Of a stretch of DNA of 64,000 nucleotides, positions 1 through 64,000 are shown one piece after another. Both the position numbers and the translations under genes were made by a program. The notes below the pieces were generated by a model that worked only from the letters and a program-made list of their open reading frames with translations, had not been told where the DNA came from and made no database searches. Numbering within the stretch: the first letter of the stretch is position 1; each line of letters begins with the position of its first letter. Source of the DNA: Halopiger djelfimassiliensis (lineage in GTDB: Archaea; Halobacteriota; Halobacteria; Halobacteriales; Natrialbaceae); NCBI RefSeq assembly GCF_000455365.1, contig NZ_HG315685.1, positions 644,461-708,460 on the forward strand. The letters are read 5' to 3'.

Positions 1-78
1 CGTCGGAGCCCTTTTGCCGGCTCGCCGGATACGAACGCCAGCGTCGGCTACCGCGGATGACCGACGGGAGTGAGTCGA

Positions 79-231
79 ATGCGAACGAACGGAACGACCA
101 GTGTTGAGACGGCCGCTATCGAGTTCGATCAGTACGTCCGCTACGCGGACGGCGACGGGACGATCATCTGTGACCGCACGAACCCGACAGCGTGGATCCG
201 GTCGACGGAGCTGTGGCCGTGCCGTCGGTAA
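79..231 (+). CDS. small acidic haloarchaeal protein (50 aa)
   Basis: A 50-residue protein starting ATG at 79 and ending TAA at 229-231. Codon third positions are strongly GC, as in the other genes here. The core reads YADGDGTIICDR followed by NPTAWIRS, a pattern I recall from small haloarchaeal proteins of the DUF7331 type. That assignment is from memory and was not searched. There is no signal peptide, membrane segment or cysteine pair that would suggest a function. It converges on the RnfC-like gene 10 bp downstream. The function is unknown. Confidence 0.6.
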   Translation: MRTNGTTSVETAAIEFDQYVRYADGDGTIICDRTNPTAWIRSTELWPCRR

Positions 232-241
232 CCGGTTCGGG

Positions 242-1474
242 TTACCGACATCGGTGACAGACGAACTCGGTCGGATCGACGGCTTGTAACTGCGACTCCG
301 GGAGGTAGCGGCCGCACTCGGCACACCACGTCCAGTAGACGTGATACGCGTCGAGTTCGCCGCCAGCACTCGTGTCGGCGCGTTCGATCGTGATCGAGCG
401 CTCGTCGACGCCGGTGACCGTTCCGTCGATCGGGGCGTGCTGGGCGATGCTGATTCCGTCCGCCGGGCGGGCGATCATCTCGCCGGCTTCGATCCCGTCA
501 CCGGACTGGACGATCGGTTCGCTCGGCGTGACCACTCCCTCGAAGTCGGGATTCGTGATCAGCGGCACTTCGACCCGGTCCGGCTCGAGCGTCGCCGTCG
601 GCTCGGTTTCGTGGGCCGACTGTTTCCACGCCGCCGGCGCGAGGACGTTGACCCGCCCGCCGCTCCCGAGGCGGTTCTCCTCGACGACCGACTCCTCCAT
701 TACGAGCAGACAGTTCGTCCGCTTGCGGACGCCGAACGCGGCCGGCGACTGGTCGATCTCGAAACACCAGCCCGGCCCGCCGTCGAGCAGTACCTCGTTG
801 GAATCGATCCCGTCGGTCCGGCCGGCCGCCTCGAGCAGGGCCGTCGCCGGGGTGCCGATCGGGACCTCGAGAAACCGGTGGGTCGGGACGCGGCCGTCGA
901 CGTGGACGAACTTCCGGGTCGTCGGCTCGCCGTCGGCGAGCGCGCGGTAGACGTTCAGAAGCGTCTCGGTGTTCTGGACGATCCAGCCGTGGTCCATCGG
1001 TAACTCGTCGCCTTGCATGACGGCGTCCGCGACCAGTCGCATCAGCACGCTTTCCATCCCGTACTCGTATCTGTCGTCGGTGTAGGCGACGACGATCCCC
1101 GTCTCACGCTCGTCGACCGGTAGATCAGCCGGTTCGTAGATCGTGGCGTTGGTTTCGTTCTCGAGCGGCCCCAGCCACTCCTCGCGATCGGTCGCCTTCG
1201 CGGCGATGACGATGCGATCGAAGGCGTGATCGAGCAACCCGTCGAACAGCGCCGTCAACTCCGCGGTTCGCTCCCGGCCCAGCCACTTGTCCATGTAGTA
1301 GTTGGGTTCGCTCTCCTGGTGGTTGACCAGCAACGAGTCGACCTCCTCGAGCCGTTCCCACTTGGCGTAGCTCGGGAACCCGGCTCCACCGGCCCCTGCG
1401 ACGCCTGCGTTTCGGAGTGTCACCGCGTACTCGGGCAGTTCGAACGCTCGGAGTCGGTCTCGAGTGACGCTCAT
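242..1474 (-). CDS. RnfC/Nqo1-like protein with C-terminal zinc ribbon
   Basis: A 410-aa relative of the RnfC / complex I 51-kDa subunit superfamily, whose members bind NADH and FMN. The glycine-rich signature GAGGAGFPSYAK lies at residues 27-38, and a barrel-sandwich segment (PADGISIAQHAPIDGTVTGV) lies near residue 340. True RnfC carries two CxxCxxC clusters for [4Fe-4S] centres. Here the C-terminus instead has two CxxC pairs (C384/C387 and C406/C409) that look like one zinc ribbon or a single metal site. No other rnf genes are adjacent, so a role in a standard Rnf pump is doubtful. It is probably a cytosolic flavoprotein of unknown redox partner. The start is the first ATG after an AT-rich promoter region at about 1505-1545. 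Confidence 0.75.
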   Translation of the reverse strand: MSVTRDRLRAFELPEYAVTLRNAGVAGAGGAGFPSYAKWERLEEVDSLLVNHQESEPNYYMDKWLGRERTAELTALFDGLLDHAFDRIVIAAKATDREEWLGPLENETNATIYEPADLPVDERETGIVVAYTDDRYEYGMESVLMRLVADAVMQGDELPMDHGWIVQNTETLLNVYRALADGEPTTRKFVHVDGRVPTHRFLEVPIGTPATALLEAAGRTDGIDSNEVLLDGGPGWCFEIDQSPAAFGVRKRTNCLLVMEESVVEENRLGSGGRVNVLAPAAWKQSAHETEPTATLEPDRVEVPLITNPDFEGVVTPSEPIVQSGDGIEAGEMIARPADGISIAQHAPIDGTVTGVDERSITIERADTSAGGELDAYHVYWTWCAECGRYLPESQLQAVDPTEFVCHRCR

Positions 1475-1691
1475 CTCTCGGCTTGCCTCACGAGAGCAAC
1501 CTGCATAGGTTTTGGTTACAATTGGGCTAAAATACGGGATACTCTACTCGTTAACGGGGTTTTCACTGTAAAGACGCCGTATCTTCACCGCTGTTGGGAG
1601 TCGGATGGGCGGTTCCGTCGAACATCACCCACGGTAGTGTGGTATGATAGCAATAACCAGCGTTAGTGCGGCGGGGAATCGACCGATCGGT

Positions 1692-2879
1692 CTACTTCTC
1701 GATAATACTCTCCTCGACGGCCTCGCCGAAGTGGCGTGCCGTGTCCTCGTAGTACAGCAGGAGTTCGTCGCCGGCCTCGAGATCCGTTACCGCGGTACGT
1801 CCCTCCGCGGTGGCGACCTTGATCGTCTCGGCGTTTTGGAGCAGCGTCTCGACGCGGTCGCCGTCGTCGGTCTCGAGCGCGACCCGGAACATCGGCCGCT
1901 TTTCGATCTTGACGCGGCCGACGATCGCTTCGCGGGTGTGCCCGTCGGTGTCGACGATCTGGACCTCGTCGCCGCTTTGCAGTTCCGAGAGGTACTTCGT
2001 GCCGCCGTCGGGCGTGCGGACGTAGGCGTGGACGGCCCCCGCGTTGACCCGGAAGGGGCGGGAAGCCACGTAGGGCGATTCGGCGGTTTCGGCGTGGACG
2101 AACACGAGGCCGCGAGCCATCGATCCGACGAGCATTCCCTCGTCGTGTTCGAGCAGGTTGCCCGTATCGACACAGACCCGGTCGGCGCTGCCGACCCGCT
2201 CGACGTCGAGCACCTCGGCGTACTCGAGTTCCAGCGACTCGCGTTCGGCCTCGTCGCGAACCTCGACGGTCTCGCGGATCTCGTCGGGGTCGTCGGAGTC
2301 GAGGAGCACGGAGTCGGCCCCGATCTCGAGCGTTTCGAAGGCCGTTTTGGCTTCCTCGGCGCTGGTCACGCCCGCAACGAGGTCCGTCTCCTCGCCGATG
2401 CGGGCGATCAGGTTCTCCAGCGGGATGATCGTCCAGTCCTCGCCGACGACGATGGTGTAATCGGCCTCCTTGGCGGCGGTTTCGGCGAACCGTTCGTACT
2501 CCGTCCCGAGGATGCGAACGTAGGCCCCTCGCTCGAGGTCGCCGTCGCGGCGAAGCGTCGAGAGATCCGCGGAGCCGGAGAAGTCCTCGGGCATTTCGAT
2601 CGTCGCGTCGCCCTCGCCGTCCTTGCCGACGACGACGGCGTCGGGGCGGGCGTTCGCGGTGGTTGCCTCGTCGTCTTCGGCGTCGTCGACCAGCGTTACA
2701 TCCCCGCCGGTCCGAAACGCGGCGACGTTGATGTCGCCGAGCTCGCGGACGCGCTCGACGTCGTCCTCATCGACCAGTACCCAATCTGCGCCCGCCTCGA
2801 GCGCGGCGGTAATCCGCGCCCGGCGGTCGTCCCAGTCGCCGACGGCGTCGTCGGCTTTGACCCAGACGGATCGTGTCAT
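1692..2879 (-). CDS. aroB': 3-dehydroquinate synthase II (archaeal)
   Basis: A 395-aa archaeal DHQ synthase of the alternative shikimate entry. It oxidatively deaminates and cyclises 2-amino-3,7-dideoxy-D-threo-hept-6-ulosonate to 3-dehydroquinate. The N-terminus MTRSVWVKADD, the segment VVGEDWTIIPLENLIA and the C-terminal part containing VCVDTGNLLEHDEGMLVGS and RPFRVNAGAVHAY are typical of the family. The start chosen is ATG at 2879; an in-frame GTG at 3017 would add 46 residues that look unlike the family. The partner enzyme AroA' is about 5 kb away beside trpA. The upstream region holds a 9-bp tandem repeat and a strong hairpin, described separately. Confidence 0.93.
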   Translation of the reverse strand: MTRSVWVKADDAVGDWDDRRARITAALEAGADWVLVDEDDVERVRELGDINVAAFRTGGDVTLVDDAEDDEATTANARPDAVVVGKDGEGDATIEMPEDFSGSADLSTLRRDGDLERGAYVRILGTEYERFAETAAKEADYTIVVGEDWTIIPLENLIARIGEETDLVAGVTSAEEAKTAFETLEIGADSVLLDSDDPDEIRETVEVRDEAERESLELEYAEVLDVERVGSADRVCVDTGNLLEHDEGMLVGSMARGLVFVHAETAESPYVASRPFRVNAGAVHAYVRTPDGGTKYLSELQSGDEVQIVDTDGHTREAIVGRVKIEKRPMFRVALETDDGDRVETLLQNAETIKVATAEGRTAVTDLEAGDELLLYYEDTARHFGEAVEESIIEK

Positions 2880-2964
2880 GACTCGACCCTCGAAGGGAAC
2901 CGGCTTGAACGTGGCGGATCGCACAGCCGATGCGGCGGTCCTCTCGATGCCGTGACATCGAACC

Positions 2965-2981
2965 GCTCCCCGGTGGGGAGC
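2965..2981 (-). promoter_or_regulatory. GC-rich hairpin upstream of aroB'
   Basis: A perfect 7-bp inverted repeat, GCTCCCC/GGGGAGC with a 3-nt loop, lies about 86 nt upstream of the aroB' start. A second weaker stem (CGATG/CATCG) lies next to it on the aroB' side. If transcription starts near 3015, both stems are in the mRNA leader. There is no T-run after the stem, so a simple terminator is unlikely. Confidence 0.4.
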
Positions 2982-3007
2982 CACTGCTGACGGGGTCAGA
3001 TCGATCA

Positions 3008-3043
3008 CGATAGACACGATAGTAGCAATAGTAACGATAGTAC
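3008..3043. repeat. imperfect 9-bp tandem repeat, four copies
   Basis: Four consecutive 9-mers (cgatagaca, cgatagtag, caatagtaa, cgatagtac) fill 36 bp between aroB' and the divergent gene at 3093. The block is AT-rich compared with its surroundings and overlaps the likely aroB' promoter. Confidence 0.55.
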
Positions 3044-3092
3044 AATTACTTTCTTAGAAGCAGATAACATCCGAACGTGACTCCGTTCTCGT

Positions 3093-3695
3093 ATGGGTCA
3101 GCGCCACGTCGAACCCGGCGACGCACTGACGATCGAGCAAGCAGCGACTCGGCTCGAGGCCGAGCCGGTCGTCGACGTCGCCCGGGCCGCGTTCGATCAC
3201 GCGGGCGAACTGGCGACGCTCGAGTACGGTCGACCGGCGGCCGTCCTCGGTGCGTTACGGCTCGCGAGCCGGCGGAGCCGACACCGGACGCTCGATCGCA
3301 GTCGGATCGCGTCAGTGTACGACGTCGATCCCGACCGGGTCGCAGACGCCGAAGCCGAAATCGCGAGCTACCTGACCCCACCCGCTGACGCCGACGAGAT
3401 CCGGACCCTCCGCCGGACGCTCATCGTGGCCAGGGAGCTGCTGGACGCGGCCGAACGCGACCACGGTAGCGTCCACGGGCTCGCGCTGCCCGGGTCGTCG
3501 TTCGCCGACGCCGCCCCGTGGCTGCTGGGTCGGGCGAGCCGTGCCCGCGACCGCCGCGACGACGTCGATCAACTCGGCCTCGACGAGGCCGCCCTCCGTA
3601 CACACGTCGAGCGACTCGAGGCCGATCTCGAACTCGCGCGACTGGGGACCAAGCTGTACGCGCTGGTTCACGGGCGCGACGTCTCCGAGGAGTAA
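3093..3695 (+). CDS. conserved haloarchaeal hypothetical protein
   Basis: A 200-aa soluble, acidic, mostly alpha-helical protein. I recognise no catalytic motif, metal site or membrane segment. The start ATG at 3093 is divergent from aroB', and the end converges on the CARF-like regulator with 9 bp between the stops. Third-position GC and composition match the neighbours, so it is a real gene rather than a shadow. The function is unknown. Confidence 0.7.
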   Translation: MGQRHVEPGDALTIEQAATRLEAEPVVDVARAAFDHAGELATLEYGRPAAVLGALRLASRRSRHRTLDRSRIASVYDVDPDRVADAEAEIASYLTPPADADEIRTLRRTLIVARELLDAAERDHGSVHGLALPGSSFADAAPWLLGRASRARDRRDDVDQLGLDEAALRTHVERLEADLELARLGTKLYALVHGRDVSEE

Positions 3696-3704
3696 CCATC
3701 CCGT

Positions 3705-4577
3705 TTACTCGCGTGCCGCCCGTTCGGCGTCGCCGTCGGCGAGTTTGTGTCTGAACGCCCGGTAGGCGTTCTCGCCTTGCTCGGTCAACTCGACCACGCG
3801 GCGTCGGCCGACCGATTCGATCGTCACGTAACCGTCTTCGGACAGCGGCTCGAGGACGTGCGTGTCGAGGACGCGAAACGCCCCCTTGTCTTCGCCGCCT
3901 CGCTCGTCGGGCGTACGCCGATCGGCCATAAACGAGAGGTTCCGATCCCTGGCGTACTCGATGAGGTCTTTCTTCTTCGGCGGTGCCGTCCGGTCGTCGT
4001 GGAAGCCGTCCCACGCGGTCGGGTCGGACAGAAACTCCATGATCGCGACCTGATCGCGCGTCGGCGACTCGATAGGGTAGGTCGGCACCCGTTCGATCTC
4101 GTCGACACCGAACGAGGCCGGTTCACCGGTCCCGTCGTGGGCGTATTCCGAGGGCTCGACGTAGTAGGCCCGTGCGTCGGTCGAGACGTCCATACACGCG
4201 ATCGTCGCACCGATAGCCGGGATCGTCCCCGCTCCGGAGACGTTGACGTACACCTGATCGTCGTCGTGGTTCGCGGCGATCGTCGTCACGTCGCCGAGGA
4301 CGGCGTACACGTCGGTCAGATCACAGTACCATGTCCGAACGTCCGGGACGATCGACTCGAGTTCCCGCCGGAGTTCGTCGTGATAGTCGGCCGTCGTCGT
4401 CGCGTTTCGCTCCGCGTCACCGGCTTCGCTCGCTGATTCGGAGGGCTCATCCTCGCCGTCGGCGCTGTCGTTTTCGAGCAGGTAGACGAGATCGGCCCGC
4501 TGGTCCCGGATCGGCTCGAGGATCCGATCGAACTCGTAGCCAAGCGGAACGACGTGAACTCGTTTGACGACGTCCAT
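3705..4577 (-). CDS. HFX_2341-type regulator (CARF-like plus winged helix)
   Basis: About 290 aa. The N-terminal half (KRVHVVPLGYEFDRI, later YVNVSGAGTIPAIGA) matches the DUF6293/HFX_2341 family, which has a Rossmann-like domain related to CARF ligand sensors. The C-terminal part (DVLEPLSEDGYVTIE-type segment, then RRRVVELTEQG) looks like a winged helix for DNA binding. ATG at 4577 and ATG at 4583 are both plausible starts; the longer frame back to 4670 adds non-conserved sequence. It is likely a cytosolic transcription regulator that responds to a nucleotide-like ligand. No CRISPR genes are in the window, so its regulon is not evident. Confidence 0.75.
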   Translation of the reverse strand: MDVVKRVHVVPLGYEFDRILEPIRDQRADLVYLLENDSADGEDEPSESASEAGDAERNATTTADYHDELRRELESIVPDVRTWYCDLTDVYAVLGDVTTIAANHDDDQVYVNVSGAGTIPAIGATIACMDVSTDARAYYVEPSEYAHDGTGEPASFGVDEIERVPTYPIESPTRDQVAIMEFLSDPTAWDGFHDDRTAPPKKKDLIEYARDRNLSFMADRRTPDERGGEDKGAFRVLDTHVLEPLSEDGYVTIESVGRRRVVELTEQGENAYRAFRHKLADGDAERAARE

Positions 4578-4710
4578 CCCCATACATCTGGAGGGAATCC
4601 CGGCGAAAATAACGCCTGCGGATCGGCCCGACGGTGGTCGGTGGCCAGCATGTGACTCCCTCGCAAACACGTCGAAACGTTGAGAAGCGTCGAGGCCCTA
4701 CGGCGAGTGA

Positions 4711-5388
4711 ATGGCCGTTTACGACGCCGTCTGTTTCGATCTCGACAATACGATCTGTGAATCTACCCAGGACCCCGCGGCGCTTCTGGAAGCGACCTTC
4801 GACCGTGCCGGTCTCGAGGGGTTCTGTACCCCCGCCGACCTGCGGGCCGCCGTCCCCTCGTTGCCGGCGTCCCGGACCGAACGGGAGTTCTACGCGACCC
4901 TGTTCGGCGAGGTCGCGTCCCGTGCGGGCGTCGATCCGGCCGTCGCGCCGACGCTCGCGGAGCAGTATCTCGACCTTCGGGACCCGACCGCCGTCGAGTT
5001 CCGACCCGGCGCGAAAGCCGCCCTCGAGCACGCCAGCGACCGCGGCCCGGTCGGTTTGATCACCAACGGCGGGCGGCCGACCCAGACCCGGAAGCTCCGG
5101 GCGCTCGGGATCGAGGACGCTTTCGACGCCTGCGTCTTTACGGACCCGAGCGCCGGTATCCATCCGAAACCCGATGCGGCACCGTTCGAGCGCGCGCTCG
5201 CCGATCTCGAGGTCGCGCCGGACGCGGCGATTCACGTCGGCGATTCGCTGCATGCCGACGTCGCGGGTGCCAACGCCATGGGGCTGGATTCGGCGTGGCT
5301 CGATACCGGCCGCGACCGACTCGACGGGCAGACTCACGAGCCGACCTACGAGCTCGCGTCGCTCGAGGCGTTCGCGTCGATCGTGTAG
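4711..5388 (+). CDS. HAD family hydrolase, phosphoglycolate phosphatase-like
   Basis: A 225-aa HAD phosphatase. Motif I is CFDLDNT with nucleophile D10 and general acid D12. Motif II is ITNGG (T118/N119), motif III lysine is K153 in HPKPD, and motif IV is GDSLHAD (D178). A helical cap sits between motifs I and II (subclass C1). It probably dephosphorylates a small phosphometabolite, but the substrate cannot be read from sequence. It is divergent from the CARF-like regulator. Confidence 0.85.
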   Translation: MAVYDAVCFDLDNTICESTQDPAALLEATFDRAGLEGFCTPADLRAAVPSLPASRTEREFYATLFGEVASRAGVDPAVAPTLAEQYLDLRDPTAVEFRPGAKAALEHASDRGPVGLITNGGRPTQTRKLRALGIEDAFDACVFTDPSAGIHPKPDAAPFERALADLEVAPDAAIHVGDSLHADVAGANAMGLDSAWLDTGRDRLDGQTHEPTYELASLEAFASIV

Positions 5389-5437
5389 GTCCAAGCGACT
5401 GTAGCCGGCGACGGCGAGACGGAGCGGCCCGATCAGG

Positions 5438-5974
5438 TTACGATTCGGCGGGTAACAGGTCGGTGTGAACGACGGCGCGATACTGGTCGTCGGTGGCTTC
5501 CTCGACTCGCTTGAGCAGGGGTGGCACCGCCTCGAAGCTCTCGGGGAGTTCGAACGGGTCATCGGCTTGCTCGTCGCGTTGCTTGCAGAGTTTGACGAAC
5601 GAGCGCAACGTCGAGTCCGTCCCCGGGCGGGCGTAGACGGTGTCGATCTCACCCGTCAGGTGGTCTCGCCAGTGGTCGATCAGCGGCTCGGCCGCGAGCC
5701 GTGCCTGTCGCTTCCGTTCGACGAGTTCGGACGCATCGACGTCGACCCCCCCGAGGGCCTCGTCGAAGACCTCCTGCAGTTCGTCGGTGTGCTCCTCGAG
5801 ATACGGCGCGTCCGCCTCGGCCTCGAGCAACTCGGCGAACGCGTCGATCTCCGTGCGCCGCACCGCGACCGGGTACACGAACGCGTGGGTGTCCTTCGGG
5901 AGCGTGTACGAGTTGCCCTCGACGCCTTGCTCACCCGGGCCCGTCTCCCCCAGCATGAGATCGAGTATTCCCAT
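5438..5974 (-). CDS. conserved haloarchaeal hypothetical protein
   Basis: A 178-aa protein starting MGILDLMLGE at ATG 5974. The longer frame to 6145 has a low-complexity, Arg-rich extension that looks noncoding. It is acidic and helical, with no known motif, signal peptide or membrane span. It converges on the HAD gene. The function is unknown. Confidence 0.7.
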   Translation of the reverse strand: MGILDLMLGETGPGEQGVEGNSYTLPKDTHAFVYPVAVRRTEIDAFAELLEAEADAPYLEEHTDELQEVFDEALGGVDVDASELVERKRQARLAAEPLIDHWRDHLTGEIDTVYARPGTDSTLRSFVKLCKQRDEQADDPFELPESFEAVPPLLKRVEEATDDQYRAVVHTDLLPAES

Positions 5975-6035
5975 ACGTGAATTGGGTTCAGGCAATCGAA
6001 TAAGTGTTCCGTGGACGACTCGACCGACGAGGCCG

Positions 6036-6662
6036 TCACCACTCCTCGCCAAGCGCCGCCTTCGCGCCGCCGTAGCCGCTCGCGGTCGTCCACGTCCGGC
6101 CGCTCGCGGCGTGTTCGACCTCGTAGCGGCCGCCGCAGTCACCACACCGGTATCGGGCCGGAGTCTTCACGGGCCGTGAGGCGCGGTGGCGGTCTGCCGT
6201 CCAGTCGCAGTCGGACTCGAGACACCGGAGCACGTACCGCGGCTCCGCGAACGCGCGGCAGTGACGCGGCGCGTCGAGTCGCGCGGCCGCCTCGCGAAAC
6301 CGCGGACCGTGGCCGGAGTCGCCGAACCGCTGGAACTCCCAGGCGTGGACGAGTTCGTGTCTGACGATCCCCGCGAACTCCGACCACGCGTAGCGTTCGT
6401 AGGCCCGCCGGGCGAGGACGATCGTCGCCACCTCCCGATCGGCGTCCCACCGACACGCCCCCGCACGGCGGCGAGCGCGACCGGAGACGGTCCACTCGAG
6501 GGCGTCGCGGTCGACGGCCAGGTCGGACTCGGCGACGACCTCGCGGGCGTGAATCCGCGCTCGTGCGACGATTTCGTCGTCGAGCGTGTGCCGCTCGTCG
6601 GTCACGGACCGACCAAGACGGGGTGAGGCCGAATCGGTTTCGATCCGGGCGGGACGGCTCAC
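6036..6662 (-). CDS. SprT-like zinc metalloprotease-type protein
   Basis: A 208-aa SprT-like protein. The zincin motif HELVH lies at 102-106, with a further ligand candidate H118 in GDSGHGPRF. A C-terminal zinc-ribbon-like set of cysteines follows (RCLESDCDW and RCGDCGG). Eukaryotic relatives (SPRTN) cleave DNA-protein crosslinks; the role of archaeal members is unproven. The GTG start at 6662 overlaps the TGA stop of the upstream poly-gamma-glutamate hydrolase-like gene by 4 nt (GTGA), which fixes the start and implies translational coupling. An internal GTG at 6605 is an alternative. Confidence 0.85.
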   Translation of the reverse strand: MSRPARIETDSASPRLGRSVTDERHTLDDEIVARARIHAREVVAESDLAVDRDALEWTVSGRARRRAGACRWDADREVATIVLARRAYERYAWSEFAGIVRHELVHAWEFQRFGDSGHGPRFREAAARLDAPRHCRAFAEPRYVLRCLESDCDWTADRHRASRPVKTPARYRCGDCGGRYEVEHAASGRTWTTASGYGGAKAALGEEW

Positions 6663-7255
6663 AGGCGGCCGTCCTCGACGAGGCCCGCGAGCGTCGAGAC
6701 GACGGCGTCGCTCTCGCTGTCCCGGACGGCGGGGCTTTGCTCGAGTTGGAGGCCGCCCCGGCCCTCGCGTGCGAGCCAGTTGACGAAGTTGTCCGGGCTG
6801 ACGCCGCCGTAGGGACCGTCAGAGGCCGTTTCGACGGGGTGGCTGACCGCCGTCTCGAGGCGCTGGCCAACGCGGCGTTTGACCCCGTCGTCGACGCCGC
6901 CGCCGACGATCACGCGGTCGTCGGCCAGCCCGTGGAGGCTGATCACCGTCTCGAACCCCCGGTCGGCGATGTGCTCGAGCAGCGGGTACTCGGCCGGGGA
7001 GATCGCGCTCGAGGGGGGATGCCACAGGTCGAACGCGGAGCCGGTTTCGGCGTAGCCCAGACAGGCCCAGCAGGTGGCCTCGGGGAGCCGGGTAGCGAGT
7101 TCGAGCGCCTGTTCGGCGGTGCCGGGTTCGACCCGCCCGCCGTGGGCCGCACAGACCGCCACCGCGTCGTTTGCCCCGTCGTCGTACAGCAGTTCGGTGT
7201 ACCGTCCCGTTTCGGTCCGCTCGAGGTGCCGCGTCGTGAGTGTCGGACGAGCCAC
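6659..7255 (-). CDS. poly-gamma-glutamate hydrolase family protein
   Basis: A 198-aa member of the phage PghP-type zinc peptidase family (PF05908). The family pattern AAHGGRVEPGT is at 36-46, with probable zinc ligands H38 and E43; a third ligand is H108 in ISLHG. Some haloarchaea make poly-gamma-glutamate, which this could cut. No signal peptide is visible, so it may act inside the cell on a related amide. It is the first gene of a pair with the SprT-like gene, overlapping by 4 nt. Confidence 0.8.
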   Translation of the reverse strand: MARPTLTTRHLERTETGRYTELLYDDGANDAVAVCAAHGGRVEPGTAEQALELATRLPEATCWACLGYAETGSAFDLWHPPSSAISPAEYPLLEHIADRGFETVISLHGLADDRVIVGGGVDDGVKRRVGQRLETAVSHPVETASDGPYGGVSPDNFVNWLAREGRGGLQLEQSPAVRDSESDAVVSTLAGLVEDGRL

Positions 7256-7352
7256 AGCGACTGCCTACGCCGCTGTTCGGGATAACTGTTGGACCGGATT
7301 CGTCCCCGCGACAGAAGCCTCGAGAGCAGCGACGAACCACTCTCCAGTACGG

Positions 7353-7505
7353 CTAGGTCTCGAACGAGTCGGTCAGAATCTCGAAGATATCGACGGCTTT
7401 GTACTCTTGGTAGCGCTCCTTGCCTGTGGTTTCCTGTAAGACGCCCTCGTCTTCGAGGGCGGTGATCTGTTCGCATGCATGTGCTACCGACGCCTCCAGC
7501 GTCGG
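7353..7505 (-). pseudogene. remnant of Fic family protein C-terminus
   Basis: A reading frame of about 50 codons ends at a TAG stop (7353-7355). It encodes ITALEDEGVLQETTGKERY followed by QEYKAVDIFEIL, which matches the C-terminal winged helix of haloarchaeal Fic/DOC proteins as I know them. There is no ATG, GTG or TTG in frame upstream, and the frame is closed by a stop at 7536-7538. The catalytic HPFxxGNGR domain is absent. An 11-bp repeat array abuts its 5' end. I read it as the decayed tail of a lost gene. Confidence 0.6.
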
Positions 7506-7549
7506 CTCGAGATGGACTCGAGATGGACGCGTGTGCTACTCGAGATGGA
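7506..7549. repeat. 11-bp repeat array (ctcgagatgga)
   Basis: ctcgagatgga occurs at 7506-7516, 7517-7527 and 7539-7549. The intervening 11 bp (7528-7538) keeps the period but has diverged. The array lies at the broken 5' end of the Fic remnant and upstream of the aroA' stop. Confidence 0.6.
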
Positions 7550-7584
7550 ACGTCGTCGAGAGAACTATCGCGGAGACGTCCGTA

Positions 7585-8382
7585 TCAGGCTTCGAGAGCC
7601 AGTTCCGCTTCGGTCAGCGCGTCGTCGACGGAGAGATCGTCGTGGACGACGCCGGAGACCGCCCGCGTGATGGCTTCGGGGTCCTCGTGCTGGAAGATCG
7701 ACCGGCCCATCGAGACGCCCGCGCCGCCGGCGTCCATCACGCCCCGGACCATCTCGATCGTCTCGCGATCGGTTCCCTTCGCGCCGCCGGCGATGACGAC
7801 CGGCAGCCGGGTCGATTCGACGACGTGCTGGAAGCTCTCGGCGTCGCCGCTGTAGCCCGTTTTGACCACGTCAGCACCGAGTTCCTCGGCGAGTCGGACC
7901 GCGTGGCCGAGCGCCTCGGGGTCGTCGGACTCGACGCCGGGACCGCGGGCGTAGGCCATCGCCAGCACCGGAATCCCGAACCGCTTTGCCGTCTCGGTCA
8001 CCTCCGACAGCTGTGTGATCTGGTCGGGTTCGTGAGTCGAGCCGACGTTGATGTGGAAGGAGACGGCGTCCGCGCCGGCCCGGATGGCCTCCTCGACGGT
8101 GCCGGTCATCCGTTTGTCCCGTTCGTCCGGCCCGATGGTCGTCGACCCGTTGAGGTGGACGATGTAGCCCTTGCCGTTTTTGTGCTCGTGAACGCGCGGG
8201 GCGATCCCCTTCTGCGTGAGGACGGCGTCCGCGCCGCCGTTGGTCACGCCGTCGATCGTCGATTCGATGTCCTTCAGCCCCTGAACGGCACCCATCGTGA
8301 TGCCGTGGTCCATGGGGATGATTACGTACGATCCGTCTGTGCCGATTCGCTCGAGTCGTGCCTCGATACCTGTTGTAGTCAT
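7585..8382 (-). CDS. aroA': 2-amino-3,7-dideoxy-D-threo-hept-6-ulosonate synthase
   Basis: A 265-aa class I aldolase-type enzyme (ADH synthase). It catalyses the first step of the archaeal shikimate route from a 6-deoxy-5-ketofructose phosphate donor and aspartate semialdehyde. Key residues are visible: D25 in IPMDHG, Y144 in AMAYARG and the Schiff-base lysine K174 in DVVKTGYSGD. The phosphate-binding C-terminal part is intact (AGGAKG, GGAGVSMGR). It lies 24 bp downstream of trpA on the same strand, so it is likely the last gene of a trpCBA-aroA' transcript. AroB' elsewhere in the window performs the next step. Confidence 0.95.
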   Translation of the reverse strand: MTTTGIEARLERIGTDGSYVIIPMDHGITMGAVQGLKDIESTIDGVTNGGADAVLTQKGIAPRVHEHKNGKGYIVHLNGSTTIGPDERDKRMTGTVEEAIRAGADAVSFHINVGSTHEPDQITQLSEVTETAKRFGIPVLAMAYARGPGVESDDPEALGHAVRLAEELGADVVKTGYSGDAESFQHVVESTRLPVVIAGGAKGTDRETIEMVRGVMDAGGAGVSMGRSIFQHEDPEAITRAVSGVVHDDLSVDDALTEAELALEA

Positions 8383-8406
8383 TGCGGATGAGTAGCAAGC
8401 TTGCAG

Positions 8407-9261
8407 TTATGGCTGTTCTGGTTCCGGTGTATCTTCCGTATCGACCGTGATAGAGTCAGCGCCCCGTCTCGCGCCGCGTTTGAGTTCGGCGGCTTTCGCC
8501 TCGAGATCGGCCGCCGGCTCGTCGCTCGAGGCGACGATGTCCACGAGCGCGCTGCCGACGATGACGCCGTCGGCCCCGGCCGCGACGATCTCGGCGGCGT
8601 GGTCGCCCTCGCTGACGCCGAAGCCGACCGCCTTGGGGACGTCGTACGTCGACAGCCGCTCGAGGCTCTCGTGGGTCGCCGTCGAGACGTCCCCGCGAGC
8701 GCCGGTCGTCCCGAGGCGGGCCTGCACGTAGGCGAACCCGGAGACGTGGGACATGATTCGATCCAGTCGCTCGCCGTCGGTCGTCGGCGCGACGATGAAG
8801 ACGAGATCGAGACCGTGGTCGTCGCAGGCCTCCCGCAGCGGGTCGGCCTCCTCGGCCGGGAGGTCGGGGACGATAATGCCCGAGAGACCGGCCTCGGCAG
8901 CGCGCTCGACGAAAGGGCGGACGTCCGGCCCGACGCGTGCCGTCCCTCCGACCCCGTACTGGAGGAGCATGTTGTAATACGTCATTACCAACAGCGGCGC
9001 GTCGGTCTCCAGATCATCGACCAGTTCGAAAAAGCCCTCGGGGGTCGTGCCGGCCTCGAGCGCGCGGTTGATCGCGGCCTGAATCGTCGCCCCCTCCGCG
9101 ATCGGCTCCGAGAACGGCAGGCCGAGTTCGATCAGATCCGCGCCGCCGCGATCCAGCGCCTCGACGTACGCCGCGGTGTCCTCGAGGGTCGGATCGCCCG
9201 CGGTGATGTAGGTGATGAGTGCGGGGTGATTCTCCCGGATTGCGGCTTCGATCTCGCTCAT
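8407..9261 (-). CDS. trpA: tryptophan synthase alpha subunit
   Basis: A 284-aa TrpA, a TIM barrel that cleaves indole-3-glycerol phosphate to indole and glyceraldehyde 3-phosphate and channels indole to TrpB. The catalytic glutamate (E49 in E. coli) is E45 in LIELGLPF. The second catalytic acid, Asp60 in E. coli, is Glu here (E56 in PIAEG), and Asp56 is also Glu (E52). The phosphate-site glycines are present ([18 protein letters not shown]). The start ATG overlaps the trpB stop by 4 nt. The tail after residue 255 is Asp/Glu-rich, as is usual in haloarchaea. Confidence 0.95.
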
Positions 9262-10505
9262 GCGTCGAACACCTCCACGTCCGGGGCCGCCTCGAGGTCG
9301 CGGTTCTCGGTCTCCTCGAGGACGGTCTCCAGATCCTTGTCGCCGCGGCCGGAGACGGTGACGACGACGAGGTCGCCGAGTTCCTCGTGATTCGCTTCGA
9401 GATATCCCAGCGCGTGGCTCGACTCCAGTGCCGGAATGATCCCCTCGAGCCGCGAGAGCCGGTGGAAGCCGTTGAGCGCGGCCTCGTCGTCGACGGTCGC
9501 CGGCGTCACCCGCCCCGTCTCGACGAGATGGGAGAGCTCCGGACCCACGCCGGCGTAGTCCAGCCCCGCGCTGACGCTGTGGGATTCGACGATCTGTCCG
9601 TCCGTGCGCTGGAGGAGTTTCGTCATCGCGCCGTGGAGGACGCCGTCAGTGCCGGTCGAGAGCGTCGCGGAGTTGGGCGCGACGCCGCCCTCCGCGTCGA
9701 TCTCGAGGCTCGAGCCGCCGGCCTCGACCGCGTACAGCGAGACGCCGTCATCGGGGACGAACGCGTGGAACGTGCCCATCGTGTTCGATCCGCCGCCGGC
9801 GCAGGCGACGACGCTGTCGGGGAGTCGCCCCGCCTGTTCGCGGATCTGCTCGCGGGCCTCGGTCCCGATCACGGACTGGAAGTCCCGGACCATCTTCGGG
9901 AACGGGTGGGGGCCGACGATCGAGCCGATGACGTAGTGTGTCGTCTCGACGGTCGTCGCCCAGTCCCGCATCGTCTCGTTGATCGCCTCCTTCAGGGTGC
10001 CGCTGCCGGCGTCGACGGGGGTGACCTCGGCCCCGTTCATCCGCATGCGGTAGACGTTCGGCCGCTGGCGGTTGACGTCCGTCCGCCCCATGTAGATCTC
10101 ACAGGGCATCTCGAGGTGGGCCGCCGCCATCGCGGTCGCGGTGCCGTGCTGTCCCGCGCCGGTCTCGGCGATGATCCGCTCTTTGCCCATGTACTTCGCG
10201 AGCAGGACCTGTCCCAGCGCGTTGTTGAGTTTGTGCGCGCCGCCGTGGAGGAGATCCTCGCGTTTGAGGTAGATCTCCCGGTCGTAGCGCTCGCTCAGTC
10301 GGTCCGCGCGCTGGAGCGGCGTCGGCCGCCCGCCGAACTCGCGCATCCGCTCGCGGAACTCGTCCATGAAGCCGTCCTCGTTCTCGAGGACGTAGCGCTC
10401 GTAGGCGTCCTCGAGTTCCTGCAGGGCCGGCATCAGTGCCTCGGGGACGTACTGTCCGCCGTACTCGCCGAACGTGCTCGTGTTCGTTGATTCGCGTTCG
10501 CTCAT
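9258..10505 (-). CDS. trpB: tryptophan synthase beta subunit
   Basis: A 415-aa PLP enzyme that condenses indole with serine. The PLP lysine is K92 in HGGAHKLNN; the phosphate loop is GGGSNTMG, and the base-contacting serine lies in TVSGRGDKD. The start ATG at 10505 overlaps the trpC stop at 10502-10504 in an ATGA junction, and the end overlaps trpA by 4 nt, so the three genes are coupled. The frame stays open upstream through trpC, but that part is a shadow. Length and motifs are of the TrpB1 type, which works with TrpA. Confidence 0.96.
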
Positions 10506-11365
10506 GTTCGATCGTCTCCGTGGTGTTCGCTCGTGTCGTCTCGGTCTCCGTCCGTCTCGGCCCGCGCGAGCCGCCGGGTGTTCGTCGTCACGTCGCTGTC
10601 GGCCGCGCCGTGGTCCATGATCGCGCTGCCGATCAGGAGGGCGTCGGCACCGGCCGCCCGCATCCGCCGAACGTCCGCGGGCGTCGAGACGCCGCTTTCG
10701 GCGATCAGCGTCACGTCGTCCGGGACCGCCGGCGCGAGGGTTTCGAACGTCCCGAGGTCGACCTCGAGCCGCGCCAGATCCCGGTTGTTCACCCCGATGA
10801 TCTCCGCGCCCGCCTCGAGCGCCGTCTCGAGTTCGGCTCGGTCGTGGACCTCCACGAGGGGCTGAAACCCCCGGTCGCGGGCCGCGGCGACGAGGGCCTC
10901 GAGCGCGGCGTCGGATCCTGCACTCTCCGACCCGTCGCCGTCGAGAAAGCGTGCGATCAACAGCAACAGGTCCGCCTCGACGACGTCCATGCCGGCCTCG
11001 TCCAGCACGAAGTCCTTGCGCAACACGGGGACGTCGACGGCTTCGCGGATCCGTGCGAGCGCGTCGGGCGACCCGCCGAAGTGAGCCGGTTCGGTGAGCA
11101 CCGAAATCGCCGCCGCACCGCCCTCGACCATCGCTTCGGCCAGTTCGACCGGATCGTCCTCGCGCGTTCCGTCCGCCGTCGGACTCGTCGGTTTGACTTC
11201 CGCGATGATCGGTACGCGCCCGTCCCGCTCCGCTCGCGCCAGCGCGTCCGGAAGCGACCGCGCGTCGACCGAAACCGGGTGCCGGGTCCGGCCGTCGTCC
11301 GCCCGTTCCCGGGCGGCCTCGAGTATCGACCGGACTTCGGGAGCGAGCGCCGTTTCGGAGTTCAT
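10502..11365 (-). CDS. trpC: indole-3-glycerol phosphate synthase
   Basis: A 287-aa TIM-barrel enzyme that converts CdRP to indole-3-glycerol phosphate. Catalytic residues are E56 and K58 in [12 protein letters not shown]117 in VLRKDFV and the asparagine pair in GVNNRDL near 192-197. It is the first gene of trpC-trpB-trpA(-aroA'). The start ATG at 11365 sits directly downstream of a compact promoter that contains two TGTACA boxes. trpD, trpE, trpF and trpG are not in the window. Confidence 0.96.
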
Positions 11366-11368
11366 TGT

Positions 11369-11394
11369 TGTACATCGACGTACTCATATGTACA
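11369..11394 (-). promoter_or_regulatory. paired TGTACA boxes at the trpC promoter (candidate operator)
   Basis: TGTACA occurs at 11369-11374 and 11389-11394. Together they form a 7-bp inverted repeat (TGTACAT...ATGTACA). The core GTAC recurs at 11370, 11380 and 11390, exactly one helical turn apart. The upstream copy falls about 23-28 nt before the trpC ATG, where the TATA element of a leaderless gene should be, and the other covers the start region. TGTACA is the TRP-box sequence bound by TrpY in Methanothermobacter. The regulator here is unknown. Confidence 0.6.
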
Positions 11395-11472
11395 AAAGCC
11401 TTGCGCCACGACGGCGGTCCGGTCGGAGCGTGACCGGCGATTATTCAAGCCCGCCGGTCGTACCGGCGACGT

Positions 11473-11943
11473 ATGGAGGACGTTACGGACGCCGGAATCT
11501 ACGCGCGGGAATCGTCGTATCTCGATCGATACGTGCAACTGGGTGCCGCAAGCGGCCGCGTCCTGAGCGTCTCGTTCCCCGAGAAGCCCGAGGACGACGC
11601 CGCGGACTCCCATCCCGTTCTCGAGCGCCTCTTCGAGTATCTCGAGGGGCTCGAGGCGGCGTCTTTCGACGACGTGCAGGTCGCGTTGACCGTCCCGACG
11701 GACCACCGCGCCGTGCTGGAACAGCTTCGGGGGGTACCCTACGGCGAGCAGATCGACGTGGCGACGCTTGCGCGCATGACGCCGGCACTCGATCCGGACG
11801 ACGAGGCCGACGTGACGCTGGTTCGGACGGCCCTCGACGGCAACCCGGCACCGATTTTGATCCCCGATCACCGCGTCCGGGACGGGCCGAGCGCCGCCCC
11901 GCCGGCGGTCGAACAGAAGCTCCGGTCGCTCGAGGATCTCTGA
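11473..11943 (+). CDS. MGMT-like protein lacking the active-site cysteine
   Basis: A 156-aa relative of O6-alkylguanine-DNA alkyltransferases. The C-terminal domain is clear: RTALDGNPAPILIPDHRV aligns with the active-site region NPIPIIIPCHRVV. The alkyl-accepting cysteine is replaced by Asp (D132 in PDHR, residues 131-134). It cannot do standard alkyl transfer. Alkyltransferase-like (ATL) proteins with Trp at this position bind damaged DNA and flag it for excision repair, so this may be a similar binder. It is divergent from trpC. Confidence 0.75.
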   Translation: MEDVTDAGIYARESSYLDRYVQLGAASGRVLSVSFPEKPEDDAADSHPVLERLFEYLEGLEAASFDDVQVALTVPTDHRAVLEQLRGVPYGEQIDVATLARMTPALDPDDEADVTLVRTALDGNPAPILIPDHRVRDGPSAAPPAVEQKLRSLEDL

Positions 11944-11990
11944 GCGCGTCTCGCGGGGGTTCTGCCGTCGCGGTCGGTCGTCCCGACGGG

Positions 11991-12893
11991 TCAGCCGCCG
12001 TCATGTTCGAGGGCCGTCGCCCACTCGAAGTCGAACCCCTCGTGGACGACGAACTCGAGCGCGTTGATGACGTAGTGGGCGACGACGACCACGAGAAAGC
12101 TCCCGGTGACGATGAAGACGGCCGCGAGGACGAGTCCGAGCAGCCCCGTGACGACGATCCCGACCGATCCCTGCATTCCGTGTCCGAGCGCGAACGCGAC
12201 GGAGGAAACCACCGCGAGAACGGCCGGCGAGACGCCGAACCCGGTCGCGATCGCCCCGATCAGCGCGGCCCGGAAGAGCAACTCCTCGAAGACCGCGATG
12301 ATCGGCAAAACGACGCCGACCAGCACGAGCCAGCCCCCGGCTGACTCCGGCGCGAGCAGTTCCCGTAACTGCTCGTCGTGATCGAACCCGAACCGGGTTG
12401 CGACGGCCGCGCCGATCTCGTTGCCGACGTAGAGGACGGTGCCGACCGCCGTCCCGACGACCAGTCCGGTCTCGAGATACGCCGTTGAGAACTCGATTCC
12501 GAGGGCGTCGGCCGGCACGCCCGTATAGAGCACCGCACCGAGCAACACCAGCCCGAACACGCCCTGCGAGAGCGCGACGTTCGCGAGCACCATCCCCGTC
12601 GACAGCGATTCGGGGTCGAGTTGGTCGCCTGCGTGGCGGTCGCGATGGGGTCGGTCGTCGCCCGTCTCGAGGGCGTCGTCCGGGTTCGAGCCGGGCTCCG
12701 GAATCTCGTTTTGCCCCCGTCCGAACGGCTCGACCGACGAAGAGCCGGCGCTTGCGGCGTCGGCTTCGCGTCCGTAGTCATCGGGGGAACCGCTATCGAC
12801 GTCGGAGACGGCCGACTGCGTCAGGTGGGAAAGAACCAGCAACAACGCGAGGACGACGCCCGTAACACCGGCGAACGCCGTCCACTGGGTCAT
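11991..12893 (-). CDS. CPBP family intramembrane metalloprotease
   Basis: A 300-aa polytopic membrane protein of the CPBP/Rce1 family. Motif 1 EELLFR is at 203-208, motif 2 histidine is H238 in FALGHG, and motif 3 is HYVIN at 273-277. An N-terminal membrane segment is followed by a charged, low-complexity loop (about residues 32-95). Family members cleave prenylated or other membrane-bound peptides, or act in immunity or maturation; the substrate here is unknown. The stop of LonB lies 7 bp upstream of its start, so the two may be co-transcribed. Confidence 0.85.
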   Translation of the reverse strand: MTQWTAFAGVTGVVLALLLVLSHLTQSAVSDVDSGSPDDYGREADAASAGSSSVEPFGRGQNEIPEPGSNPDDALETGDDRPHRDRHAGDQLDPESLSTGMVLANVALSQGVFGLVLLGAVLYTGVPADALGIEFSTAYLETGLVVGTAVGTVLYVGNEIGAAVATRFGFDHDEQLRELLAPESAGGWLVLVGVVLPIIAVFEELLFRAALIGAIATGFGVSPAVLAVVSSVAFALGHGMQGSVGIVVTGLLGLVLAAVFIVTGSFLVVVVAHYVINALEFVVHEGFDFEWATALEHDGG

Positions 12894-12900
12894 CGATCTG

Positions 12901-15069
12901 TTACTGCGGGCTCGGGTTCGAGCCGCCGGCGGAGCCGACGGTACTCTGATCGAACGCCGAACCGGTGATCGACTTGAGACGGTCGACCAGCGAGTCCTTC
13001 TTCGGTTCGCCCATCAGGGCGACGTCAAGCACTTCGCTGATGTTCGAACACGGGATGATCTCGACCATCTCCTCGTACTCCTCTTCGATCATCACGTCCT
13101 GCTCGTTGGCCTTCGGGATGATGACCTTGTCACAGCCGGCCTTCGCCGCAGCCTCGATCTTGTGGGTGACGCCGCCGACCGGGAGCACGTCCCCGCGGAC
13201 CGACAGCGAGCCGGTCATCGCGACCGACTGATCGACCGGGATGTTCTCGAGCGCGGAGATGACCGCCGTCGCCACCGTAATGGAGGCCGAGTCCCCGTCG
13301 ACGCCCTGTTGGCCGGCCTGGACGAACTGGATGTGGATGTCCTTCTCCGAGAGGTCGACGTCGGAGAACTTCTTGATGATCGCCGAGACGTTCTGGACCG
13401 ACTCCTCGGCCATCTCCTGGAGTTTCCCGGTCGCGATCACCTGCCCGCCGCCCTGTGCGGGCGCGATCTCTGCCATGACGGGCAGCATGATCCCGGAGTC
13501 CTCGCCCATGACGGCGAGACCGTTGACCCGGCCCTCGACGCCGCCCTCGTTGACCTGCAGTTCGTAGTCCTTGCGCCGCTCGATGTAGTCGTCGGCGAGC
13601 TGTTGCTCGATCGACCGGGAGCGCTGCTTGGCCTGCAGGACGTCCTCGCGGGTGGTGTACTCGCGGTCCTCGGCGCGGGCGATGTCGCCAGCGACCCGGA
13701 CCAGTCCGCCGAGGCTCCGGAACAGCAGCGTCAGGTGGTTCTTCCGACCCGACCGGCGTTTGGCCTCGAGGAGCACTTCCTCGACGGCCTCGTCGGTGAA
13801 GTGGGGCAGTCGGCCGTCGCGCTCGACTTCCTGTGCGACGAAGCGGGCGTACTTGCGCCGCATCTCCGGGGTGTCCTCGATGGTGTCGTCCATGTAGACC
13901 TCGTACCCGTACCCCTTGATCCGGTTGCGGAGCGCGGGGTGCATGTTCTCCATCGCGTCCAGGTTGCCGGCCGCGATCATGATGAAGTCACAGGGGACGG
14001 GTTCGGTCTGGACCATCGCACCCGAGGAGCGCTCGGACTGGCCCGTGATGGCGAACTCGCCTTCCTGGATCGCGGTCATCAGCTTCTGCTGGGTGCGGAC
14101 GTCGAGCGTGTTGATCTCGTCGACGAACAGCACGCCCTTGTTGGCCTTGTGGATCGCGCCGGGTTCGACGCGGTCGTGGCTGGGCGTCTCCATGCCGCCG
14201 GACTGGAACGGGTCGTGGCGGACATCGCCCAGCAGCGCACCGGCGTGAGCGCCGGTCGCATCCTCGAAGGGCGCGGTGCGCTGATCCCCGTTGTTGATGA
14301 TCATGTTGGGGACCATCGCGTCCGTCCCGCGGCTGGTGTACCGGAAGATCAGCCAGATGATACCGGCTGCGAGGATACCAAGGAGGATGCGCCCCCCTGA
14401 CAGGATCGCATACCCCATGACGATCGCGATGATGATCCACATCAGGATCGACCGCATCTGGTTGCGCTTTCGCGCCTCCTCCTTGTGGGCGTCGATGATC
14501 TGTTCGCCCTTGCCGGCGGGGACGGTCCGAACCTTCGGCTCGTTGCCGTCGTCCGGGTTGTGATAGACTAAGACGTCCTGGAGATCTTCCTGGGGCAACA
14601 GTTGGCTCATCGCCTTGGCCAGCATCGACTTCCCGGTCCCCGGCGAGCCGATCATCATCACGTGTCGGCGCTGCTTTGCGGCCTTGATGATGATGTCTCG
14701 CGCCTCGTCCTGCCCGATGACCTGGTCGACGAGTCGGTCCGGAACTTCGATGTCTTCCGTCGTATCGATCTGGAGCCCGCCGAGCAGATCGTCCTCGGCG
14801 TTTTCCTCGTCGATCTCGACGCCGGGATCGACGTCGACCGTGCTCCCGAGATCGTCGACGGTCTCGACGTCGTCCTCGGTGCCTGCGTCCGATTCGGTCA
14901 CCTCGGTCCGGTCGTCGACGTCGTCGATATCGTCACTTCGATCGCCGTCTTCCTCGATCGGCGACCGATCTCCCTGACGCTCCTGCTCGCGCTCCCGCAC
15001 CTGCTCCTCGCCGGGAGCGGTGTCAGGGGCGTCTTTAGGAGGGTCGTCAACGTTCGTATCGTTGCTCAT
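12901..15069 (-). CDS. lonB: ATP-dependent protease LonB, membrane-anchored
   Basis: A 722-aa archaeal Lon. A long acidic N-terminus (1-100) precedes the AAA+ domain with Walker A GSPGTGKS at 141-148. Two membrane spans are inserted in the AAA+ domain (about 205-245), and VLFVDEIN forms Walker B. The Ser/Lys dyad is S594 in GDSAS and K637 in VTHK, the 43-residue spacing of E. coli Lon. In Haloferax LonB is essential and controls carotenoid and membrane lipid levels. A TATA-like element (gatatac, near 15110) suggests a short leader. Confidence 0.97.
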   Translation of the reverse strand: MSNDTNVDDPPKDAPDTAPGEEQVREREQERQGDRSPIEEDGDRSDDIDDVDDRTEVTESDAGTEDDVETVDDLGSTVDVDPGVEIDEENAEDDLLGGLQIDTTEDIEVPDRLVDQVIGQDEARDIIIKAAKQRRHVMMIGSPGTGKSMLAKAMSQLLPQEDLQDVLVYHNPDDGNEPKVRTVPAGKGEQIIDAHKEEARKRNQMRSILMWIIIAIVMGYAILSGGRILLGILAAGIIWLIFRYTSRGTDAMVPNMIINNGDQRTAPFEDATGAHAGALLGDVRHDPFQSGGMETPSHDRVEPGAIHKANKGVLFVDEINTLDVRTQQKLMTAIQEGEFAITGQSERSSGAMVQTEPVPCDFIMIAAGNLDAMENMHPALRNRIKGYGYEVYMDDTIEDTPEMRRKYARFVAQEVERDGRLPHFTDEAVEEVLLEAKRRSGRKNHLTLLFRSLGGLVRVAGDIARAEDREYTTREDVLQAKQRSRSIEQQLADDYIERRKDYELQVNEGGVEGRVNGLAVMGEDSGIMLPVMAEIAPAQGGGQVIATGKLQEMAEESVQNVSAIIKKFSDVDLSEKDIHIQFVQAGQQGVDGDSASITVATAVISALENIPVDQSVAMTGSLSVRGDVLPVGGVTHKIEAAAKAGCDKVIIPKANEQDVMIEEEYEEMVEIIPCSNISEVLDVALMGEPKKDSLVDRLKSITGSAFDQSTVGSAGGSNPSPQ

Positions 15070-15287
15070 AGAACTCTGTTCGGTACCTGTTTCGAAGGGA
15101 TTGCCACTGATATACTTTCTCCATGCGGAGGATGGCGTTCGTTCCAGAAAACAGGCGACAGAGCACCTCTACGCGGTGAACAGCTCCTGTCGTTCTTGGT
15201 TTTGGACGTGTCGGTCGTGTAACCGGCCGTCGCGGATCGGACGCGAAACTCGCCACGCTTATGCGCAATGGACCGACAGTTTTCCGC

Positions 15288-15806
15288 ATGACACGGGGGT
15301 TCTACATCGGGCGGTTCCAGCCGTTTCACAACGGCCACCGCAACATGGTCGAGCGAATCGCGGAGGACGTCGACGAACTCGTGCTCGGGATCGGCAGCGC
15401 CGACGACTCGCATACGGTTCGGAACCCGTTCACGGCGGGCGAACGGATCATGATGATCACGAAATCGCTCGTCGACACGGATCTGGTGACCTACGCCGTC
15501 CCAATCGAGGACCTCGAGCGCAACTCTGTGTGGGTGAGCCACGTCCAGAGCATGAGTCCGGACTTCGATGTCGCGTACTCGAACAATCCGCTCGTCATCC
15601 AACTGTTTCGCGAGGCCGGCATCGAGATCCGCCAGTCGCCGATGTTCAACCGCGATGTACTCGAGGGCAGCGAAGTTCGCGAACGCATGATCAACGACGG
15701 GGACTGGGAGTCGCTCGTCCCCGGGGCCGTCGTCGAAGTCGTCGAGGAAATCGACGGCATCGAACGCATCCGGATGATCAGCGATTCGGACGCGAACGGC
15801 GATTGA
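15288..15806 (+). CDS. nadM: nicotinamide-nucleotide adenylyltransferase
   Basis: A 172-aa archaeal NMN adenylyltransferase that makes NAD+ from NMN and ATP. The nucleotidyltransferase motif GRFQPFHNGH lies at residues 6-15, with the rest of the compact Rossmann fold following (DSHTVRNPFTAGER, SPMFNRD). The start chosen is ATG at 15288; an in-frame ATG at 15261 adds nine residues lying before a TATA-like element. It is divergent from lonB and sits 73 bp upstream of the SAM hydrolase. Confidence 0.93.
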   Translation: MTRGFYIGRFQPFHNGHRNMVERIAEDVDELVLGIGSADDSHTVRNPFTAGERIMMITKSLVDTDLVTYAVPIEDLERNSVWVSHVQSMSPDFDVAYSNNPLVIQLFREAGIEIRQSPMFNRDVLEGSEVRERMINDGDWESLVPGAVVEVVEEIDGIERIRMISDSDANGD

Positions 15807-15879
15807 CGACGCTCGAGCGGACGATGGCTTGGCGACTCTCTGCAGACACACTTTCCTCGGGCGAGCCGTAGTGACAGTT

Positions 15880-16716
15880 ATGCTCACGATCGCATCCGAT
15901 TTCGGGACGCCGTATCCCGCGGCGATGAAGGGTGTCATCCACCAGCGAACCGACGCGCGGACGGTCGACGTCGGACATGACTTTCCCAGACAGGACGTTC
16001 GCTCGACCGCCTTCTGGCTCCGAGAGGTGCTGCCGTACTTCCCGCCGGCGGTCCATCTCGTGGTCGTCGACCCCGGAGTCGGAACCGACCGCAACGCCAT
16101 CGTCCTTCGGGCGGGTGATCACGCGCTCGTCGGGCCGGACAACGGCGTCTTGCTCCCCGTCGCGCGTCGACTCGCCGGCGGCGAGGACGGGATCGAGGCC
16201 TTCGTCGTCGACGAGACGCGCCTCGAACCGCCCGAGCCGACGGGAGCCGGGTCGGCGACCGCGACGGCCTGCTCCGTGTCGGCCGAGGACGGGCCGGCGA
16301 GCAACACGTTCCACGGCCGGGACGTCTTCGCCCCCGCCGCGGCCGACGTTCACGCGGTCGGGATCGACCGACTCGGCTCGCTTGCCTTTCTCGAGTCGGG
16401 CGAGGCGGCGGTCGACTGCGACCTTCCCGGGGCGACGCTCGAGGGGGACCGCGCGACCGGCGAGGTACTGGTGGTGGACGATTTCGGGAACGCGATTACG
16501 AACGTGGTCGGCGACTTTCTCGAGGACCGCGAGCGGGTCGTCGTCAACGGCGAGTCCGTTCCGGTCGGGGAGACCTTCGCCGCCGTTCCGGTCGGAAAGC
16601 GCCTCGCGACCGTCGGCAGCCATGGCTACGTGGAACTCGACGTCAATCAAGGGCGAGGTGACGAGGCGTTCGGTCTCTCGGTCGGCGATCGGGTCGTCCT
16701 CGAGGCCGGCGAGTGA
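15880..16716 (+). CDS. S-adenosylmethionine hydrolase (DUF62, hydroxide adenosyltransferase)
   Basis: A 278-aa member of the family that includes fluorinase and chlorinase. The archaeal members use water to split SAM into adenosine and methionine. The three residues that mark the hydrolase type are present: D64 and R71 in VDPGVGTDR and H145 in FHGRDVF. D8 in ASDFG and the DDFGNAITNV segment complete the site. A low-complexity insertion lies at about 117-140. The start is ATG at 15880, since the longer frame is unlike the family. It probably limits SAM or recycles it. Confidence 0.9.
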   Translation: MLTIASDFGTPYPAAMKGVIHQRTDARTVDVGHDFPRQDVRSTAFWLREVLPYFPPAVHLVVVDPGVGTDRNAIVLRAGDHALVGPDNGVLLPVARRLAGGEDGIEAFVVDETRLEPPEPTGAGSATATACSVSAEDGPASNTFHGRDVFAPAAADVHAVGIDRLGSLAFLESGEAAVDCDLPGATLEGDRATGEVLVVDDFGNAITNVVGDFLEDRERVVVNGESVPVGETFAAVPVGKRLATVGSHGYVELDVNQGRGDEAFGLSVGDRVVLEAGE

Positions 16717-16754
16717 CCGCCGAGCCGAAACGCGGCTTAACGGTACCGATCGCC

Positions 16755-17123
16755 TCAGCCCGGAGCCGCGGATTCGCGCGTTTCGGGGTCGATAACGATC
16801 TCGCCGTCCTCGTGGACCGTCACGCCACACTGGGCGAACGTAAACGAGATCGAGCCGTCGCCGACTCGCGGCTCGTCACCGCGCCAGTGGACGAAAATGT
16901 CGTTCAGGGCGTCCGGATCGACACAGGCCGACAGGGGCTCGAGGTCCATCGGCTCGACGCCGAGTACCGACGAGACGGCGGCGAGAAGCGCCGTACTGAC
17001 CGGCTCGTACTGGCTCTCGTCGAACCAGGTGTGGTACGTACCCCGGCTGTCGTCGTAGTAGACCGTACAGCCGGTGGAGTCGCCGATCGGCGTCAATCGG
17101 TCTGTGGGGTGTTTTCCGGACAT
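16755..17123 (-). CDS. HalOD1 output domain protein
   Basis: A 122-aa small protein with the haloarchaeal output domain 1 pattern (TVYYDDSRGTYHTWF, ALNDIF, ISFTFAQCGVTVHEDGEIVI). This domain is usually fused to sensors or stands alone in signalling. Two starts are possible: ATG 17123 (MSGKHPTD) and ATG 17141. No DNA-binding or enzymatic motif is visible. It converges on the SAM hydrolase gene. Confidence 0.75.
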   Translation of the reverse strand: MSGKHPTDRLTPIGDSTGCTVYYDDSRGTYHTWFDESQYEPVSTALLAAVSSVLGVEPMDLEPLSACVDPDALNDIFVHWRGDEPRVGDGSISFTFAQCGVTVHEDGEIVIDPETRESAAPG

Positions 17124-17219
17124 TCTATCCGGGGCTACCATATGTTATCAGTTAACACTGATGGCCGATGAACGGACGGTCCACAGGCGAACGGACGAAA
17201 GAAAACGGAACGCAGGCGG

Positions 17220-18797
17220 TTATTCGGCGGCGATGACGTCGTCGATGCGGACGATCATCGTCGCGGCTTCAGTGGCGCTCTCGATGGCCTCGCGCTTGAC
17301 GTCGGCGGGGTCGATGACGCCGTATTCGAACGGATCGTCGATGGTAACCTCCTCGCCGGCGGTGATCAGCCCGGCGCGACCCGCGGACTCGTGGCCGGCA
17401 CGGAGGTCGACGAGCGAGTCGATCGGGTCCTGTCCGGTGTTGGCCGCAAGCGTTCGCGGGACGACATCGAGCGCGTCGGCGAAGGCGTTGACGGCGAGTT
17501 GCTTGCGGCCCTCGATGCCGGCGGCCTCCTCGCGGATCTTGTCCGCGATCGCGATCTCGGTCGCGCCGGCACCGGGGACGACCTCGCCGGAGGCAAGCGC
17601 CGTCGCGACGACGTCGAGGGCGTCGGTGATGGCGCGCTCGAGTTCGTCGACGACGTGTTCGGTGCCGCCGCGGACGAAGACGGTGACGGCTTCGGCGGCC
17701 GCGCCGCCCTCGACGAACGCGAGGTCGCCGTCGCCGAAGTTCTCCGAGCGGATGCGCTCGGCGTGGCCGAAGTCCGCCTCTTCGAGGTCCTCGAGGTCGC
17801 CGACGCGGCGAGCGCCGGTCGCGGAGACGATATCTCGTGCGTCGCTGTCGCCGAGGTCCTCGAAGACGAGGACGCCCTCGTTCGCGAGGAACGAGGCGAC
17901 GCGCTCGTCGACGTCGTCGGTGGTGAAGACGACATCGACGCCGCTGTCGGCGATCGTCTCTGCGTAGCCGCGGACTTCGCTTTCCTCGGCGTCGATGGCG
18001 GCGTTGAGCTGGTCGATCGAGTCGATCGCGTACTCGGCGTCGACTTCGCCGGTACGGACCCCGAGTTCGACGTCGAGGACCGCGATCGAGGCGTCCTCGA
18101 CCTCGGCGGGCATCTCGTCGTGAGCGGGCTCCTCGTCGACGATGATACCGGGGACGAGTTCCGTCGCGTTCGAGGAGGCCCCGATCTGGGTGTGGACCCC
18201 GACGTTCTCGCGTTCGACGCCGTCGTCGACCTCGACGTGGCGGACGGCTTCGACGACCGTCTCGGCCAGCGACTCGGCGGTGAGGCCGCCGGTCCCCTTA
18301 CCGGTCATGCTCGATTCGGCGACCTGCTTGAGGATTTCGTCGTCGACCTCGGACTCGCTTACCTGTTCGTCGATCGCTTCGAGGGCGATTTCGGCGGCCT
18401 CGTGGTAGCCCTCGACGATCGTCGTCGCATGGACGTCCTGTTCGATGAGATCCTCGGCTTCACCGAGCAGGTTGCCAGCGATCACCGCCGCGGTCGTGGT
18501 ACCGTCGCCGACCTCCTCCTCCTGGGACTCGGCGACCTCGACGATCATCTGGGCCGCGGGGTGTTCGATGTCCATCTCGTCGAGGATCGTCGCACCGTCG
18601 TTGGTGATGACGACCTCCCCGCCGGAGTCGACGAGCATCTTGTCCATACCGCGGGGCCCGAGTGTCGTCCGGACCGACTCGGCGACCGCCTTGCCGGCCA
18701 TGATGTTCGACGACTGGGCGTCACGACCCTGGGTTCGCTGGCTGTCCTCGCTCAGAATGAACATAGGCTGTCCGCCCATGCGTCGCTGTTGTGCCAT
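17220..18797 (-). CDS. thermosome subunit (group II chaperonin)
   Basis: A 525-aa CCT/thermosome subunit that forms the double-ring ATP-dependent folding chamber. ATPase motifs are present ([28 protein letters not shown]). The usual GGGAPE signature reads GAGATE, and the C-terminus ends without the Gly/Met-rich tail seen in many subunits, so it is a divergent paralogue, perhaps the CCT3 type. The start is ATG 18797, not 18818: the strong TATA box at 18832-18839 places transcription start near 18810, which would leave the upstream ATG outside the mRNA. Confidence 0.95.
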
Positions 18798-18831
18798 AGT
18801 TGGATCCTCACTAACCATGTCGTCAGCACTT

Positions 18832-18839
18832 CTATATAA
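18832..18839 (-). promoter_or_regulatory. TATA box of the thermosome gene
   Basis: On the minus strand the sequence ggaaatttttatatagaag is the most AT-rich promoter near this gene, with purine-rich BRE-like sequence upstream. It sits about 40 nt before the 18797 start and predicts a leader of roughly 12 nt. Confidence 0.7.
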
Positions 18840-19309
18840 AAATTTCCCTCCCGACGAACGAAGCTATCAGGGGAAAAGAGTACCGGTCCAGCGAGTAGTG
18901 GCGGCATTGGCGGAAAACCTATCCGTAATATTATGGTAGGCTGGATAATCGGGCCGAAAACCGGCTATCCACAACCACCGTGTTGACGGAACTCCCCGTC
19001 GAGACACCTTTACGGACGCCGTAATCGAGGCGGACGAATGACGCCCCTAATGGGTTATTTTGTTGGTAAATGCCGAAGAGAAGGGAGAATCCCCGGTCGC
19101 GACCGACCGGATCGAAGCGGTTCCCGAGGTGGAACGACCGATCGACAGTGTCGTCGGTTAGCGAAGGGGTGATCCGACGCCGATATACCGGTTCGAGCGG
19201 CCGCCGTTCCCGATTCCCGTTCCGATCGGTCCGGACGGAATCGGTCGTCAGTTCGCGGCCGAACGCGTGGGTCACAGTCCCACGAAACTCGAGCCGAAGA
19301 GCCGGTAGC
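18840..19309. other. noncoding gap with one hairpin
   Basis: No reading frame here has the codon bias of the neighbouring genes. It holds a stem at 18942-18947/18966-18971 (TGGATA/TATCCA), continued by GCCG/CGGC inside with a 6-nt bulge, and an AT-rich patch near 19049-19066. I see no SRP RNA, RNase P RNA or tRNA signature. It could hold regulatory sites or an unannotated small RNA. Confidence 0.4.
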
Positions 19310-19317
19310 AAAATATG
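19310..19317 (+). promoter_or_regulatory. TATA box of the amidohydrolase-like gene
   Basis: aaaatatg lies about 29 nt upstream of the ATG at 19343, the spacing of a leaderless haloarchaeal transcript. This supports that start over the in-frame ATG at 19070. Confidence 0.55.
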
Positions 19318-19342
19318 GGTCGACACGGAACGTCCCGTTGGG

Positions 19343-20176
19343 ATGCTGGAGCTGGAACACGGGTTTCGGGTTGTCGATATTTATGCCCGGCTTACGCCGG
19401 ACCACGGGAGTGGAACCCCGCGGAGACGGACGATGACGCCCGATCGACTCGAGCGCGAGATGCATCAGGCGGGAATCACCAAATCGGTCGTCTTCCCGCC
19501 GGCACGGCCGGAATCGAGTTACGTCGCGCCGAACAACGGGGTCGCTCGCCGCAGCGTCGATCGGCCGTTCGTCGCGTTCGCCCGGATCAACGGCACACAG
19601 CGGCCCGGCGGAACCCCGACCGGCCGGCTACACAACGCCGTGACCCGACGCAAGGAGCACCACACGACGCCGGAAGACGTCGAGAAGTACGCCTACGACG
19701 ACCGGTTTCACGGGTTCGTCCTCGACCCGACGGTCGACGACTACCCGGACGAGGACATCCTTTCGACCCTCGAGGACGTCGGCCTCCCGTTGCTCGTCCG
19801 CGGCGGCACAGACGCGCCGCCCGACGTTCTCGCGGAGACCCTGCTCGGACGCTCGTTCCCCGTCGTCGTCGCCCACTTCGGCGGCCACCCGCTCGATCGG
19901 GCGCTCATGCACGGGATGATCGACCTCCTCGAGGAGTACGACGACTGTTATCTCGAGACGAGCTTCGTCAGATACCGCGATCCGCTGGAGCGTGCCCTCC
20001 TGGAACACCCCGATCGCGTCGTCTTCGGCAGCGGCGCGCCGGCGTGTCATCCGGACGTGGCCGTCATGGAGATTCTCACGCTCGACGTCTCCGAGGACAA
20101 GCTCTGGCGGTGTTTCTCGAAGAACGCCTGTCGGGTGATCGACGCGCTCGCGCCGGAAGCCCAGATCAGAGGCTGA
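19343..20176 (+). CDS. amidohydrolase-like protein with lost metal ligands
   Basis: A 277-aa TIM-barrel protein of the amidohydrolase 2 type. The barrel order is recognisable: N-terminal strand VVDIYARL, FVLDPTVDDYP, VVVAHFGGHPLDR and VVFGSGAPACHPD. The metal-binding HxH of strand 1 is replaced by Y14-A-R16, and the usual Asp in FGSD is Gly (G231). H178 is kept. It is therefore unlikely to bind the normal metal centre. The start is set by the TATA box at 19310. The role is unknown, perhaps a ligand-binding or metal-independent derivative. Confidence 0.7.
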   Translation: MLELEHGFRVVDIYARLTPDHGSGTPRRRTMTPDRLEREMHQAGITKSVVFPPARPESSYVAPNNGVARRSVDRPFVAFARINGTQRPGGTPTGRLHNAVTRRKEHHTTPEDVEKYAYDDRFHGFVLDPTVDDYPDEDILSTLEDVGLPLLVRGGTDAPPDVLAETLLGRSFPVVVAHFGGHPLDRALMHGMIDLLEEYDDCYLETSFVRYRDPLERALLEHPDRVVFGSGAPACHPDVAVMEILTLDVSEDKLWRCFSKNACRVIDALAPEAQIRG

Positions 20177-20238
20177 AGCGATCCGCAACGCGTTCGACGG
20201 GAGCCGACCGCCGTAGGCGAACGGGATCGTTCCGACGA

Positions 20239-20246
20239 TTTATATT
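20239..20246 (+). promoter_or_regulatory. TATA box upstream of the DUF368 gene
   Basis: tttatatt lies 27 nt (centre) before an ATG at 20269, which opens a 27-codon reading frame rather than the DUF368 gene itself. The DUF368 start at 20342 therefore lies about 75 nt downstream of the predicted transcription start. Confidence 0.5.
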
Positions 20247-20268
20247 CCTGCCTCGAGTGACCGTAGGT

Positions 20269-20352
20269 ATGGACACGAGACGGGACATCGGATCGCCGCT
20301 CCCGTGGATGACGAACGCTCGTTGGACGGGGAGCCGGAGCCATGGAGTATAG
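20269..20352 (+). other. possible upstream ORF overlapping the DUF368 start
   Basis: A 27-codon frame begins at the position expected for a leaderless start and ends TAG at 20350-20352. It overlaps the DUF368 ATG (20342) by 11 nt in another frame. It may couple or limit translation of DUF368. The peptide has no recognisable motif, and the frame could be chance. Confidence 0.3.
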
Positions 20353-21304
20353 GCTCGAACGGTGGGTCGGCGACCGACTCACGCTGGTTCGGGTCTACGC
20401 GTACGGCCTCTGTATGGGGACGGCCGACGCGCTGCCCGGGGTCTCCGGCGGGACCGTCGCGCTGTTGCTCGGCTTCTACGGGCGGTTGATCGCCGCCATC
20501 ACGTCGCTTACGCCCGGCCGGGCCGTCGCCGTCCTTCGGGCGTACGATCCCGACCGCCGCGATCGGGCACAGCAAGCGCTGATCGAGATGGATCTGCAGT
20601 TTCTCGTCCCCCTCGGCCTCGGGATGGCGACTGCAGTCACGGTCATCGCAAGCGCCGTCTCGGCGCTGGCTGAGTCCCATCCCCTCGCGCTCTTTGGGTT
20701 CTTTACGGGCCTGATCGCGGCGACGGCGATCGTCCTCTTTCGGAGCCTCCCGATATCCTCGACCCGGCACGTCCTCGCCGCAGCCGCCGGCACCTCGCTT
20801 GCGCTGCTGGTCGCGGCCGACGTGCTTCAACTCCCGGGAACCGGGAGCGTTCTCGTCTTTTTCGCGGGCGCGCTTGCGGTCAGCGCGATGATACTCCCGG
20901 GCGTCTCGGGCGCGTTGATCCTGATCCTGCTTGGCCAGTACGTCTACCTCTCGTCGGAACTCGATGCGTTCGTCGAATCGATCTCGGACCTCGTGTGGGC
21001 CGACGGAACGATCGCCGCGGTCCTCGAGCCGGGGACGACCGTGGTCGTGTTCGTCGCCGGTGGATTCATCGGTCTCGTGACGATCGCCAGAGCCGTCCGG
21101 TTCGCCCTCGATCGCCACCGCGAGCTAACGCTTCTGTTCCTCGTGGGACTTATCGCCGGCTCGGTCCCCGCACCGCTTCACAACGTCGCCGATGCACACG
21201 CCGTGACATCCGAGACCGCCGCCATGACGGGAGCATGGGCGCTGCTCGGTGCGATCGCGCTGTTCACACTCGATACGGTTGCGGGTGGGTTCGATCCCGA
21301 GTGA
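20342..21304 (+). CDS. DUF368 membrane protein, polyprenyl-phosphate transporter family
   Basis: A 320-aa integral membrane protein with about eight spans. Two inverted-repeat-like motifs mark the family: LPGVSGGTVALL (near 31-42) and LPGVSGALILIL (near 184-195). Bacterial DUF368 proteins (PopT) return undecaprenyl phosphate to the inner face of the membrane. In an archaeon the lipid would be dolichyl phosphate, used for S-layer glycosylation. The next gene, a convergent GT2 glycosyltransferase, fits a lipid-linked glycan context. The frame cannot be extended upstream because of a stop at 20309-20311. Confidence 0.88.
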   Translation: MEYRLERWVGDRLTLVRVYAYGLCMGTADALPGVSGGTVALLLGFYGRLIAAITSLTPGRAVAVLRAYDPDRRDRAQQALIEMDLQFLVPLGLGMATAVTVIASAVSALAESHPLALFGFFTGLIAATAIVLFRSLPISSTRHVLAAAAGTSLALLVAADVLQLPGTGSVLVFFAGALAVSAMILPGVSGALILILLGQYVYLSSELDAFVESISDLVWADGTIAAVLEPGTTVVVFVAGGFIGLVTIARAVRFALDRHRELTLLFLVGLIAGSVPAPLHNVADAHAVTSETAAMTGAWALLGAIALFTLDTVAGGFDPE

Positions 21305-21336
21305 ACCGCGGTCGGAAGCTGCCCCCGTCGACGCAG

Positions 21337-22245
21337 TCAGCGCCGATCGTACACTCGAACCGCCCGGTCGTGGCGCATCGAGAGCCCGTTCGGGTTCCGG
21401 CGTGCCGATCGATCCCGAAAGCGTGCGCGGACGCCGTCGCGCAGCCCGCCGGTCGCGTTCGTGACGACCTCGAGACCGTCCGAGACCCAGCCGGTCGGCG
21501 TTGCGTCACCGGAGATGAGCCGCCGAGCGCCGCCGAAGCCGTCACGGACCGCGCTGCCGGCTGTCCGTGCCAGTACGGTCGGTCGCAAGCCGTAGTTCTT
21601 CGCGAGCCGATAGGCGAGCGATCGGTACCGGGACCCCCACTCGGGTTCGGCGCGGCCGCCGTCGGCACCGACCTCCGTTCGGGCGGCCATCTCGGCAGCC
21701 CAGGTGACCTCGAAGCCGAGGCCGGCAACGCGATGTGCACAGTCCCGGGCTCCGCTTAGCTCGAGGTACTCGTCGAACCCGTCCAGTGCCTCGAGGACGG
21801 TCCGATCGAAGGCGACGTTGTCGCCGTCGAAGTAGGTCACGCTGCGGCGGGCGACGGTCCGGGGCGTTTGCGGGTTCTCGAGGGTGTCGAACGGCTGTGT
21901 ACCCGTGACCGGACCGGTGACGACGTCGGCACCGTCGTCGATTTCCCGTTCGATGGCCGCGTACCAACTGGCGTCGATCGCGTAGCCGCCATCGAGGAAG
22001 GCGACGACCTCGCCCGTGGCGACGCGGATCCCCGCGTTTCGGGAGACGTTCGGGTTTCGCTCGGAGATTTCGACGAGAACGTCGACGTCAGTGCGGTCCC
22101 GGACTACGCCGGTCGTCCCGTCCGAAGAGGGGCCGTTGACGACGATTACCTCCGTCGATGGCGGTGTCCGTTCTTCGAGGGCGTCGAGACAGGACAGCAA
22201 TCGCTCCCGGTCGTTGAGCGTCGACACCACTACCGAGAGCTCCAT
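21337..22245 (-). CDS. family 2 glycosyltransferase
   Basis: A 302-aa GT-A fold enzyme. The nucleotide-binding start LSVVVSTLNDRERL, the segment NAGIRVATGEVVAFLDGGY (a DxD-region variant DGG) and the acceptor-side motif FDGDNVAFDR are visible. It probably transfers a sugar from a nucleotide donor to a glycan or lipid. No C-terminal membrane span is obvious, so it is likely peripheral. It converges on the DUF368 gene, so a shared pathway is possible but not proven. Confidence 0.85.
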   Translation of the reverse strand: MELSVVVSTLNDRERLLSCLDALEERTPPSTEVIVVNGPSSDGTTGVVRDRTDVDVLVEISERNPNVSRNAGIRVATGEVVAFLDGGYAIDASWYAAIEREIDDGADVVTGPVTGTQPFDTLENPQTPRTVARRSVTYFDGDNVAFDRTVLEALDGFDEYLELSGARDCAHRVAGLGFEVTWAAEMAARTEVGADGGRAEPEWGSRYRSLAYRLAKNYGLRPTVLARTAGSAVRDGFGGARRLISGDATPTGWVSDGLEVVTNATGGLRDGVRARFRDRSARRNPNGLSMRHDRAVRVYDRR

Positions 22246-22311
22246 ACTGGGTGGTAGAACTCCCCGGTAGTAAAAATACGGTGCGGTTCGTGTCCGTCGG
22301 GCAGTCCCGAA

Positions 22312-23019
22312 TCAGCGCAACTCCGTGTTCCAGTAGGACACCGACGCGAAGTGGTCCGTGATCGGATGGCCGCCGATAGCCGTCTCGATCGTTCGGATCG
22401 GCGACGCGAGCCCGTTCGGGATCGACCGGTACACCCCGTACGGAACGAGGAAATCGTCCTCGACGTCGACCAGCGTCAAGTTCGTCTTGGCGAGCAACTC
22501 GCTGACCTCGCTTTTCGAGTACAGCCGTGATCCCATCGGGAGCGCCCAGTTGTAGACGCTCCGGGCGCTAAACCGGTTGAACGTGTCGAAGACGATCTGC
22601 TCCCGCGAGACGCGGCGCATCTCCCTGAGGAACGCTTCGGGGTCGTCCGCCAGATGGAAAAACCGCATCGCGATGACGGTATCGAAGTGATCGTCCGGGA
22701 ACGGGAGCCGTCCCGCATCACCCCGGAGGAACTCGAGCGTGCCCGAAAGCTCCGCGTCCTGTGTCTTCGTTCGCCCCTGCTGTAACATCGCTGCCGAAAT
22801 ATCCAGTCCCACGACGTCGGCCCCTCGTTCGGCGAGCATCACCGTGAACCGCCCGGTCCCGCAGGCGATCTCGAGTACGTTCCGATCCTCGACGGGCATG
22901 ATCGCCTCGAGGACCGCTTGCTTCTCCCGACGGTCGATCAACTGCCCGCCCTTGGAGAAGCGCTTGTCGTCGTACTCCTCGGCGACGTCGTCGGCCTGGT
23001 ACCACTCCTGTCCTTTCAC
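22312..23019 (-). CDS. class I SAM-dependent methyltransferase
   Basis: A 235-aa Rossmann-fold methyltransferase with a GTG start. Motif I is NVLEIACGTGRFTV, the acidic ribose contact is GLDISAAML, and motif IV is FDTVIAMRFFHL. It resembles the UbiE/COQ5-like and Methyltransf_11 groups, but the substrate is not identifiable. It lies 66 bp upstream of the GT2 gene on the same strand and could be co-transcribed with it. Confidence 0.85.
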   Translation of the reverse strand: MKGQEWYQADDVAEEYDDKRFSKGGQLIDRREKQAVLEAIMPVEDRNVLEIACGTGRFTVMLAERGADVVGLDISAAMLQQGRTKTQDAELSGTLEFLRGDAGRLPFPDDHFDTVIAMRFFHLADDPEAFLREMRRVSREQIVFDTFNRFSARSVYNWALPMGSRLYSKSEVSELLAKTNLTLVDVEDDFLVPYGVYRSIPNGLASPIRTIETAIGGHPITDHFASVSYWNTELR

Positions 23020-23105
23020 ACTGGGCGCAACTACAGGAGCCGTGGGATAAAACGATACTGGAGTTATCCGAGGGATCGGGTCGGTAGCATGGCAGACATA
23101 TAATG

Positions 23106-23118
23106 TGGTAATATACCA
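23106..23118. repeat. short inverted repeat TGGTA-ATA-TACCA
   Basis: A 5-bp palindrome arm pair in the AT-rich 180-bp region between two divergent genes. It could be a regulator site for either one. It is too short to be certain. Confidence 0.25.
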
Positions 23119-23198
23119 TCTAGATACCTAATACAAACTGGATTATTCGTATCCACATATAGGGAAGCTTTACCACTCCTGATTCCGCTCACCGGTGT

Positions 23199-23480
23199 AT
23201 GAGCACGAGTACAGCTGAGGATCGCGCCGTTGCTGCCGAGGAGCCACTTTCGGAGGACGAATACCGCGAGCGCCTCCGTGAACTACCCCCGAGCGCGAAG
23301 CTCGTCGCGAAGGTTCTCGAGAGCGATTCGCCGCTTTCACAGGGGCAACTCGCTGAGGAGTCACTGTTGCCGGATCGGACGGTCCGCTACGCGCTCAACC
23401 GCCTCGAGGACGTTGGCCTCGTCGGCTCCCGGTACAGTTTCCGGGACGCGCGCAAGCAAGTTTACTACCTCAAGCGCTGA
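23199..23480 (+). CDS. winged-helix DNA-binding protein (MarR/TrmB-like)
   Basis: A 93-aa single winged-helix domain. The helix-turn-helix reads SQGQLAEESLLPDRTVRYALNRL and is followed by the wing (GSRYSFRDARKQVYYL). The first 25 residues are acidic and probably disordered. It is likely a small transcription factor, possibly with a general role. A TATA-like element lies at about 23153-23160, implying a leader of 15-20 nt. It lies 50 bp upstream of the MBL-fold gene. Confidence 0.8.
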   Translation: MSTSTAEDRAVAAEEPLSEDEYRERLRELPPSAKLVAKVLESDSPLSQGQLAEESLLPDRTVRYALNRLEDVGLVGSRYSFRDARKQVYYLKR

Positions 23481-23529
23481 GCGAACCCGGTCGGTACGCC
23501 CTTTTCCATCGAGCGACATCGTTCGAGCG

Positions 23530-24312
23530 ATGGATGTCACCAGCTGTTCCGTTCCGGTGTCGACGCGTGCCCCGGGAGGAACGACTAACAGCTACCTGCT
23601 CGGGACCGATCCTGCGGTGCTGGTCGATCCGGCGGCCGGAGCCGACGCCCTCGATCGGCTGGTCCGCGAACGCGACGTCGCCCACGTCTTCGTCACGCAC
23701 ACCCACCCCGATCACGTCGGCGCAGTCGCGGACTACGCTGTGGAGACGGGCGCGAGCGTCTGGGCTCGTACCGGCCGCACCGACCGGTTCCGCGAGGCGA
23801 CCGGCTGCGACCCCGATCGCACGTTCTCGCCGGGATCGACGGTCGAACTGGGAACCGACCGCGTTCGGATCCTCGATGCCCCCGGTCACGCCCCCGATCA
23901 CGTCGCCTTCGAGGCCGGCCGGAACGGACCGATCGTCTGTGGTGACTGTGCCGTTCGCGAGGGCAGCGTCGTCGTCGGTGCACCCGAGGGGGACATGCGC
24001 GCGTACGTGACGACCCTTCGACGGCTTCGGGCGCTCGATCCGCCGCGGTTGTTGCCCGGTCACGGCCCCGTGATCGAGACGCCCCGGGCAACGCTCGAGC
24101 GACTGCTCGCCCACCGATCCGACCGCGAACGGCGGGTGCTCGAGGCGGTCGACGACGGCGCGACGAGCCTCGAGGAAATCCTCGAGCGTGCGTACGAGAA
24201 GGATCTGACCGGGGTCCGTGATCTCGCGCGGGCGACCGTCCGCGCCCACCTCGAGAAACTCGACGTCGAGGGGCAACTCGCGTGGACCGGCGAGCGCGCA
24301 CACAGCGACTGA
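23530..24312 (+). CDS. MBL-fold metallohydrolase with C-terminal winged helix
   Basis: A 260-aa metallo-beta-lactamase fold protein. The metal motif is THTHPDHVG (H57, H59, D61, H62); later ligands are in DAPGHAPDH, GDCAV and LPGHGPVI. A helical/winged-helix domain follows residue 195 (ERRVLEAVDDGATSLEEIL), as in LACTB2-like enzymes, which are nucleases or thioesterases. It likely binds two zinc ions in the cytosol. It is followed by the YkgJ gene 29 bp on. Confidence 0.87.
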   Translation: MDVTSCSVPVSTRAPGGTTNSYLLGTDPAVLVDPAAGADALDRLVRERDVAHVFVTHTHPDHVGAVADYAVETGASVWARTGRTDRFREATGCDPDRTFSPGSTVELGTDRVRILDAPGHAPDHVAFEAGRNGPIVCGDCAVREGSVVVGAPEGDMRAYVTTLRRLRALDPPRLLPGHGPVIETPRATLERLLAHRSDRERRVLEAVDDGATSLEEILERAYEKDLTGVRDLARATVRAHLEKLDVEGQLAWTGERAHSD

Positions 24313-24341
24313 CTTTTCCGCGTCGGCGCGTAGGTACGCGT

Positions 24342-25007
24342 GTGCAATCCCTCGAAGCCGAACTCGAGGCCGCCCGCGACCTCGAAGTCGACGACCTCGC
24401 CGATGCCATCGAATCGATCGGCTTCGAGTGTACCCGGTGTGGCGCGTGCTGTACGGGCCACGGCGGGGAGGAACACACGGCGACGGTGTTCCCGGACGAG
24501 GTGCGCGGTCTCGAGGACAGCGACGACCGTCCCTACGACTGGCGCGACGTCGCCCGTCCGATGCCGTACGGCCTTACGGAAACCGACGACGGCGAACTCG
24601 AGGGCGAGACCTTCGAGTGGGCGCTCCAGACCGACGGCTGTGGCGATTGCGTCTTCTACGAGGAAAACGACGGCGTCGGGACCTGCGTTGCCCACGACGA
24701 CCGGCCGCTGATCTGCCGGACGTACCCGTTCAGCGTCGCGCTGGCCGGAACCAGCCAGCCGATGGGGGAGGCCGTCGACGAGGCCGGCGTCGTCCGCGCC
24801 CACGAGTGTGAGGGACTCGGTCGGGATATCTCCCGCGAGGACGCCGTCGAACTCGCTCGCGCACTGAAAGAACGGGCGGTGCGAGAACTCGAGGAGGCGA
24901 TCGCCGTCCGCGACGCCTACGAACCCGCCGATCCGGACCCCGGCGAGGTCGTCGTCCACGACTCCGAAGGCGCGAAGCGAGCCGACGGAACGCCGCTCGA
25001 GGAGTGA
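24342..25007 (+). CDS. YkgJ family cysteine cluster protein
   Basis: A 221-aa protein with the zinc/iron-sulfur type cysteine cluster FECTRCGACC (C30, C33, C36, C37) and later cysteines in GCGDC, GTCVAHDDRPLICRTYP and AHECEG. The start is GTG at 24342 (MQSLEAELEA); the longer frame to 24282 is unlikely. The family (PF03692) is widespread but of unknown function. The gene follows the MBL gene on the same strand. Confidence 0.82.
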   Translation: MQSLEAELEAARDLEVDDLADAIESIGFECTRCGACCTGHGGEEHTATVFPDEVRGLEDSDDRPYDWRDVARPMPYGLTETDDGELEGETFEWALQTDGCGDCVFYEENDGVGTCVAHDDRPLICRTYPFSVALAGTSQPMGEAVDEAGVVRAHECEGLGRDISREDAVELARALKERAVRELEEAIAVRDAYEPADPDPGEVVVHDSEGAKRADGTPLEE

Positions 25008-25102
25008 GACGAAGCCGGGAGCGACCGACGGCGATCGTCGCCGGCCGAGCGGAACGCCTCGAATCGACAGCGGATTTATACTTGTAATTCGAAGCGACCG
25101 CT

Positions 25103-25870
25103 ATGAACGTCAACTGGAACGAAATTACGCACGTGACCAAGGTCGATCCGGCGGAGCCGCTCCCGTCCGATCTCGAGGTCCTGTCGGGGACCGATCTGGT
25201 GATCGTCGGCGGCTCCGACGGCGTCACGGAGGCGAACACGCTCGAAACGATCCGGACGGTCGATGCCGCGATCCCGGAGACGCCGATCTTTCAGGAGCCG
25301 TACCGTTCGAGTCACGTCTCGAAAGCGACCGTCGAGGCCGCCGACCGACTCTCGATCGCGGCCGTCTACAACGGCGACCGGAGCCACTTCGTCGGCAAGC
25401 ACGTCGATCTCTTCACCGAGGTCGGCCGCAAACCGGACGAACTTCTCGGCTCGGGGCTGCCGGTCGTCGGCGACCTCATCGCGTCGAAGGGAGTCGACGC
25501 GGTCGCGGAGCTCGCTGACAGCCTGCTCGGGGAGGGGTACGTCGTCCAACACCTCGACTCCGCGGCGGCGGCCCGGGCGGGCGTCGAGTCGACGTACACG
25601 CCGGAAGAGGTCGCCGGTGCCGCGCTCGCGACCGAGGCGTTCTACGGCTTCCCGGTGTTTTACATCGAGTACTCCGGAACCTACGGCGGCCCCACGGACG
25701 TCGAAGCCGCCGCCCGGTATCTCGAAGAGACGACGCTGTTCTACGGCGGCGGGATCGACAGTCGCGAGAAGGCGACCGAGATCCTCGAGGCCGGCGCGGA
25801 CGCGATCGTCGTCGGTGACTGTTTCCACGACGATCCCGAAACCTTCCGTGAGACGATTCCGGACCCCTGA
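25103..25870 (+). CDS. geranylgeranylglyceryl phosphate synthase
   Basis: A 255-aa (beta/alpha)8 enzyme of the haloarchaeal GGGPS group. It forms the first ether bond of archaeal lipids from sn-glycerol-1-phosphate and geranylgeranyl diphosphate. The start MNVNWNEITHVTKVDP and the C-terminal phosphate-binding run FYGGGIDSREKATEIL followed by GADAIVVGD are characteristic, as is the YIEYSGTYGGP segment. An AT-rich element (ggatttatacttg, about 25073-25085) upstream is its likely TATA box. Confidence 0.93.
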   Translation: MNVNWNEITHVTKVDPAEPLPSDLEVLSGTDLVIVGGSDGVTEANTLETIRTVDAAIPETPIFQEPYRSSHVSKATVEAADRLSIAAVYNGDRSHFVGKHVDLFTEVGRKPDELLGSGLPVVGDLIASKGVDAVAELADSLLGEGYVVQHLDSAAAARAGVESTYTPEEVAGAALATEAFYGFPVFYIEYSGTYGGPTDVEAAARYLEETTLFYGGGIDSREKATEILEAGADAIVVGDCFHDDPETFRETIPDP

Positions 25871-25945
25871 CCCCTCCTTCGGAGAAGAACGACGCGACGG
25901 CGGGTTTGCGTGGTGGGTGTGGCCGGCCCGGACGCAACCCGGTTT

Positions 25946-26386
25946 TCAGAAGGTCTCTTCGATGATCTCGCCGACCGCGAAGTTCGACTTGACTTCGGTG
26001 ACTTCGATCTTGACGCGTTCGTCGATATCGGCCCCCGGGACGATGATGACGTACCCCCGCTCGACGCGGGCGATCCCGTCGCCTTGCTTCCCGATGTCTT
26101 CGATCTCGACGTAGCGTGTTTCGCCGACGTCGACCGGTGGCTGTGGCTCGGACGGTGCACTCTGTGGCTGTGCCGTCGCTGACGCGTCGGCTTCCTCCCC
26201 CTCCTCGCGGGAGATGAGCGCGACGCGATAGACGTCCCCCGGATCGACGTCGCCGGTCTCGACTTCCTGCCGTGGTACTTCAATGACGTATCGATCCTCC
26301 TCTGCCGAAACCTCCGTACTGAACAGACACAGGAGTTTTTCAGATATTTCCACAGGTAGACCCTCAATATCTTCTCTGATTCCCAT
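25946..26386 (-). CDS. TRAM domain protein
   Basis: A 146-aa protein. The C-terminal TRAM domain (about 88-146) reads ETRYVEIEDIGKQGDGIAR and ends with KSNFAVGEIIEE, a beta-barrel that binds RNA. The N-terminal part is beta-rich and unassigned, and a Ser/Pro/Ala linker joins the two. Stand-alone TRAM proteins act as RNA chaperones in methanogens. It sits 64 bp downstream of a radical SAM gene on the same strand, notable because TRAM is usually fused to radical SAM or methyltransferase enzymes. The start is ATG at 26386. Confidence 0.85.
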   Translation of the reverse strand: MGIREDIEGLPVEISEKLLCLFSTEVSAEEDRYVIEVPRQEVETGDVDPGDVYRVALISREEGEEADASATAQPQSAPSEPQPPVDVGETRYVEIEDIGKQGDGIARVERGYVIIVPGADIDERVKIEVTEVKSNFAVGEIIEETF

Positions 26387-26450
26387 CCATAATAGAACTA
26401 CCGACCGAGCGCCGCCGATTGCTGGATTTCGGCCCGGAGCGTCGTTCCCG

Positions 26451-28178
26451 TTACTCCACCTGTTCGGCCGACTGCACGGTCGTGAACGACGACAGGTCGA
26501 ACTCGAGGTCCAGCGACGTGTCGGCGACGGTATCGTAGGGCCGGTTGACGACGATGTCGCCCGCAGTGGAGTCGCCGACACCCGGAATCGCGGTGAGTTC
26601 GTCCATCGATGCGTCGTTGAGATCGAGCGGGTAGGGAACGCCCGTAACCGAACGATAGCCGTGATCGACGACGGCGACGTCGATCGTCCGTCCGAGCTCC
26701 CGCTCGCCGGGAATGCCGACCAGCAGCGGATACGTCCCCAGCTGGCGACCGAACGTCTTCCCGTCCTGGTGGTACTCGAGGTGGACGTCCGGCAACACGG
26801 TGCCCGGCGGGGCGACGCGCTCGAGCATCGGGTTGTCGATCTCCTCTCGGACCTGTCGTTTGTACCGTTTGAAGAGCTTCTTGTGGTCCTTCGCGATCTC
26901 GGCCCCGGTGTCGGACATGTCCGTCCCGTCGAAGGACATCACCTGCCGAATGTTCACCCGCCGGAGCATGTACCCCTCGTCGTAGACTCGCTGGAGGAAC
27001 TCGCGGTTGCGTTCGTAGGTCTCCTCGCGTTCACCCTTGAGCCCGTGCAGGAGGTTGATACCGGGCAGGAGTTTCGGGAGCCGTCGCGGCGCGTCCTCGC
27101 CGAAGGTGGGTGCGTCTTCCGGCTCCTCTCCCGGTCGCCAGCCGGCCTCCTCGTTGACGATCTCGACCGCTCGGAAACACTCCTCGGCGCTGACGTTCAG
27201 GTTGTTCTCCTCCTGAACGACGGGGTCGGCGGACTCGAGGCCGAACGCGGCGGTGTCGCCGGGCGTGTTGTGCTCGGCGATGATCCGGATCCCCTCCCGG
27301 CTCTTCTCGGGCCAGTTGACGATCGTGATGGGGTTCATGTTGTCCAGATGGAGGGTCTCGAGATCGGGTGCGACGTCGCGGATGCCGCCGTAGAGTTCCC
27401 GGAGCGCGTCGGGGTTGGGGGCCTCGCCGTCGCCGCCGTAGGCGAGGATGTCGGCCTGCCGCCCGAGCCGGAAGTGTTTGACCCCGTACTCCGAAAGGGC
27501 ATCGACCTCGGCGACGACCGTCTCCGGCGGTCGGAACGAGGGGTTGCCGTACAGCGGTTCGGTACAGAACGAACAGCGGTAGGCACAGCCCCGCGAGGTC
27601 TCGAGTTCGCAGATCAGATGGTCGGGATGGTTGGGGTGTTGTTCGACGACGAACGCGCCCTCGCGCGCCCAGCGGGTAACCTCGTCGACGTCGCGCATCC
27701 GGTTGTTGAACCCCTCGAGACCGTTCTCGACGAGGTCGTGGACGGCGGCTTCGACGTCGCCTTTGGCGACGAAATCGAAATCGAGGTCCTGCCGTTCGGT
27801 TTCGGTCGCGCCGGCGTTTTCGTCGCCGACGCCGAACTTGACGGGACCGCCCATCAGGCTGGTGCCCGTCGCGGTCCAGGCGAGCTTTCGTACCTCGTCC
27901 GGTTCGGCCGGTGTACCGCCGACGTACTTCCCGGGGACGGTCATCCCGCCCAGATAGATCATGAGGTCGGCCTCGTCGACGTCGCGCCACCGGTCGGGGT
28001 CCTCGCGAAGCCCGTCGATCGTGTGGTAGGTGATCCGCTCGCGCGGGACGCCCGCGTCGACGAGCGCCCCTGCCGCGTACCGGGGGTACGTCGAGACGTA
28101 CGGCGGCACCCCGAAGTGTGCGGGTTCGTCGACGTAGCCGTCGACGATCGTCACCGACAGCGTCTCGGGGTCAGTCAT
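26451..28178 (-). CDS. radical SAM protein with C-terminal helix-hairpin-helix
   Basis: A 575-aa enzyme. The N-terminal part resembles a B12-binding-like domain as in methylthiotransferase/UPF0313-like proteins. The [4Fe-4S] motif CAYRCSFC supplies C198, C202 and C205 at the start of the TIM-barrel core, and a GGMTVPGKYVGG segment precedes it. A helix-hairpin-helix near the end (SMDELTAIPGVGDSTAGDI) suggests nucleic acid contact. It probably modifies a nucleic acid, but the reaction is unknown. The TRAM gene downstream may be its partner. Confidence 0.87.
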   Translation of the reverse strand: MTDPETLSVTIVDGYVDEPAHFGVPPYVSTYPRYAAGALVDAGVPRERITYHTIDGLREDPDRWRDVDEADLMIYLGGMTVPGKYVGGTPAEPDEVRKLAWTATGTSLMGGPVKFGVGDENAGATETERQDLDFDFVAKGDVEAAVHDLVENGLEGFNNRMRDVDEVTRWAREGAFVVEQHPNHPDHLICELETSRGCAYRCSFCTEPLYGNPSFRPPETVVAEVDALSEYGVKHFRLGRQADILAYGGDGEAPNPDALRELYGGIRDVAPDLETLHLDNMNPITIVNWPEKSREGIRIIAEHNTPGDTAAFGLESADPVVQEENNLNVSAEECFRAVEIVNEEAGWRPGEEPEDAPTFGEDAPRRLPKLLPGINLLHGLKGEREETYERNREFLQRVYDEGYMLRRVNIRQVMSFDGTDMSDTGAEIAKDHKKLFKRYKRQVREEIDNPMLERVAPPGTVLPDVHLEYHQDGKTFGRQLGTYPLLVGIPGERELGRTIDVAVVDHGYRSVTGVPYPLDLNDASMDELTAIPGVGDSTAGDIVVNRPYDTVADTSLDLEFDLSSFTTVQSAEQVE

Positions 28179-28317
28179 AGCTCCGGATAGCGGCTCGAGG
28201 GGTAAAACGGTGACTACACGCGCGAGCGTCCGGTTCCGTCCCGGGTAATCCGTTGTGTCCGTCGCCGTTTGGCTCCCAGTGCAAGCGTTGATGGTTCTGG
28301 TGGCGGTACATCCGGTT

Positions 28318-28476
28318 ATGCCACCGACGGAAGAGATCGTGTGTACCGACGACGACTGCGTTCTCGATCTGTTCGAGAATCACTACACCTACGATGTCCC
28401 TGACGACTTCGACGTCTCGCAACTCTCGTGTCCCGTCTGTGGCGGGACCGACTGTCTCGAGCCCGTCGAACTCTGA
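28318..28476 (+). CDS. small zinc-finger protein (52 aa)
   Basis: A 52-aa protein. Cysteines at VCTDDDCVLD and LSCPVCGGTDCLE form a two-pair zinc site. The pattern matches a small haloarchaeal family I recall as DUF7559; this was not searched. Such micro-zinc-finger proteins influence biofilm and swarming in Haloferax. The start is ATG 28318. The stop is followed at once by an inverted repeat. Confidence 0.75.
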   Translation: MPPTEEIVCTDDDCVLDLFENHYTYDVPDDFDVSQLSCPVCGGTDCLEPVEL

Positions 28477-28477
28477 A

Positions 28478-28520
28478 ACACCGGCTCCGGACTGACGGTT
28501 CGCAGAGTCGACGCCGGTGT
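28478..28520 (+). terminator. inverted repeat directly after the zinc-finger stop
   Basis: ACACCGGC (28478-28485) and GCCGGTGT (28513-28520) form a perfect 8-bp stem with a 27-nt loop. It starts one base after the stop codon and is followed by an AT-rich run (28530-28539). It could protect the mRNA end, act as a terminator, or be a regulator site for the Hsp20 promoter. Confidence 0.4.
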
Positions 28521-28627
28521 GTCGTCAGACATTTATTTTGGAACGATCAAAATCAATAAGAACAGGGCACTCGTAGCGATGCACCCGGACATGTCCAACG
28601 CGCACTGCCAGGTCCCCATCCCGTCGG

Positions 28628-28660
28628 CGTTTCCGGTGAGCGAGGCCTCCACCGGAGGTG
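28628..28660 (+). promoter_or_regulatory. candidate RNA thermometer covering the hsp20 Shine-Dalgarno site
   Basis: CGUUUCCGGUG (28628-28638) pairs with CACCGGAGGUG (28650-28660), an 11-bp stem with three G-U wobbles and an 11-nt loop. The ribosome-binding site GGAGG (28654-28658), 9 nt before the GTG start, is fully within the stem. A competing hairpin, CCTCC (28646-28650) with GGAGG and a 3-nt loop, also hides it. The U-rich strand opposite GGAGG, with wobble pairs, resembles bacterial fourU/ROSE thermometers. The promoter TATA is probably at 28532-28539, giving a leader of about 100 nt. Confidence 0.6.
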
Positions 28661-28667
28661 ACCGTGA

Positions 28668-29147
28668 GTGAGTTTCAACGAATTCAAAACGTCGGTCGGC
28701 AACGCGCTCTACCGTCAGGTCGGGCGGGCGAACGGACATATACAGAACCACCGATCGATTCCGGTGGACGTCCTCGAGGCTCCCGACTCCTATCTCGTCG
28801 TTTTCGACGCGCCCGGGGCCGAACCGGACGACGTGCAGGTTCGGTATCTCGCCGGCACCGTCAGGATCCGTATCGACCGATTCCGGAAGTACCGCGAGGG
28901 GTACGAGATACGGTTTCCGGGTCGCGGGATGGAACTCGACGGGGAGGCCGAGTTACCCGCCGACGCCGTCGTCGATCCCGACGCGGGGACGGCGACGCTG
29001 ACCGAAACCGGCACGCTGCGCATCGAAATACCGAAAGGACGGGCTATCGACGACGACGCCGACGAACCCGAGATCGACGAAGGCGAAGCCATCGAGGAAC
29101 CCGCCGGGTCCGAATCCGAACCCGAAGAACTCACCGTCGATAACTGA
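28668..29147 (+). CDS. Hsp20/alpha-crystallin family small heat-shock protein
   Basis: A 159-aa small heat-shock protein, an ATP-independent holdase. The alpha-crystallin domain covers about 32-125: SIPVDVLEAPDSYLVVFDAPG, then an acidic loop and TGTLRIEIPKGR, whose IEIPK matches the strand with the usual xIxI-type contact. The tail (130-159) is very acidic. The GTG start at 28668 is fixed by the strong SD sequence GGAGG at 28654-28658. Another GTG at 28664 is out of frame. The leader forms a hairpin over the SD. Confidence 0.88.
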   Translation: MSFNEFKTSVGNALYRQVGRANGHIQNHRSIPVDVLEAPDSYLVVFDAPGAEPDDVQVRYLAGTVRIRIDRFRKYREGYEIRFPGRGMELDGEAELPADAVVDPDAGTATLTETGTLRIEIPKGRAIDDDADEPEIDEGEAIEEPAGSESEPEELTVDN

Positions 29148-30332
29148 TCAGTTCTCGAAATCCACCGCCATTCCCTCGACGACTTCGAACTCCTCGTCGC
29201 CGTCGAACCGCGTTGGATCGAAGTCCTCGATGCTGTCCCCGCCGAGGATGTCCTCGGCAACTCGCCGGCCGATCGCGGGCGCGCGCATAAACCCGTGTCC
29301 CTGGAAGCCGGTCGCGACGTAGAGTCCGTTCTGTAGCTGACCGACGAGCGGGTCCCGGTCGGGCGTCGAGGTACAGAGGCCGGCCCAGGCGCGCTCGAGT
29401 TCCAGCTCGACGTCGGGCAGCCGACGGCGAACGCGCTCGAGGAGGTCGTCCGCGAAGTCTGGATCGGCCGCCCGGTCGTAGTCGTCCGGGTCGGCTTCGA
29501 TCTCTTCGGTACCGTCGCCCGCGAGGAGCCCTTCGGGGTGTGGCCGGAGATAGAACTCGCCGGTCGCGTCGTAACAGGTCGGCTCCGCGAGGTCGCCGCT
29601 CGCGACGAGCGCTTGCACCCGATAGGGTTTCATCGCGATCGGGATTCCGGCGTCCGCGAGCAGTTGCTTCGTGTGCGCGCCGGCGGCGACGAGGACGGCG
29701 TCGACCTCCCGTTCGGTGCCGTCCTCGAGGACGATCCGAGCGGGGTCGGCCCGTACGCCGACCGGCGTCTCGGACTCGAGAGTCGCGCCAGCCCCGGTCG
29801 CCGCGGCGGCGAGACAGGCGGTGTACTGGGCGGGATCGGTGTACCCGGCCGCGCCGGCGATACCGGCGACGGCGACGTCGTCCGTTCGAAGCGCCGGGAA
29901 CCGGTCCGCGAGCGCGTCGGCGTCCAACTCGAGGGCGACCACGCCGTTTTCCTGCATCCGTTCGATCTGCTCGCGGATCGCATCGGCTCGTTCCGTGTCG
30001 CCCTCGCGGGCGAGCCAGACGTAGGGGCACTCGACGAACGGGAACGTATCGTCGCCCGAGAACGCCCGGAACCGTTCGATCGCCTCGCCGGCGATCTCGG
30101 CGTCCAGCGGGTCAGCGAAGGCGTCGTAACAGATTCCCGCCGCCCGGCCGCTCGAGCCGCTTGCGACCTGCCCGCGGTCGTACAGCGTTACGTCCGCACC
30201 CTCCCGTGCCAGGTCGTAGGCGGCCGTCGCGCCGACGGCTCCCGCGCCGACGACCGCGACCTCGAGCCCGGCCCCCTGTTGAACGAACGCGTCCGCGCCC
30301 ACGGCGAGTTCGGGATCGTCGTCGCCCGTCAT
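29148..30332 (-). CDS. FAD-dependent oxidoreductase (DAO family)
   Basis: A 394-aa flavoprotein of the D-amino acid/sarcosine/glycine oxidase type. The FAD-binding motif VVGAGAVGATAAYDLA is at 27-42 with the ribose-binding acidic residue in LYDRG. The C-terminal segment (LYVATGFQGHGFMRAPAIGR) is the FAD-contacting end of DAO proteins. The substrate is probably an N-methylated or D-amino acid. Its start overlaps the stop of the creatininase-like gene by 4 nt (ATGA), so the two are translationally coupled. It converges on hsp20. Confidence 0.87.
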   Translation of the reverse strand: MTGDDDPELAVGADAFVQQGAGLEVAVVGAGAVGATAAYDLAREGADVTLYDRGQVASGSSGRAAGICYDAFADPLDAEIAGEAIERFRAFSGDDTFPFVECPYVWLAREGDTERADAIREQIERMQENGVVALELDADALADRFPALRTDDVAVAGIAGAAGYTDPAQYTACLAAAATGAGATLESETPVGVRADPARIVLEDGTEREVDAVLVAAGAHTKQLLADAGIPIAMKPYRVQALVASGDLAEPTCYDATGEFYLRPHPEGLLAGDGTEEIEADPDDYDRAADPDFADDLLERVRRRLPDVELELERAWAGLCTSTPDRDPLVGQLQNGLYVATGFQGHGFMRAPAIGRRVAEDILGGDSIEDFDPTRFDGDEEFEVVEGMAVDFEN

Positions 30333-31093
30333 CGGTGATCACGCGACCAGCAGTCCTCGAGCGGTCGTTCGACCAGCCAGTCCAGCAGCGCGTGAAGCTG
30401 GTCGCGGGCGGCCTCGAACAGCCGTTCGCCTTTCTCCGGGTCGGCCTGAGTCGGCCGACCGACCGCGCCGCTCTCGGAGAAATCGATCGTATCGAACCCG
30501 AGGGCCGCCCCGTGAATCGACTCCCCCCAGGACTCGCTCGCGCCGGCTTCGGCGGTCTCGAGTGCCGCCGGCCGGACGAGGTCCTCGCGGAGGTACCACA
30601 GCAGGCTCGACTCCATCGCGTCGGCGTGGCCGCCTTCCTCGTCGAACAGGTCGGCTCCGAGGTCGTCGACGCTGTCCCACCAGTTCCACGGCGGCGCGAA
30701 CGCTGTCCGCTCGTCGCGCAGCGTCCGGGCGGCCCGTCGTAGTGCGCCCGAGTTCCCGCCATGTCCGTTGACGACGACGGCTTTGCGAACGCCGTGTTCG
30801 GCGAGACTCGAGAGCGTCTCCTCGACGTAGCGTTCGAACGTGTCCGCGGAGACGTACAGCGTCCCGTCGAACTGTCGGTGGTGGGCGCTGACGCCGACCG
30901 GAATCGTCGGGAGGACGACCGCGTCATCGCGGTCGGTCGCCGTCCGGGCGAACGCCTCGGCGGCCATGTGGTCCATTCCGAGCGGCAGCGCCGGCCCGTG
31001 CTGTTCGGTACTCCCCGTCGGTATCACCGCGACGTCGGCCGTCCCGAGCGCGTCGGCTGCGGCCGTCGTCGTCTGTTCGGCGAGCAACGTCAT
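30329..31093 (-). CDS. creatininase family amidohydrolase
   Basis: A 254-aa creatininase/MftE-like zinc hydrolase. Metal ligands and motifs are E30 and H32 in STEQHGP, D41 in GMDH, H111 in VNGHGGN and E161 in GHADAMES. It probably cleaves a cyclic amide or peptide bond. It is the first gene of a two-gene operon with the FAD oxidoreductase, with a TATA box (31118-31125) at leaderless spacing from the ATG at 31093. A creatininase-type hydrolase feeding an N-methyl amino acid oxidase would match a creatine-like degradation logic, but that is inference. Confidence 0.87.
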   Translation of the reverse strand: MTLLAEQTTTAAADALGTADVAVIPTGSTEQHGPALPLGMDHMAAEAFARTATDRDDAVVLPTIPVGVSAHHRQFDGTLYVSADTFERYVEETLSSLAEHGVRKAVVVNGHGGNSGALRRAARTLRDERTAFAPPWNWWDSVDDLGADLFDEEGGHADAMESSLLWYLREDLVRPAALETAEAGASESWGESIHGAALGFDTIDFSESGAVGRPTQADPEKGERLFEAARDQLHALLDWLVERPLEDCWSRDHR

Positions 31094-31117
31094 GCCTTCC
31101 TCTGGCGCGTGGAGTGA

Positions 31118-31125
31118 CTTATACT
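31118..31125 (-). promoter_or_regulatory. TATA box of the creatininase/FAD oxidoreductase operon
   Basis: On the minus strand agtataag is centred 28 nt before the ATG at 31093, the normal leaderless spacing. It excludes the longer frame that runs to 31438. Confidence 0.6.
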
Positions 31126-31199
31126 GTCGGACATCGTTCCTTGAAGAAACCGGGCGCGGATCGCGAGGGTCAACGCCGGCCCGCGGTCGGCGACGCGGA

Positions 31200-31979
31200 C
31201 TACTCGCAAAACGGCTCGAGGCCGCGCGCGGGGTAGCCGACGACGGTCGTCGCGCCGGCCTCGCGCAGCGTGTCGGTCTGCTCGCGGATCTCGGCTTCGG
31301 TGCCCACGAGCGCGTAGTCGTCGGCCGCCTTGAGCAGCACTTCGCGTGCGCGCCCGGTAGCGGTCGCGTCAACGGCGGCATCCTCGGGGAGCGCCTTCGA
31401 GACGGGCCGCCGGCGCGAGACGTAGTCCCCGACTGCATCGAGGATGGCGTCGTCGTCGTCGGTCAGGACCGTCGGCGCGTACACCGCGACGTCGCCGGTA
31501 AAGCCGGCCGATCGGAGCGCCCGCAACTCCCGTGGCGTCGTCCGCGAGAGCAGATCGTACTGGGTCGCGCCCGTCGCCATGGCGATTCGTTCGACGCTTT
31601 CGGTCCCGACCCAGGCGTCGGAATCGGTCTCGAGAGCCGCGCCCAATCGCGGCGCGACGGCTCGGTCGCGCTCCTCGTCCGTGAGGTACGCGGGATGACC
31701 CGCCACGAGGACGCGCCCGACGGCGTCCGGTAGGTCCGTCACGATCGAATCGTCCCCGAGCGGGTCGAAGCCGTCGGCCCGGACCGGCGTCGTCACGAGG
31801 ACGTCGGCGTCCCCGGCGAGGGTCTCGAGGGTCTCGTGGGTCGGAACGTGCTCGCGGCCCTCGTAATCGATCGCGATCGTTTCGACTGGTATCGACGCGG
31901 CCGTCGAGACGTCACACTCGGTCGGTTTGAGCGCGACCGCGTCGAGGCCAGCGCGAGCTACGGTACTCGTTGCTAACAT
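31200..31979 (-). CDS. luciferase-like-related protein (DUF7388 type)
   Basis: A 259-aa protein. The last third (ADDYALVGTEAEIREQTDTL, then VVGYPARGLEPF) resembles the C-terminus of F420/FMN-dependent luciferase-like monooxygenases. The N-terminal part lacks the usual barrel start, so it may be a shortened or divergent member. I recall a DUF7388 label for this haloarchaeal family, unverified. It lies upstream of the creatininase gene on the same strand, 106 bp from its start. The function is unknown. Confidence 0.6.
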   Translation of the reverse strand: MLATSTVARAGLDAVALKPTECDVSTAASIPVETIAIDYEGREHVPTHETLETLAGDADVLVTTPVRADGFDPLGDDSIVTDLPDAVGRVLVAGHPAYLTDEERDRAVAPRLGAALETDSDAWVGTESVERIAMATGATQYDLLSRTTPRELRALRSAGFTGDVAVYAPTVLTDDDDAILDAVGDYVSRRRPVSKALPEDAAVDATATGRAREVLLKAADDYALVGTEAEIREQTDTLREAGATTVVGYPARGLEPFCE

Positions 31980-32127
31980 CCGATCTCACCCCACACAACG
32001 GTAAAAGACGTCGTTCTACAGCCCGTGCGGAACTCGATCCATCGTCTGTGCGACCATGGGCGTGCTGGGCGAGCCGGATGCAAAAACCTGACGCTTGACA
32101 CCCCTGCGGGCGTATCTGTCGGCAGTA

Positions 32128-32721
32128 CTACAGCTGCGATCGGTCGATCCGTTCGGGGGCCTCGAAATCGGTCGCCAACTCGAGCAACTGCACCAGAATC
32201 CGGCCGGTCGCCCCCCAGACGGTGTAGCCGTCGACGTGAAAGTAGTGGATGACGATATCGCCGTAGTAGGGGTGCTCCCGGCGTTCGTGCTCGTAGTTGG
32301 CCGGATCGAGCAGCTCGGACAGCGGGAGGACGACGATCTCGGCGACCTCGTGGCCGTCGCGTACGTATTCCCGATCGGGGACCCGTGCGACGAAGGGCGT
32401 GACCGCGTACTCGGTAACCGTTCGGATGTCGTCGAGTTGGCCGACGACTTCCGTCTCCGCGGACGCGAGGCCGATCTCCTCGTTTGCCTCGCGGAGTGCG
32501 GTCTCGAGGATCGTCTCGTCGACCGGTTCGGCCCCGCCGCCGGGGAAACTCATCTGGCCGGGGTGTTCGCCGAGGTGGTCGGCCCGCCTGGTAAACAGCA
32601 GGTGGTCCTCGCCGTCGCGATCGATGACCGGCGCGAGGACGGCCGCGTCGTGTTCCTGGTCGTCGATCTCGACGGGGGCGTGTGCTGCGATCGGATCGAG
32701 GTTCAGTGTCGTCCGGCCCAT
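32128..32721 (-). CDS. NUDIX hydrolase, CoA pyrophosphatase-like
   Basis: A 197-aa Nudix protein. The Nudix box runs from G63 to L85: GX5EX7REUXEEXGU is matched with E69, R77, E78, E81, E82 and G84. The upstream signature HPGQMSFPGGG is typical of coenzyme A pyrophosphatases such as NudL. It probably hydrolyses CoA or a related nucleoside diphosphate derivative. It lies directly after the DUF7109-type gene, 1 bp apart, in the same operon. Confidence 0.85.
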   Translation of the reverse strand: MGRTTLNLDPIAAHAPVEIDDQEHDAAVLAPVIDRDGEDHLLFTRRADHLGEHPGQMSFPGGGAEPVDETILETALREANEEIGLASAETEVVGQLDDIRTVTEYAVTPFVARVPDREYVRDGHEVAEIVVLPLSELLDPANYEHERREHPYYGDIVIHYFHVDGYTVWGATGRILVQLLELATDFEAPERIDRSQL

Positions 32722-32722
32722 G

Positions 32723-33199
32723 TCACTCCAGCGTCTCCTCCAGTCGGCGTCGTTGTGCGGTGAGATCCAGCGGTGCCCACGCCTCCAGATCGTAGCTCAC
32801 CTCGAGCAACTGGCGGCGGCGCTGGTCGTCGCCGGCCTCGACGGCGTCGCTGACGGCGTCGGTAAACCGATCGGACACCGCCTCGCCGAGCGCGTCCCGG
32901 TCCAGTCGCCGCCGGTCGACGTCGAGAATGTGGGGGACGTCCGCCGCGTGTTCCGGAACCGTCGGAAACGCCGTCGGGCCGGCGACCAGCAGCGGTTCCG
33001 AGCCGGGATCGTCGCGCTCGTACCGGACGAGCGCGAACGACTCGAGTGCGCCCTCGATCGTCCCTTCGAGCGCGGTCGCGTCGACGGTCTCGCCGCCCGC
33101 GCGGAAGGCGGCTTCCTCGAGTGCACGCTCGAGTTCCGAGCGCGTCAACCCGCCGAAGAGATCGACGATCCCGGCTACTTCGTCGGCGGTCGGATCCAT
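32723..33199 (-). CDS. conserved haloarchaeal protein (DUF7109 type)
   Basis: A 158-aa acidic helical protein starting MDPTADEVAGIVDLFGGLTR. I recall it as DUF7109, with no biochemical role known. Its stop is 1 bp from the start of the NUDIX gene, so the two are probably co-transcribed. No motif or membrane segment is visible. Confidence 0.7.
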   Translation of the reverse strand: MDPTADEVAGIVDLFGGLTRSELERALEEAAFRAGGETVDATALEGTIEGALESFALVRYERDDPGSEPLLVAGPTAFPTVPEHAADVPHILDVDRRRLDRDALGEAVSDRFTDAVSDAVEAGDDQRRRQLLEVSYDLEAWAPLDLTAQRRRLEETLE

Positions 33200-33265
33200 A
33201 CCCGGTCCAACGGGTGGTTTGCTGATAAAGACTACGAGCGACGCCGCGGGTGGGGAACACGACCG

Positions 33266-34420
33266 TCAGTCCCCCGCACTCGGATCGACACGGTGCTCGC
33301 GCCATGGTCGTGCCGCCTCGAGGACGTCGGCCGGTCCGAACGGCGCGTCGATCCAGCGCGGGAGCCGTCGGTCGGGACCGGGCGGGGCGATCGATTCGGC
33401 GTAGCGTTCGAGCTGTGCGCGCTCGCTCGCCCGATCGTACTCGAGGCCGTTGAACGACGCGTCGGCGCGGTACTGCTCGAGCAGCCGCTCGCCGGCGGCG
33501 CGGTACCGATCCGGCAGCGTCTCGTAGGCCGGTTCGACGCCGCCCTCTTCGAGCACCCGCAGGAGCGCCGCGGCGACTTCCCGGCTCATCCCCTCGAGTC
33601 CCGCCTCGCCGGCTACCGCGCGGTGATCGTGGACGTGCCGGCCGAGGTCGACCTGTGCGCTGCCGGCGAACCCGGCGTACTGGAAGGCATCGCCGAGGGT
33701 GCCGACCTCGAGCCCCCACGCGCGGGGCGTTCGGAGTCGACGCGCGAGCGCGCCGGTCATCGCGAACTCGCCGGCCAGCGCGTACCGGAACGCCCCGAGG
33801 TAGTCGAGGATCGGCTCGTCGTGGTCGGCCGCGAGCGCTCGGATCAGGGGCCGATAGAACAGGCGAAACAGGCGACCGTAGAGCTGCCCCTGCTCGACGC
33901 GGGCGTAGTAGCCCTTCGAGAACTCGAAGCCGGCATCCATCGACAGCGGTGCGAGCAACCGACGGACGTGGGCGGCCTCGTAGCTTCGTGCGTCCGCGTC
34001 GTGAACGACGACGTATTCGGCTGCGTCGGCGGCGGGACCAACGGCGAGCCACACGTCCCGCCCCTTGCCGAAGCCGGTTGCCAGTCCGGCGTCCCCCAGC
34101 AGGTTCTCGACGTCGGGCGCGTTACACCAGAGGATGCGACTCGGCAGCGCGAACGACTCGATCCACTCGCGGAACGGACCGATCCGATCCGGTGGTGCAC
34201 GGACCGGAACGAAAACCGCGGCTGGCGGCGGATCGAGCGTCTCGAGTTCCGAGAGGACGCGCTCGGCGGCGGGACTTCCGTGTTCACGGCCGGTCATCGG
34301 CACGACGACGGCCGTCTCGTCGACGGGGCCGTCGAGATCCCGGTCGGCGGCAGTGGTCCTCGTACTCCCCGATCCGCCGAGATCGTGGAGCGTCGCGATC
34401 CGCTCCTGGACGTACTCCAT
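33266..34420 (-). CDS. glucosyl-3-phosphoglycerate synthase-like glycosyltransferase
   Basis: A 384-aa GT-A glycosyltransferase of the GT81/GpgS-like type. The metal motif VVHDADARSYEA, the segment FEFSKGYYARVE and the later AWGLEVGTLGDAF correspond to the GpgS donor and acceptor regions. In bacteria GpgS makes glucosyl-3-phosphoglycerate, a precursor of compatible solutes and polysaccharides. The haloarchaeal product is unproven. The start is ATG 34420 (MEYVQER); the ORF continues to 34456 without family-like sequence. A partner phosphatase (GpgP) was not found nearby. Confidence 0.8.
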   Translation of the reverse strand: MEYVQERIATLHDLGGSGSTRTTAADRDLDGPVDETAVVVPMTGREHGSPAAERVLSELETLDPPPAAVFVPVRAPPDRIGPFREWIESFALPSRILWCNAPDVENLLGDAGLATGFGKGRDVWLAVGPAADAAEYVVVHDADARSYEAAHVRRLLAPLSMDAGFEFSKGYYARVEQGQLYGRLFRLFYRPLIRALAADHDEPILDYLGAFRYALAGEFAMTGALARRLRTPRAWGLEVGTLGDAFQYAGFAGSAQVDLGRHVHDHRAVAGEAGLEGMSREVAAALLRVLEEGGVEPAYETLPDRYRAAGERLLEQYRADASFNGLEYDRASERAQLERYAESIAPPGPDRRLPRWIDAPFGPADVLEAARPWREHRVDPSAGD

Positions 34421-34598
34421 CGGTGGATTGTTCGGCCGAACCGGTAAAACGGCCACGACTCCGGACGATAGCGTTCCCGCCGGACTAACCCGGTGCGGTT
34501 TTGGATTTTTCCGGGCGGGCTGTGTTCGAAGCGACCGGCCCCCTCGAGTTCGGAGAAAGCCCCGGTCTTTTTCTCCCCTACCTTCCTAAAGGGTGAAC

Positions 34599-34769
34599 AT
34601 GAAATCAGTCCGGAAGGCACTACGTGACGGCGAACTCGACAAGGATACGTACGATCGACTCGTCTGTGGCGAGTGCGAGAAGCCGCTGAAGACCGAGAAC
34701 GATCCGGACGATATCAAAACCGTCCGGATCTGTCCGGATTGCGACTCCGAGTGGAAAGAGATCCGATAG
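34599..34769 (+). CDS. HVO_0758 family small zinc-finger protein
   Basis: A 56-aa protein with two CxxC pairs (CGECE and CPDCD) forming one zinc ribbon. Sequence and length match the HVO_0758 family of micro zinc-finger proteins. The ATG at 34599 is preceded by AAGGGTGAAC, a reasonable SD. It is an orphan gene divergent from the glycosyltransferase gene and convergent with the DHH phosphoesterase. Confidence 0.85.
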   Translation: MKSVRKALRDGELDKDTYDRLVCGECEKPLKTENDPDDIKTVRICPDCDSEWKEIR

Positions 34770-34852
34770 TCGACGCCGGTCACGGACCGAGTCGGCGCTT
34801 CGCCGGCGGCACCAATGTCCAACGGCAGTTACCGGTGTCGTCTCTTTTGCGG

Positions 34853-36043
34853 CTACCGCTCGCCGGCCAGCGCCGCGAACAGGCGGTCCTCGAACTCCGG
34901 CCTGCTGATCCCGTCGGACGGCCCGATTCCGTTCATGTGATCGACCGAAACCTGTCCCCCGCCCATTCGCGCGTGGCCGCCGGCGTTGGCCATCGGAATG
35001 TCGTCGACCGCGTGGCGAAGCGCCTCGCCCATGTGGACGCGGTCGTCCCTCGATCGCCCCGAGAGGTGGATCGTCCCGTCGTACTCTCCGTAGACGACCA
35101 CCGCTGTAACGCCCTCGAGGTGCATGAGTTCGTCCGCCGCCTGCGGGATCGCGTCGATGTTCGTGATCTCGCCGACGTCACAGACCGCGAAGGGACCCTC
35201 GATCCGCTTTTCGGTGATCGCGGTGGCTTTGACCCGTAACACGTCGTCGCTGACCTGTGGGTTCGCGATCCGGTCGAGCAGGTCCTCGTCGATCGCCGGA
35301 AAGAGGTACGCACAGGCATCGAACTCGGCTTTTGAGCAGCCGTTCGTGAGGTGGTTCGTATCCGACTGGATGCCGTAGAGCAACCCGGTCGCGAGCTCCG
35401 CCGAAAGCTCGAGATCGGTCGCCCCGTCCGTCCCGTCACGCGACGCACCGATCTCGTCGAGATACTCGACGACGATCGTCGACGCCGCGCCGTAGGCCGT
35501 CCGAACGTCGGTAAACGCCGTTCCCGTCCCGTTGCCCGGATGGTGATCGACCACTGCGACCGGTTCGACCGTCTGTGCGCCGGTAAACCCGCGCGGCGTG
35601 TTGTGATCGACCAGCACGACCGGGTCGGCGGCGAGCTCCGAATTCGAGTCGACGCTCTCGAGGTCGATGTCGAGTACGGTCCGGAACGCCCGGTTTTCCT
35701 GATGGCGGATCTCGCCGGCGAACTGCAACGTCGCGTCGGTATCGACCGACGCCGCGATCGCCCCGATGCCCATCGCACACGACATCGCGTCCGGATCGGG
35801 GTTGGGATGCATGAGGACCGCAACTTCGTCGTACTCCCGGAGCACCCGCTGGAGACGCACGCCCGGCGGACGCCGGAACCAGCGGACGATCCACCAACCA
35901 CCGAGGACGAGGCCGACGAGACCGAGAACGAGCAGGGAAAGGACCAGCGGATCGAGCGACCGTATCGAGTCCACGACCGGCTCGACCGCCAGCACGTCCG
36001 CCTCGGCGAACGCGCGGCTGTCCGAGGTGCTCCGGTAGCTCAT
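34853..36043 (-). CDS. membrane-anchored DHH/DHHA1 phosphoesterase
   Basis: A 396-aa protein. One membrane span (about 33-54) precedes a DHH domain with motifs LMHPNPDPDAMSCA (D83/D85), VLVDHNTP and VVDHHPGN (D166-H168). The DHHA1 domain ends with GGHARMGGG (355-363). Such enzymes act on oligonucleotides or cyclic dinucleotides; similar archaeal proteins have been proposed as c-di-AMP phosphodiesterases. The start is ATG at 36043, with ATG 36052 an alternative. Its substrate is inferred only. Confidence 0.85.
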   Translation of the reverse strand: MSYRSTSDSRAFAEADVLAVEPVVDSIRSLDPLVLSLLVLGLVGLVLGGWWIVRWFRRPPGVRLQRVLREYDEVAVLMHPNPDPDAMSCAMGIGAIAASVDTDATLQFAGEIRHQENRAFRTVLDIDLESVDSNSELAADPVVLVDHNTPRGFTGAQTVEPVAVVDHHPGNGTGTAFTDVRTAYGAASTIVVEYLDEIGASRDGTDGATDLELSAELATGLLYGIQSDTNHLTNGCSKAEFDACAYLFPAIDEDLLDRIANPQVSDDVLRVKATAITEKRIEGPFAVCDVGEITNIDAIPQAADELMHLEGVTAVVVYGEYDGTIHLSGRSRDDRVHMGEALRHAVDDIPMANAGGHARMGGGQVSVDHMNGIGPSDGISRPEFEDRLFAALAGER

Positions 36044-36105
36044 ACCACACACTCAAATCGAATCCCCATGAAATTTCCGCCGGGTTCGGCGGCGTCGTCG
36101 GTCGG

Positions 36106-36990
36106 TCACCGATGCGACTCGACGGCGTCGCGGTACCCCTCCCGGAACGTCGGATACGCGAACTCGTACCCGAGTTCACGGAGCTTCTCGTTGGAACAGC
36201 GCTTGCTCGTCCGAAGCCGGCGACGGGCCGGTTCCGAGAGATCGTCGTCCGCGAGCCGTTCGGCTTTCGTCCGCTTGGGCGGTCGCTCGAGGCCACACTC
36301 GTCGGCGAGCCAGTCGGCGAACTCCCACTTCGAGACCGGTTCGTCGTCGACGACCTGGACGACCTCGCCGCGGGCGAGATCCTCCGCGAGGAGGTAGCCG
36401 ACGGCTCCGGCAGCGTCGTCGCGGTGGACCATGTTCAGATAGCCCTCGGTGACCGGCCCCTCGAGATAGCGCTCGAGGCGATACCGATCGGGACCGTACA
36501 GGCCGGCGTAGCGTGCGACCGTGCCGTCGAAGCCGTATGCCGGCGGGAGATCGAGTGCGAGCCGTTCGGCCGACGCGAGCACCTCCGTCTTCGCCGTCGT
36601 CGGTTCGATCGGCGTCGACTCGTCGACCCAGTCGCCGTCGTGGTCGCCGTGAACGCCCGTCGAAGAGGTATAGAGCAGGCGTTCGGGCGGCTGCTCTCGC
36701 TCGCCGAAGTGTTCGATGACCGCACGGAGTCCGTCGACGTACACCGTCCGGGCGGCCTCTGCCCCTCGCCCGCCGCTGCTGGCGGCGAACACGATCGCGT
36801 CGACGTCCGGAACGGCCGCGAGCGCGTCGCCGTCGGTTACGTCGGCACGGACGGCGTCGAATCCCGCGTCTTCGATCCGCTCGATGCCGGATTCGGACCG
36901 TCGAACGCCGATCGCGTCGTGTCCGCGGGCCGTCAGCTGTTCGCCCAGCTCCAGACCGACGTAGCCACAGCCCAGAATTGCGACTCGCAT
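36106..36990 (-). CDS. NAD(P)-dependent epimerase/dehydratase-like SDR
   Basis: A 294-aa extended short-chain dehydrogenase. The Rossmann motif VAILGCGYVGLELG is at the start, and a YTSSTGVHG segment and the ARYAGLYGPDRY run mark the substrate region. The canonical YxxxK is not evident: the pattern resembles YeeZ-like atypical SDRs, which may not be classical enzymes. It lies 62 bp upstream of the DHH gene on the same strand and is probably in one transcript with it. Confidence 0.8.
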   Translation of the reverse strand: MRVAILGCGYVGLELGEQLTARGHDAIGVRRSESGIERIEDAGFDAVRADVTDGDALAAVPDVDAIVFAASSGGRGAEAARTVYVDGLRAVIEHFGEREQPPERLLYTSSTGVHGDHDGDWVDESTPIEPTTAKTEVLASAERLALDLPPAYGFDGTVARYAGLYGPDRYRLERYLEGPVTEGYLNMVHRDDAAGAVGYLLAEDLARGEVVQVVDDEPVSKWEFADWLADECGLERPPKRTKAERLADDDLSEPARRRLRTSKRCSNEKLRELGYEFAYPTFREGYRDAVESHR

Positions 36991-37102
36991 ACCGAAACTC
37001 GTCGCGGGGGAGACATAACGCCACCGCTCGAGCCGACAGGTTCCGCGACCGTTGAACCACAGTGGTTTCGCGGCTTCGGACGGCCGGTCCCGCGTACCGC
37101 CG

Positions 37103-37528
37103 TCAGGGCATGTTCGACACGATCACGTGCTGGATGTGGGCGTACTCCGCGAACGACATCGGCGCACGGCGTTCGATCTTCTGTTGGATCTCTTTTGCGT
37201 CCAGCTCGATTTCGAGTTCGCTCTGGACCGCATCGACGTCGAGCACCGCCGACGACATTCCCATCAGCAGGTGTTCACACGCCATCGTCACGACAGTCTC
37301 CGGCTCCCGGACGCCGTCCTCGAGCGCCTGAATCCGGGCTGCCTCCTCGAGATCCAGATCGGCGGCATCGCCCTCGAGAAGCGCCTCGAGCGCGTCCCGG
37401 TCGACGTCGGTCGCGTCGACGACGTGCTCGAGACCGTGGCGCTCGACGAGGGCCGCGAGGTCGGACTCGTACTCCGCCAGCAGTTCGTCCGGCGACTCGG
37501 GGACCGTGGTCCGTTGCTCGTGGAACAT
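37103..37528 (-). CDS. conserved haloarchaeal protein (DUF5791 type)
   Basis: A 141-aa acidic protein starting MFHEQRTTVPESPDELL at ATG 37528. The N-terminal MFHEQR and the end (RRAPMSFAEYAHIQHVIV) are conserved in a haloarchaeal family I recall as DUF5791. No known enzymatic motif. It stands alone, divergent from cetZ. Confidence 0.72.
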   Translation of the reverse strand: MFHEQRTTVPESPDELLAEYESDLAALVERHGLEHVVDATDVDRDALEALLEGDAADLDLEEAARIQALEDGVREPETVVTMACEHLLMGMSSAVLDVDAVQSELEIELDAKEIQQKIERRAPMSFAEYAHIQHVIVSNMP

Positions 37529-37741
37529 ACCCGGAGTGACAGCGGTCGGCCACAAGTGCGTTGTCATTGTCGGTCTCGTCGCCACAGGCGTCTCCCGACG
37601 ACCCGTCCCCGGTACTCGATGCACTGATCGACCCGTCAGCGAACCCGGGTTGCTGACGTGTGTCCCGTGGAAGTCAGTTCATCTGGCTGTCATTACCGTT
37701 GCATCGCAACGTTCAACACGCCCCCCTCACATGGAGTGTCT

Positions 37742-38824
37742 ATGAAGGTAGCCCTGATCGGAGTCGGTCAGGCCGGTGGGAAAGTCACGGAACGGCTCGC
37801 CCGGTTCGACGCGGAGATGGGATTCGAGGCCGTTCGTGGTGCACTGGCCGTCAACTCCGCGAAACCCGACCTCCAGTCCCTCCAGTTCGTCGACACGCAG
37901 TTGATCGGCGCGGACCGCGTGAACGGTCACGGCGTCGGCGGCGACAACGAACTCGGTACCGAGATCATGCAATCGGACATCCAGCAGGTGCTGGGATCCC
38001 TTGACGGCCGCGTCACCTCGAGCGCCGAGGCGATCTTCGTGGTGGCGGGCCTCGGCGGCGGCACCGGGTCCGGCGGCGCACCCGTCCTCGTCCATCACCT
38101 CCAGCAGGTTTACGACGTCCCCGTCTACGCGCTCGGCATTCTTCCGGGTCGGAACGAGGGATCGCTTTATCAGGCCAACGCCGGCCGTTCGCTGAAAACG
38201 ATCGTTCGCGAGGCCGACTCGACCCTGCTGGTCGACAACGACGCCTGGCACGAACAGGGCGAGAGCGTCGAAGGCGCGTTCGAGACGATCAACGAACGGA
38301 TCGCCCAGCGGGTCGGCCTGCTGTTTGCCGCGGGCGAGGCCGTCGAAGGCGTCGGCGAGAGCGTCGTCGACTCCTCGGAGATCATCAACACCCTGCGTGC
38401 GGGCGGTATCGCCGCACTCGGGTACGCAAGCGAGGCCGCAAGCGACGACAGCAGCGAGAACGTCCGGACCGCGATGACCGTCTCGAGGCAGGCGTTGCTT
38501 ACGGGGACCAGCCTCCCGGACGCGACGACGGCCGATTCGGCGCTGCTCGTCATCGCCGGCGAGCCCGACAAGATCCCCCGCAAAGGCGTCGAGAAGGCGC
38601 GGCGATGGCTCGAGGACGAAACCGGCAGCATGCAGGTCCGCGGCGGGGACTTCCCGCTGGACAGCGATCGACTCGGTGCCCTCGTGTTGCTCGGCGGTGC
38701 CGAACGGTCGGCCCGGATCGACGAGTTCATGGAGCGTGCTCGCGAGGCAAACCGGGAGCAAGAACAGGACCGGACCGATCCGGCCGAACAGCTCGTCGAC
38801 GACCGGCTCGAGAACCTTTTCTAA
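37742..38824 (+). CDS. cetZ: CetZ tubulin-like protein
   Basis: A 360-aa GTPase of the archaeal tubulin/FtsZ superfamily. The first nucleotide loop is KVALIGVGQAGGKV, and the tubulin signature is LGGGTGSGGAPV (about 101-112). The C-terminal domain has DSALLVIAGEPD and the tail is charged (EQEQDRTDPAEQ). CetZ1 controls rod-cell shape and motility in Haloferax; several paralogues exist and this may be a CetZ2-type member. The ATG at 37742 has an SD-like GGAG 6 nt upstream. It polymerises at the cell envelope, as inferred from the family. Confidence 0.92.
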   Translation: MKVALIGVGQAGGKVTERLARFDAEMGFEAVRGALAVNSAKPDLQSLQFVDTQLIGADRVNGHGVGGDNELGTEIMQSDIQQVLGSLDGRVTSSAEAIFVVAGLGGGTGSGGAPVLVHHLQQVYDVPVYALGILPGRNEGSLYQANAGRSLKTIVREADSTLLVDNDAWHEQGESVEGAFETINERIAQRVGLLFAAGEAVEGVGESVVDSSEIINTLRAGGIAALGYASEAASDDSSENVRTAMTVSRQALLTGTSLPDATTADSALLVIAGEPDKIPRKGVEKARRWLEDETGSMQVRGGDFPLDSDRLGALVLLGGAERSARIDEFMERAREANREQEQDRTDPAEQLVDDRLENLF

Positions 38825-38875
38825 CGGTTCGAACCGTCGGAACCGTTTTCAGCCCCGCGCCCACTCTCCGTGGTA

Positions 38876-40801
38876 ATGACTGACGAGTTGACCGGCGGTG
38901 TCGTCGAGGACCGGCGGGCCGACGGCCGCCCGATCGTCGACGAGTGGCTCCCCGTCGACGGGGCCGGGTCGTGGCCGGCGCTTGCGGGCGATCGGGCGGA
39001 CGCGGGAGCGATCGCGTACCGGACGACGTTCGAGGACCCTCGTTCCGACGGAACCGATCGGGCACTCCTCTCGCTTCGCGGGATCGGTGGTCGGGCGACG
39101 ATCTGGGTCAACGGCACGAACCTCGGCGAGCGGGAGCAGTACGTTGCCCCGGCGCTCGTGACGATCGACGCCGCCCTCGATGGACGGTCGGAGAACGAAC
39201 TGCTCGTCGTATGCGAACCACCGGCGAGTTCCGCGTCGGTTGACGTGCGGCCGGACAGCTCTACACCGGAGGGGATCCCGTCACGACTGGCCGTCCCCGG
39301 CGGGCGGTTGCGCATCGACGTCGAATCACGACCGCGAACGTTCCTGCGTCGGCTCGAGGGTCGGCCGCGACTCGACGCGGCGGCAAACGGGCACCCTGCC
39401 GACACGCTCGAGGGGGGCGGCGCGACGGTCGAGGTCTCGATCGACGTCGATGCCGGCGCGGCGATCGACGACGCGATCACGCTCTCGCTTCGCCCGGAGG
39501 GGGCCGGGGGCGGTGCCACGATGGAGCGCGTTTCGGTAACGACTGCAGGGGCCGAACGAACGACGGTTTCGCGAACGCTCGAGGTGCGCGATCCGTCGTT
39601 GTGGTGGCCGCGAGGGTACGGCCCCCAGCACCGATACACGCTGCGGGCGACCCTCGGTGAGGATACCGTCGACCGGACGCTTGGCTTTCGTCGGATCGAG
39701 CGCGACGCCGACGGGTTCGTGGTCAACGGGACTCGCGTTCGCGCCCGCGGGTTCGCGCGACTCCCCGGCGGGGAGCCACGCGCGGACGTCAGGCGGGCAC
39801 GGGAGGCGAACGCGACGTTCGTTCGCGCTCGTGCGCACGCGCCATCGTCGGCGTTCTACACAGCCTGTGACGAAGCCGGGCTACTCGTCTGGCAGGATTT
39901 TCCCGCGACCGACGACCTCGGGGCCGAGCGCGGGCGCGAACTGGCGGGGGACCTCGCGCGGACGTACGGTCCCCATCCGAGTCTGACGATGTGTAGCCTC
40001 CGGGAGCACCCGACGGATCCGTTCGCGGAACCGCTCGGGAGCGGCGTCCTCGCGAAACTCGCGTTCCGATACCGCGCGTGGCGGACCGCGGCCGATCACG
40101 GGTCGACCCCAGCCATCGCCGAGGCACTCCCCGCGGATCTCCCCGTGGTCCCGGTCGTCGGCCCGCCGGGAACCGATCCGGACGCCGCTCGCCTCGCGCC
40201 CGGCTGGCAGTACCTCGAGTCCGACGACCTCGCGTGGCTGCTCGAGGCGTATCCGTCCCTCGGCGAGATCGTCAGTGCCGTCGGCGTCGGCTCGGTAACG
40301 GCCGACGCCGAGCCGTCCGATGTCCCCGGACTCGACGCGGCGCTTCTCGATCGTCGCTCGGACGACGAATCGTCTCGGTCCTCACAGGCGACCGCGGTGA
40401 AGACGATCGCGGAGACGCTTCGCCGGCGACGCTGTGGCGTCTTCGTCGCTGCGACGTTGCGTGACCCGTCCCCGGGCGGCGGCATGGGCGTGGTGACGGC
40501 CGACGGGGAACCGCTACCCGCGTATCCAGCGATCGCCGATTCCCTCGAGCCCCTTCAAGCGGTTCTCGACGGGCCGCCGACGACCGGTTCCGTCGGTATC
40601 ACGCTCTGTAACGATACTCGCGAGGCGCTCGAAGCGACCGTTACTTGGCAGGCCGGTGACGCGGCCGGCGAAACGACCGTCGACGTCGATCCGCTTTCGA
40701 CGGCCGACGCCGGCGTCGCCGACGTGCCACCGGAAGCATCTCGCGTCGTGCTCGCCGTGACCGCCGGGGATCGATCGGCCCGTAACCGCTATCCTTTATA
40801 G
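38876..40801 (+). CDS. glycoside hydrolase family 2-like protein without catalytic residues
   Basis: A 641-aa protein. An N-terminal sugar-binding beta-domain (about 20-140) precedes an immunoglobulin-like domain (185-270) and a TIM-barrel part (280-470). In GH2 enzymes a Trp-x-x-Asn-Glu motif gives the acid/base. Here the region reads CSLREHPTDPF, with R376-E377-H378, so the Asn is lost. The expected nucleophile SEFG is SAVG (467-470), with Ala at the Glu position. The gene is intact and in frame, so it is more likely a binding or regulatory protein than a glycosidase. Confidence 0.75.
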   Translation: MTDELTGGVVEDRRADGRPIVDEWLPVDGAGSWPALAGDRADAGAIAYRTTFEDPRSDGTDRALLSLRGIGGRATIWVNGTNLGEREQYVAPALVTIDAALDGRSENELLVVCEPPASSASVDVRPDSSTPEGIPSRLAVPGGRLRIDVESRPRTFLRRLEGRPRLDAAANGHPADTLEGGGATVEVSIDVDAGAAIDDAITLSLRPEGAGGGATMERVSVTTAGAERTTVSRTLEVRDPSLWWPRGYGPQHRYTLRATLGEDTVDRTLGFRRIERDADGFVVNGTRVRARGFARLPGGEPRADVRRAREANATFVRARAHAPSSAFYTACDEAGLLVWQDFPATDDLGAERGRELAGDLARTYGPHPSLTMCSLREHPTDPFAEPLGSGVLAKLAFRYRAWRTAADHGSTPAIAEALPADLPVVPVVGPPGTDPDAARLAPGWQYLESDDLAWLLEAYPSLGEIVSAVGVGSVTADAEPSDVPGLDAALLDRRSDDESSRSSQATAVKTIAETLRRRRCGVFVAATLRDPSPGGGMGVVTADGEPLPAYPAIADSLEPLQAVLDGPPTTGSVGITLCNDTREALEATVTWQAGDAAGETTVDVDPLSTADAGVADVPPEASRVVLAVTAGDRSARNRYPL

Positions 40802-41102
40802 GGATTCGCCGACCCACGCGGGACTCTCCAGCACGCACGACGAGGCCCCTGCTAACTGTTTTCAGGGAGTTACGGACCGGTACATTTAAATTACAGGCAC
40901 CGGTAGTTACGGGTACCAGAACGCCACCGGGGCGCGTATCGCTCGACGATCGATGACAGGAAATCTTATTCACCGAGGTTTCGCAGATCGTGAGCGGACG
41001 CTTTATACGGGTCGCCAACGACGTGATCGTCCGGTTTCGGACGTCCTTCGGACGGCGTCCCGTCTCCCCGGTGCGGGTATGGCACAGAGGTTTGACTAAC
41101 AC
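40802..41102. other. 300-bp intergenic region with two TATA-like elements
   Basis: There is no reading frame with good codon bias. A perfect TTTAAA-type element lies at 40885-40892 and a second, TTTATA, at 41002-41007, about 100 nt before the coiled-coil gene. The second one predicts a leader of about 70 nt with a GAGGT site near 41085. The first could start a longer leader or a separate transcript; I cannot tell. Confidence 0.4.
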
Positions 41103-41984
41103 ATGGTAGACGAATCGAAAAACATCGAACTGACAGAGGACGACCTAGAAAACAAATCGAAAGGACAGCTCATCAAGATGGCCGGGCAGCTGCGAGACCG
41201 GCGAAACGAGCTGAACCAGATGGCCTCCGAGCGGGCCTCGAAACGCGACGATCTCAACGCGAAAACGCGAGAGAAAGTCGACGAAGCCCAAGAACACCGC
41301 GAGAAGCGCGACGAGCTCAACGAGAAGGTCCAAGAGCACAAGGAAAGCCGCAACGAGCTCAACGCCGAGGCCAACGAGCTGTTCGACAAAGTCGAGAAGC
41401 TCAAGTCGGACATGGAGCTCAACGAGGGCAAGGACCTCGAGGAACTCGAGGAGGAGATCGAGGAACTCGAGTTCAAACAGCAGACCGAGGTCCTCTCGAG
41501 CGAGGAGGAAAAAGAGCTCATCGAGAAGATCGAGTCCAAACGCGAGGAGTACGAGGAGCGAAAGGAAAAGCTCGAACAGAACGAGGATCTGGAAGAGCTC
41601 GTCGAGGAAGCTGAAGAGGTCCGCTCGGAAGCGTCCAAACACCACCAGAAGGTCACGGAGCTTGCGGACAAGGCCCAGGAACACCACAACCAGATGATCG
41701 AGGCCTACCGCGAGGCCGACGACATCCGTGACGAGGCCGACGAGATGCACGAGAAGTTCGTCGAGGCCCAGGAGGCCGCCGACCGACACCACGAGGACTT
41801 CGTCCGCGTCCAGAAGCGCCTGCGCGAACTGGACAAGAAGGAAGAAGAGGAGCGCAAGTCCGAGCGGGACAAGAAGAAAGAGGAGGCCAAAGAGGAGGCC
41901 GAAGAGATCTATCAGAAGTTCAAGGAAGGCGAAACCCTCGACACCGAGGACCTGATGAAGCTCCAGAAGACGGGGCTGCTCTAA
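41103..41984 (+). CDS. coiled-coil protein (COG1340-like)
   Basis: A 293-aa protein that is almost entirely charged helix: heptad-like Glu/Lys/Leu repeats from about residue 20 to 275, with short KKEEE runs near the end. There is no enzymatic domain or membrane span. It matches the archaeal coiled-coil family COG1340, whose members have been linked to chromosome or envelope structure without proof. The codons are AAG/GAG-rich, unlike the average here, which follows from the composition. Confidence 0.82.
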   Translation: MVDESKNIELTEDDLENKSKGQLIKMAGQLRDRRNELNQMASERASKRDDLNAKTREKVDEAQEHREKRDELNEKVQEHKESRNELNAEANELFDKVEKLKSDMELNEGKDLEELEEEIEELEFKQQTEVLSSEEEKELIEKIESKREEYEERKEKLEQNEDLEELVEEAEEVRSEASKHHQKVTELADKAQEHHNQMIEAYREADDIRDEADEMHEKFVEAQEAADRHHEDFVRVQKRLRELDKKEEEERKSERDKKKEEAKEEAEEIYQKFKEGETLDTEDLMKLQKTGLL

Positions 41985-42194
41985 CGCGGTCGTCCTCTCG
42001 ATTCGTCCCACGTTCGTTTTTCGACCGCGCGTTCGCCGACGTCCGGCCCCGAGCCGCGACTCGAGAGCCGTTGCTTCGTCGATTGCGAAGGTGGGCCCGT
42101 TTTCGTGTTTTCGTCGTTCCAGCCTCCGTCGCCGCGACGACAACGATTAACAGGTCGGCACCCTCAGACTCCGGCATGAATCGAGGTGGTTGTC

Positions 42195-43190
42195 GTGGTC
42201 AGTAAGGACGGTATCGGTCGACTCGCAGTTGGGACGCTGGCCGTCGCCGCGGTCGTGATCGCTGGCGTCGCGGTGTTTGTCGTCTATCCGGAGACCCTGA
42301 CGGATCTGTTCGGCGTCGTGTTCGCGCTGGGTGCGGCGCTCGTCGGGCTGAAGATCGCCGGCACCGTCGCAACGTCGTTGTTTCCCGGCTACGACGTCGC
42401 TGAAGTCGCCGTCGAAGGGCCGATCACTCGCGACGGCAGCGGCGGTCCGCTTCCCTCGAGTCCGCGCGCGACGCCGGCCGACGACATCGTCGACGAGATC
42501 GACCGCGCCGACGCGGACGACAGCGTCGACGCGCTGTTGTTGAAACTGAACACGCCCGGCGGCGAGGTCGTCCCGAGCGACGACATCCGGCTGGCCGCCG
42601 AGCGGTTCGACGGCCCGACGATCGCGTACACGACCGACGTCTGTGCGAGTGGAGGCTACTGGATCGCAAGCGGCTGTGACGAACTCTGGGCTCGAGAGGG
42701 GAGCATCGTCGGTTCCATCGGCGTCATCGGCTCGCGGGTGAACGCGAGCGAACTCGCCGAGAAGGTCGGCCTCTCCTACGAACGGTTCGCCGCGGGCGAG
42801 TACAAGGACGCCGGCACGCCGCTGAAGGAACTCGAGGAGGACGAACGGGAGTACCTCCAGGGGTTGATCGACGATTACTACGAGACGTTCGTCGAGCGGG
42901 TCAGTGACGGCCGCGATCTGGAAACGGAGTTCGTTCGCGACACCGAAGCCCGGATCTACCTCGGCGAGCAGGCCCACGAGATGGGCCTCGTCGATGAACT
43001 CGGCACCCGTCGTGAACTCGAGGACGAACTGGCCGACCGCCTCGAGACCGATGCGGTGACCGTCGAGGAGTTCGAGCCCCAGCGGCCGCTGATGTCCCGC
43101 GTCGGTGCGGGTGCCCAGCGGGTGGCGTACGCGTTCGGGGCCGGCATCGCCGGTCTCGGGCAAGACCGCGGTTTCCGGTTGCGGAGTTGA
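42195..43190 (+). CDS. sppA: signal peptide peptidase SppA
   Basis: A 331-aa Ser/Lys membrane protease (ClpP-like fold). Two N-terminal hydrophobic segments (9-30, 38-60) anchor it. The dyad is S152 in VCASGGYWIAS and K204 in AGEYKDAGT. The 52-residue spacing equals that of Bacillus SppA. It degrades cleaved signal peptides in the membrane. The GTG at 42195 is chosen because GAGGTGG lies 5-6 nt before it; a GTG at 42186 is also in frame. Confidence 0.9.
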   Translation: MVSKDGIGRLAVGTLAVAAVVIAGVAVFVVYPETLTDLFGVVFALGAALVGLKIAGTVATSLFPGYDVAEVAVEGPITRDGSGGPLPSSPRATPADDIVDEIDRADADDSVDALLLKLNTPGGEVVPSDDIRLAAERFDGPTIAYTTDVCASGGYWIASGCDELWAREGSIVGSIGVIGSRVNASELAEKVGLSYERFAAGEYKDAGTPLKELEEDEREYLQGLIDDYYETFVERVSDGRDLETEFVRDTEARIYLGEQAHEMGLVDELGTRRELEDELADRLETDAVTVEEFEPQRPLMSRVGAGAQRVAYAFGAGIAGLGQDRGFRLRS

Positions 43191-43236
43191 CGCCGCTTGG
43201 GGCTCGATCCGGAACGATGCGAAAACGGTATATTGA

Positions 43237-43252
43237 TTTAGGCCAGCCTAAA
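43237..43252. promoter_or_regulatory. DtxR-type iron operator
   Basis: TTTAGGCCAGCCTAAA is a near-perfect palindrome (arms TTTAGGC/GCCTAAA) directly before the start of the iron-siderophore binding gene (ATG 43256). It matches the TTAGG-N-CCTAA type sites bound by haloarchaeal DtxR-family regulators (Idr/SirR). A TATA-like sequence (ggtatattg, about 43228-43236) lies upstream. Binding here would block transcription when iron is sufficient. Confidence 0.75.
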
Positions 43253-43255
43253 ACC

Positions 43256-44440
43256 ATGGCTAGCAACGCTGTACACCAGGCAGTGCCGACGAGACGCGAC
43301 TATCTCAAAGGCGGCGGAACGGTCGTCGGCGGGGGGTTACTCGCCGGCTGTATCGCCGAGCCGAACGGCTCCGCGGACGACGGGGCGACGACCGGCACCG
43401 GTGGCTCGTACACGGTTTCGATGGCCCCGATGGGTGAGGTCGAGTTCGATTCCGTCCCCGAGAGCGTGTTCACGCGGCTCACCCACCACGCCGGGATGGC
43501 GTTCGCGCTCGGCCGCGGTGAACAGGTCAACGCAATGCACGCCCCGGGGTACTACGACGCGCTCTGGAACCAGTTTACGCCGCGTCTCGACGGGGTGACC
43601 CTCGACTGGAGCGACTGCGAACCCTCGTGGGAGGTGAGCAAGGAACAACTCTACGAACTGGACAGCGACGTCCATCTGGCTGATCCGGCCAGTGTCGCCG
43701 CCCTTGACGGCTGGTCCGAGTCCGACCTCGAGGAGGTCGGTCAGTACCTCGGGCCGTGGTTCGGGAACAAGTTCAGCGACAGACACGAGACGCCACCGTC
43801 CGGGTGGGCCGACGACTACCGGTACTACTCACTGTGGGAACTGTTCGAACGTGTTGCGCGCGTGTTCCGGGAGCAAGATCGCTACCGGACGCTGGCGGCG
43901 ATCCGCGAGCGACTACTCGAGTGGTTCGACGCGGAGTTGCCGGCGGTCGAAGCGCGACCGACGGCGGTGATGCTCGGGCTGAGCGACCTCGACACTATCT
44001 ACGCGTACACGCTCTCTAACCCCGGATTCCTGACGGCACACACGCGCCCGCTCGGGCCGGTCGGTGCGCTCGGTGACGACGTCAAGTCGGGTGCCGTCAT
44101 CGACTTCGAGCGGCTACTGGACGCCGATCCGGACGTCATCTTCGTCCTCGGAGGGCTGCATCCGGAGACGGACATGGTCGACATCCGTACTCGGCTCGAA
44201 GACCACGCCGTGGCCCGGGAGCTATCCGCGGTCCAGAACGGACGCGTATACCCACAGGGCGCACGCTATCAGGGACCGATACTGAACCTCTTCCAGCTCG
44301 AGATGACGGCGAAACAACTGTATCCCGATCGATTCGGCGAGTGGCCGACGTATACGACCGGACCGTACCCCGAGATCCCCGGGGACGAACAGTTGTTCGA
44401 CCGCCAACGGGTCGCCGACTGTATCACGGGGAACGACTGA
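43256..44440 (+). CDS. iron-siderophore ABC transporter substrate-binding lipoprotein
   Basis: A 394-aa periplasmic binding protein of the FecB/BtuF type (PF01497). A Tat signal (RRDYLKGGG, R13-R14) leads to a lipobox LLAGC with C32 as the lipidated residue, so it is exported folded and anchored outside the cell. The segments VPESVFTRLTHHAGM and the later LLDADPDVIFVLGG are typical of the cluster. The start is ATG 43256 just after an iron-type palindrome. The permease and ATPase partners are not adjacent. Confidence 0.87.
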   Translation: MASNAVHQAVPTRRDYLKGGGTVVGGGLLAGCIAEPNGSADDGATTGTGGSYTVSMAPMGEVEFDSVPESVFTRLTHHAGMAFALGRGEQVNAMHAPGYYDALWNQFTPRLDGVTLDWSDCEPSWEVSKEQLYELDSDVHLADPASVAALDGWSESDLEEVGQYLGPWFGNKFSDRHETPPSGWADDYRYYSLWELFERVARVFREQDRYRTLAAIRERLLEWFDAELPAVEARPTAVMLGLSDLDTIYAYTLSNPGFLTAHTRPLGPVGALGDDVKSGAVIDFERLLDADPDVIFVLGGLHPETDMVDIRTRLEDHAVARELSAVQNGRVYPQGARYQGPILNLFQLEMTAKQLYPDRFGEWPTYTTGPYPEIPGDEQLFDRQRVADCITGND

Positions 44441-44515
44441 GCCGGTCGTCCTCCGTCTGCCGCCGTTTCCGAGAGAGTAAGTGGTTTTATCGTTGTACGG
44501 GATCGAACGGATACC

Positions 44516-45823
44516 GTGACAACGCTGGTCGTCTGTCTCGACCGGACCGACGACGTCGGTCGAAAGACCGGACTGCAGTCGCCCGTCGTCGGCTGGGAGG
44601 CAGTTCGCGCGCTCGTGACCGACGTCGGGCTCGCGGATCCCGAGGACTCGGGCGTCAATACGCTGCTCGAGGGGCTGCGGGTCGCACAGGACCTCCGCGA
44701 CGAGAACGAGGAAGCCGTCGTCGCGGTCGTCTCCGGCGACCGTGAGTCGATGGTCTCGGCCGACAGGGCGGTCGCTCGACAGCTGGACGATCTCATTGCG
44801 GAGCACGATCCGGAGTCGGCGATCGTCGTCATCGACAGCGCCGAGGACGAACGGCTGGTCCCTATCGTCGAGAGTCGCGTGCGGGTCGATTCGGTCGATC
44901 GCGTCGTCGTTCGACAGGCCCGCGACATCGAATCGACGTACTACCTCCTCAAACAGTTCCTCGCCGACGAGGAGCTTCGACAGACGGTTCTGGTACCGCT
45001 CGGCCTGACGCTGCTGGTCTTTCCGATTCTCGCGATGCGTATCGGGGCCGCGGAAGGTGCGGCCGCGATTACGACCGTCATCGGGTTGTTCTTGCTCTAC
45101 AAGGGGTTCAGCATCGACGAGATCGTCACCGGACTCGCCCGCCGGACCCGCGAGTCGCTGTACTCGGGACAGGTTTCTGTCGTCACCTACGTCGTCGCCG
45201 CCGGCCTCACGCTGGTCGGTCTCTTTGCCGGTGGGCTCGGCGTCTCGAACCTCGACGACCCCGCGGGCGTGGTGATCCCGACGATGCAGTTCGTGTTCAA
45301 CAGCGTCCCCTGGTTCGCGATGGCCGCGCTCACCGCCAGCGCCGGCCGACTGCTCGACGAAGCGATCGGCGAGGACCCGGTTCGAAGCTCCTATCTCAAC
45401 CTGCCGTTTATCGTCGTCGCGGTCGGGCTGGTGATCCGCGGGTTCGCCGCGTATTTCCTCGAGCAACAGGGCGTGATCGACCCGCTGGTGGTTCCGACAC
45501 GCGTCCTCGGGCCACTTCCGACCGAGGGGATTACCGTGGCCACTGGTGAACGGCTGGCGTTGTACGTCGTCAGCGCGATCGTGATCAGTCTCGTCGGCGC
45601 ACGGATCGCGGCGACGGTCGCCACGACGGGAGACGACACGGAGCCAGTCGACGGCGGGGAGGAAAGCGGCTCCGGACCGGAATCGGAGATCACTGACGGC
45701 GGCCCGGAGACGAGCGGTAATCGCTCGAGCGATTCGACTCCGGAGCGCGACGACGCGGACGGAACCCACGAGTCGACGTCGCCGCTCGAGTCCGACACGG
45801 CACCGTCGGAGTCGACCCGATGA
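44516..45823 (+). CDS. DUF373 family membrane protein
   Basis: A 435-aa protein. The first 150 residues form a soluble Rossmann-like part (LVVCLDRTDDVGRKTGL). About six membrane spans follow (155-375), and the tail after 385 is a disordered, acidic Ser/Thr/Glu region. The archaeal family DUF373 has no assigned role. The start is GTG at 44516. It lies 45 bp upstream of dph6 on the same strand and may share a transcript. Confidence 0.85.
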   Translation: MTTLVVCLDRTDDVGRKTGLQSPVVGWEAVRALVTDVGLADPEDSGVNTLLEGLRVAQDLRDENEEAVVAVVSGDRESMVSADRAVARQLDDLIAEHDPESAIVVIDSAEDERLVPIVESRVRVDSVDRVVVRQARDIESTYYLLKQFLADEELRQTVLVPLGLTLLVFPILAMRIGAAEGAAAITTVIGLFLLYKGFSIDEIVTGLARRTRESLYSGQVSVVTYVVAAGLTLVGLFAGGLGVSNLDDPAGVVIPTMQFVFNSVPWFAMAALTASAGRLLDEAIGEDPVRSSYLNLPFIVVAVGLVIRGFAAYFLEQQGVIDPLVVPTRVLGPLPTEGITVATGERLALYVVSAIVISLVGARIAATVATTGDDTEPVDGGEESGSGPESEITDGGPETSGNRSSDSTPERDDADGTHESTSPLESDTAPSESTR

Positions 45824-45868
45824 GCGCGAACTCGTCACGCATTTACTCCCGTACGCCCTGCTCACACT

Positions 45869-46594
45869 ATGAGCGACGCAGACGGCGCGTGGGTGAGTCT
45901 CTTTTCAGGCGGGAAAGACTCCGCGTGGGCGCTGTACCGGGCGCTGGAGGAGGGACTCGACGTGCGACGGCTCGTTACCGTCCATCCGACGGGCGACTCC
46001 TACATGTATCACGTTCCGGCGACGGATCTGGCGGCGCTGGCCGCCGAGAGTATCGGGATCGAACTGGTCGAGGTCGACCCCGGCGATCTCGAGGCGGAGG
46101 CGGCAGCCGATTCGTCGACACAGGGTGACGACGAACTCGAGCCGCTCGAGGCCGCGCTCGAATCCCTCGACCGACGGCTCGAGGGCGGGATCGCGGGCGT
46201 CACTGCGGGCGCGGTCGAAAGCGAGTACCAGACGAACCGCATCGAGGGTATGTGCGACCGGCTCGGCTGTGACCTGTTTGCACCCCTGTGGCAGGAAGAT
46301 CCCCGGGAACTCGCCGACGCGATGTTGACGGCCGGCTTCGAGATCGAGATCATTCAGGTCGCGGCACACGGCCTCGACGACTCCTGGCTGGGCCGGACGA
46401 TCGACCGCGAGGCGCTGGCCGATCTCGAGGCGCTACACGAGGAATACGGCGTCCACGTGCTGGGCGAAGGCGGCGAGTTCGAGACGCTGGTGATCGACGG
46501 CCCGCACATGGAACGACGACTCGACCTCGAGTACGAGACCGAGTGGGACGGAACGCGCGGTCGGGTACGGATTACGGACGCCCGCCTAGGGTAG
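45869..46594 (+). CDS. dph6: diphthine--ammonia ligase
   Basis: A 241-aa PP-loop ATPase. The nucleotide motif SGGKDS is at 13-18, and the segments GAVESEYQTNRIE, CDLFAPLWQEDP and GEGGEFETLVIDGP are hallmarks of the Dph6 family. It amidates diphthine to diphthamide on elongation factor 2. The archaeal version is single-domain. The gene follows DUF373 closely. Confidence 0.92.
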   Translation: MSDADGAWVSLFSGGKDSAWALYRALEEGLDVRRLVTVHPTGDSYMYHVPATDLAALAAESIGIELVEVDPGDLEAEAAADSSTQGDDELEPLEAALESLDRRLEGGIAGVTAGAVESEYQTNRIEGMCDRLGCDLFAPLWQEDPRELADAMLTAGFEIEIIQVAAHGLDDSWLGRTIDREALADLEALHEEYGVHVLGEGGEFETLVIDGPHMERRLDLEYETEWDGTRGRVRITDARLG

Positions 46595-46702
46595 TCCCTG
46601 TGCGGCACGGAACCCGGATTACGGACCTCGTGAGGCGCGGACAGCCGGGTTTCACTCGACGGCCGAAGCTCTTTGCGCCTCGCCGGCGTCGCCGCTGACG
46701 GG

Positions 46703-47170
46703 ATGATCGAAAGCGAACGCGACCTGTTCGTCCGGAAGCTTCGCGAACTCTATCACCTCGAGCGCGAACTCGAGGACCTCCAGACCGAACTGGCCGAGGC
46801 CGCGACCGACGAGGACCTCGAGGAGTTTTACATGGCTCACAGCGAGACCACGACCGAACAGATCGGCCGTCTCGAACCGATCTTCGACGCGGTCGAGGCC
46901 GACCCGGGGGAACTCGAGAGTGCCCCGCTTGCGGGGTTCCGGGAGGAGCGCGAGGCGCTCGTCGAGGACGTCCAGCAGCCGCCGCTTGGCGACCTCGTCG
47001 AAGCCGAACTCGGGCGTTCGATCGAGCGACTCGAACTCACGAAACTCGAGACGCTGCTGGAACTCGCCGATCGGATGCAGTTGCCCGACGAGATCGTCGA
47101 CCCGCTCGAGACCACCGAAGCGGAGGTCGAGACCGGACTCGAACGCGCCCGGGAACTGACCGAGATCTAG
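46703..47170 (+). CDS. ferritin-like DUF892 (YciE-type) protein
   Basis: A 155-aa four-helix protein starting MIESERDLFVRKLRELYHLE. Glutamates and histidines in E/H-rich helices (YHLERELEDL, YMAHSETTTEQIGRLEPIF) fit a di-iron ferritin-like fold of the YciE/YciF group, which is linked to stress. Metal ligands cannot be fixed from sequence. The stop overlaps by 4 nt the stop of the convergent HhH-GPD gene. Confidence 0.72.
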   Translation: MIESERDLFVRKLRELYHLERELEDLQTELAEAATDEDLEEFYMAHSETTTEQIGRLEPIFDAVEADPGELESAPLAGFREEREALVEDVQQPPLGDLVEAELGRSIERLELTKLETLLELADRMQLPDEIVDPLETTEAEVETGLERARELTEI

Positions 47171-47898
47171 TCCTCGCGGCCGCCTCCGGTGCCGTCCGCG
47201 AGCGAGCGATCGCGGTGTGTCGCAACGACGGCCTCGCGTTCGTCCGCGTCGGTGAACGTCCACCACGCGATCCGGTCGATCTCGAGCGGCCGGTACGCGG
47301 TGGTCAGCGACAGCCACTCACAGGAGGCGATCGTCCGCAGGGGCGTCGAGGTATCGAGCGGCGACGGCCCGAGGGCGGCGTCGATGGCCGTGATGAGACG
47401 CCGGACCTGTGGATCCGGTTTCACTGCATCGACGCCGGCGAGCTGTCGCAAGTACTGGAAGGTCGCAGGGCCGACGCCCGAAATGGCTCCGATCGGGTCC
47501 TCGGCGTACCGGTAGTGGTCGGCTTCGGCGGCCCACGCCCGTAACGCGGTGCGGTCCGCGGCTTCCGGGCGACTCGCAAGGATGGACGCCGCCTCGAGCA
47601 GGACGCGACGCTTCCGCCGGGCACCGAAGGCGGCGACGAGCGCGTCGTCTTCGAAGTCCAGCGCCGCGAGGCTCGCGAGCGAATCGACGCGGCCGGTGGA
47701 GACGAACGCGTCGTGAAAGCGCTCGACGGTCGACCTGATGCCGCCAAAGCGCTGTCCGGTCGTCGCGGCGGCGGCCTCGGCGAGGAGCAACACGGGGTCG
47801 TCACCGGTCCAGCGATCGGACTCAAGAAACCGCTTTGAGAGGGTCTCGTAAGGCGTGTCGTCGGCATAGCGGTCGAGGACCGCCTGGGCAGTCCCCAT
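47167..47898 (-). CDS. HhH-GPD superfamily DNA glycosylase-like protein
   Basis: A 243-aa alpha-helical protein. The helix-hairpin-helix GISGVGPATFQYL lies about 138-150, and the conserved Asp is D162 in KPDPQVRR. The Lys that makes bifunctional glycosylases (Nth, Ogg1) cut the backbone is Ala here (A145), and there is no Cys cluster for a [4Fe-4S] site. It may therefore be a monofunctional or non-catalytic member. The start is ATG 47898; ATG 47919 adds seven residues. Confidence 0.75.
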   Translation of the reverse strand: MGTAQAVLDRYADDTPYETLSKRFLESDRWTGDDPVLLLAEAAAATTGQRFGGIRSTVERFHDAFVSTGRVDSLASLAALDFEDDALVAAFGARRKRRVLLEAASILASRPEAADRTALRAWAAEADHYRYAEDPIGAISGVGPATFQYLRQLAGVDAVKPDPQVRRLITAIDAALGPSPLDTSTPLRTIASCEWLSLTTAYRPLEIDRIAWWTFTDADEREAVVATHRDRSLADGTGGGRED

Positions 47899-47955
47899 GG
47901 GTTCGTCGGAACGTATCACACGGGAACCCCATAGCTGTACCGCCCGATCCGACGG

Positions 47956-48324
47956 TCAGAACGGGAGCGAAAGCATGTGGACGATCAGGAGGATCATCGC
48001 GATCGCGCCGAGCAGGACGAACACCGCGTTCTCGAGGTCCGGATCCCCGGCTTCGATCGGCGTCGAACTCGGTTCAGGAGTGTATTCGTCGTCCTCGGGT
48101 TCGTCCGCCCCGTTTGCGCCGGAGAGATCGATCGGGATTCGCTCGTGGTAGCTCTCGTCGCTCCCCGAATCGGCTTCGCTCTGGACGGTTCTCGAGGGGG
48201 TTTCGACGTCGTAGTCGGAGTCGAACCCGTCGGCCGGCGTCGACGGCCCGGGACCGTCCGGATCCCGTGACGGCGGCGCTGGGTCGTCTTCGTCGCGTTC
48301 CGGCCCGGACGCATCGTCTGCCAT
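47956..48324 (-). CDS. tail-anchored acidic membrane protein
   Basis: A 122-aa protein. The first 95 residues are disordered, acidic and Pro/Ser-rich. A single C-terminal span (about 99-118) ends LSLPF. This is a tail-anchored topology with the N-terminus inside. I recall such haloarchaeal proteins under DUF7312 but this is unverified. It lies 57 bp upstream of the HhH-GPD gene on the same strand. The function is unknown. Confidence 0.65.
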   Translation of the reverse strand: MADDASGPERDEDDPAPPSRDPDGPGPSTPADGFDSDYDVETPSRTVQSEADSGSDESYHERIPIDLSGANGADEPEDDEYTPEPSSTPIEAGDPDLENAVFVLLGAIAMILLIVHMLSLPF

Positions 48325-48414
48325 ACGAACCCGTAGTGGGCCCGCGGTCAAAAACCCGCGGTCATTCGCGTCGACGCCCGGCCGTCGAGAACCACGGGCA
48401 GACGCGTTTCAGTC

Positions 48415-50172
48415 TCAGTCCCGATCGGTTCGGTCGCCGATGTGGCCACCGTAGACGACGCCGCGTTCGGCGTCGAGCGTCACGGTCGTATCGCCCTCGG
48501 TCTCGGAGACGTCCGCGCCGCTGATCATCGGGATGTCCATCTCACGGGCGACCAGCGCCGGGTAGCCGGTCATTCCACGCTGTGCGTACACGATCCCGCC
48601 GATCTTCTCGATGTCGCCGGTGAACTCCCCGTCGAAGTCGGCGGGGAGTGCGAGGATCGCTCCCTCCGGAACGTCCGCGAGGTCGCCGTCCGGAGCCCGG
48701 ACGAGCGGGCCGCTGCTACGCCCTTCGACGACGACTCGGCCCGTCGTCAGCGCTTCCGCAGCGACGTGGACTTTCAGCATGTTCGTCGTGTTCGCTCCCT
48801 CGAGCTCCGTCATCATGCCACAGAGGACGACGACGGTGTCCCCGCTTTCGGCGACCCCGGCCTCGAGGGCCGCCTGCACGGCCTTCTCGACGACGGCGTC
48901 GGCTCCCTGATTCGAGACCTGGGCATACAGCGGTGTGACGCCCCACGAAAGGGCGAGTTGGCGGCGGACCTCGTTGTTCGGCGTCGAGGCGACGACGGGA
49001 ACGCCGGGACGATACTTCGCGGTCTTCAGGGCGGTGTAACCGGACTCGGTCGCGGCTACGACAGCGTCAGCGCCGATGTCGCGGGCGAGAAACCGCGCCG
49101 AGCGGGCGAGGGCGTCCGTCCGTGCCTCGCCCGAGGCGGGTACCCGTTGCTCGAGCAGTTCGGCGTACTCCTCGGAGCGTTCGACTTCGCGGACGATGCT
49201 GTCCATCGCGTCGACGACGTCGACGGGGTGGTCACCGATGGCCGTCTCGGCCGAGAGCATCACGGCGTCGGTGCCGTCGAGGACGGCGTTTGCAACGTCC
49301 GATGCCTCCGCTCGCGTGGGGCGGCGAGCGTGAACCATCGAGTCGAGCATTTCCGTCGCCGTGATGACCGGGATCCCGGCCTCGCGGCAGTTCCTGATGA
49401 TCCGCTTTTGGATCATCGGGACGTCCTCCATCGGACACTCCACGCCGAGGTCTCCCCGTGCGACCATGATCCCGTAGGCGGCCTCGACGATCTCGTCGAG
49501 ATTGTCGACCGCACCGGCCCGTTCGATCTTTGCGACGATCGGGATCTCCGCGCCCAGATCCTCGAGCACTTCGCTGACCTCGTAGACGTCGTCGGCGTCC
49601 CGGACGAAACTCGCCGCGACGAAGTCGACGTCCTTCTCGGCGGCGAGTTCGAGGTCCCGTCTGTCCTTTTCGGTGACGATGTCGAGATCCAGATCGACGC
49701 CGGGGACGTTGACGCCCTTGCGGCCGCCCAGCTCGCCGCCGGTGTCGACTCGAGCACGGATCGTCTCCCCCTCGTGGGCCGTGACCGTCGTCTCGATCAG
49801 TCCGTCGTCGAGCAGGATGCGATCGCCGGGTTCGATGGCGTCGATCGACAGCGAGAGACCGACCGTCTCCGGCGTTACCTCGTCGCCTTCGACGAACCGG
49901 ATCTCGGAGCCGGTCTCGAGGTGTACCGTCTCCCCGTCGGGAAGCGGCGCGGTCCGGATCTCCGGCCCCTGCATGTCGAGCATCACGGCGACGGGTTCGT
50001 CCCGTTCCGCGTCGACGTCTCGGACCCGATCGATGAGGTCGGCGCGATCCTCGCGGCTTCCGTGGCTCGCGTTCAACCGCGCGACCGACATCCCGGCCGC
50101 GGCGAGTTCGCGGATCGTCCCCCGATCGTTCGACGCGGGACCCAGCGTACAGACGATCTTTGCGTTTCTCAT
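48415..50172 (-). CDS. pyk: pyruvate kinase with C-terminal PEP-utilising-like domain
   Basis: A 585-aa pyruvate kinase that makes ATP and pyruvate from PEP and ADP. The N-terminal substrate loop MRNAKIVCTLGPASN, the catalytic lysine region IVAKIERAGAVDN and the metal-binding segment ARGDLGVE are intact. Residues after about 490 form the extra C-terminal sequence known from Geobacillus and related bacteria, like the mobile domain of PEP synthase (IVYAQRGMTGYPALVAREM). The transfer histidine of that domain is missing (TGY instead of TSH). PEP synthase at 60866 runs the reverse direction. Confidence 0.95.
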   Translation of the reverse strand: MRNAKIVCTLGPASNDRGTIRELAAAGMSVARLNASHGSREDRADLIDRVRDVDAERDEPVAVMLDMQGPEIRTAPLPDGETVHLETGSEIRFVEGDEVTPETVGLSLSIDAIEPGDRILLDDGLIETTVTAHEGETIRARVDTGGELGGRKGVNVPGVDLDLDIVTEKDRRDLELAAEKDVDFVAASFVRDADDVYEVSEVLEDLGAEIPIVAKIERAGAVDNLDEIVEAAYGIMVARGDLGVECPMEDVPMIQKRIIRNCREAGIPVITATEMLDSMVHARRPTRAEASDVANAVLDGTDAVMLSAETAIGDHPVDVVDAMDSIVREVERSEEYAELLEQRVPASGEARTDALARSARFLARDIGADAVVAATESGYTALKTAKYRPGVPVVASTPNNEVRRQLALSWGVTPLYAQVSNQGADAVVEKAVQAALEAGVAESGDTVVVLCGMMTELEGANTTNMLKVHVAAEALTTGRVVVEGRSSGPLVRAPDGDLADVPEGAILALPADFDGEFTGDIEKIGGIVYAQRGMTGYPALVAREMDIPMISGADVSETEGDTTVTLDAERGVVYGGHIGDRTDRD

Positions 50173-50289
50173 ACCCCCAGATAGCGCGGGCACTACAAAA
50201 AAGATGGTTACTTTACTCGAAATTGAGTTTACATTCGTCCCGTCCTGTGCCACGCGAATCGTTTTCCGCTTTCCCATGGTTCGGTGTGT

Positions 50290-50577
50290 ATGCCCACGTA
50301 CGCATCGCTCATCCAACTCGAGGATCGGTCCGTCCAGAACGCACAGGAACTGGCGTCGATCTGGGGCGAGATCCGAACGGAGTTCGAACAGCACAACGCC
50401 ACGCTCGAGGACGCCTACGCCATCCTCGGGGAACACGATTTCCTCATCGTTTTCGAGGCGGCCGACCGCGAGGCGGGGTTCAAGTCCGCGCTGACGCTGC
50501 GTCGACACGGGCTCGAGGGGCAGACGATGGAGGTCATCGACACCGACGCCTTCTCGCAACTGGTCGACGAGATCTGA
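50290..50577 (+). CDS. GYD domain protein
   Basis: A 95-aa protein with the dimeric alpha+beta barrel GYD fold (PTYASLIQLEDRSVQN, LGEHDFLIVFEA). Family members have no agreed activity. The start is ATG 50290; GTG 50284 adds two residues. It is divergent from pyruvate kinase and converges on the ArsR-type gene with 1 bp between stops. Confidence 0.82.
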   Translation: MPTYASLIQLEDRSVQNAQELASIWGEIRTEFEQHNATLEDAYAILGEHDFLIVFEAADREAGFKSALTLRRHGLEGQTMEVIDTDAFSQLVDEI

Positions 50578-50578
50578 G

Positions 50579-51529
50579 TTATCCGTCGGCGTCGACGCGG
50601 TGGGTTTCGACGATTCGGACGGTATCGTCGACGAAGCATTCGAGCCGCTCCCCCTCGAGCTCGACGTCGAGACGCAGCCGTCGCGGGGTTTCGTCGACGA
50701 CGGTGACCGCCTCGTCGTCGACGAACGGGACGGTCCAGAACCGCCGTTCGGTAACATCGATGTCGTGCTCCCAGAACAGCGAGACGACTGCTGGATGCGT
50801 GAGCGCCACGGCACCGACGTGTGAGCCGCCCAGCGATCCGCATTCCGGACAGGTCGCGGTAAACGAGTGCGTCCAGTACCCCGCGTCCTCGTCCGCGAAC
50901 GATCGCTCGACCGTGGCGTGGCAGTACGGGCAGATTCCCCGGAGGATGCGGTCGATCGTGTGTCGCCACAGCGTCGAAACCACGTCGAGCAGCGCGTCCA
51001 GTTCCATCCCCCGGTCGACCGCGCCCGCGGGGCGAACGGCATGCGCGTACAGGGAAACGTCGTCCCGTCGGATCTCGACGACGCTGTCCTCGTACGTTGC
51101 GGTCAGTGGCTTCTCACCGGTTCCGGTATCGGTGTCCGCCGTCTCGGTCCCGTCCGCTCCCGCCTCGAGCGCGATGGGACCGAGCGATTCGTGTGATCGC
51201 CAGGCGTCGACATCGATCACCTTCGCGATCTCAAACCCCGCAAACGTCAGCCGATACCCGTTCCCGTCGTCTTCCCCGCCGTTCGGTGCGCGGTCGACGA
51301 ACCGTCCATCGAGCTGGCGCAGGTGATAGTTGAAGTTCCCCTTGTCCTCGATGCCGACCGCGTCGCGAAGCTCCGAGTACGAGAGCGATCCACCGCCGGT
51401 CGGTGACTGCCGTCCTCGTTCGTACAGCGCCCGCAGGATCTCGAGGCGCGTCCCGTTACCGAGTGCCTTGAACGGATCGGCGGGGCGTTCGAACGCGGTC
51501 CGATCGTCGGTTTGCTCCTGTTGTGTCAT
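50579..51529 (-). CDS. ArsR-type winged-helix regulator with zinc ribbon
   Basis: A 316-aa protein. The N-terminal winged helix (DPFKALGNGTRLEILRALYE, NFNYHLRQLDG) is ArsR-like. Two CxxC pairs (GICPYCHATV and ATCPECGSLG) follow in the middle, likely a zinc ribbon, then a beta-rich C-terminal part. It resembles the haloarchaeal DUF7351/DUF7347-containing regulators. The start is ATG 51529. It is divergent from the serine hydrolase gene, with 75 bp between, and could control it. Confidence 0.82.
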   Translation of the reverse strand: MTQQEQTDDRTAFERPADPFKALGNGTRLEILRALYERGRQSPTGGGSLSYSELRDAVGIEDKGNFNYHLRQLDGRFVDRAPNGGEDDGNGYRLTFAGFEIAKVIDVDAWRSHESLGPIALEAGADGTETADTDTGTGEKPLTATYEDSVVEIRRDDVSLYAHAVRPAGAVDRGMELDALLDVVSTLWRHTIDRILRGICPYCHATVERSFADEDAGYWTHSFTATCPECGSLGGSHVGAVALTHPAVVSLFWEHDIDVTERRFWTVPFVDDEAVTVVDETPRRLRLDVELEGERLECFVDDTVRIVETHRVDADG

Positions 51530-51604
51530 CGTCCGTCCGATCACCGGCTGGGAGAAAACTATTGCTCCAAATACATATGCCGTCCCATCCGTAATCGCTA
51601 CCCG

Positions 51605-53695
51605 ATGTCGAAACAGCTCCCGCGTAGACGGGTCCTCGCAGGGTCGGCCGCGCTGGGATTGGCGACGCTCGCCGGCCGCCTTCCACGGACCGCCGCCGAA
51701 CCGCACGCCCGACCGGACGCAACGAACGATACCGCAGCGTTCTCGAGCACTGCTGGGTCGCCGCCGGACGCCACACCCGATCTCGACGATCTCGAGTCGT
51801 TCGTCGACGAGCGACTGGGGACGCTTCTGGACGAACACGACGTCGCCGGCGCGTCGGTCGCCGTCGTCTCCGGTGACGCCGTCGAACTCACGAAAGGGTA
51901 CGGAGTCGCCGACGTCGACGACGGGACCGCGGTCGACGCCGAACGGACGCGGTTTCGGATCGGCTCGATTTCGAAGCCGCTCGTCTGGACCGCCGTCATG
52001 CAGTTGCTCGAGGACGGCCGGATCGACCCACACGAGGACGTGCGGACGTCCCTCGAGTCCGTGTCGCCCCCGCCGGGCGACGAACCGATCACCGTCGCGC
52101 ATCTGGCGACGCATACGGCCGGCTTCGAGGAACGCTTCCGGGGGACTTGGGTCACGGATCCGGACGACGTGCGGCCGCTGGATCGGGTCCTCGAGGAGGA
52201 ACTGCCCGAACGGGTCCGTCCGCCGGGCCGCATCGCGTCGTACTCGAACTACGGGGCCGCGCTCGCGGCACAGATCGTCGCCGACGTGACCGGGACGACC
52301 TTTGAGAACGCCCTCGCCCGCCGCCTGTTCGAGCCGCTGGGGATGGCCGACACGACGTTCGAACAGCCGGTTCCGGACGACGCCGCGGTTTCGAACGGCT
52401 ACACGGCGACCGCCGGGCCGCGACGGGACGCCCCCGACCTGTTCCTCGAGATCGCCCCGGCCGGCGCTGCGACCGCGACGGCGGCCGACATGGCCCGGTT
52501 CATGCGCGCACACCTCGGCGGGGGGATCGTCGACGGCGAACGGGTGCTCGCTCCCGAAACCGTCGAGCGAATGCACGAGCAGTGGTTCACCCACCACGAC
52601 GCGATTCCGGGGATCGCGTTCGGACTGCTCGAGGACGAGCGACGCGGCGTCCGCGTGCTCGAACACGACGGGGCGATTCCCGGCTCGTTCTACAGCTACC
52701 TCCTGTTGGTCCCCGAGTACGATCTCGGACTCTTCGTCTCGTACAACACCGACAGCGGCGCTCTGGCGAACGGCGAGTTCGTCGACGCGTTCGTCGAGGA
52801 GTTCGTCCCCCGACCCGAGACGGAGCCGTCGGTCCCCGAACCCGACGGACGACCGGACCGGGTGGCGGCGCTCGAGGGCACGTATCGCGGCGTCCGGATC
52901 GCGAAATCGACGCGTGCACGGCTGCCGACGGCGCTCCAGGCCGGCGAGGTCGACGTCGGCGTCGACGGGGACGGCTACCTCGTGACCGACTTCGGCGGCG
53001 GGCCGACCCGCTGGGTCCAGCGGGAGCCGCTGGTCTTCGACGCCGTCGACGGCGAGGACAGACTCGCGTTCGGCGCGACCGACGGCGAGATCACCCACCT
53101 GTTTCTGGGGTTTCATGCGTTCGAGCGCATTGCCCCGCACGAGTCGCTCTCGGTACACCGGAACCTCGCGGCAGCGTCTGCCCTCGGGACGCTCTCCGGA
53201 GCAGTCGGCTGGCCGCTCGGCTGGGCGAAACGACGGGTCGTCGGCGGCAGGGACGAGACCGACTCGAGCGACGCCCCGACGGCGGACGAGCCAGCCGGAC
53301 CCGGCCTATCGATCGAATCCAGCCCGGAGACGGGCACCGAACCGTCGTCGGCGAACTCGACCGCCGGTCGCGGGGGGCTGACGGCAGTCCTGTCCCCGGC
53401 CCGCGCACGGTGGATCGCCGGCGGCGCGATCGCGTGCGTGTTCGGGTTCGTCATCGGGACGATCGCGTTGCTGGACGACCAGCCGTACACCCTGTTTAGC
53501 GATCCGCCGCTGGCGTTCGAACTCGTGTCGACCCTGCCGCTTCTCGGCACACTCGGTGCGACAGCGGCCGTCGCCGCCGTCGCCGTCGCCTGGTATGAGG
53601 GATACTGGGGGATCCTCTCTCGGATCCATTACACGCTCGTGGTCGCCAGCATCGTCGTGTTCTGCTGGCTTCTGGCGTACTGGAACTTCCTGTGA
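51605..53695 (+). CDS. Tat-exported serine hydrolase, class C beta-lactamase fold, with membrane tail
   Basis: A 696-aa protein. A Tat signal (RRRVLAGSAALGLATLAG) at 7-24 leads to a penicillin-binding-protein-like domain with SxxK at 121-124 (S121/K124), YSN at 213-215 and an HDG box near 358. A beta-rich domain (about 430-530) follows, then a Ser/Thr/Pro-rich linker and three membrane spans near the C-terminus. Archaea lack peptidoglycan with D-Ala, so the substrate is likely a peptide or ester outside the cell. It is divergent from the ArsR-type regulator. Confidence 0.88.
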   Translation: MSKQLPRRRVLAGSAALGLATLAGRLPRTAAEPHARPDATNDTAAFSSTAGSPPDATPDLDDLESFVDERLGTLLDEHDVAGASVAVVSGDAVELTKGYGVADVDDGTAVDAERTRFRIGSISKPLVWTAVMQLLEDGRIDPHEDVRTSLESVSPPPGDEPITVAHLATHTAGFEERFRGTWVTDPDDVRPLDRVLEEELPERVRPPGRIASYSNYGAALAAQIVADVTGTTFENALARRLFEPLGMADTTFEQPVPDDAAVSNGYTATAGPRRDAPDLFLEIAPAGAATATAADMARFMRAHLGGGIVDGERVLAPETVERMHEQWFTHHDAIPGIAFGLLEDERRGVRVLEHDGAIPGSFYSYLLLVPEYDLGLFVSYNTDSGALANGEFVDAFVEEFVPRPETEPSVPEPDGRPDRVAALEGTYRGVRIAKSTRARLPTALQAGEVDVGVDGDGYLVTDFGGGPTRWVQREPLVFDAVDGEDRLAFGATDGEITHLFLGFHAFERIAPHESLSVHRNLAAASALGTLSGAVGWPLGWAKRRVVGGRDETDSSDAPTADEPAGPGLSIESSPETGTEPSSANSTAGRGGLTAVLSPARARWIAGGAIACVFGFVIGTIALLDDQPYTLFSDPPLAFELVSTLPLLGTLGATAAVAAVAVAWYEGYWGILSRIHYTLVVASIVVFCWLLAYWNFL

Positions 53696-53764
53696 GTCGC
53701 CGGCATCCAGCCGCGAGATCCGGTCTACCGTGACGGTTCCGGCGACCGATCGGACCGCTCGAGG

Positions 53765-54007
53765 TCAGGCAGGCGGTGCAGTCCAGCCGCCGATCGCCCC
53801 GAGAAGGGAACCGACCAGCAGGTAACACACTGCGACGACGCCGCCGACTACGCCCTTGGACCCGACGGCACCGACACGGCCGCCCGGAAAGCCGGCGGTC
53901 GAGCGGGTGAGATCGACGCCGAACGGGGAAAACGTGCACGAGAACACGAAGACGACCGCCGTACACGCCCGAAGGCGACGATCGATTCTGGACGGGACCA
54001 CGGACAA
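53765..54007 (-). CDS. possible small membrane protein
   Basis: An 80-aa frame with a GTG start, 36 bp downstream of metG. Two hydrophobic segments (about 14-30 and 51-74, the latter GVVGGVVAVCYLLVGSLLGA) are separated by a glycine-rich stretch. Third codon positions are GC-rich, as in real genes, but no family is recognised. It may be a real small membrane protein or the end of a decayed gene. No better ORF lies in the 348-bp gap. Confidence 0.35.
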   Translation of the reverse strand: MSVVPSRIDRRLRACTAVVFVFSCTFSPFGVDLTRSTAGFPGGRVGAVGSKGVVGGVVAVCYLLVGSLLGAIGGWTAPPA

Positions 54008-54043
54008 ACAGCGAAAGATGCCGCCGATACGCCCTGAGTCGCG

Positions 54044-56128
54044 TTACTGTACCTTCTCGCCGACCGCGGCGTCGCCGTGGGTCGTCAGCAGGTCCGCCTC
54101 CTCACCCGCCGCGAGGATCATCCCGTTGGATTCGACGCCGAACAGTTCCGCTGGCTCCATGTTCGCAAGCAGAATGCACTTCTCGCCGGGCAGTTCCTCG
54201 AGATCGTGCAGTTGCTTGATGCCGGCGACGACCTGTCGCGTCTCGAAGCCGATGTCGACCTCGAGACGCGCGAGGTCGTCCGCGCCCTCGATCCCTTCGG
54301 CCGCCTCGATCCGACCGACGCGAACGTCGAGTTCCTGAAAGTCCTCGAAGCTGATTCGTTCGTCGGCCAGTGGCTCGAGTTCGTCGGTAGCTGTCATATC
54401 GCCTGTTTCGTCGGCGTCCGTGTCGTCGCTTTCGGTTTCGGCCGCGGCTGCGACGCGCTCGTCGAGTTTTTCGTTGAGTTCAGCGACGCGATCGTCCTCG
54501 ATCTTCTCGAAGAGTTCGCCCGGTTCGTCGAAGGTTCGCGGCGGCGCTTCGAGGGCGTCCTCGAGACGCGCGTCCGCGACCGATCCCTCCTCGCCGAGTT
54601 GCGCCCACAGTCGCTGGGCCTTGTCGGGTGCGATCGGCTCGAGGAGGACGCCGACGGCCTTGGCGATCTGGACGCAGTCGCGGATGACCTGTCGGGCGCG
54701 CTCGGGTTCGTCGTCGGTGAGCTTCCAGGGCTCGTGGCGCTGGATGTACTCGTTGCCGAACTGGGCGAGCTGAACGGCGGCCTGCCCGACGCCGCGCAGC
54801 GAGTAGTCGTTGACGCTCTCGCGAACGTCCGCGAGCGCGTCCTGAATCCGCTCGTGGACCTCCGCGGAGACGTCCGTCTCCGGGGTCCCCTCGTAGTTCC
54901 GGTAGGCAAAGAGCAGCGACCGGTACCAGAAGTTGCCGACCGTCCCCACGAGTTCGCCGTTGACCGTCTCCTGGAAGGCGTCCCACGAGAAGTCGACGTC
55001 CTGCTGGAGCCCGCCGGTCGTCATCAGGTAGTACCGCAGCAGGTCCGGATGGAACCCCTCCTCGAGGTACTCTTTGGCCCAGATCGCCCGGTTACGGCTG
55101 GTCGAGAGGCCCTTGCCGTTGATGGTGATGAAGCCGGTCGCGGCGATCCCGCGGGGCTTGTTGTAGCCAGCGCCTTCGAGCATCGCGGGCCAGAAGATCG
55201 TGTGATGCTGGATGATGTCGCGGCCGATGAAGTGGACGACGTCGCCCTCGTCCTTCCAGACCTGTTCCCAGTCGTACCCGTCCGTTCCGACCCGCTCGGA
55301 GTACTGTTTCGTGCTCGAGATGTACTCGACCGGCGCGTCGACCCAGACGTAGAGGACGAGGTCGCTCTCGGCTTCACCGTCGGCGGCGGGGTAATCGATC
55401 CCCCAGTCCATATCGCGCGTGATACACCAGTCCTGCAGGCCGTCCTCGATCCACTGGCGGGGCTGGTTGCGCGCGTTCGAAGTCCCTTCGAGATCGTCGA
55501 GGAAGTCGGTGAGAAAGTCGGCGAACTCCGAGACCTCGAAGAACTTGTGCGTTCGCTCGCGGTACTCCGCGGGGTTGCCCGTGATCGTACTCGTCGGATC
55601 CTCGACCTCTCCCGGCTCGAGGTGGCGCTGACAGCCCTCGTCGCACTCGTCGCCCCGGGCCTTCTCCCCGCAGTAGGGGCAGGTCCCCTCGACGTAGCGG
55701 TCGGGGAGGTACTGGTCGGCGTCGGGGTCGTAGGCGACCTGTATCTCCTTTTCGTAGATGTATCCCTGGTCGTCGAGTTCGCGGACGATCTCCTGGGTCA
55801 GTTCGGTGTTGGTCTCGTCGTGGGTGTGGCCGTAGTTGTCGAACTCGACGTTGAACTTCGGGAACGTCTCCTCGTACTGTCGATGCCACTCCAGTGCGAA
55901 CGCCTCGGGGTCGACGCCCTCCTGCTCGGCGTTGACGGCGACGGGCGTGCCGTGCATATCCGAGCCGCAGACGTAGGCCGTCTCTTGGCCGAGCGTTTCG
56001 AGGGCGCGGTCGAACGCGTCCGCACCGATGTATCCCCGCAGGTGACCGATGTGGAGGTCGCCGTTCGCGTAGGGCAACCCGCAGGTCACGACCGCGGGAC
56101 GGTCCGTCGGAAAGTCGTCGTTGCTCAT
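54044..56128 (-). CDS. metG: methionyl-tRNA synthetase
   Basis: A 694-aa class I synthetase that charges tRNA-Met. The HIGH motif is at 26-29 (DLHIGHLRG); the KMSKS-like loop is KGLSTSRNRA. A zinc-knuckle insertion with CPYCGEKARGDECDEGC is in the connective domain. After the anticodon-binding helices and an acidic linker (about 560-600), an OB-fold tRNA-binding domain ends the protein (FQELDVRVGRIEAAEG, VESNGMILAA), as in dimeric MetRS. The start is ATG 56128. Confidence 0.96.
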   Translation of the reverse strand: MSNDDFPTDRPAVVTCGLPYANGDLHIGHLRGYIGADAFDRALETLGQETAYVCGSDMHGTPVAVNAEQEGVDPEAFALEWHRQYEETFPKFNVEFDNYGHTHDETNTELTQEIVRELDDQGYIYEKEIQVAYDPDADQYLPDRYVEGTCPYCGEKARGDECDEGCQRHLEPGEVEDPTSTITGNPAEYRERTHKFFEVSEFADFLTDFLDDLEGTSNARNQPRQWIEDGLQDWCITRDMDWGIDYPAADGEAESDLVLYVWVDAPVEYISSTKQYSERVGTDGYDWEQVWKDEGDVVHFIGRDIIQHHTIFWPAMLEGAGYNKPRGIAATGFITINGKGLSTSRNRAIWAKEYLEEGFHPDLLRYYLMTTGGLQQDVDFSWDAFQETVNGELVGTVGNFWYRSLLFAYRNYEGTPETDVSAEVHERIQDALADVRESVNDYSLRGVGQAAVQLAQFGNEYIQRHEPWKLTDDEPERARQVIRDCVQIAKAVGVLLEPIAPDKAQRLWAQLGEEGSVADARLEDALEAPPRTFDEPGELFEKIEDDRVAELNEKLDERVAAAAETESDDTDADETGDMTATDELEPLADERISFEDFQELDVRVGRIEAAEGIEGADDLARLEVDIGFETRQVVAGIKQLHDLEELPGEKCILLANMEPAELFGVESNGMILAAGEEADLLTTHGDAAVGEKVQ

Positions 56129-56379
56129 GTGCGTGGTCTTGCCGTGGCGGGCGTAAAACCCGCCGGTTTTCGGTCAGTTCGCGCGCGGTACTCGCCGTCT
56201 CCGATCCGGGTTTCGCGCCGCGTACATACCGTATGACCGGCCGAGCGCGACGGTTCTCCCGGTTGACGACACTAGCGCTGCATTCGCATAGAACGAGAAG
56301 CGACAGCGTGTGTCGTCATTGTCGTCCGGGAATACCGGCGGTGACGGCAAAAACGTTGTTCTTCGAACGCGACGGGCAG

Positions 56380-57741
56380 TCAACTCCCGAGCCAGTCGGC
56401 GAAGTCCGTCGTGAGGAACCCGACGTAGTCGACGACGCCGAGATACAGCGCGATCGCGAGGACGACGACGATGACGGTCCGGACGAGCCAGATCCAGACG
56501 GCGTCCCCCGTTCGAACGTCGCCGATGCCCCGTCTGAGTTCATCTCGAGCGGTGTCGGGGATCACCCAGCCGACGAACAACGATAGCATGAGCGCGCCGA
56601 AGACGAGCAAGACCGCGTCCATGAACCCGTCGAGCAGGTCGAGAAAGATCAGATCGACCGTCACGGGGACGCCGACGAGGAATATCGCGACGCCGGCACC
56701 GACCGCCGCGATCGGTCGGTCGAGCCCGTGTTCGTCCATGAGATACGCCACGACGAACTCGAGCAAACTGATCGAACTCGACAGGGCGGCCATCCCGACC
56801 ATGAAGAAAAAGACGATGCCGAGGATCCGGCCGCCGGTGATCGACCCGAACGCCTCGGTCAGACTGAAAAAGATCGCTCCGACGGCCTGTTCGCCCGGAT
56901 CCGCGCCGCCGCTGATGATGATCGGAAAGACGACGAAGCCGACGAGCACGGCGATCAGCGTATCGAAGCCGACGATGATCAGGCCGTCCTCGACGAGGTT
57001 TCGATCCTCGCCGAGGTACGACGCGTACGTGATCATGATCCCCATCCCGAGCGAGAGGGTAAAGAACGCTTGGCCGGCCGCCGTCGGGAGGATCGTCATC
57101 CAGTTCTCGGCGAGGAGACCGAAGTCCGGCGCGAGATAATAGGAGTAGGCCTCGCCGGCCTCGGGCAACGTCGCTCCGTATCCGACCAGCACGAGCAACA
57201 GCAAAACGATCAGCGGAACGAGGAACTTCACGGCGAGTTCGATCCCCTGTCTGATTCCGAGGGCGACGACGCCGACCGTCAGGGCCATAAAGAGCGCATG
57301 AAACAGGAGCGCATCCGTCCCGGTCGATATCGCCCCGAACAGTTCCATCGCCTGATCGACGTCCGCGACGTAGCCGTCGGTGAAACCGATGAGGAAGTAC
57401 CTGACGAACCAGCCGGCGACGACGCTGTAGTACGACAGGATCACGAACGCCGTGATGAAGAACACGTACCCCAGATACTTCCAGCCCTCGCCGCCGAGTT
57501 CCCGCAACGCGCCGACCGGGTTGAGTTCCGTTCGCCGGCCGATGACGAACTCGACGAGAATCGCCGGCAGCCCGACGATGGCGACGAACAACAGGTAGAT
57601 GAGGAGAAACCCCGCCCCGCCTTCCTGGCCCGTGATGAAGGGAAACCGCCAGATGTTCCCGAGCCCGACCGCGCTTCCGACGGCCGCGAGGATAAACCCC
57701 GAACGTGTCGCCCACGTTTCTCGTTCCGTCTGTCCAGCCAT
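56380..57741 (-). CDS. neurotransmitter:sodium symporter family transporter
   Basis: A 453-aa membrane protein of the SNF family (LeuT fold) with about 11-12 spans. The N-terminal signature VGSAVGLGNIWRFPF (residues 21-35) carries the sodium and substrate site. It takes up an amino acid or related solute with Na+, well suited to a high-salt cell. The substrate cannot be told. Upstream is an AT-rich promoter with a TATA-like gaataagta about 27 nt before the ATG. Confidence 0.93.
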   Translation of the reverse strand: MAGQTERETWATRSGFILAAVGSAVGLGNIWRFPFITGQEGGAGFLLIYLLFVAIVGLPAILVEFVIGRRTELNPVGALRELGGEGWKYLGYVFFITAFVILSYYSVVAGWFVRYFLIGFTDGYVADVDQAMELFGAISTGTDALLFHALFMALTVGVVALGIRQGIELAVKFLVPLIVLLLLVLVGYGATLPEAGEAYSYYLAPDFGLLAENWMTILPTAAGQAFFTLSLGMGIMITYASYLGEDRNLVEDGLIIVGFDTLIAVLVGFVVFPIIISGGADPGEQAVGAIFFSLTEAFGSITGGRILGIVFFFMVGMAALSSSISLLEFVVAYLMDEHGLDRPIAAVGAGVAIFLVGVPVTVDLIFLDLLDGFMDAVLLVFGALMLSLFVGWVIPDTARDELRRGIGDVRTGDAVWIWLVRTVIVVVLAIALYLGVVDYVGFLTTDFADWLGS

Positions 57742-57862
57742 AGCGGAACGTGGTACTTATTCTTGGTAAATACTCCGAATAAATGTAAACAAGTGTTGAT
57801 AAGAGTTCGGGAAATACCCGATTACGGAAAAATAATCCGTCTTTAGTCCACATGCGGTGGCA

Positions 57863-58192
57863 CTACGTTCCGTCTCGATCGACGGTCCACGCGTCGGGAA
57901 ACAGTCCGAACCGACTGCCGAACAGCATCCCGATCCCCGCCACCGTGAACCCGGCGAACGCGACTGCCGTCGCCGGTCCGCCGGTGCCGACGATCAGCAC
58001 GACAGTTGCGCCGACCCAGGCGATCCAGCCCAGCGCCTCCCAGGGTCGCCCGTCGTAGAGCCGCCAGACGGAAAGCGACAGCAGGAACCCGCCCAACATC
58101 GCCGCCCCGAGGGCGTTCTCGAGGACGAGCGAGATCACGAGCAGCCCACAGATAGCCACGAGCGCCACGCCGTCGACCCGATCCATCGCCAT
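57863..58192 (-). CDS. small polytopic membrane protein
   Basis: A 109-aa protein with about four hydrophobic segments (for example ALVAICGLLVISLVL, TVVLIVGTGGPATAVA). There is no recognised domain. Start codons at 58198 (GTG), 58192 (ATG) and 58186 (ATG) are all in frame; 58192 is chosen. It lies 54 bp downstream of mfnA on the same strand and may be transcribed with it. Confidence 0.65.
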   Translation of the reverse strand: MAMDRVDGVALVAICGLLVISLVLENALGAAMLGGFLLSLSVWRLYDGRPWEALGWIAWVGATVVLIVGTGGPATAVAFAGFTVAGIGMLFGSRFGLFPDAWTVDRDGT

Positions 58193-58246
58193 ACGCACCC
58201 GTCGGCGTCGATCGGCAAACGCGTAACGGTACGGCGTTCGGGGTCG

Positions 58247-59332
58247 CTAGTCGTCGCCGGCGACCGGGACGCTCGCGCGCACCTCGAGTCGATCCAGATC
58301 CCCGACGAACGAGGCGAGCATATCGCGGGTGACGTGGGGCATACAGACGATCCGGAGTTCGCCGGTCCCGGTTCGGGAGATGCGCCACCCATGGGCGCGC
58401 AACGCGTCGATCGTCGACGTCGGGACGTCGGCCGCGACCAGCGGGAGTTCGGGATCGACGACCTCGTAACCGCGTTTCTCGAGGGCGTCGGCGAGCCAGT
58501 CGGCGTTGTTCTGGGAGCGGACGTACTGGCTCCGGTAGCCGGCGGGCCACAGTTCCTCCATCGCGGCGACGGCGCTTGCGACGCCCGCGCCCGACCGGGT
58601 GCCGGTCAACGTCGCCTGCGACGTCGACTCGAGGTAGGGCGTGTCGACGGCGAGTTCGTCGAGCAACCCTTCGGAGCGGGCGAGCAACCCGCCGGCGGGG
58701 ACCGCGGCCTGGCCCATTTTGTGAGGATCGATCGCCATCGTATCGACCGGCGCGTGGTCGAAGTGCCACTCGTGGTCGGTAAACGGAAGAACGAATCCGC
58801 CCCACGCGGCGTCGACGTGGAGCATGGCGTCGACCGATCGGGCGATCTCGCCGAGCTCGGGGATCGGATCGACGCGGCCGTACTCGGTCGTTCCCGCGAC
58901 GCCGATCACGAGCGCCGTTTCCTCGTCGACCGAGGCGCGAACGCCCTCGAGATCGACCCGATGTTCGTCGTCCGTCGGGACGACCCGGAGTTCGATCCCG
59001 AGCAGGTCGGCAGCCTTCTGAAAGCTGAAATGGCCCGACGCGGACATGACGACGTTCGGCGACGCGGTTTCGGCCCGCTCGCGGGCGATCCGAACGGCCT
59101 GAATGTTCGCTTCCGTTCCCCCGCTCGTGACGTAGCCGGCCGGGTCCTCGAGGCCGGCGATTTCGCCGAGCAGTTCGATGGCGTCGTCCTCCAGCGCCGC
59201 GATGGTCGGGTACGTCCCGGGGTCGCCCGGGTTCGTTGCGAGAAAGCGCTCGGCCGCCTCACGCGCTACCGGGTGCGGTTCCGTACACATCGACGAGAGA
59301 ACCCGGTCGAACGCCTGCGGCTCGAGTTGCAT
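58247..59332 (-). CDS. mfnA: L-tyrosine/L-aspartate decarboxylase MfnA
   Basis: A 361-aa PLP-dependent group II decarboxylase. The cofactor lysine is K205 in DPHKMGQ, the PLP-ring histidine H101 lies in SASGHFSF, and D174 lies in HVDAAWGG. In archaea without bacterial PanD this enzyme makes beta-alanine from aspartate for coenzyme A; in methanogens it makes tyramine for methanofuran. Haloarchaea lack methanofuran, so the aspartate role is likely here. The start is ATG 59332; an ATG upstream at 59386 adds 18 unlikely residues. Confidence 0.92.
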
Positions 59333-59514
59333 ATCACGTATGTAGATGTTCACCGGTTTAGGAGTTGCGTTTAGCGAACGGTTCAACGTAAACGTGGCGT
59401 GCTCGCGAACCGATTTACCGGCGCTTCATCGCGTTCCCGTGCCGACTGGACGGGCCGCCCCGGGCGTCCGCCTCGTGCGGGTCGTGTGCTGCACATTTCC
59501 CTTCGCCACCCTCA

Positions 59515-59532
59515 ATAAATACAAATATTTAT
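59515..59532. promoter_or_regulatory. inverted repeat over the TATA box of the glycosyltransferase gene
   Basis: ATAAATA (59515-59521) and TATTTAT (59526-59532) form a perfect 7-bp inverted repeat with a 4-nt spacer. The right arm is at -32 to -26 from the ATG at 59558, the place of the TATA box. A protein bound here would block TBP/TFB, or the symmetry could be chance in an AT-rich stretch. Confidence 0.5.
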
Positions 59533-59557
59533 AATTTCCCGGCGAGGATTACCGATA

Positions 59558-60850
59558 ATGTTTCCGACAGCGTCCCGCGCCGTCGAATACGGGGGCACGA
59601 TCGGCGGCGTCCTCGTTTTATTACTGGTCGGACTCGTACACGGAACGGAGGTACAGACGTTCACGATCGATCTGATCGCGGTTACTATCCGATTCGTCTT
59701 CCTCGAGGCAGTGTCCGCGATCGCGGTGTTTACGGGGTTCGTAGCAGTGACCGGGTTGCTGTTGGTTCGCGAGGTGTGGTCCTCACGCGAGTCGCTCGAG
59801 CAGGTCACCGCCGGGCCACGGCTTACCGCGGTCGTTCCCGTTTACCGCGACCACGAAGTGATGGACGTAAGCATCGAGAGTCTCTGTGAGAGCGCATACG
59901 AGAACCTCGAAATCGTGATCGTCCCGGAACCGGACGACGAGCCGACGCTCCAGCGGACCCGGGAGCTCGCGGCGGCCCACGACCGGGTCGAGTACACGCT
60001 CAACGGCCAGCCCGGCTCGAAAGCGGGTGCGATCAACCACGCCGTCCGCGAAACCGACGCGGAGTACGTCGCCGTCTTCGACGCCGACGAGTGGATCGCC
60101 CCCGAGTTCCTGCCGACAGCGATGGGCGAACTACTCGACGGCACGGACGTCTTTCAGGGGCGGCGGGTGCCACGCCCGACCGGCGTCGTCGAGACCGTCG
60201 CGTACTGCGAACGGATCGTCTTCCACGCGAGTTACAAGCTCGTCGAACTGTTCGGATTCACGAACTGCCGGAGCTCGTCGACGGTCTTTACCCGCGAAAC
60301 CTTCGAGCGCGTCGGCGGCTACGACGACATGCTCACCGAGGACCTCGATTTCGCACACGCCTGTTACCGCGAGGGCCTCGAGGTCAGACAGGCGCGCCAC
60401 TGTACGAACACGATGGAAGCACCCCACACCTGGACCGACCTCTGGGGACAGCGAAAGCGCTGGCGCGTCGGCCAGATCGAAGTCCTGCACGCGACCGTGC
60501 TCGAACTCCTGCGCGGACAGGCCGGTCGCCGGGGCCTGATCTCGATCGGTCGGATGTGCTCGAGCCTGTTCGGCAGCCTGTTTACCCTTGCACTCGTCTC
60601 GAAACTTCTGGTACTGCTTATTCTCGGGATCGAATCGGCCTTCCTGGTCCCCTGTGTGTTCCTGCTCGGAACGATCGGCATCGTCGCCTGGCGCGACGGC
60701 AAGGACGGCCGCATCGACGGGCTCTGCTGGAGCGTCGCCCTCGCTCCGCTGTTGTATCCCGCGTTCGGCGTGTTGACGCTCAAATCGCTGCTCGAGTATC
60801 TCCTGAGCTGGGACGGAAGCTGGTACCGAGTCCAAAAAACCGGCGCGTAA
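59558..60850 (+). CDS. membrane glycosyltransferase, family 2 (cellulose-synthase-like)
   Basis: A 430-aa processive-type GT2. Two N-terminal spans (about 14-30, 45-71) and four or more C-terminal ones (after 320) flank a GT-A domain. The metal motif DAD lies at 175-177, the acidic TEDLDF segment lies near 263, and QRKRW lies near 306. It probably extends a polysaccharide or lipid-linked glycan across the membrane. It converges on ppsA with 15 bp between. Confidence 0.87.
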   Translation: MFPTASRAVEYGGTIGGVLVLLLVGLVHGTEVQTFTIDLIAVTIRFVFLEAVSAIAVFTGFVAVTGLLLVREVWSSRESLEQVTAGPRLTAVVPVYRDHEVMDVSIESLCESAYENLEIVIVPEPDDEPTLQRTRELAAAHDRVEYTLNGQPGSKAGAINHAVRETDAEYVAVFDADEWIAPEFLPTAMGELLDGTDVFQGRRVPRPTGVVETVAYCERIVFHASYKLVELFGFTNCRSSSTVFTRETFERVGGYDDMLTEDLDFAHACYREGLEVRQARHCTNTMEAPHTWTDLWGQRKRWRVGQIEVLHATVLELLRGQAGRRGLISIGRMCSSLFGSLFTLALVSKLLVLLILGIESAFLVPCVFLLGTIGIVAWRDGKDGRIDGLCWSVALAPLLYPAFGVLTLKSLLEYLLSWDGSWYRVQKTGA

Positions 60851-60865
60851 GGGGACAGAACGGGC

Positions 60866-63202
60866 TTACCGGACCGAATCGAGCAACAATTTCTGTTCGA
60901 CCCGCTTGACCTCGTGTTGGACGTCACGAACGGCGTCGATGTTCGCCGAGATCGAACTGATGCCCTCGTTGACGAGGAACTGCACCATCTCGGGTTTGGA
61001 GCCGGCCTGACCGCAGATACTCGTGTCGACGCCGTGCTCGCGACAGGTCTCGATGACGTCGCCGATGAGCCGCAGTACGGACGGGTGTAACTCGTCGAAG
61101 CGATCCGCGACGTTCTCGTTGTTTCGGTCGACCGCGAGCGTATACTGGGTGAGGTCGTTGGTTCCGAAGGACGCGAAATCGATGCCCGCCTGTGCCATCT
61201 CCTCGACCGCCAGTGCAGAGGCGGGGGTTTCGATCATCACGCCCCACTTGCGCTTGTCCGGATCGATACCCGCCTCGGTCATGAGCCGCTTGGTTCGATA
61301 GACGTCCTCGGCGTCGTTGACGAGCGGGAACATGATCTCGACGTTGTCATAGCCCATCTCGTAGAGCCGGCGGAACGCCTCGAGTTCGTGGGCGAAGACC
61401 TCGGGACGGTCGAGCGACCGCCTGATACCGCGGTAGCCCAGCATCGGGTTGTGCTCGTTGGGTTCGTCATCGCCGCCCTCGAGCTGGCGGAACTCGTCGG
61501 TCGGGGCGTCGAGGGTTCGAACCCGAACGGGACGCGGGTAGAACTCGTCGGCGACGCCGCGGATCCCCCCTACGAGTTCCTGAATGTAGGCGTCTTTGCC
61601 GTTTTCCTCGATGAACTTCGCGGGCGTTTGGTTCAGCGAGAGGATCATGTGTTCCGTCCGGAGCAGGCCGACGCCGTCGGCACCCGTCGCGGCCGCACGT
61701 TCGGCGGCCTCCGGAATGGAGACGTTGACCTTGACCTCCGTCGCGGTCATCGGCTTGACCGGCGACTGCGGACGGACCTCCTCGACGGGCTCGGTCTCCT
61801 CCTCGGGTTCGATCTCCTCGCCCTTGAGCACCTGTCCCTTGTCGCCGTCGAGGGTGACGACCTGACCGTCCTCGAGGACGGTCGTGGCGTTCGTCGTCCC
61901 GACGACTGCGGGCACGCCCAGTTCCCGCGAGACGATGGCGGCGTGGCTGGTCATACCGCCTTCGTCGGTGACGATCCCCGAGGCGCGTTTCATCGCGGGC
62001 ACCATGTCGGGCATCGTCATCTCGGTGACGATGATATCGCCCTCGCCGACCTTGTCGAGGTCGTCGAGTTTCGTGACGATGCGGGCGGCCCCGCTTACGG
62101 TGCCCGGGCTCGAGCCGAGCCCGTCGACGACGACGTCGCCGGCGGCACCCGCGTCGCCCGTCTCGGCACTTCCGCCCTCGGCGGCCTGTACGCCGCCGCT
62201 GCCGTCGGTCAGCCCCTTTGCGGCGTCGACGCTTCCGGTTTCGGCTGCGGCGTCGCCGGTTTCGTCGATCGTCGTGATCGGCCGCGACTGGAGCATGTAG
62301 ACCTCGCCCGCGACGATAGCCCACTCGACGTCCTGTGGCTCGCCGTAGTGGTCCTCGACGCGCTCGCCGAGGTCCATGAGCGCGTCGATCTCGTCGTCGG
62401 AGAGGACGCGCGTGTTGCGTTTGTCCTCCGGGACCTCACGTTCGACGGTCTCGCCGGTCGCCTCGTCTTTCTCGTGCATCACCTTCTTTTCGGCGACGGT
62501 AACGTCGACGTCGCGATCGGCACGGTCGACGACGTAGTTATCCGGCGAGACGGCACCGGAAACGACGGCTTCGCCCAGTCCCCACGCGGCTTCGATGATC
62601 ATCGTCGGATCGCCCGTCGAGGGGTGGCTGGTGAACATCACGCCCGACTTCTCGGCGTCGACCATCTGCTGGACGACGACCGCGATGTTGACCGCTGAGT
62701 GGTCAAAGCCCTGTTCCTGCCGGTAATAGATCGCCCGCTGGGTAAACAGCGACGCCCAACACTCCCGGACGCGATCGAGCAGGTCCGTCTCGGTGACGTT
62801 GAGGAACGTCTCCTGTTGGCCCGCAAAGGAGGCATCCGGTAGGTCCTCGGCGGTCGCCGACGAACGGACGGCGACGAACGCCTCGCCGTCGCCTACCTCC
62901 CGGTAGGAGTCGAGGATCTCCTCGCGGAGGTCGTCGGGAAACGGCGTCTCGAGAATGAGTTCCTGCGCCCGGTCGGCCGCCGCCGCGAGCGCACTCGAAT
63001 CGTCGACGTCGACGTCGACGGCGTCGAACAGCTCCTCGTCGATTTCGGCTTCTTCGATGAACGATCGATATGTCCCGGCAGTCACCACGAATCCCGGTGG
63101 AACGGGGAGCCCGGCTCCGGTAAGCTCGCCCAGGGAGGCACCTTTACCGCCGACCTTCTCGAGGTCGTCGGCACTGATTTCGTCCAGCCAGAGTACAGCC
63201 AT
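60866..63202 (-). CDS. ppsA: phosphoenolpyruvate synthase
   Basis: A 778-aa enzyme that makes PEP from pyruvate and ATP in gluconeogenesis. It has an N-terminal ATP-grasp domain (LWLDEISADD, GGKGASLGEL, AVRSSATAEDLPDASFAGQQ), the phosphohistidine domain with GGMTSHAAIVSRELG and the C-terminal PEP-binding barrel ending in SICGQAGSKPE. An unusually long Ala/Gly/Asp-rich linker separates the first two parts. The start is ATG 63202; ATG 63220 is an alternative. It counteracts pyruvate kinase (48415). Confidence 0.95.
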   Translation of the reverse strand: MAVLWLDEISADDLEKVGGKGASLGELTGAGLPVPPGFVVTAGTYRSFIEEAEIDEELFDAVDVDVDDSSALAAAADRAQELILETPFPDDLREEILDSYREVGDGEAFVAVRSSATAEDLPDASFAGQQETFLNVTETDLLDRVRECWASLFTQRAIYYRQEQGFDHSAVNIAVVVQQMVDAEKSGVMFTSHPSTGDPTMIIEAAWGLGEAVVSGAVSPDNYVVDRADRDVDVTVAEKKVMHEKDEATGETVEREVPEDKRNTRVLSDDEIDALMDLGERVEDHYGEPQDVEWAIVAGEVYMLQSRPITTIDETGDAAAETGSVDAAKGLTDGSGGVQAAEGGSAETGDAGAAGDVVVDGLGSSPGTVSGAARIVTKLDDLDKVGEGDIIVTEMTMPDMVPAMKRASGIVTDEGGMTSHAAIVSRELGVPAVVGTTNATTVLEDGQVVTLDGDKGQVLKGEEIEPEEETEPVEEVRPQSPVKPMTATEVKVNVSIPEAAERAAATGADGVGLLRTEHMILSLNQTPAKFIEENGKDAYIQELVGGIRGVADEFYPRPVRVRTLDAPTDEFRQLEGGDDEPNEHNPMLGYRGIRRSLDRPEVFAHELEAFRRLYEMGYDNVEIMFPLVNDAEDVYRTKRLMTEAGIDPDKRKWGVMIETPASALAVEEMAQAGIDFASFGTNDLTQYTLAVDRNNENVADRFDELHPSVLRLIGDVIETCREHGVDTSICGQAGSKPEMVQFLVNEGISSISANIDAVRDVQHEVKRVEQKLLLDSVR

Positions 63203-63396
63203 CTCTATCTGCGTGGTCATCCGACCGAATAAAGAAGGTTGCGAACAAACCTCATAATTCGCAACTCACAACCGAATGAGATTCTCGTCGAGATGGCGAT
63301 TTTCGCCGCTCGAGCCGCCGGAAGTGTCGTTTCAGAAAAACGGTCACCGGTGAATTTCCGCCGGCTCCGACTGTCGATCGAACGTGGATGAGGTAG

Positions 63397-64000
63397 TTAG
63401 AGTTCCGGATCGAACGCCACGATCGCGGCGACGAGCGGGATCGCGATCCAGATCGCGACGACCGGATAGACGAACCACTGCTGGAGGTAAAACGGCAGTT
63501 CGGCGACGGCTTCCTGAGGCGGTGCCTCGTGGGAGAGGATCGGATTCAGCGCCGTCCGGGAAATACGGGGGAACGATTCCACCACGCTCGACAGCGCGAA
63601 AAAGTGCATTCCGTCGGTGATGACGTTGTGCAGGTTGAACCGGGTAAGCACCGCAGGCAGGAAGTCCCACGGCGGAGCCAGAACGGCCTCTAACGCGCTG
63701 TCGCGGTCCGGAACGCTTGTTACGCCGGCCGGGTTCCCCGAAAAGACGTACGGGATAAGCAACACGCCGAGGCTGCCACCGATGGCCGATTTCCACCCTC
63801 TCGCGGCGGTACCGACGAGAACGCCGAACGCAACGAAGATCCCGATACACGCGATCGCGAAAAGCGTCGCGACCACGTACGGGACGCCAACGGCCGCCTG
63901 ACGGTTCCAGACGGCTGCAGCGATGACCAGCGACGGCAACACGACGACGACCGACGCGGCGGTCAACCGTCCCAGGAACGTCCCGAGAACGACGTCGCGT
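63397..64000 (-). CDS. ABC-2 type transporter permease (partial, 5' end off window)
   Basis: The frame is open to the window edge, so the true start lies beyond 64000. The visible 201 codons encode spans such as SVVVVLPSLVIAAAVW, VVATLFAIACIGIFVAFGVLVG and VVAIWIAIPLVAAIVAF. The start RDVVLGTFLGR is typical of haloarchaeal ABC-2 permeases (NosY-like). The ATPase partner is expected upstream, out of view. Confidence 0.75.
   Translation of the reverse strand, partial: RDVVLGTFLGRLTAASVVVVLPSLVIAAAVWNRQAAVGVPYVVATLFAIACIGIFVAFGVLVGTAARGWKSAIGGSLGVLLIPYVFSGNPAGVTSVPDRDSALEAVLAPPWDFLPAVLTRFNLHNVITDGMHFFALSSVVESFPRISRTALNPILSHEAPPQEAVAELPFYLQQWFVYPVVAIWIAIPLVAAIVAFDPEL

Follow-up and report, generated by a model that had tools for sequence, protein, structure and literature searches.

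A solute-binding protein gene with no transporter gene beside it raises two linked questions: what the protein carries, and what switches the gene on. The gene considered here lies at 43256-44440 (plus strand) of a 64-kb stretch of the Halopiger djelfimassiliensis genome (G000:C2:644461-708460, in an assembly of 3.78 Mb and six contigs), hereafter the window. Its 394-aa product is a FhuD-like protein of the Peripla_BP_2 family (PF01497; 41.3 bits against a cut-off of 27.5, E 1.5e-10). A twin-arginine motif (RRDYLK) and a lipobox (LLAGC) near the N-terminus, both read directly from the translation, predict export by the Tat route and a lipid anchor. The best PDB match, 4mlz, comes at E 2e-4 under a generic name, and there is no close solved relative; in this family the fold itself does not reveal the substrate. 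An NCBIfam assignment as F420-0 binding protein stayed below its cut-off (23.3 of 392.4 bits) and was left unused. Around the gene lie SppA, DUF373, diphthamide synthase and DUF7121 genes; the preliminary description rightly remarked on the missing permease, as the three above-cut-off FecCD genes of this genome all lie elsewhere. The gene looks like another stand-alone FhuD, of the kind known in haloarchaea.

The promoter offers a way to answer both questions at once. The preliminary description had placed a 16-bp palindrome between a TATA-like element and the start codon, and it is indeed there: TTTAGGCCAGCCTAAA occupies 43237-43252 (plus strand), and 3 nt separate its end from the ATG at 43256. 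The arms, TTTAGG and CCTAAA, are perfect, the central four bases (CCAG) asymmetrical; with its two TTAGG/CCTAA half-sites and 4-bp spacer, the site is predicted to be an operator of the haloarchaeal DtxR type. Two bases 5' of it stands the TATA-like TATATT (43229-43234, plus strand), preceded by a BRE-like CGAAA (43220-43224, plus strand), and the mRNA is probably leaderless. We take TTTAGGCCAGCCTAAA to be the operator at which a DtxR-family repressor, activated by metal, would silence a gene for a siderophore-binding lipoprotein as long as iron suffices, and give this reading, drawn from sequence comparison, a probability of about 0.87.

One might instead suppose that the palindrome arose by chance, or that it is a piece of a longer reading frame: an in-frame ATG does exist upstream, at 43217, and its use as start would place the operator within coding sequence. 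Such an origin is hardly credible. TTTAGGCCAGCCTAAA is the sole site in the window at up to three mismatches on either strand, where 100 shuffles lead one to expect 0.02, and its promoter position is kept in relatives. In 28 of 29 promoters, this one included, a start codon stands 3-5 nt behind the site; on this account ATG 43256 is preferred as the start and ATG 43217 rejected.

Conservation of the arrangement extends well beyond the start codon. A homologue of the protein was found (E ≤1e-20) in 41 of the 61 family genomes searched, and 30 homologous loci, one per genome and the present one included, were compared. The site, at up to one mismatch, lies upstream of the gene or of a preceding tandem gene in 29 of them; the exception, L045, has a weaker look-alike only. 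Counting back from the site, the preceding 22 nt show two shared elements in the 29 promoters: a BRE, with C at -17 in 25 of them and G at -16 in 24, and a TATA stretch from -9 to -3 that is T-rich from -9 to -6; the window promoter carries its own elements in the same register. A wider set of 80 relatives repeats the pattern: in 57 a site (up to two mismatches) lies no more than 300 nt away and has a start codon 2-6 nt behind it, a site with a start codon at that distance being chosen where several were near. Of the remaining 23, 19 have a site (up to one mismatch) at a greater distance upstream, where tandem genes would place it, and the upstream flank examined held no strong site in four of the 80 (L085, L086, L160 and L164). 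Across the class, the 16-mer is present in 289 of 292 genomes, being absent from G135, G209 and G299; its count does not beat the control in every genome (3 against 4 in G014, 1 against 1 in G296, for example).

The substrate is suggested by the company that the site keeps. A genome-wide search for the palindrome, which the preliminary description had called for, found TTTAGGNNNNCCTAAA at 16 places against none for the reversed control, the 14-mer TTAGGNNNNCCTAA at 21 against 2, and, with one mismatch allowed, 24 against 2; the sites mark genes for iron uptake and siderophore synthesis. Besides the window's own, 13 stretches around genome sites were taken and the adjacent genes scanned for families. 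All five PF01497 paralogues found, the window gene among them, have the site 2-4 nt ahead of the start codon, and the same is true of a FecCD permease gene followed by an ATPase gene (C2:86641); a second FecCD gene follows a site-bearing binding-protein gene at C1:684662, and the third above the cut-off (C3:36937) has no exact site nearby. A pair of sites (C4:210896 and C4:210932) precedes dat and a diaminobutyrate-decarboxylase-like gene (bdb), behind which come genes for an IucA/IucC-FhuF protein, an acetyltransferase, a lysine/ornithine monooxygenase and a second IucA/IucC-FhuF protein. That is, a complete dat-bdb-iucA-iucB-iucD-iucC cluster (G000:C4:202127-210947; L011, L084) follows a pair of perfect operators spaced by 36 bp, in a six-gene order (dat-bdb-iucABDC) also described for Haloferax (PMC7407949). 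The regulon of iron genes and the conserved promoter position in haloarchaea both support the earlier suggestion of a DtxR-family-type iron site at which repression is likely.

The regulon reaches past these genes. Further sites precede genes for an SBP_bac_6 lipoprotein, an ABC ATPase with a TOBE_2 domain, a DUF5059-plastocyanin lipoprotein and a DUF7552/7551-DUF7260 group. Others, a point against the iron reading, have no obvious link to iron: these stand before genes for LPG-synthase-like, RGP, GT2, cupin, ATP-grasp, methyltransferase and macro-domain proteins, a gluconate-2-dehydrogenase subunit with a GMC oxidoreductase, and an HVO_A0261-type regulator. One cluster (L003, G000:C1:774696-785413) brings together the LPG-synthase-like, RGP, SBP_bac_6, GT2 and gluconate-dehydrogenase/GMC genes, with one site each and no evident tie to iron. 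The gene for the lipoprotein with DUF5059 and plastocyanin-like domains (L007:4001-5528, G000:C2:935272-936799) has its site 3 nt before the start, and a DUF5059 gene stands behind an operator pair in another genome as well (L051). The DUF7552/DUF7551/DUF7260 genes (L009:3965-5841, G000:C4:26556-28432) have operators 36 bp apart in the present genome; in others (L047, L048, L049 and L053) the distance is about 20 bp. They are a candidate iron-regulated module.

The pair before the siderophore cluster belongs to a more general pattern. Among the 29 homologous promoters, 24 carry a second palindrome (up to three mismatches) 34-36 bp upstream of the first. Among the 57 promoters of the wider set, 46 carry one at 33-37 bp (distances of 33, 34, 35, 36 and 37 bp occur 8, 7, 3, 26 and 2 times), and none does at control distances of 41-51 bp. 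In paired promoters the BRE and TATA element lie between the two palindromes. A search for pairs made independently of any gene, with spacers of 5-35, found them in 191 of 292 class genomes and in none of the control rows; the details given here for the class-wide searches for motif, pairs and DtxR-type proteins refer to the matches listed. Over the 75 pairs listed, related species included, 63 have a centre distance of 33-37 and 39 a distance of 36. The best gene behind the pair was scanned at 20 of 30 pair loci, the other 10 offering no frames or only short ones: nine are PF01497 genes, three class-III aminotransferases, four DUF7552 or DUF7260, one DUF5059 and one MoeA, and two have no family. 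All four of the DUF7552/DUF7260 loci are spaced near 20. In one genus (g36), frames of 81-85 aa begin 5 nt past the 14-mer of an operator pair (L059, L060, L064, L067 and L069); the two of these five that were scanned, L064 and L067, matched no Pfam family.

The window promoter departs from this pattern. A second operator 33-37 bp from TTTAGGCCAGCCTAAA was sought in the window and is absent: in the place occupied in most relatives (43200-43216, plus strand), the best match has 8 of 12 arm positions wrong. The gene is thus a single-operator member that keeps the downstream copy only, and the same holds for its paralogues, as none of the five binding-protein genes of this genome has a paired site. 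Pairs make up 4 of the 20 site groups in the genome, the siderophore cluster among them. Tentatively, and at slightly less than even odds, one can propose that the unit of the regulon is usually two operators 33-37 bp apart (mostly 36), on which two repressor dimers would clamp the BRE-TATA platform of one promoter on either flank; that the spacing tunes the strength of repression, single-operator genes such as that of the window being repressed more weakly; and that a second class, with a spacing near 20 bp, is used for the DUF7552/DUF7260 module. Of this whole account, only the conserved geometry of two operators might be new. No description of paired operators was found in the literature searched, a body that does not include Leyn and Rodionov 2015, Martinez Pastor 2024 or Schmid 2011, and we do not claim that none is in print.

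Which protein would read the site? The genome encodes two strong, full DtxR-family proteins. One (G000:C5:53724-54416) has three domains, Fe_dep_repress, Fe_dep_repr_C and FeoA, a make-up that it shares with a protein named SirR in Haloferax mediterranei (PMC11218638). The other (G000:C2:927131-927562) has two domains, 144 aa and a Cys-rich tail. The three-domain protein is the best candidate and probably the reader. Aligned to IdeR, whose DNA contacts are taken from PMC10317159, it has Thr, Pro, Thr, Ser and Arg at Ser37, Pro39, Thr40, Gln43 and Arg60; at IdeR positions 10, 79, 83, 98, 102, 105 and 106 it has Asp, His, Glu, His, Asp, Glu and His, a complete set at the metal-ligand positions. 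Positions 83, 98 and 106 of IdeR are metal ligands.

That the two-domain protein reads the operator, or that both proteins share it, seems unlikely, though it has points in its favour. Matches to the two-domain protein occur in all 292 class genomes, 289 of which have the motif, and among the matches listed two genomes with weak three-domain matches (G192, 7e-18; G248, 1.3e-18) still hold 8 and 5 motifs. The converse is found too: again among the matches listed, G228 and G266 have weak two-domain matches (3.0e-17 and 2.6e-21) and keep 6 and 8 motifs. As both types match in 292 of 292 class genomes, co-occurrence with the motif cannot name the reader. The residues of the two-domain protein also count against it: it is without the usual metal ligands, having Q, Y, R, R and S where the three-domain protein has D14, H84, H103, D107 and H111, and the IdeR contacts Pro39/Thr40/Arg60 are altered to Ala/Ser/Lys. 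Near neither regulator gene (L012, L013) is there an autoregulatory site at up to two mismatches.

The three-domain protein, taken as the likelier reader, brings in a question of metal. It has Asp in place of both Met10 and Cys102 of IdeR, the places where MntR proteins have Asp/Asn and Glu (PMC10317159); with MntR-like residues at both, the sequence does not settle its metal, which could be manganese. Its gene (in L012, G000:C5:52503-55709) adjoins one for a ZIP-like transporter, recognized by a sub-cut-off Pfam match, and this neighbour may indicate a role in zinc or manganese as well. That the regulon responds to manganese, or to both metals, instead of iron is nonetheless quite improbable. 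The MntR-like primary site, a best NCBIfam match to MntR (215.8 of 350 bits, below cut-off) and the ZIP-like neighbour speak for it; the targets, which are genes for making and taking up siderophores, and the response of the equivalent Haloferax genes to iron starvation (PMC11349517) speak for iron.

With iron as the presumed signal, the following course of events can be pictured. A single dimer would occupy the TTAGG-N4-CCTAA core, which lies past the TATA box and ahead of the start of the presumably leaderless transcript, and would keep RNA polymerase from joining TBP and TFB at the promoter; the position of the operator fits a repressor that stops polymerase recruitment, as for MDR1, an archaeal metal-dependent repressor whose exclusion of RNA polymerase is reviewed in PMC2995911. 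When iron drops, metal would leave the regulator, the operator would be vacated and the gene transcribed. Low iron would also bring transcription of the genes at the other sites: those for four more binding proteins and for two FecCD permeases with an ATPase, and the siderophore synthesis cluster. The lipoprotein would then probably pass its ferric siderophore on to a FecCD permease used in common. A site that mainly activates, like some in the DtxR family, is very improbable here: IdeR can also activate (PMC10317159), but a dimer bound between TATA element and start codon should block the polymerase, and several related fhu genes go up as iron falls (PMC11349517).

Membership of the regulon gives a binding-protein gene that stands alone its likely function, and the genome search yields, for Halopiger djelfimassiliensis, a list of genes probably under iron control. 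The uncharacterised haloarchaeal families DUF7552, DUF7551, DUF7260 and DUF5059 are now tied to iron. With the conserved two-operator promoters one can test how a repressor in archaea deals with a TATA box flanked by operators, and comparison with one-operator promoters can show whether lack of one operator weakens repression.

Set beside known systems, the window site adds one more ordinary member to a haloarchaeal iron regulon already described. Leyn and Rodionov 2015, as cited in PMC11349517, described a 'ferR regulon signal' before haloarchaeal fhu genes; PMC11349517 itself places that signal before every fhu gene or operon, in a setting of 11 FhuD paralogues and two paralogous permeases, and reports induction of several fhu genes by iron starvation. 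It also cites PMC7407949 for induction under iron limitation. The window site resembles the ferR signal in its position before a fhu gene, a likeness by description and not by the letters of a published logo. The iron network of Haloferax TroR, Halobacterium Idr1-Idr2 and SirR likewise consists of DtxR-family regulators of iron uptake, from the same class of archaea, a likeness at the level of the family; Haloferax has three DtxR-family regulators named, whereas only two strong ones appear in the present genome.

MDR1 of Archaeoglobus fulgidus is a member of the DtxR family. It allows TBP and TFB to bind and excludes RNA polymerase (PMC2995911), and the likeness drawn here is one of mechanism, not of operator sequence. 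With the bacterial IdeR/DtxR box the haloarchaeal operator has the CCTAA repeats in common, and the one-dimer 'half site' with its 4-bp spacer (PMC10317159) is the core found here. The classic 19-bp box holds four such repeats and two dimers (PMC10317159), whereas TTTAGGCCAGCCTAAA has two repeats only; in relatives with paired operators each dimer would occupy a box of its own, at a distance of about 36 bp from the other.
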